Shown: positions 1-64,000 of the stretch, piece by piece | How the letters are laid out: the number at the start of each line of letters is the position of its first letter | Numbering within the stretch: position 1 is the first letter of the stretch | Origin: Microbacterium sp. Se63.02b | Lineage (GTDB): Bacteria > Actinomycetota > Actinomycetes > Actinomycetales > Microbacteriaceae | Direction of reading: 5' to 3' | NCBI RefSeq assembly: GCF_014171575.1 | Contig: NZ_CP050453.1 | Location: forward strand, 1,612,001-1,676,000 | Length of the DNA: 64,000 bases | Translations under genes and position numbers: made by a program | The notes under the pieces: generated by a model | Seen by the model: only the letters and a program-made list of their open reading frames with translations | Database searches by the model: none | Told to the model about the DNA's origin: nothing

Positions 1-1448
<1,448 letters not shown>

Positions 1449-1452
1449 TCCG

Positions 1453-1497
1453 ATGATGATGGCCGCCGACCCGGACGGGTTCGGCGGCCATCGTCAT
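1453..1497. terminator. Bidirectional intrinsic-type hairpin between convergent genes
   Basis: A 17-base stem (1453-1469 pairing with 1481-1497, one G-T wobble) around an 11-base loop lies in the 60-base gap between the CNNM gene and the convergent flavin reductase gene. There is no U-tract, as is common in high-G+C actinobacteria. Confidence 0.6.
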
Positions 1498-1508
1498 GAT
1501 CGGGTGCG

Positions 1509-2573
1509 TCAGCGCCAGCGTGCGCGTTCGTACTGCGGGGGCCAGGAGACCTCTGCGCCCAGCTCGTGCGCCGCGCGCAGGGCGAAATGCGGGTCGCGCA
1601 GCCACTCCCTGCCAGCGAAGATCGCGTCGGCCGCACCATCGGCGAGCACCTGCTCCGCCTGTGCGGCCGCAGTGATGAGTCCGACGGCCGAGACCGGGAT
1701 GCGTCCGCCCCGGCGCACGGTCTCGGCGAGCGGCACCTGGTAGCCGGGGAAGACGTCGATCCGCTGATGCGCCACGAGGCCGCCGCTGGACACGTCGATC
1801 AGGTCCGCGCCGTGTGCTGCCGCCCAGTCCCCGACGACGGTCGCCTCCTCGGCCGTGAACCCGCCGTCCGCATGGTCGGTCGCAGAGATACGGACGAAGA
1901 GCGGGACGCCGTCACCCGTGACCTCGCGGACGGCGTCCACGACGCGCAGCAGCAGCCGCGCGCGATTCTCGAGCGAGCCGCCGTACTCGCCGTCGCGGAG
2001 GTTCGACAGCGGCGACAGGAACTGGTGCAGGAGGTACCCGTGTGCTCCGTGGATCTCCAGGACGTCGAAGCCGGCATCGACGGCGCGGCGTGCGGCGGCG
2101 AAGGCGTCGACCACGCGGTCGATTCCCTCGAGATCGAGAGCCACGGGAGCGGCGAACCCGTCGAACGCGATCGCGGAGGGAGCCGTCGTCGTCCACCCGC
2201 CGTCTGCGGAGGGCACCGACCCGCGCGCATCCGCCCACGGCCACCACGTCGAGGCCTTCCTCCCGGCATGGGCGAGCTGGATGCCGGCGGTCGCGCCGCG
2301 GTCATGGATCGCCGTCACGATCGGTGTCCAGGCATCCCGCTGCTCGTCGTTCCAGAGTCCGGCATCGCGCGGGGAGATCCGTCCTTCCGGGACGACCGCC
2401 GTCGCCTCCGCGACGATCAGCCCCGCCCCGCCGGAGGCGAACTGAGACAGGTGCGTGTGGTGCCACTCCTGCACGAGGCCGTCGACGGCGCTGTACATGC
2501 ACATCGGGGAGACCCAGAGACGGTTGCGGAATGTGACGGAGCGCAGGTGCAAGGGGGAGAAGAGAAGACTCAC
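1509..2573 (-). CDS. NADH:flavin oxidoreductase, YqjM-type old yellow enzyme
   Basis: 354 residues, a full-length TIM-barrel FMN enzyme. The N-terminus carries the SPMCMYS segment whose Cys and Tyr are the redox-tuning pair of the YqjM (thermophilic-like) OYE class. The QLAHAGRKAS segment and the EIHGAHGYLLHQFLSPLSN segment contain the substrate- and FMN-contacting residues. The C-terminal VSAVGLI and FAGREWLRDPH segments bind the FMN phosphate. Such enzymes reduce activated C=C bonds using NADPH. It is a single gene convergent with the CNNM pair. The natural substrate cannot be told from sequence. Confidence 0.92.
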   Translation of the reverse strand: MSLLFSPLHLRSVTFRNRLWVSPMCMYSAVDGLVQEWHHTHLSQFASGGAGLIVAEATAVVPEGRISPRDAGLWNDEQRDAWTPIVTAIHDRGATAGIQLAHAGRKASTWWPWADARGSVPSADGGWTTTAPSAIAFDGFAAPVALDLEGIDRVVDAFAAARRAVDAGFDVLEIHGAHGYLLHQFLSPLSNLRDGEYGGSLENRARLLLRVVDAVREVTGDGVPLFVRISATDHADGGFTAEEATVVGDWAAAHGADLIDVSSGGLVAHQRIDVFPGYQVPLAETVRRGGRIPVSAVGLITAAAQAEQVLADGAADAIFAGREWLRDPHFALRAAHELGAEVSWPPQYERARWR

Positions 2574-2629
2574 GGTTCGACGCTACCGTCGCGCACGCGC
2601 ACCGAGGGCCGTCGCACTAACGTGGAGCC

Positions 2630-3463
2630 ATGGTCGAGGTGCGCGAGTGGTCACGCAGCGATACGGCGCGGTACTTCCGTCCGCCGACGCCGGAGGACGA
2701 CAAGTATGCGCGCGGCGTGGTGGCCGTGCGCACCGGATCGCCCGCCTATCCGGGTGCCGCGGTGCTCGGCGTCGAAGCCGCCTGGCGCGCAGGTGCCGGT
2801 TTCGTGCGGTTCGTCGGCGACGAGCGCGTGGCGGACCGGGTGCTCTCGCGCCGGCCGGAGACGGTCGTCGGCGCCGATGCCGGCCACTCGCGCGTCGACG
2901 CCTGGGTCATCGGCTCGGGCACCGACCCCGCCCAACGCACCAACGACGAGAGCATCGCACTCCGGGAGATCCTCGCGGGCGCGGCTCCCGTCGTCATCGA
3001 CGCCGGGGCCCTGGATCTCGCACCAGGGGCCCGTGCTCCGTTCCTCGTGACCCCGCACGCGCGGGAGTTCTCGCGTTTGCAGGAGCGGTTGCGCGTGCAG
3101 ACGGATGGCGACGATCGGACCGAGGCAGCGCACCAGGTCGCGGTGAAGATCGGCGGAACCGTGCTGCTCAAGGGGGCGCGCACGCTGATCGCCGCTCCTG
3201 ACGCCGAGGTGATCGCGGTCGAGGCGGGGACGGGCTGGCTGGCCACCGCCGGAACCGGAGACGTGCTCGCCGGAGTCCTCGGTGCGGTGACCGCCGCGAA
3301 TCCGGGTGCGCCGTTCGCCGACGTCGCGGCCGCGGGGGCATGGCTCCACGGTCACGCCGCGCGCATCGCCGCCGACGTGATCGACGGCGGTCCCGGGCAT
3401 CCGATCGTGGCGATGGACGTCGCCGAAGCCCTTCCGCTCGCGATCAGGGACGTCTGGGAGTGA
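2630..3463 (+). CDS. nnrD: ADP-dependent NAD(P)H-hydrate dehydratase (NnrD-type)
   Basis: 277 residues, the ribokinase-like carbohydrate kinase fold that repairs hydrated NAD(P)HX. The DKYARGVVAV start of the fold, the VTPHAREFSRL segment, the KIGGTVLLKGARTLI strand and the catalytic/phosphate-binding TAGTGDVLAGVLGA motif are all visible. Only this dehydratase domain is present; no NnrE epimerase domain is fused to it or found nearby. Its stop overlaps the next gene's GTG by 4 bases. Confidence 0.88.
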   Translation: MVEVREWSRSDTARYFRPPTPEDDKYARGVVAVRTGSPAYPGAAVLGVEAAWRAGAGFVRFVGDERVADRVLSRRPETVVGADAGHSRVDAWVIGSGTDPAQRTNDESIALREILAGAAPVVIDAGALDLAPGARAPFLVTPHAREFSRLQERLRVQTDGDDRTEAAHQVAVKIGGTVLLKGARTLIAAPDAEVIAVEAGTGWLATAGTGDVLAGVLGAVTAANPGAPFADVAAAGAWLHGHAARIAADVIDGGPGHPIVAMDVAEALPLAIRDVWE

Positions 3464-4698
3464 ACCGCCGCCTCAGGTCGGGAGTGCTCGCGCTGTGGTC
3501 GGCGTTCGTGTTCGCGCACGTGCTGACGGCAGCACTGGGATGGGTGTATCCGAGCCAGCCGATGGGTGACGTGGTGCTGGTGTACGAACCCTGGGCGTCG
3601 TCGGCCCTCGGCGGAGGCGCGATCGTCGGTGTCACCGAGACGTGGGTGTATCCGCAGCTCGCCCTCGTGCCCATGCTCCTGGCTGCGGGACTCGCCGCGC
3701 CGTTGGTGCCGCTCCTCGGAGCCTCGAGCGCCTACCTGGTGGGCTGGGCGGTGCTGGTCGTGGTGCTCGACGTGATCGCTTTCGTCGTGCTGGTCGGCAG
3801 GTCTCCGTCTCGCGCTCGGCGCGCAGCCGGCTGGTTCTGGTGCGCCGCTCTGCTGTTCCTCGGACCCATCGCGCTGTATCGGATCGACGCGATCACCGTA
3901 CCGATCGCCGTGATCGCCGGGCTGTGGCTCGTCTCCCGGCCGACGATCGCCGCCGCGTTGCTGACGATCGGGGCCTGGATCAAGATCTGGCCCGGCGCGC
4001 TCGTCGTCGCCGCGCTGGTCGCGGCGCGTGCGAGGCTCCGGATGCTGTTCGGCGCGGTGGTCGTCACGGCAGCGGTCGCCGTCGTGCTGCTGCTGCTCGG
4101 CGCGGACACCGAGATCCTCGGTTTCCTCACCGAGCAGACAGGACGAGGTCTACAGATCGAGGCCGTCGCGGCGACGCCCTTCCTCTGGCTGGCGGTCGCG
4201 GGGGCTGCGCGCATCGAGTACAGCTTCGAGATCCTGACCTTCCAGATCACGGCACCGGGTGTCGATGCGGTCGCTGCGGCCCTGACACCCGTCATGGCGA
4301 TCGCCGTCGTTGCGGTCACCGGGATCGGCGCGGTGAAGGCGGTCCGCGGTGCCGCGTTCGCCCGACTGTTCCCTCCGCTTGCCCTGACGCTGGTGGTCAC
4401 CCTGATCGTCACGAACAAGGTCGGGTCGCCCCAGTTCCAGACTTGGTTGCTCGCACCGGTGATCCTGTGGATCGTCCTCGATCGATCCAGGGCACGCGTG
4501 CCGGCGGTCATCGTGCTCGCGCTGTGCCTGTTCACCTGTCTGGTGTATCCGCTCGGCTACGACGCCCTGCTGCGCGCGGACGTTCTCGCGGTTGCCGTGT
4601 TGACCATGCGCAACCTCCTCCTACTCGTCCTGCTCATCCTCGGCATCCGCGCACTCGTGCGGGTACCCGCCATCCGTCCCTCGAAACCTCAGGAGTGA
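3460..4698 (+). CDS. Polytopic membrane glycosyltransferase-like protein (GT87/DUF2029-like)
   Basis: 412 residues from the GTG at 3460, which overlaps the preceding stop; the open frame extends further upstream but only inside nnrD. About ten hydrophobic segments are visible. An Asp in the first extracytoplasmic loop (PMGDVVLVYEPW) is where polyprenyl-phosphate-mannose-dependent GT-C enzymes such as PimE carry their catalytic Asp. An AWIKIWPGAL segment lies near residue 170. The likely role is transfer of mannose or a related sugar from a polyprenyl donor outside the membrane, but acceptor and donor are inferred from the family only. The next gene starts 5 bases after the stop. Confidence 0.65.
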   Translation: MNRRLRSGVLALWSAFVFAHVLTAALGWVYPSQPMGDVVLVYEPWASSALGGGAIVGVTETWVYPQLALVPMLLAAGLAAPLVPLLGASSAYLVGWAVLVVVLDVIAFVVLVGRSPSRARRAAGWFWCAALLFLGPIALYRIDAITVPIAVIAGLWLVSRPTIAAALLTIGAWIKIWPGALVVAALVAARARLRMLFGAVVVTAAVAVVLLLLGADTEILGFLTEQTGRGLQIEAVAATPFLWLAVAGAARIEYSFEILTFQITAPGVDAVAAALTPVMAIAVVAVTGIGAVKAVRGAAFARLFPPLALTLVVTLIVTNKVGSPQFQTWLLAPVILWIVLDRSRARVPAVIVLALCLFTCLVYPLGYDALLRADVLAVAVLTMRNLLLLVLLILGIRALVRVPAIRPSKPQE

Positions 4699-4702
4699 TT
4701 CC

Positions 4703-5035
4703 ATGCTGATCGCCTTCTCCGTCGCCCCCAGCGGCGTCCCCGCCGAGGGGACCGAGCGCACTGACGCCTCCGTGCACGACGCCGTCGCCGCCGCCGTGCG
4801 TGTGGTGCGCGAGTCGGGACTGCCGCACCGCACCACGAGCATGTTCACCGAGATCGAGGGCCCGGACTGGGACACGGTCATGGACGTGGTCAAGCGCGCC
4901 ACCGAGGCGGTCATGCCATTCGGCTCGCGCGTCTCGCTCGTGCTCAAGGCCGACATCCGCCCCGGCTACTCGGGCGAGCTGGACGCCAAGATCGAACGTC
5001 TCGAGGCGGCGATCGAGGACTCAGGCGACCGCTAA
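4703..5035 (+). CDS. Thiamine-binding protein (MTH1187/YkoF-like, DUF77)
   Basis: 110 residues, the usual length of the MTH1187 family. It shows the beta-alpha-beta ferredoxin-like pattern: LIAFSVAPSG first strand, central HRTTSMFTEIEG, and SRVSLVLKADIRP strand. Family members bind thiamine or related pyrimidines and are often next to transporters. It sits between the GT-C protein and an MFS transporter with very short gaps, suggesting one transcript. Its role in this organism is not clear. Confidence 0.8.
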   Translation: MLIAFSVAPSGVPAEGTERTDASVHDAVAAAVRVVRESGLPHRTTSMFTEIEGPDWDTVMDVVKRATEAVMPFGSRVSLVLKADIRPGYSGELDAKIERLEAAIEDSGDR

Positions 5036-5044
5036 GCTGTACCG

Positions 5045-6274
5045 GTGAATCCCTCGACTGAATCGAGGGGTGCGGCGAAGTGGGCGCTCCTCTCTCTCGC
5101 CATCGGCAGTTTCGGCATCGGCATGACCGAGTTCGTGGTCATGGGGCTGCTGCCGAACATCGCCGCAGACCTGCTGCCTGCGCTCTGGGCGACCAGCCAG
5201 GAAGAAGCGCTGAGTCAGGCCGGATGGCTCATCTCGCTGTATGCGCTCGGCGTCGTGGTGGGTGCTCCGACCATCGCCGGCTTCGTAGCGCGCTATCCGC
5301 GGCATCGCGTGATGATCGTGCTCGCCCTGTCGCTCGCCCTGTTCAATGCGCTCACGGTCGTGCTCCCGAGCTTCGAGCTGGTCGCCGCATCACGGTTCCT
5401 CGCAGGCCTTCCGCACGGTGCCTATTTCGGGATCGGTGCGCTCGTCGCCGCCGACGTCATGGGGCCGGGCAAACGAGCGAAGGGCGTCGCGTTCATCCTC
5501 ACCGGTCTGACGGTCGCGAACGTCGTCGGTGTGCCGTTGGGGACGTTCCTCGGGCAGCAGTGGGGGTGGCGGGCGGCCTTCGCGGTCGTCGCGCTGGTGT
5601 TCGCGTTGGCGACGCTGTTCATCGCGCTGTTCGTGCCCGAGCATCCTGGAGATCCCGGTCGAACGATGCGCCAGGAGCTGCGCGTGTTCCGCATCCCTCA
5701 GGTGTGGTTCACGCTCGGGGTCGGCGCGATCGGCTTCGGCGGATTCTTCGCGGTCTACAGCTACATCGCGCCGCTCGTGACCGAGGTCGCCGGATCCCCG
5801 GAGTGGGCGGTGCCGATCGTCCTCGTCCTGATGGGCCTCGGGATGACGGCCGGAAACCTCGTCGGGGGGCATCTCGCCGACATCGACCTGCGACGCACTC
5901 TGCTCCTCGGCCTCGCGGCGATGGGCGTCGTGTTCGTGCTGCTCGCGCTGCTGGCGTTCTGGATCGTGACCCTCGGCCTGCTGGTGCTCGTCGTCGGCTT
6001 CGTCTCGTCGATCCTGAGCCCGACGATCCAGACACGGCTCATGGACGTCGCAGGGGACAACCAGTCGATCGCGGCGGCGATGAACCACTCGGCGTTGAAC
6101 ATCGGCAACAGCCTCGGCGCTTTCCTCGGGGGTGTGGTCATCGCGGCAGGGTGGGGTTTCACGGCGCCCGCATGGACCGGGGCGGCACTCGCGGTGGCCG
6201 GACTGCTCATCGCTCTGCTCTCCTATCGGGTCGAAAGGCGCCGTCCAGCGGTCCCGCAGCTCGTCGCGTCGTAG
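5045..6274 (+). CDS. MFS transporter, DHA1 type (AraJ/CmlA-like)
   Basis: 409 residues from a GTG ten bases after the preceding stop. Twelve transmembrane segments can be placed. The first is SLAIGSFGIGMTEFVVMGLLPNIA, a start shared with sugar-efflux and chloramphenicol-exporter DHA1 proteins. Loop 2-3 has the GAPTIAGFVARYPRHRVMI motif A and helix 5 has GVPLGTFLGQQWGWRAAF (motif C). The family exports drugs or small metabolites by proton antiport. The substrate is unknown. Confidence 0.85.
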   Translation: MNPSTESRGAAKWALLSLAIGSFGIGMTEFVVMGLLPNIAADLLPALWATSQEEALSQAGWLISLYALGVVVGAPTIAGFVARYPRHRVMIVLALSLALFNALTVVLPSFELVAASRFLAGLPHGAYFGIGALVAADVMGPGKRAKGVAFILTGLTVANVVGVPLGTFLGQQWGWRAAFAVVALVFALATLFIALFVPEHPGDPGRTMRQELRVFRIPQVWFTLGVGAIGFGGFFAVYSYIAPLVTEVAGSPEWAVPIVLVLMGLGMTAGNLVGGHLADIDLRRTLLLGLAAMGVVFVLLALLAFWIVTLGLLVLVVGFVSSILSPTIQTRLMDVAGDNQSIAAAMNHSALNIGNSLGAFLGGVVIAAGWGFTAPAWTGAALAVAGLLIALLSYRVERRRPAVPQLVAS

Positions 6275-6318
6275 CGGTCGCGTGATAGCCGTCGCGTCGT
6301 AGCCGGTGCGTCATAGAG
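6263..6318 (+). repeat. Four tandem 14-bp units across the end of the MFS gene
   Basis: Units start at 6263, 6277, 6291 and 6305. The first reads GTCGCGTCGTAGCG; the others differ by 1-5 bases. Each carries a TAG, and the first supplies the transporter's own stop codon. The unit length is not a multiple of 3, so copy-number change would not extend the protein in frame. Confidence 0.75.
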
Positions 6319-6325
6319 TGACGGG

Positions 6326-6937
6326 GTGAGCACAGCCGATCGTCCCCTGCCTCTCGCCGGCACCGCCGTACTCGTGCGTGCGGTGGACGAGGGCTTCGAG
6401 GTGCTCGTCATGCGCCGTCCCGAACGAGGATCCTTCGCCGGCGCGTGGGTCTTCCCCGGCGGCAAGGTCGACCAGGCGGACCGGCATCCGGGCGACGGCG
6501 AGGTCGAACAGGCACGCCGCGCCGCGGTCCGCGAGACCTTCGAGGAGGTCGGCCTTCACGTCGACGACCTCGTCATGTTCTCCGAGTGGCAGCCGCCCCT
6601 CGAGGCGCCGACCCGGATCCGCACCTGGTTCTTCCTCGCGGAGGCACCCGATGCCGAGGTCTCGCCGTCCGCCGACGAAGTGGCCGAGGTCGCCTGGGTC
6701 CGTCCGCAGGAGGCGCTGGCCCGGCACGGAGCAGGGGAGTGGACGCTGTATCCGCCGACCTGGATGACCCTGCACCAGCTCTCGGCGTTCACCGATGCGC
6801 GGTCCGTCCTGTCTTCCGGTGGGGCTGCGCAGCTGTTCCAGACACGGGTGCTCGGCTCGGAGACAGGACAGGTCTTCGCCTGGGAGCAGGGACGACTCGA
6901 AGCCGGCACCCTGCCGTGGCGGTTCATCGCCGGCTGA
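6326..6937 (+). CDS. NUDIX hydrolase
   Basis: 203 residues from GTG. The Nudix box is spread over the FPGGKVDQADRH segment and the RRAAVRETFEEVGLHV segment (Glu-Glu metal ligands in RETFEEVG), with a longer insert than the minimal box. This resembles NUDT7/NUDT19-like coenzyme A or acyl-CoA diphosphatases as well as general Nudix enzymes. The substrate is not predictable. It is a single gene convergent with metX, with a hairpin covering both stops. Confidence 0.85.
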   Translation: MSTADRPLPLAGTAVLVRAVDEGFEVLVMRRPERGSFAGAWVFPGGKVDQADRHPGDGEVEQARRAAVRETFEEVGLHVDDLVMFSEWQPPLEAPTRIRTWFFLAEAPDAEVSPSADEVAEVAWVRPQEALARHGAGEWTLYPPTWMTLHQLSAFTDARSVLSSGGAAQLFQTRVLGSETGQVFAWEQGRLEAGTLPWRFIAG

Positions 6938-6963
6938 GCCGCGACTCGTGCATCGGGCTCAGC
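6933..6963. terminator. Hairpin covering the stops of convergent Nudix and metX genes
   Basis: GCTGAGCC (6933-6940) pairs perfectly with GGCTCAGC (6956-6963) around a 15-base loop that lies between the two convergent genes. Confidence 0.45.
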
Positions 6964-8163
6964 TGTCGAGCAGGCGCCGCAGGTTCGCGCCGACCGCGTC
7001 CGTCTCGATGAGGAACCCGTCGTGGCCGAAGTCGCTGGCGAGCACCACGGCCTCCCCGCCGATCACGTCCGGGATGCTGCGGGCGATGCGCTGCTGCCCG
7101 TCCACCGGGAACAGACGGTCGCTGTCGATGCCGAGGACCAGGGTGGTCGCCGTGACCGCACGCAGCGCCTCTTCGACGCCGCCCCGCCCTCGTCCGACGT
7201 CGTGCGAGTTCATGGCTTCGACGAGGGTGATGTAGCTGTTGGCGTCGAAGCGACGTGTGAACTTGTTGCCGTGGAAGTCGAGGTAGGACTCCACTGCGAA
7301 GCGTCCTCCATGACCGAGCGGGGAGACATCCGACTGCCAGGACCGTTGGAACCGCTGGTTGAGCTCGATCGGGCTGCGGTAGTTCAGCAGCGCCATGCGC
7401 CGTGCCAGAGCGAGTCCCCGGTGCGGGCCCTCGCCGTCGCCGAGGTCGTAGTACTCGCCGCCTTGGAAGCGCGGATCCATGCGGATGGTCTCGAGCTGCA
7501 CGGTGTTCAGAGCGATCTGGTCTGCTGTCGTGACCGGCGGTGAGGAGAGCACCGCGAGACGTCGCACGCGTTCGGGGTGGGCGACCGCCCACTCCAGGGC
7601 GTGCATTCCGCCCATGGAACCGCCGATGACGGCCGCCCAGCTGTCGATGCCGAGCGCGTCGGCGAGCCGCACCTGCGCCGCCACCTGATCGCGGATGGTC
7701 AGGTACGGGAAGCGGGAGGCCCATTCGTAGCCGTCGGGGGCGACGCTGGCCGGCCCCGTCGACCCCTGGCAGCCGCCGAGCATGTTCGGGGCGATGACGA
7801 ACCAACGGTCGGTGTCGAGCGGAGCACCGGGACCGGTGATGTCCTCCCACCAGCCGACGGTGGGGTGGCCGGCGCCCGCGGCACCACGCACGTGACTGTC
7901 CCCGGTGAGGGCATGGAGCACGAGGACCGCGTTGTCGCGGGCGGCGTTGAGCTCGCCCCAGGATTCGTAGGCGATGCGGATGCCGGGCAGCTCGGCGCGG
8001 CTCTCCGTGGAGAACGGCCCGAACGCGGCGAAGCGTCGGCCGCCGACGGGGTCGCCGTCGCGCCATGCGCCCGTCGCCGGGGGCGGGCACGGAGCAGCCG
8101 CACGTCGGCCTCCGTCACGGGCGCCGACGGCACCGTGTCCTCGGAGGTCGTCTGCCAGTCCAT
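6959..8163 (-). CDS. metX: Homoserine O-acetyltransferase MetX (frameshifted near N-terminus)
   Basis: Alpha/beta-hydrolase-fold acyltransferase that acetylates L-homoserine for methionine synthesis. The body shows HALTGDSHVRG, the nucleophile elbow VIGGSMGGMHALEW and the C-terminal ASDFGHDGFLIE with the catalytic His. The open frame of the body begins with an unlikely leader. A second frame starts at the ATG at 8163 with MDWQTTSEDTVPSAPVTEAD, typical of actinobacterial MetX, and joins the body if one C is restored in the CCCCC run near 8080-8084. I therefore give 8163 as the true start with one missing base. It lies downstream of metY on the same strand, separated by a hairpin. Confidence 0.88.
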
Positions 8164-8257
8164 GCATCCATTCTCGCGTGGCCGGATGCCCGACGGCGGC
8201 AGGTTACGACCCGGGTTTCGGGTCTGCTCCGCACGGGCGCAGAGGGAACCCGCACAT

Positions 8258-8293
8258 GACGATGCCCCGGGCCGTGCGGTCCGGGGCATCGTC
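8258..8293 (-). terminator. Intrinsic-type hairpin after metY
   Basis: A perfect 13-base stem (8258-8270 with 8281-8293) and a 10-base loop lie just past the metY stop and about 95 bases before the metX start. metX may therefore need its own promoter or depend on read-through. Confidence 0.6.
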
Positions 8294-8306
8294 GAGGCGG
8301 TGCGGG

Positions 8307-9629
8307 TCAGGCGCGAGCGGCCTCCGACACGGCGCGGGCCGCGGCGAGAGCCTGGTCGAGGTCGGCCTTGAGGTCGTCGATGTTCTCGATGCCGACCGAC
8401 AGGCGCACGAGGCCCGGCGTGACTCCGGCCGTGAGCTGCTGCTCCGGCGTCAGCTGCGCGTGCGTGGTCGAGGCGGGGTGGATGACGAGCGAGCGCACGT
8501 CGCCGATGTTCGCGAGGTGGCTGAACAGGGACAGGCTGTTCACGAACTCGCGGCCGGCTTCGACGCCGCCCTTCAGCTCGAACGACAGCACCGCGCCGAC
8601 GCCCTTCGGCGCGTACTCGTTGGCCTTGGCGTACCAGGGGGAGGAGGGCAGGCCGGAGTAGTTGACCGTCGCGACGTCGTCGCGGCCGTCGAGCCACTCG
8701 GCGATCTCCTGGGCGTTCTGCACGTGGCGCTCGATGCGCAGCGAGAGCGTCTCGACACCCTGGATGAGGTTCCACGCGCTCTGCGGGGCGATGGCCGAAC
8801 CGAGGTCGCGCAGCAGCTGCACGCGGGCCTTGATGATGTAGGCGAGCGGGTCGCCGACCGCGGCGGTGTAGCTCGCGCCGTGGTACGAGGGGTCGGGAAC
8901 CGTGAGGCCGGGGAACCGGTCGACGTTCTTCGACCACTCGAACTTCCCGCCGTCGATGATGACGCCGCCGATCGTGGTGCCGTGGCCGCCGAGGAACTTC
9001 GTGACCGAGTGCACGACGATGTCGGCGCCGAACTCGAACGGACGGATCAGGTACGGGGTCGCGATCGTGTTGTCGACGATGAGCGGGACGCCGCTGTCGT
9101 GCGCGATGTCGGCGACCGTGCGGATGTCGAGGATGTTGATCTGCGGGTTGCCGATCGTCTCGGCGAAGAACAGCTTGGTGTTCGGGCGGACGGCGCGGCG
9201 CCACTCCTCCGGGTCGTCCTGGTTCTCGACGAACGTGACCTCGATGCCGAGCTTCGCGAGCGTGTACTTGAAGAGGTTGTATGTCCCGCCGTAGATGGAG
9301 CTCGAGGCGACGAAGTGGTCGCCGGCCTGTGCGATGTTCAGGATCGCGAAGGTCGAGGCCGCCTGGCCGCTGGCGAGCACGAGGGCGCCGGTGCCGCCTT
9401 CCAGCGCGGCGAGACGCTGCTCCAGCACGTCCTGCGTGGGGTTCTGGATGCGCGTGTAGATGTTGCCGAACTCCGCGAGGGCGAAGAGGTTCGCCGCGTG
9501 GTCGGCGCTGTCGAACACGTACGACGTGGTCTGGTAGATCGGCGTCGCGCGGGCCTTCGTGACGGGATCGGGGGCAGCACCGGAGTGGATCTGCTTGGTC
9601 TCGAAGCGCCAGGACTCGGGTGCGGACAT
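8307..9629 (-). CDS. metY: O-acetylhomoserine aminocarboxypropyltransferase / sulfhydrylase
   Basis: 440 residues. PLP-dependent Cys/Met-metabolism enzyme that replaces the acetyl group of O-acetylhomoserine with sulfide to give homocysteine. Family landmarks are the YTRIQNPTQDVLEQRLAALE segment near the N-terminus, the LASGQAASTFAILN segment, the PLP-pocket VDNTIATP, and HSVTKFLGGHG with the Schiff-base Lys. The ATG at 9629 gives the normal length; the frame stays open far upstream, but that part is non-conserved. The metY-metX pair makes a short direct-sulfhydrylation route. Confidence 0.95.
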   Translation of the reverse strand: MSAPESWRFETKQIHSGAAPDPVTKARATPIYQTTSYVFDSADHAANLFALAEFGNIYTRIQNPTQDVLEQRLAALEGGTGALVLASGQAASTFAILNIAQAGDHFVASSSIYGGTYNLFKYTLAKLGIEVTFVENQDDPEEWRRAVRPNTKLFFAETIGNPQINILDIRTVADIAHDSGVPLIVDNTIATPYLIRPFEFGADIVVHSVTKFLGGHGTTIGGVIIDGGKFEWSKNVDRFPGLTVPDPSYHGASYTAAVGDPLAYIIKARVQLLRDLGSAIAPQSAWNLIQGVETLSLRIERHVQNAQEIAEWLDGRDDVATVNYSGLPSSPWYAKANEYAPKGVGAVLSFELKGGVEAGREFVNSLSLFSHLANIGDVRSLVIHPASTTHAQLTPEQQLTAGVTPGLVRLSVGIENIDDLKADLDQALAAARAVSEAARA

Positions 9630-9679
9630 GATGTTCCCCCAGGAGGTCGGAAGGTCGGATGGCGGATGCCGTTGAAGCG

Positions 9680-9706
9680 AGAGTACGGAACTCCGCTCGT
9701 TGTCAA
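9680..9706 (-). promoter_or_regulatory. Possible metY promoter
   Basis: On the minus strand TTGACA (9706-9701) is followed 15 bases later by TACTCT (9685-9680), about 50 bases before the metY ATG. The -35 is perfect but the spacing is short, so this is tentative. I looked for a SAM riboswitch fold in the leader and did not find one. Confidence 0.3.
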
Positions 9707-9890
9707 CAACACCCGGGAAATGTGACGTAACACGGCTGAGGCCCGGAATCACGCGGTTTGCGGCGGATGGAGCGACAGGATCGACGCGCGACCGACATCC
9801 GGAGTGCGGGTATCGGGTCGCGAAGGATTTCTGTACTGTGTGGCTCAAGTGCTCACGACCGCGCACGTCGGAGCGAGGAGGGAACGTCAG

Positions 9891-10501
9891 ATGACTGCCG
9901 AGTCGGAACCGACCAGTGTCCTCAGCGGGCGTGAGGCGTCGAGACCGGGCGTCGCGCGGCGGACGGTGCTCATCGGAGCCGCGTGGTCGCTCCCTGTCGT
10001 CGCCGTCGCCGTCGCGACCCCGGCAGCGGCGGCTTCGACCGCCGCGCTTGGCCGTTTCGTGATCGAGACCATGCAGGGCGGCACGTGGGTGAACCCCGAC
10101 TACTACGGTGCATCGCTGCAACTCCGCAACGATGACACGCAGGCCGCGTCGCTCCCGGTCGCCGACATCACCAGCGGCACGGTCACGGTCACGTTCGCAC
10201 TGGCCGACGCCGGAACGCTCGCTCCCGTCGTGATCGCCAACGCCGGCGGCTCGAGCCCCACCGTCCCCGCACTCCCGAACACGGATCCGACCTGGACCGC
10301 CGCCGGCGTCTCGGACAATGGCGACGGCACCGTGACGTACACGCTCGCCTACGCCGGAAGCCTCCCGGGGCAGGGGTGACGCACGTGACGTTCGGCATCC
10401 TCGGCCCGACGCCGCTGCACTCCGGGGTGTCGGTCACCGTGACGTCGACCGGCAGCCCCACCGACGGGTTCGTGCACACGCGCACCGCCACCCTGTTCTG
10501 A
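9891..10501 (+). CDS. Small Tat-exported protein of unknown function (frameshifted)
   Basis: The ATG at 9891 follows a GAGGAGGGA ribosome site. The first 45 residues look like a Tat signal: a twin arginine in GVARRTVLIGAAW, a hydrophobic core, then ATPAAAAS. The rest is rich in Thr, Val, Asp and Gly with alternating strands, like a small extracellular beta-sandwich. The frame stops at 10379, but restoring one G in the GGGG run at 10373-10376 continues it through VTHVTFGILGPTPLHSGVSV to the stop at 10499-10501, giving about 203 residues. It is divergent from metY. I do not recognise the family. Confidence 0.6.
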
Positions 10502-10563
10502 GAGATTCGCGCGAAGGCGCGGTGTCTGTCCGCGCAGGGCCGCGAACATCGTACGGTGGAGGC

Positions 10564-11346
10564 ATGGTGAACAGACGTGCAGTGGTGACAGGTGCGAGCT
10601 CGGGCATCGGGGAGGCGACGGTGCGCGCGCTCCGTGCGCGTGGATGGGACGTCGTCGGCGTGGCGCGACGCGAGGACCGGCTGTCCGCGCTCGCCGCAGC
10701 CACCGGGGCTTCCGCCATCGCGTGTGATCTGACCGACTCCGCCGCCGTCGACGCTCTCGTCGAGCAGCTCGCCGCGTCGGGGCCTGTCCACGCTCTCGTG
10801 CAGGTGGCCGGTGGAGCGCGCGGCACCGACCGCATCGAGGACGCCGCGGTCGAGGACTGGCAGTGGATGTTCGAGGCGAACGTGCTCGCGACTCAGCGGC
10901 TCGTGGCGGGGCTGCTGCCGCTGCTGCGCAAGGCCGCGTCGGCCGACGGTCACGCCGACACGATCTTCGTCACCTCGACGGCCGCGCAGTCGGCGTACGC
11001 AGGAGGCGCCGGGTACAACGCGGCGAAGGCTGCAGAGGCGATGCTCGTGCGGGTGCTGCGTCAGGAGCTGAACGGCGAGCCCATCCGCGTCGTCGAGGTC
11101 GCGCCCGGCATGGTCCACACCGAGGAGTTCACCCTGAACCGTCTCGGTGGGGACTCCGTGGCCGCCGAGGCCGTGTACGCCGGGGTCGAGGCACCTCTCG
11201 TCGCCGACGATGTCGCCGACGTGATCGCCTACGCCCTCGAGTCGCCCGGGCACGTGAACCTCGACCTGATCACGATGCGACCCGTCGCCCAGTCGGCCCA
11301 GCATCTGCTCGCGCGCGGCCCCCTGCGTGTGCGATCCATCGACTGA
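10564..11346 (+). CDS. SDR-family NAD(P)-dependent oxidoreductase
   Basis: 260 residues, classical short-chain dehydrogenase. Cofactor-binding [18 protein letters not shown] lies near the N-terminus, VQVAGGARG replaces the usual NNAG, and the catalytic Ser (TSTAAQSAY) is followed by YNAAK. The PGMVHTEEF motif after the active site is typical of serine-3-dehydrogenase/YdfG-like enzymes. The ung gene follows two bases after the stop. The substrate is not certain. Confidence 0.85.
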
Positions 11347-11348
11347 CG

Positions 11349-12062
11349 ATGGCGCGATCACTCGCCGAGCTCGCGGCGGATGGCCGGATCGATCCGGGCT
11401 GGACGCAGGCGCTCACTCCTGTGCAGGACGTGATCTCCGCACTCGGTGACCGGCTCCGTGCCGAGCAGCAGGCGGGGCACGGCTACCTGCCCGCCGGGGA
11501 GAACGTGCTCAGGGCGTTCCAGCGGCCGCTGTCCGACGTGCGGGTGCTGATCACGGGCCAGGACCCGTATCCCACGCCGGGGCATCCGATCGGTCTGTCG
11601 TTCGCTGTCGACCGCGACGTGCGCCCGCTGCCCCGCAGCCTCGCGAACATCTACAAGGAACGCGAGAGCGACCTCGGGATCCCGCCAGCGCCGCATGGCG
11701 ACCTGACGGCGTGGAGCGACCAGGGCGTGCTGCTGCTGAACCGCGTGCTCACCGTCCGTCCAGGGGCTGCGGCCTCGCATCGCGGTTGGGGCTGGGAGAA
11801 GGTGACCGAGCTCGCGATCCGCGCGTTGGTCGCGCGTGATCAGCCGCTCGTCGCCGTGCTGTGGGGGCGGGACGCGGCGAATCTGCAGCCGATGCTCGGG
11901 TCGACGCCCGTCATCGCCTCGGCGCATCCGTCTCCGCTCTCGGCGAGTCGGGGCTTCTTCGGCTCCCGCCCGTTCTCCCGCGCGAACACCCTCCTCGAAG
12001 AGCAGGGTGCCGCGCCGGTCGACTGGAGGGTGGAAGGCGAAGCCCCTCCGTCTCTAAGCTGA
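11349..12062 (+). CDS. ung: Uracil-DNA glycosylase (family 1)
   Basis: 237 residues. It has the water-activating [16 protein letters not shown] motif, LLLNRVLTV, and the minor-groove loop [15 protein letters not shown]. It removes uracil from DNA as the first step of base-excision repair. The ATG at 11349 lies just after the SDR stop, and the GNAT gene starts four bases after its own stop, so all three are probably co-transcribed. Confidence 0.95.
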
Positions 12063-12066
12063 GCGC

Positions 12067-12684
12067 ATGCAGTTCGAACCGGGGGACCGTCGTCGCGTCC
12101 TCCCGCGCCATCTGCGCCCTGATGTCGCGCCGGAGGTGTTCTCCTACACGATCCGCGCCGCTCGGCCCGCCGACCTTCCTCATGTGCGGGAGATCTACAA
12201 CCACTTCGTCAGCAACTCGGCGGTCACGCTCGACGAGCGGCGCAGCAGCATCCCGTACTGGCGCGAGAAATATGCGCTGCTCACCCGGCTGCAACTGCCG
12301 TTCCTCGTCGCGGTCTCACCGGCCGGCGTGGTGATCGGATATGCGCTCGCACAGCCATGGGCGGGCAAGAACGCCTACAAGTACACGGTGGAGGACTCGA
12401 TCTACCTCGGGCCCGGCGCAGGCGGCAAGGGCCTCGGCGCGGTGCTGCTGCAGGCGCTCATCGACGCGTGCGAGCAGATCGGACTCCGAGAGATGGTCGC
12501 GGTGATCAGCGACCGCGGAGCCGAGGCGTCGATCCGCCTGCACGAGAAGCTCGGCTTCGTCGAGGCGGGACGGATGGGGCGGGTCGGGCACAAGTTCGGC
12601 CGCGACCTCGGCACCGTCTACATGCGACGTGCGCTCACACCCACAGGGAGACGACGGGGCTCGCTCTTCGGCGCCCGACGCTGA
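12067..12684 (+). CDS. GNAT-family N-acetyltransferase (phosphinothricin acetyltransferase-like)
   Basis: 205 residues. After a basic N-terminal leader of about 28 residues, the GNAT fold begins with YTIRAARPADLPHVREIYNHFV. It has the SIYLGPGAGGKGLGAVLLQALI acetyl-CoA loop, ISDRGAEASIRLHEKLGFVEAG, and a C-terminal VGHKFGRDLGTVYM that resembles Pat/YncA-type enzymes. Such enzymes acetylate amino compounds, including methionine sulfoximine-like inhibitors. The true substrate is unknown. Confidence 0.82.
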   Translation: MQFEPGDRRRVLPRHLRPDVAPEVFSYTIRAARPADLPHVREIYNHFVSNSAVTLDERRSSIPYWREKYALLTRLQLPFLVAVSPAGVVIGYALAQPWAGKNAYKYTVEDSIYLGPGAGGKGLGAVLLQALIDACEQIGLREMVAVISDRGAEASIRLHEKLGFVEAGRMGRVGHKFGRDLGTVYMRRALTPTGRRRGSLFGARR

Positions 12685-12699
12685 CACCCGCCGAGAGCC

Positions 12700-13487
12700 T
12701 CAGCGATCCGGGATGACGGGGATCGCGGCGAGCAGCGTCTTCGTGTAGTCCTGGGTCGGGTGCAGGAGCACGTCCTGCGTCGGGCCGCGCTCGACGATGT
12801 GCCCGTCCTTCATCACGACGACCGTGTCGCACAGGTTCTGGACCACCCCGATGTCGTGCGACACGAGCAGGAGCGTGAGGTCGGTCGTCTTCCGCAGCTC
12901 GATCAGCAGTTCGAGGATCTGCGCGCGCACCGTCACGTCGAGGGCCGACAGCGGCTCGTCGCCGACGAGGATGCGTGGTCGATGCACGATCGCGCGGGCC
13001 AGGGCGATCCGCTGCCGCTGACCGCCAGAGAACTCATGCGGATAGCGGTCGCCCGCGTCGGACTCGAGCCCGACCTGCGCCAGGACCTCGCGCACCCGCG
13101 CACGATGGTCTCCGTCGATGCCCAGCGCCCACAGCGGTTCCCGGACGATCTGCCCTGCGGTCATCCGAGGGTCGAGCGAGGCATACGGGTCTTGGAAGAC
13201 CAGTCCGGTCTCGCGGCGCAGCCAGTGCAGCGACTTCGCCGAGGCGGTCGCGTCCACGGGGCGACCGTCGATCGACACCGTGCCCGCCGTCGGCCGATCC
13301 AGGCCCAGCAGCAGCCGGACCAGGGTCGACTTCCCGATCCCGACTCGCCGATGATGCCGACAGACGAGCCCTCCACGACGTCGAGGTCGGTCGGGGCCAG
13401 CGCGGTCTGCGTGCGCGTGCGTTCGAACGTCGCGCGCTTCGGGACGAAGAAGTCCCGACGCAGACCCCTGGCTTCGATCAGGCTCAT
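12700..13487 (-). CDS. Peptide ABC transporter ATP-binding protein, DppF/OppF type (frameshifted)
   Basis: About 262 residues once repaired. The start at 13487 overlaps the upstream ATPase stop (ATGA). The frame breaks inside the Walker A (GESGSG then KSTLVRLLLG) and is restored by one G near 13340. Downstream are the Q-loop VFQDPYASLDPRM, signature FSGGQRQRIALARAI, Walker B ILVGDEPLSALD and switch His SHDIGVV. The C-terminal HPTQDYTKTLLAAIP is the oligopeptide-transporter extension. It is the last gene of the five-gene importer operon. Confidence 0.88.
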
Positions 13488-14275
13488 GCGACACCGCCGT
13501 CCGGCCGCCACAACGTCGCCGTCGCATCGCGGAGAAGACCCTGCGTGATCGGAGACGCGGGCGTCGAGAGGAGCGTGTAGACGGGGGCGGCCTCCACCAC
13601 ACGGCCGTGTTCCAGCACGACACCTTCTGTCGCGACCTGTGCCAGCACCGCGAGATCGTGCGTGATGAAGACGAGCGACATGCCCTCGTCGGCGACGAGG
13701 GAGAGCAGCAGCGACAGGATCTCGGCCTGGATCGTGACGTCGAGGGCCGTCGTCGGCTCATCCGCGATCAACAGCTTGGGTCGGCAGGCGAGCGCCATCG
13801 CGATCGCGACGCGTTGCCGCTGGCCGCCGGAGAGCTGGTGCGGATACCTGTCGACGATGGTCTCCGGATCGGGCAGTCGCACGCGCGCGGCCTCCCGGAT
13901 CGCGCGCTCTCTGCCCTCTCTGCGGCCCAGACCTTCGTGGATGCGGATCGACTCCGCGATCTGCCTGCCGACGGTGCGGATGGGATTCAGTGCGGTGCGC
14001 GGTTCCTGGAACACGATGCCGATGTCGTCGCCGCGCAGCTTCGCCAGTTCGCTGTCGGGCATTCCGATGAGTTCGATGCCGTTCCAGCGGATGCTGCCGC
14101 TCGCGGTCGCCCCGTCGGGGAGCAGACCCAGCACGGCGAGGGCGGTCAGCGACTTGCCCGATCCGGACTCGCCGATCAGGCCCAGTCGCGCGCCGTCCGG
14201 AACCTCGAAGGAGATGCCGTCCACGACGCGGCGCCCGTCGATCTCGATCACCAGATCCTGCACGGAGAGACTCAT
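13484..14275 (-). CDS. Peptide ABC transporter ATP-binding protein, DppD/OppD type
   Basis: 263 residues from the ATG at 14275; the frame is open further upstream but only within the permease gene. Walker A is GESGSGKSLTALAVLGLLP, the Q-loop VFQEPRTALNPIRTVG, signature LSGGQRQRVAIAMAL, Walker B LLIADEPTTALD and switch THDLAVLAQ. It forms a heterodimer with the next ATPase in this family and drives peptide or similar solute import. It overlaps both neighbours by 4 bases. Confidence 0.92.
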   Translation of the reverse strand: MSLSVQDLVIEIDGRRVVDGISFEVPDGARLGLIGESGSGKSLTALAVLGLLPDGATASGSIRWNGIELIGMPDSELAKLRGDDIGIVFQEPRTALNPIRTVGRQIAESIRIHEGLGRREGRERAIREAARVRLPDPETIVDRYPHQLSGGQRQRVAIAMALACRPKLLIADEPTTALDVTIQAEILSLLLSLVADEGMSLVFITHDLAVLAQVATEGVVLEHGRVVEAAPVYTLLSTPASPITQGLLRDATATLWRPDGGVA

Positions 14276-15140
14276 GCGACCACCCCGGAGTGTGGATCTC
14301 GGCGGCGCGGTGCCGCAGGGTGGGGTCGGTCGCTTCACGCAGCCCGTCGCCGAGGAGGTTGAGGGCGAGCACCGTGATCGTGATGGCGAGTCCTGGCCAG
14401 ATCACAGACAGCGGATGCACGCCGATGTAACGCTGCAGATCGGCGAGGAGCAGACCCCAGCTCGGTTCGACCACCGATGCGCCGAAACCGAGGTACGACA
14501 GGCCGGCTTCGGCGAGGACGGCCACGGCCATCGACCACGACAGCTGCACGATGAACACCGGCGCGACGTTGGGCAGCAGGTGCCGCACGAGGCTCTGCGA
14601 CGGGGTGAGCCCCGCCGCGCGGGCGGCCAGCACGAAGTCGCTCTGCTGCACGCGACGCAGTTCGGGCCTGGTGACGCGGGCGATGTTCACGCCGAACCCG
14701 ATGCCCACCGCCCAGATCACGACCCAGAGCGAACCGCCCCACACCGAGGAGATCATCATCGCGATCAGCAGGACGGGGAAGGCGATCAGGATGTCGACGA
14801 GCACCGCGACGGTCTCCCGCATCCATCGTGCGGTCAGGGCGCCGAGAGCCGCCAGCGCGATGCCGACGAGTGTGGCGACGATCCCGGCGCCGACGCTCAC
14901 GAAGACGGTCGTCCTGGCGCCGGCCATCAGCAGGCTCAGGATGTCGCGGCCGGTGTCATCGGTGCCGAGAAGGTGCGGCCAGCTCGGCGGCAGCCAGCGG
15001 TCGCCGATGTCCGAGGACTGAGGGTCGAACGGGGTCCAGAACAGCGCCACGACGGCGGTGAGTGCGATCACGGCGACCACGATGACGCCGAAGCGACCTG
15101 TCGAGGTGCCCCAGAGCCTGCCGAGCCAGCGCGGCATCAT
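14272..15140 (-). CDS. Peptide ABC transporter permease, DppC type (frameshift at extreme C-terminus)
   Basis: About 289 residues. It has an N-terminal membrane helix (GVIVVAVIALTAVVALFW), the WPHLLGTDDTGRDILSLLMAGART motif typical of DppC/OppC, and the EAA loop RAAGLTPSQSLVRHLLPNV. The frame runs into the next gene unless one G is restored in the GGGG run near 14287. It then ends HTPGVVA with a TGA that overlaps the ATPase start, exactly the coupling seen elsewhere in this operon. Confidence 0.87.
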
Positions 15141-16085
15141 GCGGCCTCCCGTTGACGGGGGTCGATCGCACGGTGCAGGAGATCGACCAGGAAACCCACG
15201 ATCAGCACGAAACCGGTCAGCACGAGGAGCTCGCTCTGCACCTTGATGAGATCGCGGGTTCCGACGTCGGCCACCAGCATGCGGCCGATACCGGGGAGGG
15301 TGAACAGCTGCTCGATCACGACCGACCCCACGATGATGCCGGCGACCTGGAGCCCGAGCACCGTCACGATCGACAGTCCGACCGCGGGGATCCCGTGCTG
15401 GATCAGCGCACGCGTGCGGGTGAGTCCCTTCGCGGCGGCGGTGCGGACGAAGTCCTGCCCGGCCGCCTGGAGGGTCGCACTGCGGACGAAGCGCATGAGC
15501 ATCGCCCCTCCACGATGCCGATCGTCAGCGCCGGCAGCAGCAGGGACTCGATGGCCTGCCAGGGTGTGGACCAGCCGGTGCGGGGAAGCCCTGCGGCGGG
15601 AACCAGCCCAGCCACACGGAGAACACGACGATGAGCATCATGCCCGCCCACACGACGGGCACCGCGGCCAGCGCCTGAGCACCGACACTGAGCGCTGTGC
15701 CGCCGCGACGACCGCGGAGGAGTGCGGCGAGGATGCCGAACGGGACGGCGATCAGCACGGCGATGAGCAGCGACATGATGCCGAGGGGCACGGTGACCTG
15801 GGCCTTGAGGAGCAACTCCTCGCTCACGGAGGCGCCCGAGAGGAGCGAGGTTCCGAGGTCGCCTCGGAAGATGCCGCCGATCCAGTCGGTGTACTGCGCG
15901 AACAGCGGGCGGTTCAGGCCGAGCGACTCGCGGAGAGCGTCGACCTCGGCCGGAGAGGCCTGGGTGCCGGCGATCAACTGGGCGACGTCACCGGGGAACA
16001 CGCGAAGGGTGAGGAAGATGAGCACGCTCGACACGAGGAGCCCTGCGATGAGCAGGGCTCCTCGGACGAGCGTGTAGCGGATCAC
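15137..16085 (-). CDS. Peptide ABC transporter permease, DppB type (two frameshifts)
   Basis: About 317 residues when repaired. The N-terminal part from GTG 16085 has VFPGDVAQLIAG, LGLNRPLFAQYTDWIGG and several membrane helices, and ends near FPPQGF. The frame resumes as RTGWSTPWQAIESLLLPALTI after restoring one C near 15585. It changes again at IVEG/AMLMRFVRSATL near 15510, where one G is missing, and continues through the EAA loop AAAKGLTRTRALIQHGIPAV to the stop. Both losses are in G/C runs. It pairs with the DppC-type permease to form the membrane channel. Confidence 0.85.
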
Positions 16086-16102
16086 GGAGGTGTCGTCGCC
16101 GA

Positions 16103-17623
16103 TTACTTCTCGGCGGAGACGGTGACTCCGGCGAGGTTGATGCGCGAGTTGATCGAGTCCTCAGGGAAGCCGGCGACGATCGGGCTCACCGCGGTGATGG
16201 TCTCGCCGTTGTACAGCCAGTCCGCCGCGTGGTCCTCAGACACGATGCGCGCGGCCTGCGCGAGGAGCTCGGCGGACTTGTCCGGGTCGACCTCCGCGAG
16301 CGCCTGCGCGTACAGTTCCTGCACCTCGGCGTTGTCGTAGCCGAAGTAGTAGTCGGGGTTGGCGAAGTTGCCGAAGTCGCGCGGCTCGACGTGCAGCACG
16401 AAGCTGAGATCGTAGTCGTGGTTGGTGTACACGTCTTCCAGCCAGGTCGGGAACTCGACCGAGTTCACCTCGAGGGAGACGCCGACCTTCTTGAAGTCGG
16501 AGATCAGTACCTTCGGCACGGTCGTTCCGTAGAACGAGGGGATCGTGAGCGTGAGGTCGAGGTTCTCCTGGCCCGCTTCGGCGAGCAGCTCCTTCGCCTT
16601 GTCGGGGTCGTAGGAGATCACATCCGACAGGTCTTCGTAGCCGGGGTCGAGTTCCGGGATCGGTCCGTACAGGGTCGTCCCGGCTCCGACCGCTTCGATG
16701 AGGGCCTCGTGGTCGATGGCCAGCCGCAGCGCCTCGCGCACGCGGACGTCGTCCAGCGGTGCCTTCTTGTTGTTGAAGGCGAGCGTCGCCTTGTCGGTCG
16801 TGCGGCCCTTCGTGAGTGCGAAGTCGCCGGAATCCTCGAGCTGCGGCGCGAGGTTGGGGTCGACTGCGGTGAGCACGTCGACGTCGCCCGCGAGTGCGGC
16901 GTTGACGCCGGCCGTGAAGTCGGGGATGTACTGGAACTCGACCTGGGCGACGCCTGCTTTCTCGCCCCAGTAGTCGTCGTTGCGCGCGAAGGTGATGGTG
17001 CTGCCCTTGTTCCACCGGGTCAGCGTGAAGGGCCCGGTGCCGTTCTCCGCCGACTTGAGGTCGGTCGTGTCGCCGGTCTTGAAGACCAGCCCGGCGGGCC
17101 CCGTCAACGCGAACAGGAAGTTCTGGTTCGGAGCGGCGAGGACGATCTGGACCGTTGTCGCATCCGGCGCGGTGATCGATGCGACGGAGGCGAAATCGGC
17201 GTTGCCCTGCACCGTCGCGTCCGTGCGGACCGTCTCGTATGAGGAGACGACGTCGGCCGACGTGAGCGCCGTCCCGTCGTGGAACGCGACACCGTCGTTC
17301 AGGGTGAACGTGTACGTCAGGCCGTCGTCGGACACCGTGTAGTCGGAGGCGAGGCGGCCCTCGATCTCGTTCTCCTGAGTGCGGCTGACCAGACCCTCGT
17401 AGATGTTGTCGATCAGGATCTGCTCGAGGGCGGCGCCGCTGGTGTGGCGGATGTCGAGGTTGGTCGGCTCCAGGACCAGGCCGACGTGCAGGGTCGCATC
17501 GGGGTCGGGCGCTCCCGTGGTCGTCGACGGCTGCGGCGCGGAAGAGCCTGCGCAGGCGCTGAGCACCACCGCGGTGGCTGCGAGCGCGGATATCAGCGCG
17601 AGACGTCGGGTGCGTCGGAACAT
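16103..17623 (-). CDS. Peptide ABC transporter substrate-binding lipoprotein (SBP family 5)
   Basis: 506 residues. The lipoprotein signal ends in VLSAC with Cys24 as the lipidated residue. The mature protein starts LHVGLVLEPTNLDIRHTSGAALEQ and contains YTFTLNDGVAFHDGTALTSADV, the usual family-5 signature, then GTGPFTLTRWNKGSTITFARNDDYW. It binds peptides or similar ligands outside the membrane and delivers them to the permeases downstream. It is the first gene of the operon and the upstream gap of about 90 bases should hold the promoter. Confidence 0.92.
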   Translation of the reverse strand: MFRRTRRLALISALAATAVVLSACAGSSAPQPSTTTGAPDPDATLHVGLVLEPTNLDIRHTSGAALEQILIDNIYEGLVSRTQENEIEGRLASDYTVSDDGLTYTFTLNDGVAFHDGTALTSADVVSSYETVRTDATVQGNADFASVASITAPDATTVQIVLAAPNQNFLFALTGPAGLVFKTGDTTDLKSAENGTGPFTLTRWNKGSTITFARNDDYWGEKAGVAQVEFQYIPDFTAGVNAALAGDVDVLTAVDPNLAPQLEDSGDFALTKGRTTDKATLAFNNKKAPLDDVRVREALRLAIDHEALIEAVGAGTTLYGPIPELDPGYEDLSDVISYDPDKAKELLAEAGQENLDLTLTIPSFYGTTVPKVLISDFKKVGVSLEVNSVEFPTWLEDVYTNHDYDLSFVLHVEPRDFGNFANPDYYFGYDNAEVQELYAQALAEVDPDKSAELLAQAARIVSEDHAADWLYNGETITAVSPIVAGFPEDSINSRINLAGVTVSAEK

Positions 17624-17716
17624 GGGGTGTTTCCTCTCGGTGCGGCAGATGCTGTGTGCCGTTGGATCGAGCCTAGAGTTGCGTGGCGGGGTGCGGGTCG
17701 GGTGTGGAACGAATCG

Positions 17717-18697
17717 TCATATTCCGCGCGCGGCGGACGCGGAGCCGATGAGCGAGGCCAAGGGGACGGGCGCCGTCTCCTGGACGTTGTGCGTCGCCTC
17801 CAGGGTGATGAGGCGCGCGGAGGGGACACGGCGCTGCAACTCGGCGGCATCCGATTCGCTCACGAATCCGCGCGCCGCGCGGACCAGCGTGAGCGGGGCC
17901 TCGACACCGGCCAGGTCGTCCCACCCGGTCTCATGCAGCGCCGACGGTGTCGCGGAGGGTCCGGGGTCGTGGGCGGCGAGGGACTGCGCGGCGAGATGTG
18001 CGAAGTGATGCTTCCATTCGATGCGTCCGTCGGGGCGCACGCGCGTGTTGAGGAAGACGCCGCGTTCGGTCTCGGGGCGGCTGCCGCCGAAACCGAGCGA
18101 CATCGCCTTGTCGACGAGCTCATCGCGAGTCGCGAAGTCGGTGGGGCCCTCGTAGAACGCGCGGAGGGCGGCAGGACCCGCGGTCACATCGATTCCCGGA
18201 GTGATGTCGACGATCACGAGCTCCGACACCAGGTCGGGGCGTGACGCGGCGAGCGCCGCACCGGTGAGGCCGCCGAGCGATTGTCCGACGACTAGCTGCG
18301 GCGGAAGCGACCAGGCTTCGAGGGCTTCGGCCACGTCACGCGCGAGGGTTCGCGGTGTGTAGTCCTGGTCGTCGCGCCACGAGGAATCTCCGTGACCGGC
18401 GAGGTCGATCGCGAGCAGCGGCTGTCCCAGAGCGAGGGCCGTGGTGTCCCAGGTGTGTGCGTTCAGGCCCGCGCCGTGCAGCAGCGTCACGTGCGGAGTG
18501 TCCGTGCCGAAACGGAGAGCGCTCAGAGTGCGTCCGTCGGCGAGGGGGAGCGTCAGGCGCTCCACCGGGGGGAGGGGGACGCCGAGTGCGTCGGCCTGTG
18601 CGGGAAGATAGCTGAACTCGCTGTTGTCGATCGCCACGTCCACATTCTGCGCCCTTGCGACATCGCGAGAGAAATGCGAGAGCAGAGTGCCCATCAT
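17717..18697 (-). CDS. Alpha/beta hydrolase
   Basis: 326 residues from the ATG pair at 18697. A GTG about 18 codons in (just before DVAIDNSEFSYLP) could be the true start. The oxyanion segment is LLHGAGLNAHTWD, the nucleophile elbow VVGQSLGGLTGAAL (Ser), the Asp is probably in LVRAARGFVSESD and the His in LEATHNVQETAP. It is an esterase/epoxide-hydrolase-like single-domain protein with no signal peptide. It stands alone between the peptide importer and the divergent AhpD-like gene. The substrate is unknown. Confidence 0.8.
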   Translation of the reverse strand: MMGTLLSHFSRDVARAQNVDVAIDNSEFSYLPAQADALGVPLPPVERLTLPLADGRTLSALRFGTDTPHVTLLHGAGLNAHTWDTTALALGQPLLAIDLAGHGDSSWRDDQDYTPRTLARDVAEALEAWSLPPQLVVGQSLGGLTGAALAASRPDLVSELVIVDITPGIDVTAGPAALRAFYEGPTDFATRDELVDKAMSLGFGGSRPETERGVFLNTRVRPDGRIEWKHHFAHLAAQSLAAHDPGPSATPSALHETGWDDLAGVEAPLTLVRAARGFVSESDAAELQRRVPSARLITLEATHNVQETAPVPLASLIGSASAARGI

Positions 18698-18813
18698 TGA
18701 TGCGTAACATATGCGCTTTATGCGTGCTGTTCACCGTCATGTCTTGTCTTTCTGCATTCCGCGTCATCGCGCCAGGTGGGCCCGTGCGGACGGACGGCGA
18801 ATATCATGGAGGC

Positions 18814-19290
18814 ATGAGCGAGACGCGTGTGCACCTGTCCAAGACCGAGCCTGCCGCCTATCAGGCACTCGATGCGTTCTCCAAGACGGTCGGACAGATC
18901 TGCGCCGCGAACGGCATCGACGATCGCCTCAAGGAGATCGTCATGATCCATTGCTCCCAGCTCAACGGATGCGCCTATTGCGCGCGGATCCACGTCGATC
19001 GCGCCGTCGCGGCCGGCATCGACACCGACACGCTCACCCAGATCCCGACCTGGCGTGAAAGCGGCGTGTTCAGCGAGCGGGAGCGCGCGGCGCTCGAACT
19101 CGCCGAGGCGTTCACGTTCATCTCCGAGGACGGTGTCTCGGATGAGGTCTACGACCTGGTCGGCAGCGTGTTCACAGAGAAGGAGTACGCGGCTCTGAGC
19201 TGGGCCTGCGTCTCGATCAATGCGTTCAACCGTGTCGTGATCGCCGGACGCTACCCCGTCCCGGCACGCGCACCGAAGGCCGAGGTATGA
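18814..19290 (+). CDS. AhpD-like carboxymuconolactone decarboxylase-family protein
   Basis: 158 residues from the ATG at 18814, preceded by GGAGGC. It contains the AhpD redox core: CSQLNGCAYCARIHVDRA, with the CxxC pair and the His three residues on. Such proteins act as small peroxidases or disulfide reductants. The upstream 115-base gap is less G+C-rich than its surroundings and contains repeated ATGCG words; it probably carries divergent promoters. The stop overlaps the phosphatase start by 4 bases, so the two genes are coupled. Confidence 0.85.
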   Translation: MSETRVHLSKTEPAAYQALDAFSKTVGQICAANGIDDRLKEIVMIHCSQLNGCAYCARIHVDRAVAAGIDTDTLTQIPTWRESGVFSERERAALELAEAFTFISEDGVSDEVYDLVGSVFTEKEYAALSWACVSINAFNRVVIAGRYPVPARAPKAEV

Positions 19291-20039
19291 CCATCCTCGA
19301 TGTCGAGGGCGTGACGAACGTCCGCGATGTCGGCGGCATCCCCACGGCGGGCGGACGCATCCGTTCCGGTGTCCTGCTGCGGTCGGGTCAGCTGTCCGGC
19401 GCGACGACGAGCGGAGCGGCGATGCTGCGTGCGAACGTCGCGCACATCGTCGACCTCCGCGACGGCGAGGAGGTCGCGGCGGAGCCGACCGAGATCGAGG
19501 GCCCCGACACCACGCACCTTCCGCTGTTCCTCGGGTCGGTCCGCTCTTTCTTCGAGGCGGACACGAGTCTCGATGAGCTGTATCTGCACCTGCTCGAGGA
19601 GAGCGGAGATCGCATCGTCGACGCGATCCGGATCATCGCGGCGGGGGAGCGGACCCTGGTGCACTGCACGGTGGGCAAGGACCGCACGGGCGTCACGGTG
19701 GCGCTCGCCCTCTCTGCGGTGGGTGCCGAGAGGGAAGCGGTGATCGCCGACTACGCGCTCACCGAATCGCAGCTCCCCGCGCAGCGGTCGCAGCGCATCG
19801 CCGAGTATCTGCGCACCCAGCATCCGGAAGCGGTGCACGCGGTGGCTCTCGCGACGCAATCGCCCGCGCCGGTCATGCGTCATCTGCTCGAAGAGGTCGA
19901 TGAGCGATGGGGATCCGCCGCGGGGTACCTGCGCGCCAACGGGATGACCGAGGAGGAACTCGCAGCGCTGAGGGCCGTCCTCGTCGAGCCGAGTGAAGGC
20001 GGCGCCCCCCACGAACACTCCTCGCAGGAGCAAGGTTAG
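19287..20039 (+). CDS. Tyrosine/serine protein phosphatase (PtpB-like)
   Basis: 250 residues. The N-terminal segment NVRDVGGIPTAGGRIRSGVLLRSGQLS and the active-site P-loop HCTVGKDRTGV are diagnostic of the actinobacterial PtpB/'tyrosine-protein phosphatase-like' family, with Cys as nucleophile and the Lys-Asp pair seen in lipid-active members. It acts in the cytoplasm or after release; no signal peptide is visible. The iron box of the next gene overlaps its last codons. Confidence 0.88.
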   Translation: MTILDVEGVTNVRDVGGIPTAGGRIRSGVLLRSGQLSGATTSGAAMLRANVAHIVDLRDGEEVAAEPTEIEGPDTTHLPLFLGSVRSFFEADTSLDELYLHLLEESGDRIVDAIRIIAAGERTLVHCTVGKDRTGVTVALALSAVGAEREAVIADYALTESQLPAQRSQRIAEYLRTQHPEAVHAVALATQSPAPVMRHLLEEVDERWGSAAGYLRANGMTEEELAALRAVLVEPSEGGAPHEHSSQEQG

Positions 20040-20049
20040 GCAAGCCTTC
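20031..20049 (+). promoter_or_regulatory. DtxR/IdeR-type iron box
   Basis: The 19 bases CAAGGTTAGGCAAGCCTTC match the classic DtxR/IdeR palindrome (TTAGGTTAGGCTAACCTAA) at 13 of 19 positions, including the whole AGGTTAGGC core. The site overlaps the phosphatase stop codon and lies 24 bases before the ATG of the SIP-domain gene. A -10-like TACGAT follows at 20058-20063. Repression in high iron is the expected outcome. Confidence 0.7.
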
Positions 20050-20072
20050 TCTTGGTGTACGATGGAGGCATC

Positions 20073-20543
20073 ATGAACACCTCCCTCGAGACCCGCAGCA
20101 CGCGAGCCGAACGCCGCGCGGCCCGTCAGCGGGCGCACCACCTGGTGACGGCAGACGAGCAGTCGCTCGCCGAACTCGAGGTGTTCCTGACGACGCTGCC
20201 GCTCTGCGCATCCGGGCGCATCTTCATCGAGGTGCCCGAAGTCGCCGATATCGGAGTGATCCAGGCGCCTGGCCGCATGACCGTCACCTGGCTCGCCCGC
20301 GAGCAGCGTTCCGGAACTCCGGGAAGCGGTCGTTCCTGCGCACCAGGGCAGGCCCTGGCCCGCGCGACCTGCGCCTGGGCCGACGAGATGATGTGCGACG
20401 ACGAGATCGAGACGCATGTCACCCTGCTCGGCGGCTACCTCGGCACCGCCGACATCGTCGAGCACCTCACGAGCTCGCTGGAGATCTCCCCGGCGCTCAT
20501 CCAGGCCCCCGAGCGCTTCGGCCTGCTGCCCGCCCCGCACTGA
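20073..20543 (+). CDS. Stand-alone SIP-domain protein (siderophore-interacting C-terminal domain)
   Basis: 156 residues from the ATG at 20073 (the upstream in-frame codons are inside the promoter). It matches only the NAD(P)H-binding C-terminal half of siderophore-interacting ferric reductases: ADEQSLAELEVFLTTLPLCASGRIFIEVPE, VTWLAREQRSGTPG, and a C-terminal GGYLGTADIVEHLTSS. There is no FAD-binding domain. The iron box just upstream supports a role in iron acquisition, but how a half-protein works is unclear; it could partner another reductase. Confidence 0.75.
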   Translation: MNTSLETRSTRAERRAARQRAHHLVTADEQSLAELEVFLTTLPLCASGRIFIEVPEVADIGVIQAPGRMTVTWLAREQRSGTPGSGRSCAPGQALARATCAWADEMMCDDEIETHVTLLGGYLGTADIVEHLTSSLEISPALIQAPERFGLLPAPH

Positions 20544-20562
20544 GTCGCACCGCCGATCGCGG

Positions 20563-21006
20563 TCAGCGCGTGCGCCGCACGTAGTTCCCGTCTTCCAGAC
20601 CCGCTTCGATCTCGAATCTGTTGCGCAGCGGATCACGCCCCGCGAACAGATACAGGACGGGCATCAGGAAACCGTAGCGGAGCCACTGCGCCTTGTGCAC
20701 GGCCTCGTGGCGGAGCACGGCATCGCTCGGACGCTCATCTCCGGTCAGGAAGCAGCCACCGACGCACACCCCGCCGCGATTGAAGGTCCACGCGGGCATG
20801 CCGCGGAAGATCCAGAGTCCTGCACGGCGCTCCACGGGACCGGTGCTCCACAGCGAGCCCCACAACCACCCCACGGCGGTGCCCCACGCGTAGCCGAGGC
20901 GGCTGATCGGCGACCGCAGCAGGAATGACGGGATGCGAAGGTCGGCCCGCCGTCCGCGGGCGAGTGCCTCGTCGGCAGCAGGGCGCCAGTCCGAGCGCGG
21001 GGTCAC
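20563..21006 (-). CDS. Conserved small protein with HEAVH motif
   Basis: 147 residues. After a basic N-terminus come a Gly/Trp-rich hydrophobic stretch (SRLGYAWGTAVGWLWGSLW), then GGVCVGGCFL, then RHEAVHKAQWLRYGFLMPVLYLFAGRDPLRNRFEIEAGLEDGNYV. HEAVH fits the zinc-metallopeptidase HExxH pattern and the downstream EIEAG could supply a further acidic ligand. I recall relatives loosely called 'Fe-S oxidoreductase', but no cysteine cluster of that kind is visible. Its start overlaps the stop of the arginase-family gene. Confidence 0.6.
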   Translation of the reverse strand: MTPRSDWRPAADEALARGRRADLRIPSFLLRSPISRLGYAWGTAVGWLWGSLWSTGPVERRAGLWIFRGMPAWTFNRGGVCVGGCFLTGDERPSDAVLRHEAVHKAQWLRYGFLMPVLYLFAGRDPLRNRFEIEAGLEDGNYVRRTR

Positions 21007-21804
21007 GCCACGGCCCCGACCAGGCGCAGCAGGGCACCCAGGTCATCGACGGCATCGGCGGGCGACCGGGGGCGAAGCCCGCGATCGTCGCGCCCGCCAG
21101 CGGGATCTCCGCACGGAGGACCCGGATCGCCGTGGCGAGTGCTGCCGGAGAGAGGCCGAAGGGCACCGCGGAGGAGACCCCGGAGAAGTCCGGCGGATCG
21201 AGCACGTCCACATCGATGTGGACCCACGCACGCGCGGCGCCGGTCCCGCGCACGGCTTCGAGCAGCGCATCGGGTCGGTCCAGGTCGGCGACCGAGAGGT
21301 TCGTCAGCGGGTCGAGCTGCGGGACCTCCGCGTCGTCGAGATTGCGTACCCCGACCGTGACGACGCGCTCGGCGGGGATCGCGGGGAGAGCGCGAGCTGC
21401 TCCTCGCCATCGCCGAGCAGCGCGCGCAAGGCCATGCCGGAGAAGGCGCCGGACGGCGAGGTCTCGGGCGTGTGCATGTCGGCGTGGGCGTCGCACCAGA
21501 CGACCGCGAGATCGCCCGTGCCCCCAGGGAGGGCGTCGAGAGCCGCCACCGTCACGCTGCAGTCGCCGCCGATGACGACGGTGTCGGCGTCGATATGACC
21601 GTGGACGAGTTCGCGCGTGCGCAGCAGAGCGCTGAGGCGACGGACGCCGGTGCCGAGGGATTCTCCGGCCTCGACCGGCACCTCCAGCACCGTCGTCGCC
21701 GCACGGGGAAGGTCACCGGCGATCGCGGAGGCGCCGTCGATGAGGAGCATCGCGCGCGGCGCAGGAGACCCCTGCCACTGCGGGACGACGAGGAATCGCA
21801 CCAT
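21003..21804 (-). CDS. Arginase/agmatinase-family protein (two frameshifts)
   Basis: About 267 residues from the ATG at 21804. VVIGGDCSVTVAAL and VVWCDAHADMHTPETSPSG give the first Mn ligands, and VHIDVDVLDPPDFSG the second set. The frame changes near 21388 (LALSP/AIPAERVVTVGVRNLD) and near 21062 (GFAP/RSPADAVDDLGALLRLV); one C is missing from a run in each case. Ureohydrolases of this fold hydrolyse arginine, agmatine, formiminoglutamate or similar guanidino compounds; the choice cannot be made here. Confidence 0.82.
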
Positions 21805-21826
21805 GGGTGCCTCCGGGAAGAAGAGC

Positions 21827-21861
21827 GCGGATGCCCCGAGCGAGCAGCCCGGGGCATCCGC
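21827..21861 (-). terminator. Intrinsic-type hairpin after pspA
   Basis: A perfect 12-base stem (21827-21838 with 21850-21861) with an 11-base loop lies directly after the PspA-family stop and before the arginase-family start on the same strand. Confidence 0.6.
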
Positions 21862-21869
21862 TGATCGTG

Positions 21870-22613
21870 TCAGTTGCCTTCGATGGCCTGACGGGGAGCG
21901 CTGCCGCCGGCCTTGAGCTCGGCGAGACGGGCCTCGACCTCGGTGAGCTCGCCGAGGTCTTCCAGGCTCTCGAACTGCGCGTCGAGGCTGGACGCTGCCA
22001 GCTCGATCTTGCCCTGCGCGATGGCCTCCTGGCGGCGGACCTTGTCTTCGAACCGGCCCAGCTCGCTGGTGGGGTCGAGCACGTTGATCGACCCCACCGC
22101 GTCCTGCACCTTCGTCTGCGCCTCGGCGACCTTGGCGCGGGCGAGGAGCTCGCTGCGCTTGTTCTTGAGTTCGACGAGCTTGTCCTTCATGCCGTTCAGG
22201 CCGCTCTTGAGCTTGTCGACGATCTCGGTCTGCGCCGCGATCTGCGGCTCGGCACCGGTGGCCTCGCGCTCGGCGCTGATCTGGCGCTGGAGGGCGATCT
22301 TGGCGAGGTTGTCGAACTTGTCGGCATCCGTGGCGTCGCCGCTGGCGCGCATCTCGTCGGCCTTGCGGCTGGCGGCGAGCGCCTTGTTGCCCCACTCGGT
22401 CGCGGCCTGGACGTCTTCTTCGTGATCGCGCTCGAGGAGGCGCAGGTTGCCGATGGTCTCGGCGATCGCGGACTCCGCGTCGGCGATGCTGTTCGTGTAA
22501 TCGCGAACCAGCTGGTCGATCATCTTCTGCGGGTCTTCCGCAGAGTCCAGCAGAGAGTTGATGTTCGCGCGGACGAGGGTCGAGATACGTCCGAAGATGG
22601 ACTGCTTGGTCAT
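21870..22613 (-). CDS. pspA: PspA/IM30-family protein
   Basis: 247 residues, nearly all predicted coiled coil. It starts with the amphipathic membrane-contacting helix SIFGRISTLVRANINSLLDSAEDPQKMIDQLVRDY, the hallmark of PspA/Vipp1. ESCRT-III-like proteins of this family bind and repair stressed cytoplasmic membrane. A TPM-domain membrane protein lies about 60 bases upstream on the same strand, and a hairpin follows, so the two form a likely envelope-stress pair. Confidence 0.93.
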   Translation of the reverse strand: MTKQSIFGRISTLVRANINSLLDSAEDPQKMIDQLVRDYTNSIADAESAIAETIGNLRLLERDHEEDVQAATEWGNKALAASRKADEMRASGDATDADKFDNLAKIALQRQISAEREATGAEPQIAAQTEIVDKLKSGLNGMKDKLVELKNKRSELLARAKVAEAQTKVQDAVGSINVLDPTSELGRFEDKVRRQEAIAQGKIELAASSLDAQFESLEDLGELTEVEARLAELKAGGSAPRQAIEGN

Positions 22614-22671
22614 GCGTGGTTCCTTTCAGAGGGCGTCTTCGAGAGCTTGTCGTATGTGTCTGTGTAGGGGA

Positions 22672-24712
22672 TCAGAAGCGTCTACCTCCGGATCGACCGC
22701 TGCGGCCGCCTCCGCCGCGGGAACCGCCGCCGCCGAAGCCGGAGCTGCGGAGTCCGCCGCCCCCTGACGAGCGCCAGCCGCTGCTGCCGCTCCGCCGCGA
22801 CGACCCGCCGCCACCGCCGGCGAGCAAGCCGCCGATGATGCCGCCGAGGATGTCGCCGCCGATTCCCGAGCCGCCCGACGACGAACCCGAGCCGCCGAAG
22901 AGGCCGCCCCACCCGTCGTCGTCGCTGCTCGGACGGTAGGACTGCACGTCGGACTGCGCGGCCGACGTCGCCTGCCCGGCAAGGGCCAGGGCGCGGTTCG
23001 CCTCGGACAGTGCGGCCTCCGGATCGGTGGCGCGCAGGTTCGCGGCCTGGGCGAGGCTCGCCTCGGCACTCGCGAGCCGGGTGCGAGCGGTGGACCCGAC
23101 CGTGCCGCGGCGGGTCTCGATGAACTCGCGGGCCGCGCGGATCTCGGAGTTGGCCTGGGCGAGGGTCTGCTCGAGCATCTGCTGCACACGACGCGAGCGC
23201 TCGACGCCCTCGCGGCCGCGGGCGATGGCGGCGTCGATCTGGGTGTTCGCAGCCGTGAGGGCCTCGAACGCGCTGCGGGTTGCGGGGAGTACCTGCGAGA
23301 TCCGCCTGTGCGAGTTGGAGCTGGCGGGCCGTCGCCGACGCCGCGGCGGCGATCGTGCCATCGGCATCCGGGAGCTGCTGCGCGGCGGCGAGGTCTCCCT
23401 GCAGCTCGGTGACGAGTGCCTGCGCTTGAGTCTCGATCCCGGCGAGTTCGCTGCCGAGGGTGGTGACGGCCTGCGCGAGTTGAGCGGCCTGCGCGACGGA
23501 CTGCTCTGCGGTGCGGATCGCGAAGGCCGCTTCGCCGGATCGACCGGCGGCGATCGCCTGAGTCGCGGCGGCGATGGAGCGATCGGCCAGAGCCGCCCGC
23601 TCCTGTGCCTGCGCCGGGTTGTCCGCGATCGTGCCGAGCGCGTCAGGAGCGTAGGTCGCCGACAGCGTCGCCAGTGCGGGCGCGGCGGCCGCGAGCACGG
23701 GATCGAGCGCCGCGCGTTCGCCTCGTACGCGTTCGAGCTCCTGAGGCGCGTTCTGCTCGAGCTTGCGGAGCGCGTCGAAAGCCTCGGTGTTGTCGTCCAG
23801 CACGTCGTCGATCTCTGCCGCGATCTGGATGATCCGGATATGCCACGCGCGTCGGTCGTGGATAGTGTCCTCGATCTCGTCGTCCAGCTTCTGCTGGAGA
23901 TCGAACGCCTCGGCGATCTTCGCCTTCGCCGCCTCGACGACACGGGTGAACTCCTCGGTGGCGCCTTCTCCGAACTGGGCGACCGCGAAGCCGAGCTCCT
24001 CCTTGCTGGAGGTGATCGCGTCGTCGGCCTGTACGAGGGCGAGCCCCGCCTGCGTCTCGACCTGCTGATCGGTGAGCGTGGAGAAGGGATCGGCGGGATC
24101 GGGCTTCTCCGGCATGGCGCCACGCCTGCGGACCTCGGCGTTGCGGCGCGACCGCCGCACCAGCGCGATGATGAGCCAGAGGAGCAAGCCGACGGCGATG
24201 ATCGCGACGACGATCAGGACCGTGCGGATCGCCCCTGCGCCGCCGTCGCCCTGGATCTCGTCGGCGGCGAGGGTGATGGCGCCTACCCAGTCGCCGTCGG
24301 CGGCGAGGGGGACCATCTTCTCTTCGATGTCGTCGAGCTGGCCGAAGCTCAGCGGACCGTCGGCAGGAGCGGAGATGTAGTAGTTGCGGCCGTCGACGGC
24401 GATCGCGAGCAGGTACTGGTCGGTGCCGAGGTTGTTCGCCTCCGCTACCGTGTCGGCCCACTCGACGTTGTCGCTCGGGTTCGTGAAGTCGTCGACGAGC
24501 ACCACGAAGAGGTCGGCCGTGGAGTTGTCGGTCAGCTCCTGGAGGCGCGCCTCGACCGTCGCCTCCTCATCGGCGCTGAGCACGTCGGCCTGATCGGTGA
24601 CGAACCCGGCGTCGAGCGTCACCGGGTCGGTGGCGGAGGCGGCGGATGCGGAGAGCGTCCCCATCGCGGCGGCCAGTGCGAGTGCGGCCAGCGCGAGCCA
24701 CCGTTTCGTCAT
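22672..24712 (-). CDS. TPM-domain membrane protein (YgcG-like), frameshifted
   Basis: About 679 residues. The signal peptide is followed by a TPM (DUF477) domain of roughly 120 residues beginning GFVTDQADVLSADEEATVEARLQEL. A membrane helix lies near residues 167-187 (TVLIVVAIIAVGLLLWLIIALV). A long Ala/Gln/Glu-rich coiled-coil region comes next, and the tail is very Gly/Ser/Arg-rich. The frame changes near 23300, at LAQADLA/QVLPATRSAFEALTAAN; loss of a GC pair from a GCGC repeat explains it. The neighbouring PspA supports a membrane-stress role. The + strand frame across this gene is a shadow. Confidence 0.85.
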
Positions 24713-24834
24713 CGTGTTCCCTCCGACCGGCAGCCGAGCCCCATGTCACGAGTCTATGCACAGACCACGACACGCGACAGCTCCGGGCCCCTGATCACCG
24801 TTCGCCGTCAGCGGAGGCACATACGCTGGAAGGC

Positions 24835-25674
24835 ATGGACGACATGTACGGTTCGGATGTGCTGGCACCCGGCTGGCGCGACCGCGGTGCGAAGCAGGTG
24901 GCGCAGGTCGCCGCAGAAGCCGATCTGGTCGTGGAGGTCGCCGACGACGGGTTCTGTGGTGCGGTCACCCGGGTGCACGGCGGCACCGTGGAGCTGGAGG
25001 ATCGCCTCGGCCGCCGACGGCTGTTCCCGCTCGGGGGCGGTTTCCTCATCGACGGCGCTCCGGTCCGACTCGTGGTCCCCGCGGCGAAGGAACAGGGACC
25101 ACGGCGGACGGCATCGGGCTCGTTCGTCGTCTCCGACCAGCGCGCACGGGTGGCCCTCCCCAGTCGCATCCTCGTCGAGGGCAAGCACGACGCCGAGCTC
25201 GTCGAGAAGGTCTGGGGTGCCGATCTGCGCGTCGAGGGAGTCGTCGTCGAGTTCCTGCAGGGCATCGACCTGCTCGACGAGCTGCTGGCGGCCGAGCCCC
25301 CCAGCGCGACGCGTCGTTACGGCGTCCTGGTGGATCACCTCGTGCCGGGGTCGAAGGAGACACGGATCGCGCAGGCCATCGCACGCGGCCCGCACGGGAG
25401 GCACCTCCGCATCGTCGGGCACCCGTTCGTCGATGTCTGGCAGTGCGTGACCCCGCGCGCGCTCGGCATCGAGAAGTGGCCCGAGATCCCGCGCGGCACC
25501 GACTGGAAGACCGGGATCTGCCGGGCGTTCGGCTGGCCCCACGAGACCCAGGGCGACACCGGGCGCGCCTGGCAGCACATCCTGTCGAAGGTCACCACGT
25601 ACCGCGACCTCGAGCCGGCGCTGCTCGGCCGGGTGGAAGAGCTCATCGACTTCGTGACCGCGCCGGCGACCTGA
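24835..25674 (+). CDS. DUF3097 domain-containing protein
   Basis: 279 residues from the ATG at 24835. It is a conserved actinobacterial family of unknown function; visible marks are YGSDVLAPGWR at the start, RILVEGKHDAELVEKVWG, YGVLVDHLVPGSKE and GHPFVDVWQ. The EGKHDAELVEKVWG and VLVDHLVPGS segments resemble a TOPRIM-like nucleotide-binding fold, which would suggest nucleic-acid processing, but this is only inference. It is followed by trmB on the same strand. Confidence 0.85.
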   Translation: MDDMYGSDVLAPGWRDRGAKQVAQVAAEADLVVEVADDGFCGAVTRVHGGTVELEDRLGRRRLFPLGGGFLIDGAPVRLVVPAAKEQGPRRTASGSFVVSDQRARVALPSRILVEGKHDAELVEKVWGADLRVEGVVVEFLQGIDLLDELLAAEPPSATRRYGVLVDHLVPGSKETRIAQAIARGPHGRHLRIVGHPFVDVWQCVTPRALGIEKWPEIPRGTDWKTGICRAFGWPHETQGDTGRAWQHILSKVTTYRDLEPALLGRVEELIDFVTAPAT

Positions 25675-25727
25675 GTCCGCCGCGTCAGGGAGCGAGGACC
25701 GACGACGGCGGCGGCTACCCTGGAATC

Positions 25728-26452
25728 ATGCCCGAACCCCGTACCTTCCGTGACGAACCGGTGTCGTTCGTGCGCCGCAGCGGCCGGATGTCCGACGCTC
25801 AGGAACGCGCCTTCGCCGAACTCGGGCCGCACTATCTGCTCGACGTCCCCCGCGACGTCGCGTGGACGTCGGTGCACCCCGAAGCGCGCCTCGACCCTGT
25901 GACCGAGTACGGCCGGGAAGCCGACCTGTACGTCGAGATCGGCTCGGGGCAGGGCCACGCGATCGTGGCGGCCGCATCCTCCCGACCCGATGACGACTTC
26001 CTCGCGGTCGAGGTGTTCCGCGCGGGTCTGGCCAGGACGATGCTCGACGCCGACCGCGAGGGAGCCCGCAACCTGCGCGTCGTCGAGGCGAATGCGCCGG
26101 AAGTGCTTTCGTCGTACCTGCCCGAGGCTGCCGCACGCGAGGTCTGGATCTTCTTCCCCGACCCCTGGCACAAGAAGAAGCACACCAAGCGGCGCCTGGT
26201 CCGTGCCGGGTTCGGCGACACCGCGGCGCGGGCTCTGCGCGACGGCGGGTTGCTGCGACTCGCGACCGACTGGGAGGACTATGCGCTCCAGATGCGCGAG
26301 GTGCTCGACGCCGAACCGCTGTTCGAGCGCGCCTTCGAGGGGAGTGGGCAGAACGCTTCGACGGCCGCGTGATGACGGCCTTCGAACGAAAGGGCATCGC
26401 CAAGGGGCGAGACATCCGCGACCTGGTCTATCGGCGCCGGGCGCGCCCGTGA
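25728..26452 (+). CDS. trmB: tRNA (guanine-46-N7)-methyltransferase (frameshift near C-terminus)
   Basis: About 241 residues. It shows the SAM-binding VEIGSGQGHAIVAAA motif and the TrmB signature IFFPDPWHKKKHTKRRLV. The frame ends early at 26372 in a non-conserved tail. Restoring one G near 26343 gives GEWAERFDGRVMTAFERKGIAKGRDIRDLVYRR, the normal TrmB ending, with TGA at 26450-26452 overlapping the next gene's GTG. The enzyme makes m7G46 in the variable loop of tRNAs. Confidence 0.92.
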
Positions 26453-27339
26453 CCGAGGTGCGGCGCGCCACGACGACGAGGCTGCGCATCCTGCCCGCAC
26501 TGCTCGTGTGCGCCGCGGCCCCGGCGTTCTTCGTGCTCGAGATCCCGTGGCTGGGGTGGGCGCTGCTGGCGCTCGGCATCGGTGCCTCGTGGCTGCTCGA
26601 GCGCGGCCGCCACGCCGAGGATCAGGTCGTGAGCATGGGAGCGCGTCGGGATACCGCGAAGGTGCTCGGCGTGCATCGCCCGCCCTCGCTCACCCGCGAC
26701 CTGTCCCTGATCGCCGTCGGTCTGCTGATCGTCAGCATCATCCCGCTCGCCGCCGAGCTCGACAACCTCGCGATGCTGCGGTTCACGCTGGCTCTGGGCG
26801 GGGCGGTCGCGGTGCCGTATGCGATCTCCCGGTTCGTCTACCGCGACCGTGCCATCGGCTTCCCGTGGCGGACGCATCGGCGCTGGGGTCGGCTGCAGTG
26901 GGGCTGGCTCGTGGCCGTGCTCGTGTTGGGCTGGCTGATCCTGCCGTTCTACTTCATCACCAGCGGGGTCTACCAGAACTGGCCGGTGGTCGACACGCCG
27001 GACCTCATCGCGCGCCTCTTCGTCGGCGTCGGCGCCGTCGGCATCTGGGACGAACTCTTCTTCATCTGCACGGTGTTCGCCCTCCTGCGCCGTCACTTTC
27101 CCGACCTGCTCGCGAACCTGCTGCAGGCGATCGTGTTCGTGTCGTTCCTGTGGGAGCTGGGCTACCGCGAGTGGGGACCGTTGCTGACGATCCCGTTCGC
27201 GCTCCTCCAGGGCTACATCTTCCTCCGTACGCACTCGCTCGCCTACGTCGTCACCGTGCACCTGCTGTTCGACGCCGTGGTGTTCGCCGTGCTCGTGCAC
27301 GCACACAACCCCGGCCTCCTGCCGATCTTCCTCGTCTGA
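26449..27339 (+). CDS. CPBP-family intramembrane metalloprotease-like protein
   Basis: 296 residues from the GTG that overlaps the trmB stop. About eight hydrophobic helices are visible. The GIWDELFFICTVFALLRRHFP segment fits CPBP/Abi motif 1, although the usual Glu-Glu pair is Asp-Glu here, and VTVHLLFDAVVF carries the motif-3 His. Family members are intramembrane proteases linked to prenylated proteins or bacteriocin immunity. Protease activity is uncertain with the changed first acidic residue. Confidence 0.7.
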   Translation: MTEVRRATTTRLRILPALLVCAAAPAFFVLEIPWLGWALLALGIGASWLLERGRHAEDQVVSMGARRDTAKVLGVHRPPSLTRDLSLIAVGLLIVSIIPLAAELDNLAMLRFTLALGGAVAVPYAISRFVYRDRAIGFPWRTHRRWGRLQWGWLVAVLVLGWLILPFYFITSGVYQNWPVVDTPDLIARLFVGVGAVGIWDELFFICTVFALLRRHFPDLLANLLQAIVFVSFLWELGYREWGPLLTIPFALLQGYIFLRTHSLAYVVTVHLLFDAVVFAVLVHAHNPGLLPIFLV

Positions 27340-27393
27340 GGGGCGGCGAGAGCTCAGGTTGCCGAGCGGTCGTGGGGACGAGAGAATCAGGCC

Positions 27394-27786
27394 ATGCTCA
27401 TCGTCGGACTCGTCCTCGCCGCAGCCGCCGCTGCGTTCCACGTCTTCATCTTCGCGCTCGAGTCGCTGAGGTGGACCGAACCGGAGACGAGGAAGATCTT
27501 CGGTGTCGCGAGCGAGGCGGACGCCGTCACGATGAAGCAGCTCGCCTTCAACCAGGGCTTCTACAACCTCTTCCTGGCGCTGACGACGCTGCTCGGCATC
27601 GGCCTGGTGATCGTGGGCGCGCAGACGGTCGGGCTGACCCTGGTGTTCGCCGGCACCGCCATGATGCTCGCCGCCGCGCTCGTGCTGGTGCTCTCGGACC
27701 GGACGAAGGTGCGTGCGGCCGCCATGCAGGGGACGCTCCCGCTGCTCGCGGTCGTCGTGACGGCCATCGGGGTGGCCGCCGGCTGA
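27394..27786 (+). CDS. DUF1304 family membrane protein
   Basis: 130 residues with four membrane helices. The family marks are the early HVFIFALESLRWTEPETRKIFG segment and NQGFYNLFLAL. DUF1304 proteins are small, widespread and uncharacterised. It stands alone between the CPBP protein and the DNA polymerase gene. Confidence 0.85.
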   Translation: MLIVGLVLAAAAAAFHVFIFALESLRWTEPETRKIFGVASEADAVTMKQLAFNQGFYNLFLALTTLLGIGLVIVGAQTVGLTLVFAGTAMMLAAALVLVLSDRTKVRAAAMQGTLPLLAVVVTAIGVAAG

Positions 27787-27840
27787 GAGCCGTCCCATTC
27801 CCGGGGTGACAGCCGCGCCGGTACCCGTCACACTCGATGC

Positions 27841-28917
27841 ATGGCCGACTGGGTGCTGCACGTGGACATGGATCAGTTCATCGCCGCCGTCGAGGTGCTC
27901 CGAAGGCCGGAGCTCGCAGGGCGGCCGGTGATCGTCGGCGGCCGTGGCGACCCCACCGAGCGCGCCGTCGTGTCCACCGCATCGTACGAGGCCCGCGCAT
28001 TCGGCATCGGCTCTGGCATGCCGCTCAAGATCGCCGCCAGGAAGGCCCCCGAGGACGCGGTGTTCCTCCCCGTCGACCATGAGGCGTACGGGATCGCCTC
28101 CGGGGAGGTCATGGCAGCGCTGCGTGCCCTGCCCGACGTCGTGGTCGAGATCGTCGGTTGGGACGAGTGCTTCCTCGGCGTCTCCACCGACGATCCGGAA
28201 GGGGTCGCGCGCGCCGCGCAGGCCGCTGTCCTCGAGGCGACGGAACTGCACTGCTCGGTCGGCATCGGCGACAACAAGGTGCGCGCCAAGATCGCGACCG
28301 AGTTCGGCAAGCCCGGCGGGATCTTCCGGCTCACCGCGGAGAACTGGTTCGAGGTGATGGGCGCCAAGTCGACCCGTGATCTGTGGGGCATCGGCTCGAA
28401 GGTGCAGAAGCGTCTGGCCGCGCACGGGATCGCCACGGTTCGTGACCTCGCCGATGCGGACGAGCAGACTCTCATCGCGGAGTTCGGACCGCGCATGGGT
28501 GTCTGGTATCACGGACTCGGATCCGGCCTGGGGCCGAGCGTCGTGGACGACACCCCCTGGGTCGCCCGCAGCCACAGCCGTGAGACGACGTACCAGGAGA
28601 ACCTCACCACACCCGAACAGGTCGAGTCCGCGGTCCGGGAGCTCGCCGTGCAGGCGTTCGACGACTGCGCGGCGGAGGGCCGACCCGTCGTCCGTGCGCA
28701 CCTCAAGGTCCGCTACGCGCCCTTCGAGACCAAGACGTCCGGCCGGAAGCTGCCGGCCCCCACCGGCGACCGGGACGAGTTCGTCGCCGCGGCGCTCGCA
28801 CTCGCGGCCGCCCTCGACGTCGACCGGGAGGTGCGTCTGCTCGGCGTGCGTGCGGAGATGACGATGCCCGACGCGGCGGACGACGTCGAGCGGACACCCG
28901 TGCGCGGGAGGATCTGA
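27841..28917 (+). CDS. Y-family DNA polymerase, DinB2 type
   Basis: 358 residues. The palm has DMDQF (Asp9, Asp11) and the second acidic pair lies in GWDECFLG in place of the SIDEAYLD of canonical Pol IV. SVGIGDNKVRAKIATEFGKPGGIF and the helix-hairpin-helix region LWGIGSKVQKRLAAHGI follow. The position of the aromatic steric gate (E. coli Phe13) is Ile14 here, as in mycobacterial DinB2, which has Leu and takes up ribonucleotides. No QLxLF-like clamp-binding tail is visible; the protein ends shortly after the little-finger domain. Confidence 0.88.
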   Translation: MADWVLHVDMDQFIAAVEVLRRPELAGRPVIVGGRGDPTERAVVSTASYEARAFGIGSGMPLKIAARKAPEDAVFLPVDHEAYGIASGEVMAALRALPDVVVEIVGWDECFLGVSTDDPEGVARAAQAAVLEATELHCSVGIGDNKVRAKIATEFGKPGGIFRLTAENWFEVMGAKSTRDLWGIGSKVQKRLAAHGIATVRDLADADEQTLIAEFGPRMGVWYHGLGSGLGPSVVDDTPWVARSHSRETTYQENLTTPEQVESAVRELAVQAFDDCAAEGRPVVRAHLKVRYAPFETKTSGRKLPAPTGDRDEFVAAALALAAALDVDREVRLLGVRAEMTMPDAADDVERTPVRGRI

Positions 28918-28938
28918 GCGATCGGGCGGCCCACGGCA

Positions 28939-28964
28939 GGTGAGCTCGACCGGCCGGGCTCACC
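28939..28964. terminator. Possible hairpin between convergent polymerase and RidA genes
   Basis: GGTGAGC (28939-28945) pairs with GCTCACC (28958-28964), overlapping the RidA stop. The stem is short, so this is a weak call. Confidence 0.35.
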
Positions 28965-29360
28965 CGCGGATCACCGCGGCCACGGCACTCACCTCGATGA
29001 GCGCCCCCGGTACTCCCAGACCCGCCACGAGCGCCGCCGTGACCAGGGAGGTGCGCCGTCGCGTGCGAGTCTCGCACCGACGGCGCCGTACGCGGCGCGA
29101 AGGTCGGCATCCTGGTGGATCAGGACGGTCCAGCTGATGACGTCGTCGAGTCCTGCGCCAGCGGATTCCAGCGCTATGCGCGCGTTCTCCACGGCGCGGA
29201 GCGACTGCTCTCCGGCATCCGTGGAGACGACGGCACCGGTGGCGTCGACCCCGTTCTGGCCGCCGACATAGATCGTCGTCGCTCCGGGCGGCACGACGGC
29301 GACGTGACTGAACGCAGGGCTGACGACGAGCCCCTCCGGCTGAGTGAGTGTGATCTCCAT
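28960..29360 (-). CDS. RidA-family protein (frameshifted)
   Basis: About 133 residues from the ATG at 29360. It follows the RidA/YjgF pattern: FSHVAVVPPGATTIYVGGQNGVDATGAVV, then VDATG and the helix QSLRAVENARIALESAGAGLDDV, and ends with a VPGALIEVSAVAAV strand. The frame changes at DGAPP/LVTAALVAGLG near 29056, where one C is missing from a CCC run. RidA-type proteins deaminate reactive enamines or imines, although subgroup members vary and the canonical Arg is replaced by the GALIEV form here. Confidence 0.8.
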
Positions 29361-29412
29361 GTGCACACTCTGCTCCGGAGGACGGACAACGGTAACCCCG
29401 ATGTCGCGGGGA

Positions 29413-30388
29413 TCAGAACCGCAGCAGGACCTTGCCCACGCGTCCGGGGCATTGCTCGCCTGCACGGCGGCACGGATGTCGGCGGCGTCGAAGGTCGCAG
29501 CGACCGGAAGGGTCAGCGTGCCGTCGCCGATCCGCTGGAACAGTTCGCCGAAGAGCTCGCTGCGGACGGCGGGCTCGAGCTGCGGGATGACCTTGCTGCC
29601 CCAGAATCCCTTCACCGTCGCCTGTTTGAAGATGACGTCGGAGGAGGCGATCTCCATCGTGGGGAGTCCATGGCGCCGAAGGCCACGAGCGTGCCGCCCT
29701 CCGCGAGCAGGGAGAGCACGTCTCCGGCGGAGGAGCCGCCGACGGAGTCCACGCCCGCCACGATCGGTGCTCCGCCGGTGAGCGCGGCGACCTGCTCGCG
29801 CCAGTCGTCCTGATCCGTGGCGACGACATCACCGATGCCCTGTGTGCGGAGTTCGTCGACCCCCGCGGTCCGTCGGACGAGGCCGAGGACCCGGACACCG
29901 CGTGCGGCGCCCAGTTGGGCGAGCATGCGCCCGACCGCCCCGTTCGCCGCGTTCTGCACGATCCACTCGCCCGGCTGCACGTCGAGGAAGCGCAGCAGGG
30001 TGATCGTGCTGAACGGCATCGACACGAGCTGGGCCGCGCTCTCGTCCGGGAGGGAATCGGGAACGTGGATCAGGCCGGCGGCGTCGGCGAGGAAGTACTC
30101 CGCCCACGCGCCGAACGTGCCTCCGGTCGCCACGCGCTGACCGACGGCGAGGTGCTCGACCCCGTCGCCGAGAGCGTCGACGATGCCGAGCGCCTCGGTG
30201 CCGGACGCGGCGGGCAGTTCCGGGGTGAAGCCGTACGTTCCGCGGACCGTCCACAGGTCATGGTTGTGGATCGGGGAGAGCAGCGTCCGAAGACGCACCT
30301 GGCCGGCGCCCGGCACGGGCAGCGGACGCTCCTCGACGTGGAGGACCAGCTCGGGATCACCGAACGTCGGATGGATGAGTGCGCGCAT
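29413..30388 (-). CDS. Zinc-type alcohol dehydrogenase/quinone-reductase-like protein (two frameshifts)
   Basis: About 325 residues from the ATG at 30388. It is an MDR-superfamily reductase: MRALIHPTFGDPELVL start, ASGTEALGIVDALGDGV, and nucleotide-binding VQNAANGAVGRMLAQLGAARG. It resembles MECR/2-enoyl thioester reductases rather than zinc-containing ADHs; no cysteine zinc site is visible. Frame changes near 29664 (AMDSP/TMEIASSDVIFKQ) and 29436 (DAW/GKVLLRF) each need one restored C or G. It follows the MarR gene on the same strand and is probably its target. Confidence 0.8.
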
Positions 30389-30413
30389 GGGGTTTCCGTT
30401 CTTTCGTGAGAGT

Positions 30414-30880
30414 TCAGGGGTGTCGGCGGCGCGGGCGGACGAGGCGATGCCGGCGCTCACGCGCTGGAGCCGTTGCGTGATGTCGTGCAGCTCGGAGATG
30501 AGAGCGCGGCGATGCTCGTCATCGTCAAGGCCGGCGGCCTCGGCGACGACGGCGTGGATCGGAGCGACCTCGGCTCGCAGCTCCTGGCCTCTGGGCGTGA
30601 GTCGCACGGCGACCACCCGCTCGTCCGCGGCGCTGCGCGTCCGTGACAGGAGCCCTGCCTGTTCGAGGCGACGGACGAGGGGCGACAGCGTGCCGGAGTC
30701 GAGGCGCATCACCTCGCCGAGCGAGCCGATCGTCTGCTCTCCGTCGAGCCACAGTGCCGCGAGCACGAGGTATTGCGGGTACGTCAGGCCCCAGGGAGCG
30801 AGGAGCGCGCGGTACGCCTGGGTGGTGGCCCGAGTGGCGGAATAGAGGGAGAAGCACACCATCTCGTCGGTCATGGCCAT
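30414..30880 (-). CDS. MarR-family transcriptional regulator (OhrR-like)
   Basis: About 155 residues. FSLYSATRATTQAYRALLAPWGLTYPQYLVLAALW is the N-terminal helix pair of OhrR/MarR proteins. A winged helix (IGSLGEVMRLDSGTLSPLVRRLEQAGLL) and the wing RTRSAADERVVAVRLT follow. No stop separates it from the dehydrogenase in the sequence as given. Adding one C to the CCCC run near 30417 creates a TGA at 30414-30416 and a normal gap with its own ribosome site, so I treat the fusion as an artefact. Confidence 0.8.
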
Positions 30881-30904
30881 GAAAGAAGCATCGCACACAA
30901 GTGA

Positions 30905-30916
30905 GTTGTGCACAAC
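30905..30916. promoter_or_regulatory. Probable MarR operator
   Basis: GTTGTGCACAAC is a perfect 12-base palindrome 25 bases upstream of the MarR start, in the gap divergent from the SulP gene. MarR regulators usually bind such palindromes to repress themselves and neighbouring oxidoreductases. Confidence 0.55.
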
Positions 30917-30937
30917 CCAAAGCGCGGATGGCACGAC

Positions 30938-30954
30938 CCACCCGCGCGGGGTGA
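30938..30954. promoter_or_regulatory. Island palindrome TCACCCC-N3-GGGGTGA, copy upstream of SulP 1
   Basis: CCACCCG-CGC-GGGGTGA matches the shared palindrome at 12 of 14 positions. It ends 64 bases before the GTG at 31018 (73 before the alternative GTG at 31027), in line with the other copies. Confidence 0.5.
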
Positions 30955-31017
30955 GCGATCGCATGCTCCGGCGCACGCTCGCTGTACGCTCGGGGCCATC
31001 GAGCACCCTGGAGGCAG

Positions 31018-32695
31018 GTGAGCACTGTGAGACGACCACCGTGGCTGTTCAGCACGCTCGGGGGATACCAGCGTCGATGGATCGTGCGCGACCTGGTCGC
31101 GGGACTGTCGGCCGGCGCCGTGGTGATCCCGCAGGCGATGGCCTACGCGACGATCGCGAACCTGCCGGTGCAGGTCGGGTTGTACACGTGCATCGTGCCC
31201 ATGATCGTCTACGCGTTCCTCGGCGGGAGCAGGGCGATGAGCGTCTCGACGACGTCGACGATCGCGACGCTGACGGCCACGACCCTGGTGTCGGCGGGAG
31301 TGGCTGCCGGAGCCGACGATGCGATGGGTTCCCTGATGATGCTGACCCTGCTGGTCGGGGTGGTGCTGCTGCTCGCGCGGCTGTGCCGACTCGGCTCGCT
31401 CGTCGAGAACATCAGCGGCGCCACGGTGCTCGGCCTCAAGATCGGCGTCGGGGCGACCGTCGCGGTCGGACAGCTGCCGAAGCTGCTGGGGAGAGCTTCG
31501 ACTTCTCCGGCCATGGTTTCTTCCGTTCGCTCCTCGCCGTCGGTCAGGCGCTGGACAGCCTGAACGGGCCGACGGTCGCGCTGTCGGTCGGATCGATCGC
31601 GGTGCTGGTGATCCTCAAGAAGGTGGCGCCGCGGATCCCCGGCACTCTCGTCGTCGTGGTCGGGGGCATCCTCCTCGTGTGGCTCGTCGGCATCGACGAC
31701 CTCGGTGTGAACCTCATCGCCCCCGTCCCCGGCGGACTGCCGCTTCCCGGGGTGCCCGACTTCGCCCAGGCGACGGCACTGGTGCCGGGCGCGCTCGCGA
31801 TCGCGGTCATGGCCTTCCTGGAATCTGCGGCCGTGGCGCGGAGCCTGCGCACCGCATCCGAGCCTCAGGTCGACAGCGACCAGGAGCTGTTCGCCACCGG
31901 CGCCGCTAACGGCGTCGGCGCCTTCTTCGGCGCGATGCCCGCAGCGGGGGCTTCTCGCAGAGCGCGGTCAACCAGAGCGCGGGTGCGCGATCCCAACTCG
32001 CCACCGTCGCCACCGTCGTCCTCGCGATCCTCGTCGCGCTGTTCCTGGGCCCCGTCCTGAGTCTGATGCCGGAGGCGACCCTCGCCGCGATGGTGTTCGT
32101 CGCGGTCGCCGGGCTCATCAACATCCCCGAGCTCGTCCGTTGGGCACGCATCAGCCGGGTCGACTTCTGGATCGCGCTCTCCGTCGCGATCATCGGACTC
32201 ACGGCGGGGCTGCTCCCCGCCGTGGCGATCGGGGTCGTCGTCACGCTCATCCTGGTGCTGCGAGAGCTGAACGTGCCCAAGGCACGAGTGGTGGGGCAGG
32301 CGCGCGGCGTGCTCGGGGTCGAGCTCGACCGCGGTCTGTACACCGCCAACGCGCAGGCCAACGAACGCAGGATCCTCGAGATCGTCGGGGGAGCGCAAGA
32401 GCCGATCCGCGCGCTCGTGCTCGGGCTCGAGCAGCAGGAGGTCATGACGATCACGGTGCTCGACGCACTCGCGGAGCTCGACAGGGAACTCGCCACGCAG
32501 GAGGTGACTCTGCACCTCGCCGGGCTTCCTGCCGCAGCGGTCGCGGTCGCCGAACGCACCCCGTGGTTCACCTCGCTCCGGTCTGCGGGCCGCGTGCATG
32601 GATCCGTGCGCGACGGGATGGACGCCGCTGCCGCCGCACCGACGGATGCCTCCGATGGCGCCGTTCACCCTGGTGAAGTCGACGAGGCCCGCTGA
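31018..32695 (+). CDS. SulP-family anion permease 1 with STAS-like tail (two frameshifts)
   Basis: About 560 residues. The N-terminus GGYQRRWIVRDLVAGLSAGAVVIPQAMAYATIANLPVQVGLY is the SulP signature. Membrane helices and a C-terminal STAS-type domain (about the last 110 residues, VLGLEQQEVMTITVLDALAEL) follow. The frame changes near 31489 (PKLLG/ESFDFSGHGFF) and near 31955 (PAAG/GFSQSAVNQSAG); one G is missing from each run. SulP proteins carry sulfate, bicarbonate or other anions. It is divergent from MarR and is the left-most gene with the island palindrome. Confidence 0.82.
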
Positions 32696-32776
32696 CGGCC
32701 GACCGGGAGATGCCTAGGCTGGCCCCGAACACGGTAGGCGGAGACCGCCGTCGTGATCGGGGAACGGGGGACTCGC

Positions 32777-33797
32777 ATGCTCGACACACGGAAGACCGCG
32801 CCGGCGGGGCGGCCGAGGTGGATGACCACGGCGGCGTGACCTGGCAGTGGTCGCGGTTCGGCCTCGGCCTGATCTTCGCCCTCCCTGCGATGATCGTCGC
32901 TCCGTTCAGCGTCACGGCCGGGCTCGCGCTCGCGGCCGGGTGCTGCCGGCGGCGGCGTTCCGACTCCCGCCGCGACGTCGCGGGCGCGCGGTCATCCCTC
33001 TCGTCGGCGTGCTCTGCGCCGCCGGTGTGCTCCTCGGATCGCTGCTGGCGACGGTTCCCGTCGTCGCCGTCGTCGCGGTGTTCGCGTCGGCGGTGATCGC
33101 GGCCGTCACCGCGGCTCGGGGGCGCGTGGCGCAGCTGGTGCTGATCCTCGCGCTGCCGATGGTGGGCATCGGACTGAGTTTTCCCTGGTCTGCCGTCTCC
33201 ATCGGACTCGCCGCCAGCATGCTCGCGGGGTCGGCATACGCGTGGGTGGTGTCGCTCGCGTGGCCGGAGCGCGACGAACCGCCGCCCGCGGCAGCACCGG
33301 TCCCTCGGGGGCGGGCGATGCTCGTCTACGGGATCCTTCTCGGTGCGGCCGCCGCGATCGCGGCCGCGATCGGATTCCTCCTCGGACTCGAGCACGTCGG
33401 CTGGGCCACGGCGGCAGTGCTGCTCGTGATGCGACCCGTGCGCGGGCAGCTCATCGCGCGCAGCATCGGTCGTGCGGCGTCGGTTCTCGTCGGCGCCTTC
33501 GCGGCTGCCGCCTTCGCTGTCGTCCGACCGGACGACCTCATGATCGGGATCGCCGCGGGTGTCGTGGTCGGCGCCTTGTGTGCGAGTCAGGAGAGCCGTT
33601 GGTACGTCGCCCCGGGGTTCACGACCTTCATCGCCCTGACGCTGATTCTGGTGACGTCGTCGGCACCCCCGGCCGAGCGGTTCCTCGAGCGGGCGCTGGA
33701 GACGCTTCTCGGCGTCGGGCTCGCACTGGTCTTCGGCGCCGCGGTCCCATCGCTCCTGTCGTTCGTCGCCCGTCGACACGGAGTGCGCTCGGTGTGA
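32777..33797 (+). CDS. FUSC-family membrane protein (two frameshifts)
   Basis: About 340 residues from the ATG at 32777. It has two blocks of hydrophobic helices separated by a polar loop around residue 170 (WPERDEPPPAAAPVPRG). The second block contains LGLEHVGWATAAVLLVMRPVRGQLIARSIGRAASVLVGA, characteristic of FusC/aromatic acid exporter (YccS/YhfK-like) domains. Single-base losses near 32836 and 32941 break the frame. It lies between SulP 1 and the LuxR regulator on the same strand. The substrate is unknown. Confidence 0.7.
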
Positions 33798-33895
33798 CTC
33801 GTTCCTGCGCGCAAGGCGCTTGAGGCTGTGCGCGCGCGATGCCATACTGCGGAATATCGGTTGACCTGGCGTCGACGGACGAACCGGGGGGTTCC

Positions 33896-36483
33896 ATGGC
33901 GGAAGGTGGCGACGACGACGACGTGCAGCGGACGCTCGTCCCTGCGGTCGTCGATGACGACCTGCCCCGCATCCGGTTGCTCGATCGCCTCACCACCGCG
34001 ATGGACCAACCGTGGACGCTGACCCTCGTCACGGCGCCGGCGGGTGCAGGGAAGACTCGCCTGCTCGCTCAGTGGACCCAGACGATCGGCGTGCACGCGG
34101 ACATGGAGGTCGTGTGGGTCACCGTCGAGAAGGACGACCTCGACCTCACCTCGCTGCGCGCCGCACTCGAGCGCGTCGACGACCCGCGGCTCCGGGAGAG
34201 CCTCTCGAGGGTTCCGTCCGACACCTCGACGGCCGCAGCGCGGTCGCTCGCGCGAGCCCTGCGAGGTGCCGCCGGTCGGGTGGTGATCGTGATCGACGAC
34301 GTGCATGTCATCGAGTCGCCGGACTTGGCCGACTCCCTCTCGGCATTCGTGCATGCGGTACCGGGCAACGCCCACGTGGTGCTGTCGGGCCGCGGCACAC
34401 GTCTGATCCCGGTGGCGCGGCGCCGCATCGCCGGAATCGCGCTCGAACTCGACAACGGCGACCTCGCCTTCACCCCCGCCGAGGTGCGCACGCTGTTCCG
34501 AGCACACGGGTATCGGCTCTCGCAGGGGGAGATCAGCGCGATCCTGCAGCGTACCGAGGGGTGGGCGGCCGGACTCCGGCTCATGCTGCTCGCGCGAGCG
34601 GAGCACCGCGCGGACGAACGCCCGCTCCGTGGGGACGCTCCCGCCCTGGTCGACTACTTCCTCGAGGAGGTCTTCGCCGATCTCGATGAGGAACTGCGCG
34701 ACTTCCTCATCGTGACATCGGTGCCTGACGCGTTCACCCTGGAGCTCGCCACCGTGCTCTCGGACGGGGCCCCTGCCGCGGCGCTGGTCGAACGGCTGAC
34801 CCACCTCCACGTGCTGATGAGCCGCCACGGAGATGAACCGGTCTGGTACCACTACCACCCGCTGTTGCGGGAGTTCCTCGCCGGTCGCCTCGCCGATCGA
34901 GGGCATACGGTCGTCGAACGTCTCGAGAAAGAGGCCGCAGGGTGGTTCGCGGAGCAGCAGGAGCACCTGCCCGCACTGCGCCATGCGACCCTGAGCTCCG
35001 ATCCCGTGTGCATCTCCGTCATCCTGCGTCGATGCGGAATGCAGCTGATCCTCACCGGGCACGCGGAGCGCGTGATCGAGGCGATCGCGACGATGCCGCC
35101 GCCACTGCGCTCCGACCCCGCCGTGCAGATGCTCGTCGCCGCGGCCGAGCTCGCCCGCGGCGACGCGTCCGCCGCGGCCGCCGTGCTCGCCGAGTCGCAC
35201 GATCGGACCGACTCGCCGGTGCAGCGCCGCTGGGAGGCGGGGCTGGACCTGCACACCGCCCTGCGCCGCGGGGGCATCGTCGCGGCGCTCGACAGGCTGG
35301 GAGCCGCTTTCGATGCGGTCACCGGTGAATCCCAGGTCGACACCTACGCGTTCCTCCAGGCGGCCATGGGGGAGCTGTACGTCGGCCATCTCGACCGCGC
35401 GGAACGCTATGCCCACTTCGCGGGGGATCGGGCTCGCATGGTCGGCGCGATCGCCGCGGAGCTGCAGGCATCCGCGATCCGGAACACCAGTGCGCTCTTC
35501 CGCGGGAGGATGCGCGACGTCCTCGACTCCGGTGCGCAGCTGGACGCCCGCTGGCGCGAGCTCGGGAGTCCCGAGGACGCGTTCTACGAGGTGACCAGGG
35601 TGTGGCGGTCCTGGGTTCCCTACGAGCGGCTGCAGACGGTCGATGCCGACCGCACGCTGCGCGAAGCGACGGCGATCATCGACTCCGGTTCCGAACCGGC
35701 GATCGCCCGGGGCCTCCGCGGGCTGGTCGTCCTGCTCACGCACGACGTGGCGGACGATCCGCGTGCCGCGGCGATCGCCCTCCTCGACAACCTCGCGCCG
35801 CGCGATGACATGCCGCTTCCGCTGCACTGGTACGCGATGGTGAGCACGTTCGCGGTGCACGCCTTCGACCGCCTCGACGAACCCACCCTGCGGGACCAGT
35901 TCATCGCCGACGCCGAACACGCTCTCGGTGCGACCGGCGACGTCGTCGTGCTCGGGCGATCGCGGCGCTGCACGATCATCGCCATGCGTCGGCACGCGCG
36001 ACTCTCGCCCCCGTCCTCGACGGCTCGTCGCGGTGCCTGCTGCCCGCCTCGATGGTCGACGCCTGGTTGGTCGAGGCCGCACTCGACGTGCATGGCGGCG
36101 ATCCGGTCAGAGCGCAGGAATCGCTCGCCACGGCGTTGTCGCTCGCCGAGCCAGAGGAGCACGTCCGGCGCTTCGCCCACGCCGATCCTGCGGTGCTGCG
36201 ACTGCTCGGTGCGCGAGCCACATCGGGAACGAGAACGCACTTCGCCGACACGGTCAGGGATCGGCTCGCCTCGGCCGGGGCGCTCGTGGACGAGGAACTC
36301 ACTCAGCGCGAACGGATCGTGCTCCGAGCGCTGACGCGCAACTCGACCCTGCGTCAGATCGCCCAGCAGGAGTTCATCTCTCCGAACACCGTGAAGACCC
36401 ACGTGCGCAACATCTACCGCAAGCTGGGCGTCTCCGACCGCGACGGCGTCACGGCGGCCGCGCACGCCCTCGGGATCGAGTGA
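33896..36483 (+). CDS. LuxR-family regulator with MalT-like ATPase (LAL) 1, one frameshift
   Basis: About 862 residues. Walker A TAPAGAGKTRLLAQW lies near residue 45 and Walker B VVIVIDDVHVIESPD near 135, in a STAND-type NTPase. A long helical (TPR-like) sensor region follows, and the C-terminus is a LuxR HTH: LTQRERIVLRALTRNSTLRQIAQQEFISPNTVKTHVRNIYRKLGV. One G missing from CTCGGGCG near 35955 breaks the frame; repaired, it reads VVVLGAIAALHDHRHASARATLAPVLDG. LAL proteins activate genes when ATP and an inducer are bound. It faces sulfatase A and is a prime candidate to control the island. Confidence 0.9.
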
Positions 36484-36508
36484 CGCGCCCGGCCGCCGAT
36501 CCTTCGCG

Positions 36509-38851
36509 TCAGTCGCGGGCCATGGCCGCCGCGAGGTGGGCTTCCAGGTCGAGGTACGCGTCGTCCGCGATGTCGAAGACGACCTTGGTGATCTCGCCGC
36601 CGGCGAAGTCGAACCCGTAGCCGTACAGGGACGACACCGGATCCGCGCTGTCCCGTCCGATCGTCAGACCCTCGCCGCAGAGCGAGAAGTGCCCGAGCAC
36701 CGTGCGGATCTGCTTCTCGCCGACGACCTGGTCGTCGATGTACAGCTTCACCGGCCCGACACCCTCGCGGTGCTCTCCCATGCTCTCCTTCGTGAACTCG
36801 ACCCCGATGATGTGCTTCCCGGTCGTCGGCGCGGGGGCGGAGACCCGGTCCTCCGGCGGGATGCCGAGGAAGTTGTACACGTAGTGGACCTGTCCGTCCT
36901 TGACCACGAGTGCATGGCCGCCGAAGCGGGACCCGTGCGCGAAGATCACTCCCTGCGTGTCCGAGGTGAACTCGACCTCGGCGGCGATCTTGTACGAGAC
37001 GCCGTGCGTGTTCGCGGCGGACCGCTCCGGCACCTCGCTCGTGCCGGGGTAGTACACGAACCGCCCGGACGGGGGAGCCGGCTGGTGGAACTCCATCGCG
37101 ACGAACGTCTCGAAGTCCTTCGGATTCCCGATGATCTGCAGATCGTTGAGAGGAAGCACGTCGTTGACCTTCGCCTCCTCCATCCACAGGGCCTTGAGCT
37201 CCTCGACCTTCTCCGGCTGCTCCGCCGCGAGGTTCGTGGACTCCGCCCGGTCGACGTCGGTGTGGTAGAGCTCCCACTCGTCGTCGTCGAAGTTCCCCTT
37301 GCCGCTGATCGGACCGTGCACCGTCACCGCCTTCCACCCGTCGTGCCAGATGCCGCGCTGACCGAACATCTCGTAGTACTGGGTCTTCTTCGCGGTCGGC
37401 GCATCGGGGGCGGCATCGAACGAGTACGCCATCGAGATGCCGGACAGCGGGGTCTGCTCGACGCCGTTGTACACGTCGGGGAACGCCACCCCGCACGCCT
37501 CGAGGATCGTGGGGACGATGTCGGTCGAGTGGTGGTACTGGTGCCGAACCTCGCCGCGCGCGCGGATCCCCGCAGGCCAGTGGATGACGAGCGGATCGCA
37601 CACCCCGCCCTGGTACGTGTAGCGCTTGAACATCTTGTACGGGGTCGAGAACGCCGCAGCCCACCCCGTCGGGTAGTGGTTGTACGTGTCGGGGGAGCCG
37701 AGCTTGTCGACCAGGCGCAGGTTCTCCGCCTCGTCGTCCGGGTACCCGCCGAAGATCTTGCCCTCGTTGACCGATCCGTTCGGGCTGCCCTCACCCGATG
37801 CCCCGTTGTCGGCGCAGTAGATGATCAGCGTGTTGTCGAGCTGACCTGACTCCTCCAGATAGTCCACGATGCGTCCGACCTGCGAGTCGGTGTACTCGCT
37901 GAATCCGGCGTACACCTCGGCCATCCGGCTGAACATCCCCTTCTCCTCGTCGGTCAGGGAGTCCCATGGGCGCACCTCGTCGGACGGAGAGAACGTGCCG
38001 TCCGGCATGGGGTTGAGCGCCGTGAGCGGAGTGTCGTCGGGGAGGATGCTCTTCTCGATCATGCGGGCGAGCACCCACTCGCGGTAGGCCTCGTAGCCGT
38101 CGTCGAACATGCCCTTGTACTTGTCGATGTACTCCTGCGGCGCGTGGTGCGGTGCGTGGTTCGCGCCGGGACAGAACCACAGGTACCACGGCTTGTCCGG
38201 TTCGGTCTGCTTGACGTCGCGGATCATCGTCAACGCCTGGTCGGCCAGATCCCGCGAGAGGTGGTAGCCCTGTTCGGGAAGGTACGGCTGATCGATGTAG
38301 TGGTTGTCCTCGGCGAGCGACGGGTACCAGTTGTTCGTCTCGCCGCCGATGAAGCCGTAGAAGCGGTCGTAACCCTGCGCCAGCGGCCAGTGCTTCTTGG
38401 ACGCGCCGGCCGTCCACTCGTCGATCGGCACATTGTGGTTCTTGCCCACCCAGAACGTCGACCAGCCGGCGTCGCGCAGCACGTGCGCCATCGTGGCGTT
38501 CGATTCGGGGATGTGGGAGTTGTACCCGGGGAAGCCCGTCGACGACTCCGAGATCGTCGCGAATCCGTTCAGGTGATGATTGCGACCGGTCAGGAAGGTC
38601 GACCGCGTCGGCGAGCACAGTGCCGTCGTGTGCCACTGCGAGTAGGTGAGGCCGTTCTGCGCGAGGCGATCCATGGTCGGCATGTTGATGCGACCCCCGT
38701 ATGGCGACCACGCGGCCATGCCCGTGTCGTCGTACAGGACCACGAGGACGTTGGGCGCCCCCTGCGGAGGTCGCGTGGGGAGGAAGGCGTCCCAATCGGC
38801 GACGGAGTCGCGCACGTCGAGGTTGATCTTGCCCTGGAAGTCGCGAGCCAT
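36509..38851 (-). CDS. Cysteine-type sulfatase A (arylsulfatase-like), cytoplasmic
   Basis: 780 residues from the second of two adjacent ATGs at 38851, which sits six bases after AAGGAG; the longer frame would encode the ribosome site. The metal-binding Asp pair is Asp41-Asp42 (LYDDTG). The formylglycine precursor is Cys79 in CSPTRSTFLTGRNHH. Later ligands are GKNHN, CPGANHAPHHAP and YCADNGASGEGS. The last 170 residues form a separate beta-rich domain (SYKIAAEVEF, GSRFGGHALVVKDG, VYNFLGIPPE) shared by all three sulfatases here. No signal peptide is seen, so it should act inside the cell on imported sulfate esters. Confidence 0.9.
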   Translation of the reverse strand: MARDFQGKINLDVRDSVADWDAFLPTRPPQGAPNVLVVLYDDTGMAAWSPYGGRINMPTMDRLAQNGLTYSQWHTTALCSPTRSTFLTGRNHHLNGFATISESSTGFPGYNSHIPESNATMAHVLRDAGWSTFWVGKNHNVPIDEWTAGASKKHWPLAQGYDRFYGFIGGETNNWYPSLAEDNHYIDQPYLPEQGYHLSRDLADQALTMIRDVKQTEPDKPWYLWFCPGANHAPHHAPQEYIDKYKGMFDDGYEAYREWVLARMIEKSILPDDTPLTALNPMPDGTFSPSDEVRPWDSLTDEEKGMFSRMAEVYAGFSEYTDSQVGRIVDYLEESGQLDNTLIIYCADNGASGEGSPNGSVNEGKIFGGYPDDEAENLRLVDKLGSPDTYNHYPTGWAAAFSTPYKMFKRYTYQGGVCDPLVIHWPAGIRARGEVRHQYHHSTDIVPTILEACGVAFPDVYNGVEQTPLSGISMAYSFDAAPDAPTAKKTQYYEMFGQRGIWHDGWKAVTVHGPISGKGNFDDDEWELYHTDVDRAESTNLAAEQPEKVEELKALWMEEAKVNDVLPLNDLQIIGNPKDFETFVAMEFHQPAPPSGRFVYYPGTSEVPERSAANTHGVSYKIAAEVEFTSDTQGVIFAHGSRFGGHALVVKDGQVHYVYNFLGIPPEDRVSAPAPTTGKHIIGVEFTKESMGEHREGVGPVKLYIDDQVVGEKQIRTVLGHFSLCGEGLTIGRDSADPVSSLYGYGFDFAGGEITKVVFDIADDAYLDLEAHLAAAMARD

Positions 38852-38923
38852 CATCGTCTCCTTCAGATCGTGGGTCATCCATCGCCCCGTGGATTTTCAC
38901 GGTACTGGGACGCGCCTCTCCCA

Positions 38924-38940
38924 GCACCCGTGCGGGGACG
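38924..38940. promoter_or_regulatory. Weak copy of the island palindrome upstream of sulfatase A
   Basis: GCACCCG-TGC-GGGGACG matches at only 9 of 14 positions but lies 73 bases before the sulfatase A start, the same place as the stronger copies. On its own I would not call it. Confidence 0.25.
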
Positions 38941-39002
38941 CGTTCATCCGGGTGATCTCTGCGCGCTCCTCGTCGTCCGGTCGCCATGCGGCGCGCATCG
39001 GT

Positions 39003-39711
39003 TCACAGCAGGGCGGCGATCGCCTTCTCGAGCTGGAGCGCTCCGATCACGAGGAGCAGCGCCGCGTTGAGAACGTGGGAGTTGCCGGCGATCCAGGTGC
39101 GCACACGGTCGAGCGCCGGCTGCGCGTCAGCGCCGCGGATGATGACGTAGAGGACGGGTGCGGCGACGGGCAGGGTGCCGACGACGACGAACACGATCGC
39201 CACCACGGTTCCCGCGGTGCCGCCGACCTCCGACTGGGAGATGTCGGCGCCGCGAGGATCGCGCACGACGCATCCACCGGGTTCAGTACGAACAGCCCCA
39301 CCCCCGAGGAGGAACGTGCGGCCGGGACGGAAGGACTCCACCGAGTGCAGCCAGCCGGGCAGTTGCGGAGACGCAGCGACGACGTCGCGGGGCGAGGAGG
39401 CCGCAGCCATCTGCTCCACGTGGGCATGGCCCTTGCGATACACCCACACCGCCGCGCAGACCAGGAACGCGCCGATGAGCAGGCGCACGACCGGAACCCA
39501 CAGCGGCGGCTCGTTCCGCTCGCGGATGGCGAGCTGCGGGAACAGCCACAGGAAGAACGCGAGGAGGCCGCCGAGCCCGAGCCAGCCCAGGAGATAGCGA
39601 TCCCGTTCGTGCGCGGCCGGAGAGCAGCACCGCGACGAGCGCCATGATCGCGAGGGGACTGAGGACAACGCCGAGAGCGACCGGGACGAGGTCGAGGATC
39701 AGTTCGCCCAT
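39003..39711 (-). CDS. GAP-family (SfLAP-like) membrane protein 1, three frameshifts
   Basis: About 236 residues in reconstruction. It starts MGELILDLVPVALGVVLSPLAIMALVAVLLS, passes through LLGWLGLGGLLAFFLWLFPQ, GVGLFVLNPVDASCAILAA and GTVVAIVFVVVGTLPVAAPVLYVII, and ends LNAALLLVIGALQLEKAIAALL. This six-helix, LysE-like layout with an internal PxN loop is that of the GAP family (Pfam SfLAP), which includes the mycobacterial sulfolipid-addressing protein Sap. Indels lie near 39612, 39305 and 39250. It is paralogous to the gene just upstream on the same strand. Confidence 0.75.
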
Positions 39712-39746
39712 CGCCGGATCCTCCGTCTGCTCGAAGCGCTCGCGGC

Positions 39747-40418
39747 CTAGAAGCTGCCGATGCCCTTGCCGATCATCGAGACCCCGATGACCAGCAGGAG
39801 GACGGCCATGATCACGGCGTTCTCCTGCGCCAACCACCCGCGCAGGGCATCCAGAGGGCCGCGCAGGCGGTTCGATGCGACCAGATATCCGAGCACCGGC
39901 ACGAGGACGGTCGACGCGGCGATGAGCGTGTAGAGGAGGACGACCACGACCGTCGAGCCCGTCGAGAGCGCTCCGCCGCCGATGTCCGTACCCGCGCCGG
40001 CGGCCATGATGAGGTTCTTCGGGTTGACGGCGGAGAGCAGGAAACCGAGGCCGAAGGCCACCGGAAAGGTGATGGTGTCGATCGCCTTCATCCACTTCGG
40101 GAGTGCGGCATCTTCGCCCGCCTTCGGCCGCTTGCGCCATTGCCCGAACGCGAGGAGGAACAGGAGCACTCCGAGCACGAGCTGAACGACACCCCGGATC
40201 GGTCGGGAGGCGTCGGGATCCTCCTCCGGCAGCACCGACGACAGCAGCGTGAAGACCGTCACGGCCACCACGATCCCGATGACCCAGCCGAGCAGGAAGC
40301 CGACGCTGGTCACGCGTGCTTTCGGCGAGAGCAGCATGAGGATCGCGGCGATGACGGGTATCGGACTGATCGCGACCCCGAGCGCGAGCGGAAGGATGTC
40401 TCCTATGACGGCGCCCAT
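39747..40418 (-). CDS. GAP-family (SfLAP-like) membrane protein 2
   Basis: 223 residues, intact. Six hydrophobic helices, starting MGAVIGDILPLALGVAISPIPVIAAILMLLS. The middle has FGLGFLLSAVNPKNLIMAAGAGTDIGG and the end LAQENAVIMAVLLLVIGVSMIGKGIG. This is the same GAP/SfLAP family as its neighbour and the best template for repairing it. In mycobacteria a relative helps move sulfolipid precursors across the membrane; the function here is inferred only. Its ATG overlaps the stop of SulP 2 by one base, so the two are coupled. Confidence 0.82.
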   Translation of the reverse strand: MGAVIGDILPLALGVAISPIPVIAAILMLLSPKARVTSVGFLLGWVIGIVVAVTVFTLLSSVLPEEDPDASRPIRGVVQLVLGVLLFLLAFGQWRKRPKAGEDAALPKWMKAIDTITFPVAFGLGFLLSAVNPKNLIMAAGAGTDIGGGALSTGSTVVVVLLYTLIAASTVLVPVLGYLVASNRLRGPLDALRGWLAQENAVIMAVLLLVIGVSMIGKGIGSF

Positions 40419-42095
40419 CAGCGGCCCTTCTCCTGTGGCGACCGCGCCGTCGTCGACGGCGCGAGCCGTGCGATCGCTTCGCGGTTGGTGGCATAGACCG
40501 TCTCGGACGTGAGCAGCCCGAGGGCGGTGAGGCGCTGGAGCGTGTTCGGCCTGACCCGACTGAAGGACAGTGACACCGCATGGTTCGCGAGCCACTCCCT
40601 GAGGGAGACGAAGGACTCCGCGCCGGTGACATCCACGTCGGTCACCGCCTCCATGTCGATCACGAGATCGCGGACCTCGTCTTCCCCGGCCGACCGGACG
40701 GCCTCCTTGACGGCGCTCGAGAACACGGCGCCGTTGGCGAAGAACAGCGGTGCGGCGAGGCGGATGACGATCACGCCGGGTGCGGTCACGGTTCCGGCGG
40801 GAGCGTCTTCGAGCAGCGACTCGCCGGGGTCGCCGCTGGATTCGAGGACGTCGATGGCGGGGTTCGACGCCCGCTTGGCGAGGTTGATGAGTGCGAGCAC
40901 GAACGCGACCAGGATCCCGGGGATCGATCCGATGAAGAGCGTCACGAGGAAACAGGTTGCCCCGATGAGGAACTCGAAACGATCCTTGCGCCACAGGTCC
41001 ACGAAGTCGCGGATGCCGAGGAGCGGGATGATCGCGACCCCGACGATCGCTCCGATCGCGGGAGAGGGGATATCGGCCAGCAGCGCCGTGCCGAACAGGA
41101 GCAGCAGGAGGGTGCCCGCGGCGAGGATCAGGGCGGGGAACTGCGTTCGCGAGCCCGCCTGATCCATGGCCGCGGTGCGCGAGGTCGAGGGCCGACCGCG
41201 AAGCTGCCCGTGCGCCGGCGGCGATGTTCGAGACACCGAACGCGAAGAGGTCGCGGTTGGCGTGGAACGGGTACCCGTGCTTCTCGGAGTACGACCGCGA
41301 GACCAGGAGGCCCTCGGCCGTGGTGACGAGGGTCAAGGCGATGGCAGAGGGCACCAGAGCCAGCCAGAGGGACCAGTCGATCATCGGCCAGGTGAGCACC
41401 GGAGGACCGGCCGGGACCTCGCCGAGGACATCGACGCCGCGCTGGTCGAGACCGGTGAGGACCACGACGAGCGTCGTCGCGATCAGGACGATCAGTGCCC
41501 AGGGCACCGATCGCAGGAACGCGCGTCCGAGCAGCAGCACCGCGACGGAGCAGACCGAGATCAGGACGGCCCACCCGTTCAGCGTCGTGATCCCCCCGAC
41601 GAGGTCGGCCACCTTGCCGGTGAACTCCTTGCCGGAGTCGATCGTGACGCCGAGCATCTTCGCTACCTGGCTGACCATGATGTCGAGCGCCAGTCCTCCG
41701 ACGAACCCGACGAGGATCGGCTTCGACAGGAAGTTCGCCAGGAACCCGAGCTTGAACACGGCGAGCAGCACGAACATGCCGCCGCAGATGATCGCCTGGG
41801 CGAGAGCGAGTGTGGCGTAGTCGGCGCTGCCGGCCGCGGCGAGGCCGCCGATCGAGGAGGCGACGAGCGCGGCTGCGGCGGCGTCGGGTGAGGCGACCAG
41901 CTGCCGGGAGGAGACGACGAGGGCGTAGACGATGGGGTGGGGACGATCAGCGCGTAGAGGCCGGCGGTGGGCGGAGACCCGCGATCTGCGCGTATCCGAT
42001 GTTCAGCGGGATCGCGATCGCGAGCAGCGGCTGACGCCCGCGGTCAGCTCGGTGACGAAGTTCCGCCGGGTCAGACCCGCGAGTGGTCGTTGCAC
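40418..42095 (-). CDS. SulP-family anion permease 2 with STAS domain (about four frameshifts)
   Basis: About 560 residues from the GTG at 42095. Reconstructed order: RRNFVTELTAGV, LLAIAIPLNIGYAQIAGLPPTAGLYALIVPTPIVYALVVSSRQLVASPDAA, LGFLANFLSKPILVGFVGGLALDIMVSQ, SRSYSEKHGYPFHANRDLFAFGVSNIAAG, and a C-terminal STAS domain (LVIDMEAVTDVDVTGAESFVSLREWL). Indels lie near 42034, 41985, 41940 and 41213, nearly all single C losses. It resembles SulP transporters of the SLC26 type. It shares an overlapping junction with a GAP-family gene. Confidence 0.82.
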
Positions 42096-42196
42096 AGCGC
42101 CTCCCTTCGCCGGCGCTCAGGCGAGCGCGTCCGGGTCAACGATCCCACCGCGACGGACGCGGCGACCATGTCTGGCCGCGAACCTCCCCTGGTGAT

Positions 42197-43292
42197 TTAC
42201 GCGCCGGTGCGGCGCCGTCGACGACCACGAGCTGTGGGCGCGGGCGTCGGTTCAGGGGGTGGTGGCACGGCGGTGCGGTCTCCCGAGAGCCAGCGCACCC
42301 ACGTCTGATCGGCATCGCCTTCCAGGACGAGTGCGCGCGCGAGGAGAGTGAGGGGGATGGAGAGGATTGCTCCGAGCGGTCCGATGATGAACGTCCAGAA
42401 GATGACGGAGAAGAAGCTCAGGGTCAGGCTGAGGTCGACCGCGTCGCTGACGAACTTCGGCTGCACGAGCACCTGCAGCACCACGTTCACGACGCAGTAC
42501 ACGGCGACGACGCCGAGCATGAGGGGCCAGCCCCCCACCACGAAGGCGAGGATCGCTGGGGGCACGAGTCCGAGGACGAAGCCGATGTTGGGGATGAAGT
42601 TCGTGACGAACGCGAGGATCGCCCAGACCACGGGAGCCGGCACGCCCATCCACCACAGGGCGAGGCCGTCGATGATCGCGACGATCGCACCGAACGTGGC
42701 GTTCACGATGTAGTAGCGGCGGATGCCCGCGTTCAGATGCGCGATGCGGGCGATCACGACGCCCTTCGTGGCCCCGAACAGCGCGGGCGCCTGACGATAC
42801 CGCGCGGCGTCCACCGCCATGAAGATGATGTACGCGCACACGAAGAACAGCGCGGTGGCGACGCTGAGGACCGTGCCGCCGACACTGCGCGCGATACCCA
42901 ACAGGGTCGTGGGGTCGAGCACGGAGGCCGCGGCATCCGAGGCCTCCTCGTCGAGGCCGAGCGACTGCAGCCAGGCGACGACCTGGTCGGCGGTGTCCGC
43001 GAGGCCGCCCTCGGAGACGGATCGCCGATCAGGCGGGCGAACTGCGTGCCGGCGAGCCAGAGCAGCGCTCCCATCGCCAAGAGGATCAGATAGGCGACCA
43101 CGATCACGCTCGTCGTGCTCGCCCACGTCGGCCACCCGCGTCGATCGAGGGGACGGCGCAGCGGTTCGCAGATCACCACGATGACGATCGCGAGCGCGAC
43201 CGGTCCGACCAGGTCGCGTGCGAAGACACGCCGGCCAGCGTCACGACGGCGGCCGCGAGCACGAGCAGCACGCGCAGGCTGGGGGAGAGCAT
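42197..43292 (-). CDS. AI-2E family transporter 1 (two frameshifts)
   Basis: About 365 residues from the ATG at 43292 (an upstream GTG at 43304 is possible). Helices at the start (LRVLLVLAAAVVTLAG, LVGPVALAIVIVVICEPL) are followed by an extracytoplasmic domain and the characteristic C-terminal block: YIVNATFGAIVAIIDGLALWWMGVPAPVVWAILAFVTNFIPNIGFVLGLVPPAILAF. The family (TqsA/YdiK-like) exports autoinducer-like or other small molecules, or acts as a Na+/H+ antiporter. Frame changes lie near 43225 and 43020. The tail is Pro/Arg-rich. Confidence 0.82.
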
Positions 43293-43363
43293 GCGGTCTG
43301 GCACCCTGGGGTGCCGGCGAGGTGGTCACGCGGCCAGCGTAGCCGTCAGGACGCCGGTTCCCG

Positions 43364-43380
43364 TCGCCCCGCGGGGTTCA
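43364..43380. promoter_or_regulatory. Island palindrome upstream of AI-2E transporter 1
   Basis: TCGCCCC-GCG-GGGTTCA matches the shared palindrome at 11 of 14 positions and lies 72 bases before the ATG at 43292. Confidence 0.4.
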
Positions 43381-43392
43381 AACGAGCGCGGC

Positions 43393-44225
43393 TCAGAACG
43401 ACTCCGGTGCGACGAGCGGCGGCGGGCCCTCGCGTTGCACGACGACCGCCGTGAGTTCTGCGGCCTCCAGCGCGTCGGCGACGGCACGCACCGCGGCCGA
43501 GACGATGGCGGCGCCGTGCAGGGGTGGTGCCAGACCTGGAGAGCGAGCATCCAGCGGTCGGGCGAGATCAGAGACGACGCGCACGACCGGGTGTTCGCGG
43601 GCGTGCACACCGTCGACGGCGCTCGCCGCGGTCGTGATCACCTGGATCACCTCGTCGAGGTCGGCGCCGTCCGACCGGACGATCCCTGACGTCCACGGCA
43701 CTGCGACGCGCCCGTGCCGGGAATCGTTCACGAGCACCCCGCTGAGCAGCGCGGCGTTGGGCACGTGCACCGTGCGGCCGTCGACGGTGGTGAGGACCAC
43801 GGATCGACCGTTGAGCTCCTGCACGGTGCCGCGGATCACGCCGTCGGGCCCGTCGACCGCGATCTCCTCGCCGATCTTCACCGACTGGCGGGACTGGATC
43901 AGCACTCCCGCAGCGAAGTTGTCCGCGACGCCGCGCAGCACCAGGATCACGATCACGACGGCGACGGCCGTCATCGCGAGCAGCGGTTGCACGTTCGCGC
44001 CGAGGAACGCGAGACCGACCCCGATCCCGACCAGGAGCAGGGCGTACTGCGTGAGTCGGGCTGCCAGCTGAGACACCGTGTCGGAGATCCCGGGAGTGCG
44101 CTTGGCGAGTGAGAGCACACCCTTGCGCGCGAAGCGCGACAACAGCCATCCGACGAGCACCGACAGCAGCGCCAGCTGATCTGCCAGGCGGAGAGCCCGT
44201 CGGGGAAGAGGTCGCTGAGGCTCAC
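43393..44225 (-). CDS. Small-conductance mechanosensitive channel (MscS-type), one frameshift
   Basis: About 277 residues from GTG 44225. Membrane helices lead to LVLRGVADNFAAGVLIQSRQSVKIGEEIAVDGPDGVIRGTVQELNGRSVVLTTVDGRTVHVPNAALLSGVLVND, the MscS beta-domain pattern. The pore helix is Ala/Val-rich instead of the Gly-Ala-rich pattern of E. coli MscS. One base is missing near 44190, between SAWQIS and LALLSVLVGWLLS. Such channels open under hypo-osmotic stress. It is divergent from a membrane protein of unknown function. Confidence 0.85.
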
Positions 44226-44305
44226 GGTCGCGTGCCGCTCGGTGTCTTCCGCCGGGGTGTGCGCCTCATGCGTCCAGGATGCGCCCGTGCCGCATGCGCC
44301 GGAGG

Positions 44306-44341
44306 GGCGCTCACCACGGTGAGCGCCGAACGACGCTCACC
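44306..44341. promoter_or_regulatory. Palindrome plus extra half-site between MscS and the divergent gene
   Basis: GGCGCTCACC, two bases, then GGTGAGCGCC form a perfect 10-base inverted repeat at 44306-44327. A third half-site, GCTCACC, lies at 44335-44341. The half-sites are those of the island palindrome but the spacing is 2, not 7, between TCACC and GGTGA. It lies 81 bases before the MscS start and 24-38 before the divergent ATG. Confidence 0.5.
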
Positions 44342-44364
44342 GACGGGACCTGCACGATAGCGGC

Positions 44365-44993
44365 ATGGAAGACAAGCCCGCTCCGCCACGACCGCACCTA
44401 CGGGGTGCTCGAGATCAGCACCGTGCTCCTCCTCTCGATCACGGCTGTGATCACCGCGTGGTGCGGCTTCGAGGCGTCGAAGTGGGGCGGCGAGATGTCG
44501 ATCGCCTTCCAGCCAGGCATCCAGCGCGCGGGTGCAGGCGGCGTCGGCGCAGTCGACAGCGCAGGCGGCGCGCCAATACGATCTGACGATCTACACGCAG
44601 TGGGTGCTCGCGGATCGCGAGGGACCGGACGACCTGGTGGAGTTCATCGAACAGCGCTTCACACCGGAGTTCGCCGTCGCCTTCGATGCCTGGGATGCGG
44701 AAGGGCGGGTGTCGGACGGGCCGTTCGCGATGGAGGAGTACGTGCCGGCCGGCGAGGCGGAAGCGGCAGAGCTGGGTGCTCGTGCAGACGAGAAGTTCGA
44801 CGAAGCCCTGCGGAACAACCAGCGCGGTGACGACTATTCGCTGCTGACCGTGCTCTTCGCGCTCGTGCTGTTCTTCGCTGCGCTCTCCCAGAACCAGCGC
44901 GCGCGCTGGCGGCGGACCGTCTTCGTGACGCTCAGCGGGGTGCTCGCGATCGTCGGGGTCATCGTCCTGACGACCTACCCGATCAAGATCTGA
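44365..44993 (+). CDS. Membrane protein of unknown function (two frameshifts)
   Basis: About 210 residues in reconstruction. It starts MEDKPAPPR and one N-terminal helix follows (YGVLEISTVLLLSITAVITAWCGFEASKW). A polar extracytoplasmic region (SAQSTAQAARQYDLTIYTQWVLADREGPDDLVEFIEQRFTPEFAVAFDAW) comes next, and two C-terminal helices flank an Arg-rich loop (NQRARWRR). Frame changes lie near 44395 and 44515. I do not recognise the family with certainty. Confidence 0.65.
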
Positions 44994-45065
44994 CACCGTC
45001 ACCACCTCGCCCGGTACGGATGACCCGGGGTCGCCCGCTTCGTGGACGCGACGGACACTGGACGC

Positions 45066-46180
45066 ATGTCGTCGACGCCGGCCGATCCCGATCTCCTCTC
45101 GGCTGCACGCGCCCACGGTGCGACACGGGAGCGAGCGCGTGAGGCGATCGGCCTCCAGATCTCGATCTTCGCGTTCGTCCTCGCCGCGCTCGTGGCCTCC
45201 CGTCTTCCGGATGCAGCCCGCGCCGATCTCGGGACCGGACTCACTCGGACAGTTCGCCGCGCTGACGTCCGCGATCACGGCGATCGTCGTCTTCGTGCTG
45301 GGCCGCATCATCGCAGCCGACCCCGCGCGTGGCCGGAAGTTCGGCGCCCTCGACATCATCGACGTCGCGGCCTTCGCGTTCGCTCATGCCATGATCGCGC
45401 TGCTCGGGTGGACCCTGGCGGCGACGATCATCGAGGCGGGGCTCATCGGAGCCGTCGTGGTTCCCGGTGCCCGTGCTCCTGCTGGCGGGGGCGGCCGCCG
45501 GCCTGACGGCGTACGTGACCTACTATTCGGCGACGCATCTGGATCTGCAGCTTCTGGCGACCGTGCTCGCCCTGTTCCTCGTGCTCGGGGTCCTCGCGAG
45601 CATGCTCACGGCGAGCGATCCGCAGTGGTGGAAGGAGAATCTCAGCGCCCTGGGCATGACGGACGATCTGTCGGCGCGCGCCTTCAACCTGACGTTGATC
45701 GTCGCCGGCATCCTCGTGACGACGCTCGCCCGGTACGCGACCCGGGATCTGCCCACCACGCATCCGCGCGGGGTCGCCTCGGTCCGCGCGTGCCTCGTCA
45801 TCGTCGGCATCTTCCTCGGACTCGTCGGCGTGTTCCCCGTGGATCAGCACTTCGCCCTCCACACCGGGGTGGCGTCCGGCATGGTCGTCGCCTACACGAT
45901 CCTCGTGGTGGCGATCCGCTGGTGGGTGCCGGGGGTCTCGCGGACCTTTCTCGTGCTCGGGTACGTGTTCGTCCTGGTGATCCTCGTGCTGTCGGTGTTC
46001 TTCGCGGTCGGCTACTACACCCTCACCGCCGTCGAGCTGGTGGCGGGGACGGTCGTCTTCACGTGGATCATCCTCTTCATCCGCACGGCGGACGCCCTCG
46101 AACGAGACGCCGCAGAGGGAGTGGCGCAGGGAAAGATCACCCGGGGGAGGCCCTTGAAGGGGGCTGGACGGCGCCACTAG
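45066..46180 (+). CDS. Multi-pass membrane protein, DUF998/Frag1-DRAM-like (frameshifted)
   Basis: About 372 residues. The N-terminal part has helices at FAFVLAALVAS, LTSAITAIVVFVLG and AFAHAMIALLGWTLAATI. After two single-base losses (near 45235 and 45460) the C-terminal 237 residues continue with at least six helices. These include ASDPQWWKENLSALGMTDDLSARAFNLTLIVAG and LVGVFPVDQHFALHTGVASGMVVAYTI, the pattern of DUF998/DRAM-like proteins. The function is unknown. The LAL regulator gene starts 10 bases after its stop. Confidence 0.65.
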
Positions 46181-46190
46181 CTTTGGTGCC

Positions 46191-48735
46191 ATGTCGCCCC
46201 CCGTACGTTCGACGATGCCGGGACCGACGGTTCGGTTCCGGCCGCCGGCTCCCCAGCCCGGTGCGATCCGCCGCGAGCGCGTCAGCACCGCGATCGCCGA
46301 GGCGGCGGCGCGGGAATCCGCTGACCGTGGTCAGCGCCCCCAGCGGATTCGGCAAGACGACGGCCGTGGCCGACTGGGCAGCGTCGCTGGAACAGGTCGC
46401 CTGGCTCGGGCTCGGCTCCTCCGATGCCGATCCTCCGCCTGGCGCAGGGCGTCGTGAACTCGCTCCTGGTCGGGGCGGAACGCGCGGGACGACCGCTCGC
46501 GCTTGGCCGCGACCTGGACGATCCCCATCACGCCTACGCCGAGATCTGCCGGGTCCTCGAACACCTCGACACCCGCATCCACCTCATCGTCGACGACGCG
46601 CAACGGGCAGGGGAGGACTGGCGAAGCGGTCTCCTCGGCATGCTGGCCGAGCAGGCGCCGGACGGTCTGCGGGTCGTGCTCGTGGGGACGACCCTGCTGG
46701 AGGGTCACGCTGTCGCGGCATCGGCTCATGCATCCGGAGTCGTTCGTGAGCGCGGACACCCTCAGCTTCACGGCGGCGGAGGTGCAGCTCCTGCACGGTG
46801 CGAAGGCGAGCGCTCTCGATCCGGGGACGATCTTCGAAGAGACGCGAGGGTGGCCGATCGCCGTGCGGCTGATGATGATCGGCGGCGCCAGGGCCGACTC
46901 CGGTGCGCAGAGTGCGTCGAGCTTCCTGGGTACGTACGTGCGCGAGCACGTTCTCGGTGTGCTGCCGCCTGACGTCGCGGACTTCGTGCTCGAGGCGAGT
47001 GTGTGCGGCGAACTGACACCCGAGCTGGCGGCGGCGGTGACGGAACGGCCGGACGCAGCCGAACTTCTCGAGAGCTGCGTGCGCCTGGGCTTGTTCCTCG
47101 ACCGGTTCGAGGAACCCGACGGCGTCGTCTACCGCTGGCATGCGTCGTTCGCCAGACAGTGCGCGGAGATCCTCCGACACGATGCGGCTCGTGCCGCCGC
47201 CTGTCATCGTCGGGCGGCGGGGGCACTCAGGCGACGGACCCCATCGCGTCGATCACGCACTCGCTCCGCGCCGACGACCCTCTGGCCCGCAGGGAGTCTC
47301 TGCTGCGCCACTGGCTCGGAAGCTCGTCGTCGGGGCGAGCGCCGCAGAGGTCGAACGCGCCTCGACCGACATGCTGCGTCGCACGCCGGACGATGCGCAG
47401 GTGCTCCTCGTCCGCGCCTGCGCGAGCGATGTGCTGGGCGACCATCGGGTGGCCCGCGAGTTGTTCCGGCGGGCGGAGGCGATGATCGCCGGAGCCGGCG
47501 ACGGCAGGGAACCCGCGGTCCTGCAGATCGCACGCCTGTTCATCGCCGACGAGCGCGCGGCGGTGGCCGATGCGAGCGCGAAGGTGCGGCAGATGCTGCT
47601 GGACGCGGACTCGACAGAGCTCGGCGACCGGGCAGCCCTCAACTATCTCCTCGGATGGACCGAGATCCGACATCGGGGGCAACCCGCCATCCCCCTCGAG
47701 TACTTCTCGGCCGCGGCACGAGGCGCAGAGCTCGGGGACCGGGAGCTGGCGAAACGCTCACTGGGTCATCTCGCTTTCGGCCAGACGTGGGCGGGGCGCT
47801 TCTCCGACGCCCGATCGGCGCTCGCCTCGGTCGAGGGCGCCGAGCACGTGAGCCTGCCCTGGAGCACATACGCGGGCGGAAGCGCGGCGGCCGCGGCGGG
47901 TAAGCGTCGCGTACTGGGCGGGCGAGTCGGACGAGGCGATCCGGGCGTTCGGGACCGTGATCGCGAACGGGGAGCTCGGACAGGTCGTTCCACGAGCATC
48001 GCGCGCATGATGATCGCGTATGCATCGGCCGAGACGGGGGACGTCGCGGCCTGTCGCTGAGCGGCGATCGGCATCCAGGACATCCCGCTGAAGTGGTCCA
48101 CGGCATCTCTGGCCGGCGTTCCGGGAGTCGTCGGTCGCTCTGCTCGAGGAGGCGGTCGGACGCCAGGATCGCGCGATGCGGATCGCCAGGAAGTACATCC
48201 AGTGCCCGGACCTGCCGGTCGTCAACGTCGCCCTCGCCGGCCTGCTCCGTCGCGCCGGGAGTACTCTGGCGCCCTCGAGATGCTGAGAGCGCTGCGTGCG
48301 TTCGGCGGGTGTCGTACGTGAAATCCGCGACGCTGATCACCGCGGCGGTGCTGCGTCGTCATGCGGGGCACCGCGAGGAGGCGCACGAACTGTGCGAAGG
48401 CCGCGGTCGCGGTCGCCTGCGGCGAGAACATCCGACTGCCGTTCGGCCCGAGGGAGACCGCGGTGCGCAAGCTCCTCGGCGAGCACGTGCACTACGGCAC
48501 CCAGTTCGAGGACTTCATCGGCCGGTGCCTGGCGAACGATGCGGCGGGTTCGCTCGTGGATGCCCTGTCCGATCGGGAGCGTGAGGTCTTCCAGCAGTTG
48601 CAGACGGCACGCACCCTGCACGAGATCGCCGGCGAGCTCTCCGTGTCGATCAACACGGTGAAGACCCACCAGAGGGCGATCTACCGCAAGCTCGGAGTGT
48701 CCTCTCGGCGTGAGGCCGTGCGGACGACCGTCTGA
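46191..48735 (+). pseudogene. LuxR-family regulator with MalT-like ATPase (LAL) 2, broken by many indels
   Basis: Fragments in alternating frames line up into one protein of about 845 residues: start MSPPVRSTMPGPTVRFRPP, Walker A VVSAPSGFGKTTAVADWAASL, Walker B IHLIVDDAQRAG, a long helical sensor region, and the C-terminal HTH LSDREREVFQQLQTARTLHEIAGELSVSINTVKTHQRAIYRKLGVSSRREAV. I count at least nine frame changes (near 46315, 46440, 46720, 47225, 47325, 47895, 47990, 48108, 48270 and 48410) plus an in-frame TGA at 48058-48060. The HTH and ATPase motifs are well kept, so sequencing error is more likely than decay, but real loss cannot be excluded. Confidence 0.75.
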
Positions 48736-48742
48736 ATCTCCC

Positions 48743-49192
48743 TCATCCGGGTCGCGACTGTCGAAGCGCGGCAGCGAGGACCGTGTTCGCGATCTCTGCC
48801 GGGATCGGCTGGACGGCGAGGATACGGTCCTCTCGATGGTCGACGTCCTGCGCGAACCGTTCGCTCCAGGTCGGTTCGACGAGCATGAGGGCGGCGAGCG
48901 TTCCGACCGGCAGCTGTGACGCGAAGTACCGCACGTCGTCCTCGCACACCAGTCCGGGGGTGTCCAGCCCGAGGCCCGCGAGCGTGAACTCGTCGCCGTC
49001 GATCTCGATCAGGTGGTAGCCGTCTTCGAGACGCCGCATCATCACGAAGTCCAGCAGGCGGATGGTGCCGCCCTCCACCTGGCGCAGCAGTGCTTCGAGG
49101 ATCCGCGGGCTGAGGCGGTCGTCTTCCAGGCGCACGACGACGAATTCGACGTCGCCGAGCGCCTGCAGGGTCACACCGACCGCCTCAACCAT
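48743..49192 (-). CDS. DUF6325-like protein 1
   Basis: 149 residues, intact. It contains LGDVEFVVVRLEDDRLSPRILEALLRQVEGGTIRLLDFVMM followed by an acidic middle and a second domain half (VGTLAALMLVEPTWSERFAQDV). The same pattern is seen in the gene at 50985. It resembles small actinobacterial proteins annotated DUF6325/DUF1269, which are predicted to be membrane-associated regulators; no function is known. It follows the SHOCT gene by 4 bases and is convergent with LuxR 2. Confidence 0.7.
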   Translation of the reverse strand: MVEAVGVTLQALGDVEFVVVRLEDDRLSPRILEALLRQVEGGTIRLLDFVMMRRLEDGYHLIEIDGDEFTLAGLGLDTPGLVCEDDVRYFASQLPVGTLAALMLVEPTWSERFAQDVDHREDRILAVQPIPAEIANTVLAAALRQSRPG

Positions 49193-49196
49193 GCTG

Positions 49197-49583
49197 TCAG
49201 CTCAGAGCGCGAGCCTTGATGGCGGCGAACTCGTCGGGCGTGATCGTCCCCGCCGCGAGGAGCTTCGACGCCTTGTCGATCTCATCGCTGGGACTGGATC
49301 CCGCAACGCTCCGGATGTACGAATCGGCGGCGTGCTGCTGCTCGCGATACACCGAAGCGCTGCGCTCGCCCATGCCCCGGCCGCGCGCGATCAGGTACAC
49401 GAGCGCCGTCAGGAACGGGACGAAGATGAGGAAGATGATCCACACGGCCTTCCACCAGCCGTTGAGGCTGTGGTCCCGGAACAGGTCGGCGACGATGTTG
49501 AAGAGCACCATCAGGTAGGAGATGAACACGAAGACCCAGAAGAACCACCAGATGATGTCCCAGAAGCTTTCCCAAATGGACAC
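49197..49583 (-). CDS. SHOCT-domain membrane protein 1
   Basis: 128 residues from GTG 49583, preceded by AAAGGGG. Two hydrophobic helices (WWFFWVFVFISYLMVLFNIVADLF and AVWIIFLIFVPFLTALVYLIA) form a phospholipase_D-nuclease N-terminal-like (PLDc_N) pattern, with WWKAVWIIFLIFVPFLTALVYL typical. The C-terminal 30 residues are a SHOCT domain: DEIDKASKLLAAGTITPDEFAAIKAR. It probably anchors or oligomerises other proteins at the membrane. Confidence 0.85.
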   Translation of the reverse strand: MSIWESFWDIIWWFFWVFVFISYLMVLFNIVADLFRDHSLNGWWKAVWIIFLIFVPFLTALVYLIARGRGMGERSASVYREQQHAADSYIRSVAGSSPSDEIDKASKLLAAGTITPDEFAAIKARALS

Positions 49584-49655
49584 GTCGGACCCCTTTCGTT
49601 GAGTTACTGCGTATCGCGATGGTGGCAGCGTCCGCGCCGCCGGGGGGAGGACCGC

Positions 49656-49717
49656 TCACCCCTAGCGGGCGACCCCGTTCGGCACCGGCGGCCACGGCGG
49701 TCACCAGGAACGGGTGA
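49656..49717. promoter_or_regulatory. Two copies of the island palindrome between divergent SHOCT 1 and AI-2E 2
   Basis: TCACCCC-TAG-CGGGCGA at 49656-49672 (12 of 14) lies 73 bases before the SHOCT start. TCACCAG-GAA-CGGGTGA at 49701-49717 (11 of 14) lies 42 bases before the AI-2E start. One for each divergent gene is the simplest reading. Confidence 0.55.
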
Positions 49718-49758
49718 GGGCCACGGTCCGCGCGGGTCGCCCGCGCGTAGCGTGCACT

Positions 49759-50905
49759 GTGGATGACAGCCAGACCATGCGCGGCGACGCGCCCGACGAC
49801 CGCAGCCGCCGATCCCGGCTGCGGCAGGTTCTGCCTGCACAGCCGTGCTCTCCGGCTTCTCCGTCGCGGTCGGGGTGCTCCTGGCGATCGCCCTCGCCAC
49901 GACGATCGCCGGCATCTCCACCGTGCTGATCTCGATCTTCCTCGGCATGTTCCTCGCCCTGGGGCTCGACCCTGCGGTGCGGGCCCTGGAGCGGCGCGAA
50001 CGACGCGGGCGGCGGGCGTGGCGATCGTGGCGATCATCTTCCTCGGGGTCGTGGCCGTGATCCTCCTGGTGCTGGTCCCGGCGACGGTACGCCAGATCAC
50101 CGCTGCCATCGAAGCGGCGCCGGAGACCATCGCGGCGATGGAGGCGAGCACGTGGTACCGCACGCTGGAGGCGAACCTCGGCGTCGACCTCTCGGTGGCG
50201 ATCTCGGAAGGCCTCCGCTCGCTCACCACCCTTTCGTCGTTCCTCGCGATCTCCGGGGGCGTCCTCAAGGCAGGGTTCGGCGTCATCGGCGCCGTGTCGA
50301 GTTTCGTCATGGTCGTGGTGCTCACGCTGTACTTCGTCGCGTCGCTCACGAGCGTCAAGGCGGCGGTCGCGAACCTGGTGCCGCAGTATCGGCGTGCGCG
50401 GTTCACCGCGTTGCTGGAGGAGATCACGCAGTCGGTCGGGGGAGTGGTGGCCGGTGGCGTCACCCTGTCGGCGATCAATGCTCTGGTCGTGCTCCTGATC
50501 CAGCTCGCGGTCGGCTCCTCCATCCCCGCGGTGATGGCGATCGTCGCGTTCTTCATCACCCTGGTCCCGATGATCGGCTCACTCGTCTTCCTCCTCATCG
50601 GCGGCGTCGCGACGCTGTTCGTCAGCCCGACGGCGGCGCTCGTCTTCGTCGTCGCCTACCTCGTGTACATCCAGATCGAGGCATACGTGGTGACGCCGCG
50701 GATCATGGGCAGAGCCGCGTCGGTGCCCGGCGTGCTCGTGATCATCGGGGCGATGATCGGCGCCACGCTGCTCGGTCTGCTCGGCGCACTCGTCGCGATC
50801 CCGTTGACCGCGTCGATCCTGATCGTGGTCCGCAAGGTGTGGATCCCGCGACAGAACAGTCGGACCATGCCGCCGGACGACGGCGTGCTCACCCCGTTGG
50901 GGTGA
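49759..50905 (+). CDS. AI-2E family transporter 2 (two frameshifts)
   Basis: About 382 residues from GTG 49759 (ATG 49783 is an alternative). Helices SGFSVAVGVLLAIALATTIAGISTVLISIFLGMFLALGLDP lead, then AAGVAIVAIIFLGVVAVILLVLVP. The second half holds the family block AINALVVLLIQLAVGSSIPAVMAIVAFFITLVPMIGSLVFLLIGGVATLF and YLVYIQIEAYVVTPRIMGRAASVPGVLVI. Single-base losses near 49836 and 50010 break the N-terminal part. It is a paralogue of the transporter at 42.2-43.3 kb but lacks its Pro/Arg-rich tail. Confidence 0.82.
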
Positions 50906-50909
50906 GCAC
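50885..50909. promoter_or_regulatory. Perfect island palindrome before DUF6325-like 2
   Basis: GTGCTCACCCC, three bases, GGGGTGAGCAC: an 11-base perfect inverted repeat that contains the consensus 17-mer at 50889-50905 (14 of 14). It overlaps the AI-2E stop codon, so it could also act as a terminator hairpin, but it sits 80 bases before the next start like the other copies. Confidence 0.6.
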
Positions 50910-50984
50910 GGCATCGCCTCGAGGGCGGCGGTGCGAGCATGAGCGGACGGCCCCGCTCCTCGCCACCGTGAGAAAGGACGATTC

Positions 50985-51419
50985 ATGAACGACTTCCGAT
51001 TCGGCCCCGCCGAGTTCTACCTCGTGGGCTTCGAGGGCGAGCGTCCGGACCCTGCCACGTTCCGCGCGCTCACCGACCTCGTCGACAGCGGAGTGGTCCG
51101 CCTCCTCGACTTCGTGGTGCTGTCGAAGTCGGCGAGCGGCGACGTCGAGATCGTCGAGCTGGACGCGGACGGCGCGTCGCTGGGCCTCGACGACTTCGCG
51201 CCGATCGCGGCAGGCCTCGCCGGCGAGGAAGACGTCGAAGCGCTCGCCGAGGCCCTCGCCCCCGGCCAGTCGGCTGCGGTCGTGGTCCTCGAACTCGCCT
51301 TCGCCCGCACCCTGGCACAGAGCCTCGCGGCCGCGGGCGGTCAGGTGCTCCGCAGCGAGCGGGTCCCCGCGCCGGTCGTGAACGCCATGATGGACATCCT
51401 CGATCAGGAAGGTGAATGA
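50985..51419 (+). CDS. DUF6325-like protein 2
   Basis: 144 residues, intact, preceded by GAAAGGAC. FGPAEFYLVGFEGERPDPATFRALTDLVDSGVVRLLDFVVLSKSASGDVEIVELD matches the layout of the protein at 48743, and the second half (SAAVVVLELAFARTLAQSLAAAGGQVLRSERVPAPVVN) repeats the domain. Acidic, no signal, probably cytoplasmic-facing. It is followed directly by the second SHOCT gene, the same pairing as the minus-strand copy. Confidence 0.75.
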   Translation: MNDFRFGPAEFYLVGFEGERPDPATFRALTDLVDSGVVRLLDFVVLSKSASGDVEIVELDADGASLGLDDFAPIAAGLAGEEDVEALAEALAPGQSAAVVVLELAFARTLAQSLAAAGGQVLRSERVPAPVVNAMMDILDQEGE

Positions 51420-51420
51420 C

Positions 51421-51770
51421 ATGCCATTGAGAAGATTCGGTCGCCCCCGGACTGATCGGCCTCGCCGCCAGGACGGCCGTGGTCGCCGGAACGGCTTCGG
51501 CTGTGGGCGGCGCCATGTCATCACGGAGCCAGCAACAACGCGCACAGGGGCAGTACGAGCAGCAACAGTACGAGCCGCACAGCAACAGGCCCAGATCGAC
51601 GCCGCCGCGCAGAACGCCGCCGCACAGTACGCCGCGCCCCCGGCGCAGGCCCCGCAGTCGGCGGCGCCGACGACATGATCGCGAAACTGCAGCAGCTGGC
51701 GTCGCTGAAGGACTCGGGCGTGCTGTCCGAGGAGGAGTTCGCGGCGGCGAAGCAGAAGCTCCTCAGCTGA
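51421..51770 (+). CDS. SHOCT-domain protein 2 (three indels)
   Basis: About 116 residues in reconstruction: MPLRRFGRP, GLIGLAARTAVVAGTASAVGGAMSSRSQQQ (one helix), a Gln/Ala-rich linker and the C-terminal SHOCT domain DDMIAKLQQLASLKDSGVLSEEEFAAAKQKLLS. The indels lie near 51446 (an extra C, unlike most), 51580 and 51665. The start is one base after the DUF6325-like stop. The low-complexity linker may have made this region hard to read. Confidence 0.7.
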
Positions 51771-51821
51771 GGAGCCGTCCGTCTGCGCCGACCAGAGCCG
51801 CCCGCCCCGAGGAGACGACGA

Positions 51822-53200
51822 ATGAGTGAACTGGATGACCTGCGCGCCCGCGTCCTCCTCCTCGAGCAGGAGAACCAGACGCTCAAGGCCCCGCGTCGCC
51901 GCCCGATGGCACGGAGCATCGTCGCAGCGATCGTGCTCGCACTGGCGGTGTTGATGGCGCCGATCGCCGCGATGGGCACCTGGGCCCGCCTCCAGCTCGT
52001 GGACTCCGATCGCTTCGTCGCGACCTTCGCCCCCTTGGCGGACGACCCCGATGTCCAGGACTTCGTCTCCGCCCAGGTCAGCACCGCGATCCACGAGCAG
52101 ATCGACCTCGATGCCGTCGTCGGCGAGGTCTTCGACTGACTCCGCGAACTCGACCTCCCCCCGCGTGCCGCATCGGCTCTCACTCTGCTCGAGGCGCCGG
52201 CGGCCAGTGGCCTGACGTCGCTCGTCGACGGTGTCGTCCACGACGTCGTCGCTTCCGAGCAGTTCGCCGACATCTGGGCGCAGACTCTCCGATTCACGCA
52301 CGAGCGTGCCGTGGCGATCATGCAGAACAGTCCGGACACCGCGGTGCAGCTCGCGGACGACGGCGTCTTGTCGATCGACCTCGGTCTGGTCGTCGAACGG
52401 GTCAAGGCGGAGCTGACCACGCGCGGCGTGGGTTTCGCCGACCTGATCCCCGTGATCGACCGTTCGATCCCCATCGCCCAGGCAGACGCCCTCGTCCTGG
52501 TGCGCACGATCTATCAGATCGCCGTCGCCGCGGGATTCTGGTTGCCGTGGGTCGTCCTCGGACTCGTGGTCGCCGGGGTCCTCCTCGCCCGCAACCGTCC
52601 CCGTGCCCTCTTCTGGACCAGTGCCGCCTTCGCCGCGGCATTCCTCCTCCTCTCCGCAGGGATGGGGATCGGCAGGACGTTCTTCATCGGTGCGGTGAGT
52701 CCGTCGATCATGACGTCGGCGGCCGCTGAGGCGTTGTTCGACGAAGTGACCGCGCTGCTCGGTTCGACGATCGCTGCACTGGCCATGGTCGGGTTGCTCG
52801 TCGCGATCTGGGCGTGGTTCGCCGGGTCGAGCCGCAGTGCCGTGGCCATCCGTGGCGTGCTCGGCAGCGGCTTCTCTGCCATCCGCGGCACCTGGGAGGG
52901 ACGCGGGCTGTCGACGGGGCGTCTCGGTCTCGCCGTCGACCGCTTCCACGGACCGATCCACTGATCGCCGGGATGGCGCTCGCCCTTCTCGTCCTCGTCA
53001 TGACCCGCCCCGTCTCCTTCGGCACGGTGCTCGGCGTCAGCGCCGGCCTCCTCGTCTTCGCCATCCTGGTGGAACTGCTCCGACGGCCGGGGCCTGTCGA
53101 GATGGAGCAGACGCGCACCGATTCCCCGGACGACGCCGTGCAGGACGAGGGTGAGGCGGACGGCGCCGCTGCGGCGTCGTCGGCCGCGCCGGCGCTCTGA
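51822..53200 (+). CDS. Multi-pass membrane protein of unknown function (in-frame TGA and a frameshift)
   Basis: About 459 codons. A short coiled coil (LDDLRARVLLLEQENQTL) precedes helix SIVAAIVLALAVLMAPIAAMGTWARLQ. A large extracytoplasmic region follows, then helices AAGFWLPWVVLGLVVAGVLLA, FWTSAAFAAAFLLLSAGMG, IAALAMVGLLVAIWAWF and MALALLVLVMTRPVSFGTVLGVSAGLLVFAILVELL. A TGA at 52137-52139 interrupts otherwise continuous sequence; a TGG here would give FDWLRELDLP. A second break at 52960 (HGPI/PLIAGMAL) is a missing C. I do not recognise the family. Confidence 0.6.
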
Positions 53201-53217
53201 CGGTCTCGCCCGATCGA

Positions 53218-53253
53218 TCACCCCCTGAGGGTGAGCGGGCTGCCTGCCCGCTC
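53218..53253. promoter_or_regulatory. Island palindrome and adjoining hairpin before sulfatase B
   Basis: TCACCCC-CTG-AGGGTGA (53218-53234) matches the consensus at 13 of 14 positions and ends 81 bases before the sulfatase B start. It abuts an 8-base perfect hairpin, GAGCGGGC and GCCCGCTC (53233-53253). Confidence 0.55.
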
Positions 53254-53315
53254 GGCGGGACGCCGATACTCGGCAGGAGGACGATGTTGTGCAACCCGGG
53301 ACCGGAGGAGAGATG

Positions 53316-55649
53316 ATGTCGGAATTCAATGCGGACTTCGCGGGGGAGATCGAGCTCGACGTGCGTGACTCCACGCCGGACTGGTCGCCGTACGAACTCC
53401 CGGTCGCCCCGGACGGGGCTCCCAACGTGCTGATCGTCCTCTACGACGACACGGGACTCGCGTCCTGGTCGCCCTACGGCGGTCGCATCAACATGCCGAC
53501 GATGGATCGGCTGGCGCAATCGGGTCTCACCTACACGCAGTGGCACACGACGGCGCTGTGCTCGCCGACGAGGTCGACCATGCTGACCGGACGGAACCAC
53601 CATGTCAACCGCGCCGGGGTCATCATGGAGGGCACGAACGGCTTCCCCGGATTCGCCGGACGACTTCCGGCTGAGTGCGCGACGATCGGACAGATCCTGC
53701 AGGGGAACGGCTATTCGACGTTCTGGGTGGGCAAGGACCACAACGTCCCCGAGGAGGACAACGCCCCGGGCGGAAACCGCTCGATGTGGCCGCTCCAGCT
53801 CGGTTTCGACCGGTTCTACGGCTTCCTCGGCGGCGAGACCAACAACTGGTATCCCGACCTCGTCGAGGACAACCACTTCATCGAGGCGCCGGCGACCCCG
53901 GAGGAGGGGTACCACCTCTCGAAGGACCTCGCCGATCAGGCCCTGGGCATGATCCGCAACCAGCAGGCGTCCAACCCGTCCAAGCCCTGGTACATGTGGT
54001 TCTGTCCTGGCGCCAACCACGCTCCGCACCACGCACCGCAGGAGTACATCGACAAGTACAAGGGTGCGTTCGACGACGGCTACGACGCCTATCGGGACTG
54101 GGTGCTCGCCCGCATGATCGAGAAGGGCGTCCTCCCGGAAGGCACGGCGATGACCCCGATCAACCCGCTGCCGGAGGATGCCGCGAACCCCGCGGACCAC
54201 GTGCGCCCCTGGGACCAGCTCTCCGACGATGAGAAGAAGCTGTTCGCACGATTCGCCGAGGTGTTCGCCGGGTTCTCCGAGTACACCGACGCGCAGGTCG
54301 GACGCATCGTCGACTATCTGGAGGAGAGCGGTCAGCTCGACAACACGCTCATCTTCTACTGCGCCGACAACGGCGCCTCGGGTGAAGGGTCGCCCGACGG
54401 TTCCGTCAACGAGAACAAGTTCTTCAACGGCTACCCCGACGATCTCGCCGAGAACCTGACGATGATCGATCGCCTCGGATCGCCCGACACCTACAACCAC
54501 TACCCGACGGGGTGGGCCGCCGCGTTCTCCACGCCGTTCCAGATGTTCAAGCGTTACTCGCAGTACGCGGGCGGAACGTGCGACCCGATGGTCATCCACT
54601 GGCCGAAGGGGATCACCGCCCGAGGGGAGTTCCGGCACCAGTACCACCACTCCGTCGACGTGGTCGCCACGGTGCTCGATGTGATCGGCATCGAGATGCC
54701 GGACTCGTTCCGCGGTGTCGCCCAGCATCCGCTCGACGGGGTGTCGATGAAGTACAGCTTCGACGCGGAACCGGACGGGCCGACCGAGAAGAAGGTCCAG
54801 TACTACTCGATGCTGGGCACGCGCGGCATCTGGAAGGACGGATGGAAGGCGGCAGCCGTGCATGCACCCCTCACCGGCAAGGGGAACTTCGACCAGGACG
54901 TCTGGGAGCTCTACCACGTGGCGGAGGACCGTTCGGAGTCGAACGATCTGGCGGAGAGTCAGCCCGAGAAGCTCCAGGAGCTGATCGCCGCATGGTTCGA
55001 CGAGGCGGAGAAGAACTTCGTGCTCCCGCTCGACGACCGGTCCGCTCGGGAGCTGCTCACGGTCGAGCGTCCACAGGCGGAACCGCCGCGGGATCGCTAC
55101 GTGTACTACCCGGGCACCGACGCCGTGCCCGAGAGCGTGGCGGTGAATCTGCGAGGACGCTCGTACAAGATCGTGGCCGATGTGGTCCTGGATGAGGGCG
55201 CGCAGGGTGTCCTCTTCGCGCACGGCTCGAGGTTCGGCGGCCACACCCTGTTCCTCAAGGACAACCGCCTCACGTACGTCTACAACTTCCTCGGCATCCC
55301 TCCGGAGCAGTCGTTCACGTCGGAGGAGCTCACCCCGGGACCGCACACGGTCGGTGTCGACTTCGTCCGCGAGGGCGCCGGCGAGCACGGGGAGTCGGTC
55401 GGCACGGCCACGCTGTACGTCGACGATCGCGCGGTCGCCTCCGGGCCGATGCGCGCGCAGGTCGGCAAGTTCACGCTGTGCGGCGACGGCCTGTGCGTGG
55501 GATGGGACAGCGCCGACCCGGTGAGCCGGCAGTACGCCAACCCGTTCCCGTTCACCGGCGGGAAGCTGCTCGGCGTCGGCATCGACGTCAGCGCCGAACG
55601 CTACCGCGACCTCGAGCTCGAAGCCGCGGCGATGCTGTCGCGCGAATGA
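53316..55649 (+). CDS. Cysteine-type sulfatase B (arylsulfatase-like), cytoplasmic
   Basis: 777 residues from the second ATG of a pair after GGAGGAGAG, the same start arrangement as sulfatase A. The metal Asp pair is Asp44-Asp45 (LYDDTG), the formylglycine precursor Cys82 in CSPTRSTMLTGRNHH, with GKDHN, CPGANHAPHHAP and YCADNGASGEGS. It is closely similar to sulfatase A throughout, including the C-terminal beta domain (SYKIVADVVL, HGSRFGGHTLFLKDN, VYNFLGIPPE). No signal peptide. It is followed directly by sulfatase C. Confidence 0.9.
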   Translation: MSEFNADFAGEIELDVRDSTPDWSPYELPVAPDGAPNVLIVLYDDTGLASWSPYGGRINMPTMDRLAQSGLTYTQWHTTALCSPTRSTMLTGRNHHVNRAGVIMEGTNGFPGFAGRLPAECATIGQILQGNGYSTFWVGKDHNVPEEDNAPGGNRSMWPLQLGFDRFYGFLGGETNNWYPDLVEDNHFIEAPATPEEGYHLSKDLADQALGMIRNQQASNPSKPWYMWFCPGANHAPHHAPQEYIDKYKGAFDDGYDAYRDWVLARMIEKGVLPEGTAMTPINPLPEDAANPADHVRPWDQLSDDEKKLFARFAEVFAGFSEYTDAQVGRIVDYLEESGQLDNTLIFYCADNGASGEGSPDGSVNENKFFNGYPDDLAENLTMIDRLGSPDTYNHYPTGWAAAFSTPFQMFKRYSQYAGGTCDPMVIHWPKGITARGEFRHQYHHSVDVVATVLDVIGIEMPDSFRGVAQHPLDGVSMKYSFDAEPDGPTEKKVQYYSMLGTRGIWKDGWKAAAVHAPLTGKGNFDQDVWELYHVAEDRSESNDLAESQPEKLQELIAAWFDEAEKNFVLPLDDRSARELLTVERPQAEPPRDRYVYYPGTDAVPESVAVNLRGRSYKIVADVVLDEGAQGVLFAHGSRFGGHTLFLKDNRLTYVYNFLGIPPEQSFTSEELTPGPHTVGVDFVREGAGEHGESVGTATLYVDDRAVASGPMRAQVGKFTLCGDGLCVGWDSADPVSRQYANPFPFTGGKLLGVGIDVSAERYRDLELEAAAMLSRE

Positions 55650-55681
55650 CCGTGTCCGGACGAACTGCAGAAGGAGCCGAC

Positions 55682-58051
55682 GTGCCTGAGCCGACGATCC
55701 ATCCCGAGTTCCCCGTGAGTCTCGACAGGAACCACCTCCCCGAACCGGAATGGACGTACGCGGATGCCACGATCGGCATGCACGCCACCGAGTCGGTACC
55801 CGACTTCCCGCTGCCCAAGACGGCGCGTCCTGGGGCCCCGAACATCCTGCTCGTCCTCCTCGACGATGTCGGCTTCGGCTGGCCGAGTGTGAACGGCGGT
55901 CTGGTGCGGATGCCGACGGCGGAGCGGCTCGCGGGACGAGGGCTGTTCTACAACCAGTTCCACACGACCGCGCTCTGCTCGCCGACGCGCGCCGCGCTGT
56001 TGACAGGTCGGAACCACCATACGGTGGCCACCGGGGTCATCCAGGAGATGGCGACGGGCTATCCGGGCTACAGCGGCATCATCCCGAAGGCGACGGCGAC
56101 GTTCGCTGAGCTTCTGAAGCATGCGGGGTACACGTCTGCGTGGTTCGGGAAGAACCACAACGTCCCGGACAACCAGACGAGTCCGGCCGGGCCGTTCGAG
56201 AACTGGCCGACGAGTCAGGGTTTCGATCACTTCTACGGTTTCATCGCGGGGGAGACCGACCAGTTCTACCCCTCCCTGTACGATGGGACGACCGCCGTCG
56301 AGCCCCCTGCGCGCCCGGAAGACGGGTATCACTTGACCACGGACCTCGCCGAGAAGTGCATCGGCTGGGTGGGCACGCAGAAGGGCATCGCACCCGATCG
56401 CCCTTTCCTCGCCTATCTCTCCCTGGGTGCCGCTCATGCTCCGCATCAGCCACCGCTCGACTGGCGCGGTCGCAATGCGGGTCGCTTCGACATGGGGTGG
56501 GACGAGTATCGCGAGGTGGTGCATCGCAACCAGCTCCAAGCCGGGATCATCCCCGCAGGGACTGCGCTCACCGAGCGCCCCGATCAGATCCCGTCCTGGG
56601 ACAGCCAGCCGGAGGAGCACCGCCGATTGTTCGCTCGTCAGGCGGAGAACTTCGCCGACTTCCTGGAACATGCCGACCACGAGGTGGGACGGGTCGTCGA
56701 CGCGATCGACGCGCTGGGAGAGCTCGACAACACGATCGTGATCTACATCCTCGGGGACAACGGTTCGAGCGGTGAGGGATCCTTGATCGGGACCCCGAAC
56801 GAGATCATGAGCCTCAACGGGCGTCAGCCGTCGATCGACGAGGCGATCGGTTTCATCGACAACTGGGGGCTTCCCGGCACGTCGCCGCACTACGCCGTCG
56901 GCTGGGCGCATGCGGGTGACACGCCGTTTCAATGGACGAAGCAGGTCGCCTCGCACTTCGGCGGCACCAGGAACAGCATGATCGTCTCGTGGCCGGATCG
57001 GATCACCGACACCGGCACGCTCCGCTCGCAGTTCCACCACGTCATCGACGTCGCTCCGACTCTTCTCGAGATCGTCGGCATCGCTCAGCCGACCGTGGTG
57101 AACGGGGTCATCCAGAAGCCCATCGAGGGGACGAGTTTCGCCTACACGTTCGCGGCGGAGAGCGCCGAGCGGCCCAGCCGTCACGAGAAGCAGTACTTCG
57201 AGATGCTCGGCAACCGCGCGATGTACGCCGATGGGTGGATCGCCTCCTGTCGACATGGCCGGCTTCCGTGGGAGACCTCGGGGTCGTACAGCTGGGACGA
57301 CGATGTGTGGGAGCTGTACGACATCACGCACGATTTCAGCCAGGCGGAAGACCTTGCCGCGCGTGAACCGGAGCGACTGCGCGCGCTGCAGGACATGTTC
57401 ATGGCAGAGGCGGCCCGGTACGACGTCCTTCCGCTCGATGATCGATTCGCCGAGCGCCTCGACGTGACGCTGCGCCCGAGTTTCTTCGCGGGGCGGGACC
57501 GCGTCACCTTCCGTGAGGGGATGACCCGACTGCCCGAGGGAAGCGGGCCGAAGCTCGTCAGCGTCCCGCTCACTCTCACGGCGGACGTCGATGTCGCCGA
57601 TCAGGGCGCCGAGGGAGTGATCTTCGCGGTCGGCGGCGACGCCGCGGGCTGGTCCGTGTTCGGGTGGGAGGGGAAGGTGCGGTTCCACTACAACTTCTTC
57701 GGTATCCGCCGGTACGACATCGTCTCGCCGGAGGCCGTCGGCCCCGGCGCCCACACCGTCACCGTCACGATCACCCCGCAGGAGCCTCGGCCAGGGGCAC
57801 CCGCCGACGTGCAGATGGCGGTCGACGGACAGGTCGTCGGCGATCTCCTGCTGCCCGAGCAGATCCCGATGCGATGCGGTACGGAATCGATGGATGTCGG
57901 GATGGACTGCGTCTCGCCGGTGTGCGACGACTATGCGAGCAGGGGGCTCTTCCCCTTCACCGGTAGGATCCGATCCGTCACGTTCGACCTCCCGTCCGTG
58001 CAGGCACCGAGCGGGCACGAGCGGCTGAAACTCGCGACGCAGATGGACTGA
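55682..58051 (+). CDS. Cysteine-type sulfatase C (arylsulfatase-like), divergent from A and B
   Basis: 789 residues from GTG 55682, five bases after GAAGGAG; an in-frame ATG at 55646 overlaps the sulfatase B stop and may be used instead. The Asp pair is Asp61-Asp62 (LLDDVG), the modified Cys99 lies in CSPTRAALLTGRNHH, then GKNHN, GAAHAPHQPP and ILGDNGSSGEGS. It is a different subgroup: HAPHH is replaced by HAPHQ and the region around 380-410 carries its own insert. The C-terminal beta domain is present but more diverged (GAEGVIFAVGGD, FHYNFFGIRRYD). No signal peptide. Confidence 0.9.
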   Translation: MPEPTIHPEFPVSLDRNHLPEPEWTYADATIGMHATESVPDFPLPKTARPGAPNILLVLLDDVGFGWPSVNGGLVRMPTAERLAGRGLFYNQFHTTALCSPTRAALLTGRNHHTVATGVIQEMATGYPGYSGIIPKATATFAELLKHAGYTSAWFGKNHNVPDNQTSPAGPFENWPTSQGFDHFYGFIAGETDQFYPSLYDGTTAVEPPARPEDGYHLTTDLAEKCIGWVGTQKGIAPDRPFLAYLSLGAAHAPHQPPLDWRGRNAGRFDMGWDEYREVVHRNQLQAGIIPAGTALTERPDQIPSWDSQPEEHRRLFARQAENFADFLEHADHEVGRVVDAIDALGELDNTIVIYILGDNGSSGEGSLIGTPNEIMSLNGRQPSIDEAIGFIDNWGLPGTSPHYAVGWAHAGDTPFQWTKQVASHFGGTRNSMIVSWPDRITDTGTLRSQFHHVIDVAPTLLEIVGIAQPTVVNGVIQKPIEGTSFAYTFAAESAERPSRHEKQYFEMLGNRAMYADGWIASCRHGRLPWETSGSYSWDDDVWELYDITHDFSQAEDLAAREPERLRALQDMFMAEAARYDVLPLDDRFAERLDVTLRPSFFAGRDRVTFREGMTRLPEGSGPKLVSVPLTLTADVDVADQGAEGVIFAVGGDAAGWSVFGWEGKVRFHYNFFGIRRYDIVSPEAVGPGAHTVTVTITPQEPRPGAPADVQMAVDGQVVGDLLLPEQIPMRCGTESMDVGMDCVSPVCDDYASRGLFPFTGRIRSVTFDLPSVQAPSGHERLKLATQMD

Positions 58052-58061
58052 CCGAGGCCGA

Positions 58062-59015
<954 letters not shown>

Positions 59016-59092
59016 GTCGGATCCTCGCGTCTCGTTCGATGGTCGGCGGCCTCTTCATGCTGACATCGGGCGTCGCGTGGCACGCGCAGGCG

Positions 59093-59109
59093 TCACCCCC
59101 GGGGGATGA
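59093..59109. promoter_or_regulatory. Island palindrome before the HAD phosphatase
   Basis: TCACCCC-CGG-GGGATGA matches the consensus at 13 of 14 positions, 78 bases before the HAD start. GGGGATGAGG within it equals the E. coli MalT box as I recall it. Confidence 0.5.
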
Positions 59110-59146
59110 GGGGGACCGGGAATGAGCCGGAATCGTGGTGTGCGGA

Positions 59147-59197
59147 ATACCCTCGGTGGGTATAGGGTTGTGTCGAGGGAGTACCCCATGGGGGTAT
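59147..59197 (+). promoter_or_regulatory. Two CsoR-like copper operators
   Basis: ATACCC-N5-GGGTAT (59147-59163) and TACCCC-N3-GGGGTA (59182-59196) match the ATACCC...GGGTAT-type palindromes bound by actinobacterial CsoR. They lie 24-74 bases before the CopZ start, so copper should lift repression of the operon. No csoR gene is in the window. Confidence 0.65.
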
Positions 59198-59220
59198 CCG
59201 GATCCGAGGAGAGGAACGTC

Positions 59221-59430
59221 ATGAGCACGAGCGAATACCAGGTCACCGGGATGAGCTGCGGCCACTGCGAGGTCGCCATCCGCGGCGAAGTCGGCCAGAT
59301 CCCCGGCATCGACGCGATCGAGGTCAGCGCGCAGACGGGCAGGCTCGTCGTGACCAGCGCAGAACCCGTCGACGATGCGGCGATCCTCGCGGCGGTCGAC
59401 GAAGCGGGGTACCAGGCGGTGCGAGCCTGA
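59221..59430 (+). CDS. copZ: Copper chaperone, heavy-metal-associated domain (CopZ-like)
   Basis: 69 residues, a complete HMA domain with the metal site GMSCGHC (Cys13, Cys16), then a typical beta-alpha-beta order ending AAILAAVDEAGYQAV. The ATG at 59221 follows GGAGAGGAA; codons upstream lie in the operators. It delivers Cu(I) to the CopA pump two genes downstream. The TGA overlaps the next start (TGATG). Confidence 0.92.
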   Translation: MSTSEYQVTGMSCGHCEVAIRGEVGQIPGIDAIEVSAQTGRLVVTSAEPVDDAAILAAVDEAGYQAVRA

Positions 59431-60376
59431 TGAACACGGCCGGCCGTCTCGGCGTCTACGGTGCGGGACTCGCGGTGGTGTTCGGCGCCGCGTTCGTCGT
59501 GGCGGGTGCCATCGTCCCCGCCGACGCCGTGGCGTCATGGACGGAGCGTGGCCCCGACGGACACGCGGCAGACGAGTCCGCGGAGCACGCGGGCGCAGAA
59601 GAGCAGGAGGAGACCGAAGTGAGCGGAGTCACGATCGCCGCATCCGGATACGCCATCGGACCGGTCAGCGCGCCGGAGAAGGTCGATGCGGAGGGCGAGC
59701 TGTCCTTCGACATCCGCGACGCCACCGGCGCGCCGGTCACCCGATACGAGACGGCGCACGGCAGACAGCTCCACCTCATCGTCGTGCGCAGCGACGGCAG
59801 CCGCTACCGGCACGTGCACCCCGCGCTCGACCCGCAGACGGGCACCTGGTCGCTGCCGTGGACATGGGACGCCGCCGGCACGTACCGCGTCTACGCGGAC
59901 TTCACCGCCGACGGCGGAAGCGGCGTGACGCTCTCCCGCACCGTCGACGTCTCGGGTGCCGTCGTGCCCGACGCCCCGAGGGCGACGCAGACCTCGGCGA
60001 ACGTCGCCGGATTCGATGTGACGATCAGCGGTGAGCTGGTCGCCGGCACCGGAAGCGAGCTCACCGTCGAGGTCGCTCGCGACGGCGCCCCGGTCACGAC
60101 TCTCGAACCCTACCTGGGCGCTTTCGGCCATCTGGTGGCCCTGCGCGAGGGCGACCTCGCCTACCTCCACGTCCACGCGCACGGGGACGAGCCGGAACCC
60201 GGCGACCTGGCAGGCCCCGAGGTGGTCTTCACCGCACAGACCCCGACCCCGGCCGCTACCTGCTGTACCTGGACTTCCAGGTGGACGGCGCTGTGCACAC
60301 GGCCGAGTTCGTCCTGGACGCCGCACCGGGAGACGCCGCCGCAGACGACTCCGGCGACGACCACGGCGGACACTGA
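59430..60376 (+). CDS. Membrane-anchored, His-rich predicted copper-binding protein (frameshift)
   Basis: About 315 residues. One N-terminal helix ([21 protein letters not shown]) anchors it. A His/Glu-rich linker and two immunoglobulin-like beta domains follow. One contains [33 protein letters not shown]; the other [28 protein letters not shown]. Both have closely set histidines that could bind copper. The C-terminus, reached after restoring one C near 60255, is [20 protein letters not shown] and then DDHGGH. It is common next to CopZ/CopA in Microbacteriaceae, as I recall, but uncharacterised; extracytoplasmic copper capture is inferred. Confidence 0.6.
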
Positions 60377-60436
60377 CCCACCGGCACCGCGCGTCATGCG
60401 CCATCCGGCGCGAACGGCACAGAACGAGGAGACATC

Positions 60437-62766
<2,330 letters not shown>

Positions 62767-62786
62767 GAACGAACGAGGAGAACGAC

Positions 62787-63047
62787 ATGTCCGATTCCCC
62801 CGCAGCCTCGTGCTGCAGCATCGACACCCGCCGTGCCGTCGCACCGGCAGGACGCAAGGATCTGCTCGCGCCACCGGCCGCCGGCATGGCAGAGTGCCCG
62901 GTGATGGTCGGCAGTCCCGTCGTCATCGCCGACGCGGAAGCCGCAGGACTCTTCCGCGACTGGGAGGGCACGCGCTACTACTTCTGCTGCGCAGGGTGCG
63001 GACCGGCGTTCGACGCCGATCCCGCGAAGTACACCGCAGCAGCCTGA
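62787..63047 (+). CDS. YHS-domain protein with N-terminal Cys pair
   Basis: 86 residues after ACGAGGAGAACGAC. ASCCSID near the start is a possible metal-binding pair. The YHS domain runs from MAECPVMVGSPVVIADAEAAGLF to YFCCAGCGPAFDADPAKY with a CC-AGC cluster. YHS domains often occur in or beside heavy-metal ATPases and act as metal sensors or chaperones. It sits between two P-type ATPases. Confidence 0.88.
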   Translation: MSDSPAASCCSIDTRRAVAPAGRKDLLAPPAAGMAECPVMVGSPVVIADAEAAGLFRDWEGTRYYFCCAGCGPAFDADPAKYTAAA

Positions 63048-63114
63048 TCGTTTCCCCGCTCGGCGTCGACCACGTGCCGGCCCCGACCACCGTCTTCCCG
63101 AAGAGGAGAGGTTC

Positions 63115-64000
63115 ATGAGCACCCCGCATCCCGAACCCGCGCACGATACCCACCACGGACACCCGTACGACGCCGAGCACAGCGCGGATTCCGGACACGG
63201 CACCCCCGCCGACCACGCGGGTCACGGCCACCACGGCGGGCACGGCGGTCACGCCGATCACGGCGACCACGTCGCCCAATTCCGGCGTCTGTTCTGGATC
63301 ATGCTCGTGCTCGCCGTGCCGACCGTCGCGCTGTCCGGCATGTTCGCGATGATCCTCGGCTACCCGCTCCCCGATGTCCCCGGCCTCCGCTGGGTGTCGC
63401 CGATCCTCGGCACCGTCATGTACGTGTGGGGAGGGAAGCCCTTCCTCGTCGGCGCGGTGAGCGAGATCCGCGGGCGCAAGCCCGGGATGATGCTGCTGAT
63501 CGGTCTCGCCATCACGGTCGCCTTCCTCGCATCGTGGGGGGCGAGCCTCGGCATCCTGCATCACGAGCTCGACTTCTGGTGGGAGCTGGCGCTGCTGATC
63601 GTGATCATGCTGCTCGGGCACTGGATCGAGATGCGCTCGCTCGCGCAGACGACCTCGGCACTCGATTCTCTCGCGGCGCTCCTCCCCGATGAGGCCGAGC
63701 GCGTGGAAGGCGGGCAGGTGGTCGTCGTCGCGCCCGCCGACCTCGCCGTCGGCGACGTCGTCGTCGTGCGCCCCGGGGGAGCATCCCCGCGGACGGCCGG
63801 ATCGTCGACGGTCGCGCCTCGATGGACGAGTCGATGGTGACGGGGAGTCGCGCACGGTCGCCCGCGGCGTCGGCGACCCCGTCACCGCCGGTACCGTCGC
63901 GACGGACTCCGGACTGCGCGTCGAGATCACCGCGACCGGTGACGACACCACGCTCGCCGGAATCCAGCGGCTCGTCACGGAGGCGCAGAACTCGTCGTCG
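63115..64000 (+). CDS. Heavy-metal P-type ATPase, CopB-like, His-rich N-terminus (runs off window, two frameshifts)
   Basis: The first 60 residues hold about 20 histidines (GHGHHGGHGGHADHGDH), typical of CopB-type Cu(II)/Ag pumps rather than CopA. Helices follow (RLFWIMLVLAVPTVALSGMF and more), then EMRSLAQTTSALDSLAALLPDEAE. The frame changes near 63778 (VRPGG/SIPADGRIVDGRASMDESMVTG) and 63843 (VTG/ESRTVARGVGD); one base is missing in each. The CPH/CPC and DKTG motifs lie beyond the end of the window. Confidence 0.85.

Follow-up and report, generated by a model that had tools for sequence, protein, structure and literature searches.

Does a DinB2-type polymerase that carries isoleucine at the steric-gate position use ribonucleotides as freely as its mycobacterial relative? 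The question is raised by a gene of Microbacterium sp. Se63.02b, located in the 64,000-nucleotide stretch of DNA analysed here (the window). The gene is an ATG-initiated open reading frame on the forward strand (27841..28917) without internal stop codons, and it encodes a dinB2 (dinP)-type Y-family DNA polymerase of 358 amino acids. An earlier note on the window had singled out the gate residue and supposed that the enzyme is permissive like the mycobacterial DinB2.

The family assignment is clear. The window protein passes the NCBIfam model NF002883 with 522.8 bits at a cut-off of 330, as does the DinB2 of M. smegmatis (600.9 bits), and it stays under the own cut-off of each of the remaining nine models listed. 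Both Pfam matches, PF00817 (129.5 bits) and PF11799 (64.1 bits), are over their cut-offs. In a search of PDB sequences, the four best entries, at about 1e-98, were all sequences of MsDpo4/M. smegmatis DinB2, followed by the next entry at 2e-38. An AlphaFold2 model built from a 48-row alignment has a mean pLDDT of 87.6, and Foldseek ranked 6jum, 6jul, 6juo and 6jun at the top for this model, with 6jum first.

Comparisons were made across a sample of DinB2-like proteins. The pool contained 313 loci, two matches (G394 and G546) being left out of it, and was reduced to 285 by setting aside L001-L003 and 25 duplicates. Removal of L139, which has no N-terminus, and of L231-L233, which are aromatic at the gate and less than 40% identical, left 281 rows. 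These include the short rows L228, L229 (190 aa) and L230 (299 aa), and 12 rows with an internal stop in translation. Microbacterium is heavily represented (105 distinct rows), part of the sample consists of the best 80 of 125 relatives, and ten DinB2 loci that were found again (L335-L344) do not enter the count.

The catalytic residues are invariant in this sample. The codon for Asp9 lies at 27865..27867 (+), and aspartate occupies this column in 281/281 rows and in E. coli Pol IV. Asp108-Glu109 of the GWDE motif (28162..28167, +), which the earlier note had taken as a cue for DinB2, are likewise conserved in all 281 rows, so that the cue holds. In the M. smegmatis enzyme, the D107A substitution is described as leaving no polymerase activity (PMC10159617). 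The residue that follows the catalytic glutamate is more variable: Cys110 (GWDECF; codon 28168-28170) recurs as cysteine in 63/281 rows, all 63 from Microbacterium, and outside this genus the residue is usually alanine (214/281 rows in all).

The C-terminal tail (residues 345-358; 28873..28914, +) is modelled with a pLDDT below 50 and contains no clamp motif. A search of the last 60 residues for QL[SD]L[FL] gave no match in the 281 rows, and two looser Q-containing patterns matched 3 rows each; both of these patterns are absent from the whole length of the window protein. This agrees with statements in the literature that DinP is without a beta-clamp binding motif (PMC12926913) and that DinB2 has no predicted clamp motif (PMC10159617). 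The match to NF002883, the grouping with M. smegmatis DinB2, the non-aromatic gate, the lack of a clamp motif and the catalytic residues D9/D108/E109 thus place the protein in DinB2/DinP, as had been suggested from the sequence with regard to both type and tail. It is not a canonical Pol IV of the E. coli type, since Ile14 is not aromatic and the clamp-binding tail motif is absent. At the putative filter residue it also departs from the ribonucleotide-adept M. smegmatis type, described as having no polar filter (PMC10159617), since Thr46 replaces Cys47. The protein is an ordinary DinB2, from an already known family of error-prone repair polymerases.

The gene is under purifying selection. Estimates of dN/dS were obtained for 8 pairs (4 further intended pairs were duplicates removed earlier), with values of 0.12-0.17 in comparisons with four close congeners and 0.26-0.34 with four more distant rows, one of these (L071) belonging to the other Microbacterium lineage. 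One might suspect a decaying or inactive gene, given that DinB2 is patchily distributed (a match at E 1e-60 or better in 73/149 genomes of the genus) and that neighbouring genes in the assembly contain frame breaks. This is very improbable, however, in view of the intact reading frame, the invariant catalytic residues, the dN/dS values well below 1 and the colinearity of the protein with its congeners over all 358 residues.

The frame breaks themselves are found at 28966-30406 (-), where the genes look frameshifted when compared with L234, in which the order is intact: the sequence of a zinc-dehydrogenase-type gene is divided among three frames, and that of a RidA-like (PF01042) gene among at least two. 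The DinB3-like gene L002 of the host aligns in frame to its reference only up to residue 203. Together with a completeness of 92% for the single-contig genome, these breaks suggest indel errors in the assembly, and dinB2 itself is colinear.

Immediately upstream, separated by 54 bases, lies a DUF1304 gene (27394..27786, +; PF06993, 99.7 bits), and co-transcription of this gene with dinB2 is possible. The order Rce1-like (CPBP-type) gene, DUF1304 gene and dinB2 was observed in 35/49 named Microbacterium loci with flanks of up to 4 kb. We considered SOS regulation and rejected it as a candidate. When at most 3 mismatches are allowed, the LexA-box pattern has no match at 27273-28645 and hence none just upstream of dinB2; across the window it has 75 matches compared to a shuffle expectation of 41.6, which makes it non-discriminating for this sequence. 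A phage origin was also rejected, since the gene holds one conserved place in those 35/49 loci; 39 phage records were matched, each at less than 60% identity, the best of the 20 listed reaching 34%. Among plasmid records there were 6 matches with an E value of 1e-40 or better, the best being from Tsukamurella (62%). A 250-kb plasmid of Tsukamurella tyrosinosolvens (NZ_LR134447.1, L427) carries a DinB2 gene with a Leu gate and a Thr filter, with a metallo-hydrolase gene between dinB2 and uvrA.

Turning to the gate, a MAFFT alignment that included E. coli Pol IV from NC_000913.3 places Ile14 (ATC; 27880..27882, +) in the column of Pol IV Phe13 and M. smegmatis DinB2 Leu14. A phmmer alignment also pairs Leu14 of PDB entry 4dez with Ile14, and these two results and the exact coordinates of the reading frame confirm the position that had been assigned to the gate. 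No aromatic residue offers itself as an alternative, which was the proposed check on that claim: the column contains Ile in 198 of the 281 rows, Leu in 52, Val in 20, Gln in 11 and an aromatic residue in none. A sequencing error is an unlikely source of Ile14, which recurs in 104/105 distinct Microbacterium homologues, the 105th being without its N-terminus. The codon at the gate is ATC in 192 of the 198 Ile rows. Clustering at 82% gives Ile in 79/140 clusters, and without the Microbacterium rows the sample would be less rich in Ile.

The earlier note had also regarded an Ile gate as uncharacterised. This is partly correct, in that we found no biochemical test of an Ile-gated DinB2 in the open-licence literature searched, but the polymorphism itself is not new, because Leu, Ile and Val had already been described at the gate of actinobacterial DinB2s (Ordonez et al. 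2014, PMC4176160). Their Ile- and Val-gated examples comprise Arthrobacter aurescens, Beutenbergia cavernae and others; Microbacterium is not on the list, the gate residues named there being Leu, Ile and Val.

A glutamine gate (DLDQFQ) occurs together with a Cys filter in 11/281 rows (L212, L214, L218, L219, L220, L222, L223, L224, L225, L226 and L227), all of family code f22. The same combination was seen in a Nocardia farcinica protein (L426, NZ_LN868939.1) that passes NF002883. By title, a literature search listed no study of glutamine-gated DinB2 enzymes.

The gate observation alone merits little; what is added here is the retained filter residue. Thr46 (ACC; 27976..27978, +) stands in the column of E. 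coli Pol IV Thr43 and M. smegmatis DinB2 Cys47. The polar-filter residues, reportedly assigned by Johnson et al. 2019, would be Thr43 in Pol IV and Cys47 in MsDpo4, and in our alignment the two fall in one column. The PDB sequences, consistent with such a series of mutants, cover four states of the M. smegmatis enzyme: Leu14/Cys47 (4dez, 6jul, 6jus), Leu14/Thr47 (6jum), Tyr14/Cys47 (6juo, 6jur) and Tyr14/Thr47 (6jun). The C47T substitution reportedly lowers rNTP use sharply. Two residues have been made responsible for sugar choice in the DinB2 family, and the use of rNTPs by M. smegmatis DinB2 was credited to a missing polar filter combined with a permissive gate (eLife 2023, PMC10159617). The polar filter is described as binding the 3'-OH (and triphosphate) of the incoming nucleotide, thereby forcing a clash of the 2'-OH (PMC9130138, PMC7084774).

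Across the 281 rows the filter residue is Thr in 254 and Cys in 27. Jointly, gate and filter are Ile/Thr in 198 rows, Leu/Thr in 36, Val/Thr in 20, Leu/Cys in 16 and Gln/Cys in 11; the 140 clusters formed at 82% within each state are distributed in the same order as 79, 30, 17, 7 and 7. All 27 Cys rows belong to family code f22, which also holds 2 Thr rows (L095 and L162).

The evolution of the two positions was traced on a DinB2 tree built without the gate and filter columns, a quick tree without bootstrap. A branch with SH-aLRT of 100 unites 141 rows, including M. smegmatis DinB2 and the window protein; outside it are E. coli Pol IV, the host paralogues and L231-L233. The M. smegmatis enzyme is placed within the Cys group, and the window protein on another DinB2 branch. 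The clade of the latter is grouped with Georgenia, Cellulomonas, Intrasporangium and further members of the order, and not with the other Microbacterium lineage; the branches that connect it to them have SH-aLRT values of 80-89. Parsimony gives 1 change for the filter column and 27 for the gate column (Gln included), counts that are lower bounds. Residue 14 thus drifts among Ile, Leu and Val while Thr46 is almost fixed in the family, and the ribonucleotide-adept mycobacterial DinB2 looks like a derived exception.

For reference, we examined a set of 86 aromatic-gate rows, comprising 81 Y-family proteins from the class and 5 references, in which the filter column underwent at least 12 changes by parsimony. 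The 81 proteins were the matches down to E 1.7e-34 in 59 genomes, weaker ones being excluded, as were the DinB2 census loci and the Y-family genes of the host itself. They carry T/S at the filter in 54 cases and A/G/C in 27, counts that retain L425, which is without the usual motif in the filter region, and L416-L418, which have an altered triad. In the latter three (L416, L417 and L418), the catalytic column reads D-E-E rather than D-D-E in the alignment, and the filter residue is Cys. Scaled by tree length, about 8 filter changes would be expected in DinB2 and 1 was seen (rough Poisson 0.003). As many as 55/339 columns change no more often than the Thr46 column, however, so constancy of this kind is not rare in DinB2. 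Furthermore, with a single clade and one T-to-C change, this is an argument from constraint, with no replicate for a covariation test.

How, then, is the sugar chosen? On balance, we consider it just about probable that the window protein is an active translesion polymerase of the DinB2 class without a clamp motif in which the sugar is selected mainly by the filter, and for which the sequence predicts less use of rNTPs than in M. smegmatis DinB2. Templated synthesis would proceed independently of the usual clamp motif, and the enzyme would insert dNTPs and tolerate distorted substrates. Through the 3'-OH and the triphosphate, Thr46 would hold the incoming nucleotide to the enzyme surface, so that the 2'-OH would clash despite the missing aromatic gate. 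The use of rNTPs would accordingly fall below that of M. smegmatis DinB2 (Leu14/Cys47) and above that of a polymerase with both devices. As the proposed filter residue missing in M. smegmatis DinB2 is retained as Thr46, the window protein may be choosier than first thought. The permissiveness supposed at the outset agrees with the aliphatic gate, but it had been deduced from the gate alone and did not take into account the replacement of Cys47 by Thr46; carrying over the 8-oxo-nucleotide behaviour of M. smegmatis DinB2 would likewise be an extrapolation.

It is nevertheless conceivable, if somewhat doubtful, that an aliphatic gate alone makes the enzyme ribonucleotide-adept like M. smegmatis DinB2, whatever the filter residue. 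The bulk of Ile is close to that of Leu. In M. smegmatis DinB2, L14A left rNTP use intact and L14F alone "squelched" it, and F23L turned DinB1 into a vigorous RNA polymerase (PMC4176160). The closure of a filter-less enzyme to rNTPs by L14F alone implies that the gate can dominate. The polar-filter model is itself disputed: in the 2023 Pol epsilon study, 3/20 proposed hydrogen bonds were strict and a steric-sensor model was preferred. Rev1 is a poor selector despite having both gate and filter (PMC9130138), and the conservation of Thr46 may serve triphosphate binding instead of sugar choice. A 2026 survey (PMC12926913) also calls DinP/DinB2 naturally ribonucleotide-adept, with the 2014 study of the M. 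smegmatis enzyme as its reference for the group. Yet these mutants come from backgrounds that differ from the window protein, which has Thr46 in a column nearly fixed in its clade. M. smegmatis DinB2 is filter-less, and DinB1 has Gly at the filter in each of ten f22 genomes, so that F23L was probably also made in a filter-less background, judging by these relatives, among which the M. smegmatis DinB1 sequence itself is not included.

Sugar choice could also still reside at residue 14, if the beta-branched Ile were itself a sufficient steric gate. Ile and Val together account for 218/281 rows, as might be expected in that case, but with its 27 changes the column shifts readily between Ile, Leu and Val, and L14A was without effect on rNTP fill-in synthesis by M. 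smegmatis DinB2 (PMC4176160), so that small side chains at position 14 are no block there. We therefore regard it as improbable that Ile14 is a sufficient gate.

Selection by the filter, if correct, has a wider meaning. We tentatively propose that the DinB2s outside the mycobacterial-type family are natural filter-only polymerases, and that the ribonucleotide-adept mycobacterial enzyme is derived, having lost the filter too. By the same tentative reasoning, the steric gate was given up, the near-invariant Thr selects the sugar, and Gln gates occur as well in the lineage that lost the filter. Nature would then offer all four combinations: gate only, filter only, both and neither. If 254/281 sampled homologues keep the filter residue, calling DinB2s ribonucleotide-adept in general may be a mistake for the greater part of the clade. 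The engineered Thr47 construct 6jum has its natural counterpart in the window protein, whose combination of gate and filter residues allows the question of whether a filter can replace a gate, disputed between two structural models, to be tested directly.

Among the known systems, the closest is M. smegmatis DinB2/MsDpo4 (4dez, 6jul and 6jus; mutants 6jum, 6jun, 6juo and 6jur), which has about 50% identity to the window protein and the same fold. The two share the match to NF002883, an aliphatic gate and the catalytic residues, whereas the window protein has Ile14 for Leu14 and Thr46 for Cys47, the threonine being as in 6jum. The Ile-gated actinobacterial DinB2-like proteins of Ordonez et al. 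2014 agree with it in gate residue and phylum, a comparison that concerns the gate and not the filter residue. E. coli Pol IV (DinB) has the Y-family fold and the filter threonine (Thr43) in common with the window protein, but differs in its Phe13 gate and in having, at the C-terminus, the clamp-binding motif LVLGL (PMC3096655), for which the window protein has no counterpart. Two further matches to the Y-family model were identified in the 4.08-Mb genome of the host, with gate and filter residues Tyr/Ser (L001) and Tyr/Ala (L002). The DinB1 (DinX) and DinB3-like paralogues, with an aromatic gate and Gly or Ala at the filter, are the reverse of the window protein: in the ten f22 genomes, DinB1 is Phe/Gly in 10/10 and the DinB3-like paralogue Tyr/Ala in 10/10. 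The DinB3 label is given by resemblance; L329, which is among these ten, passes a different model (NF003015). E. coli Pol IV (Phe/Thr) thus has both devices, as does L001 of the host; DinB1 and the DinB3-like proteins have the gate only, most sampled DinB2s the filter only, and the mycobacterial DinB2 neither.
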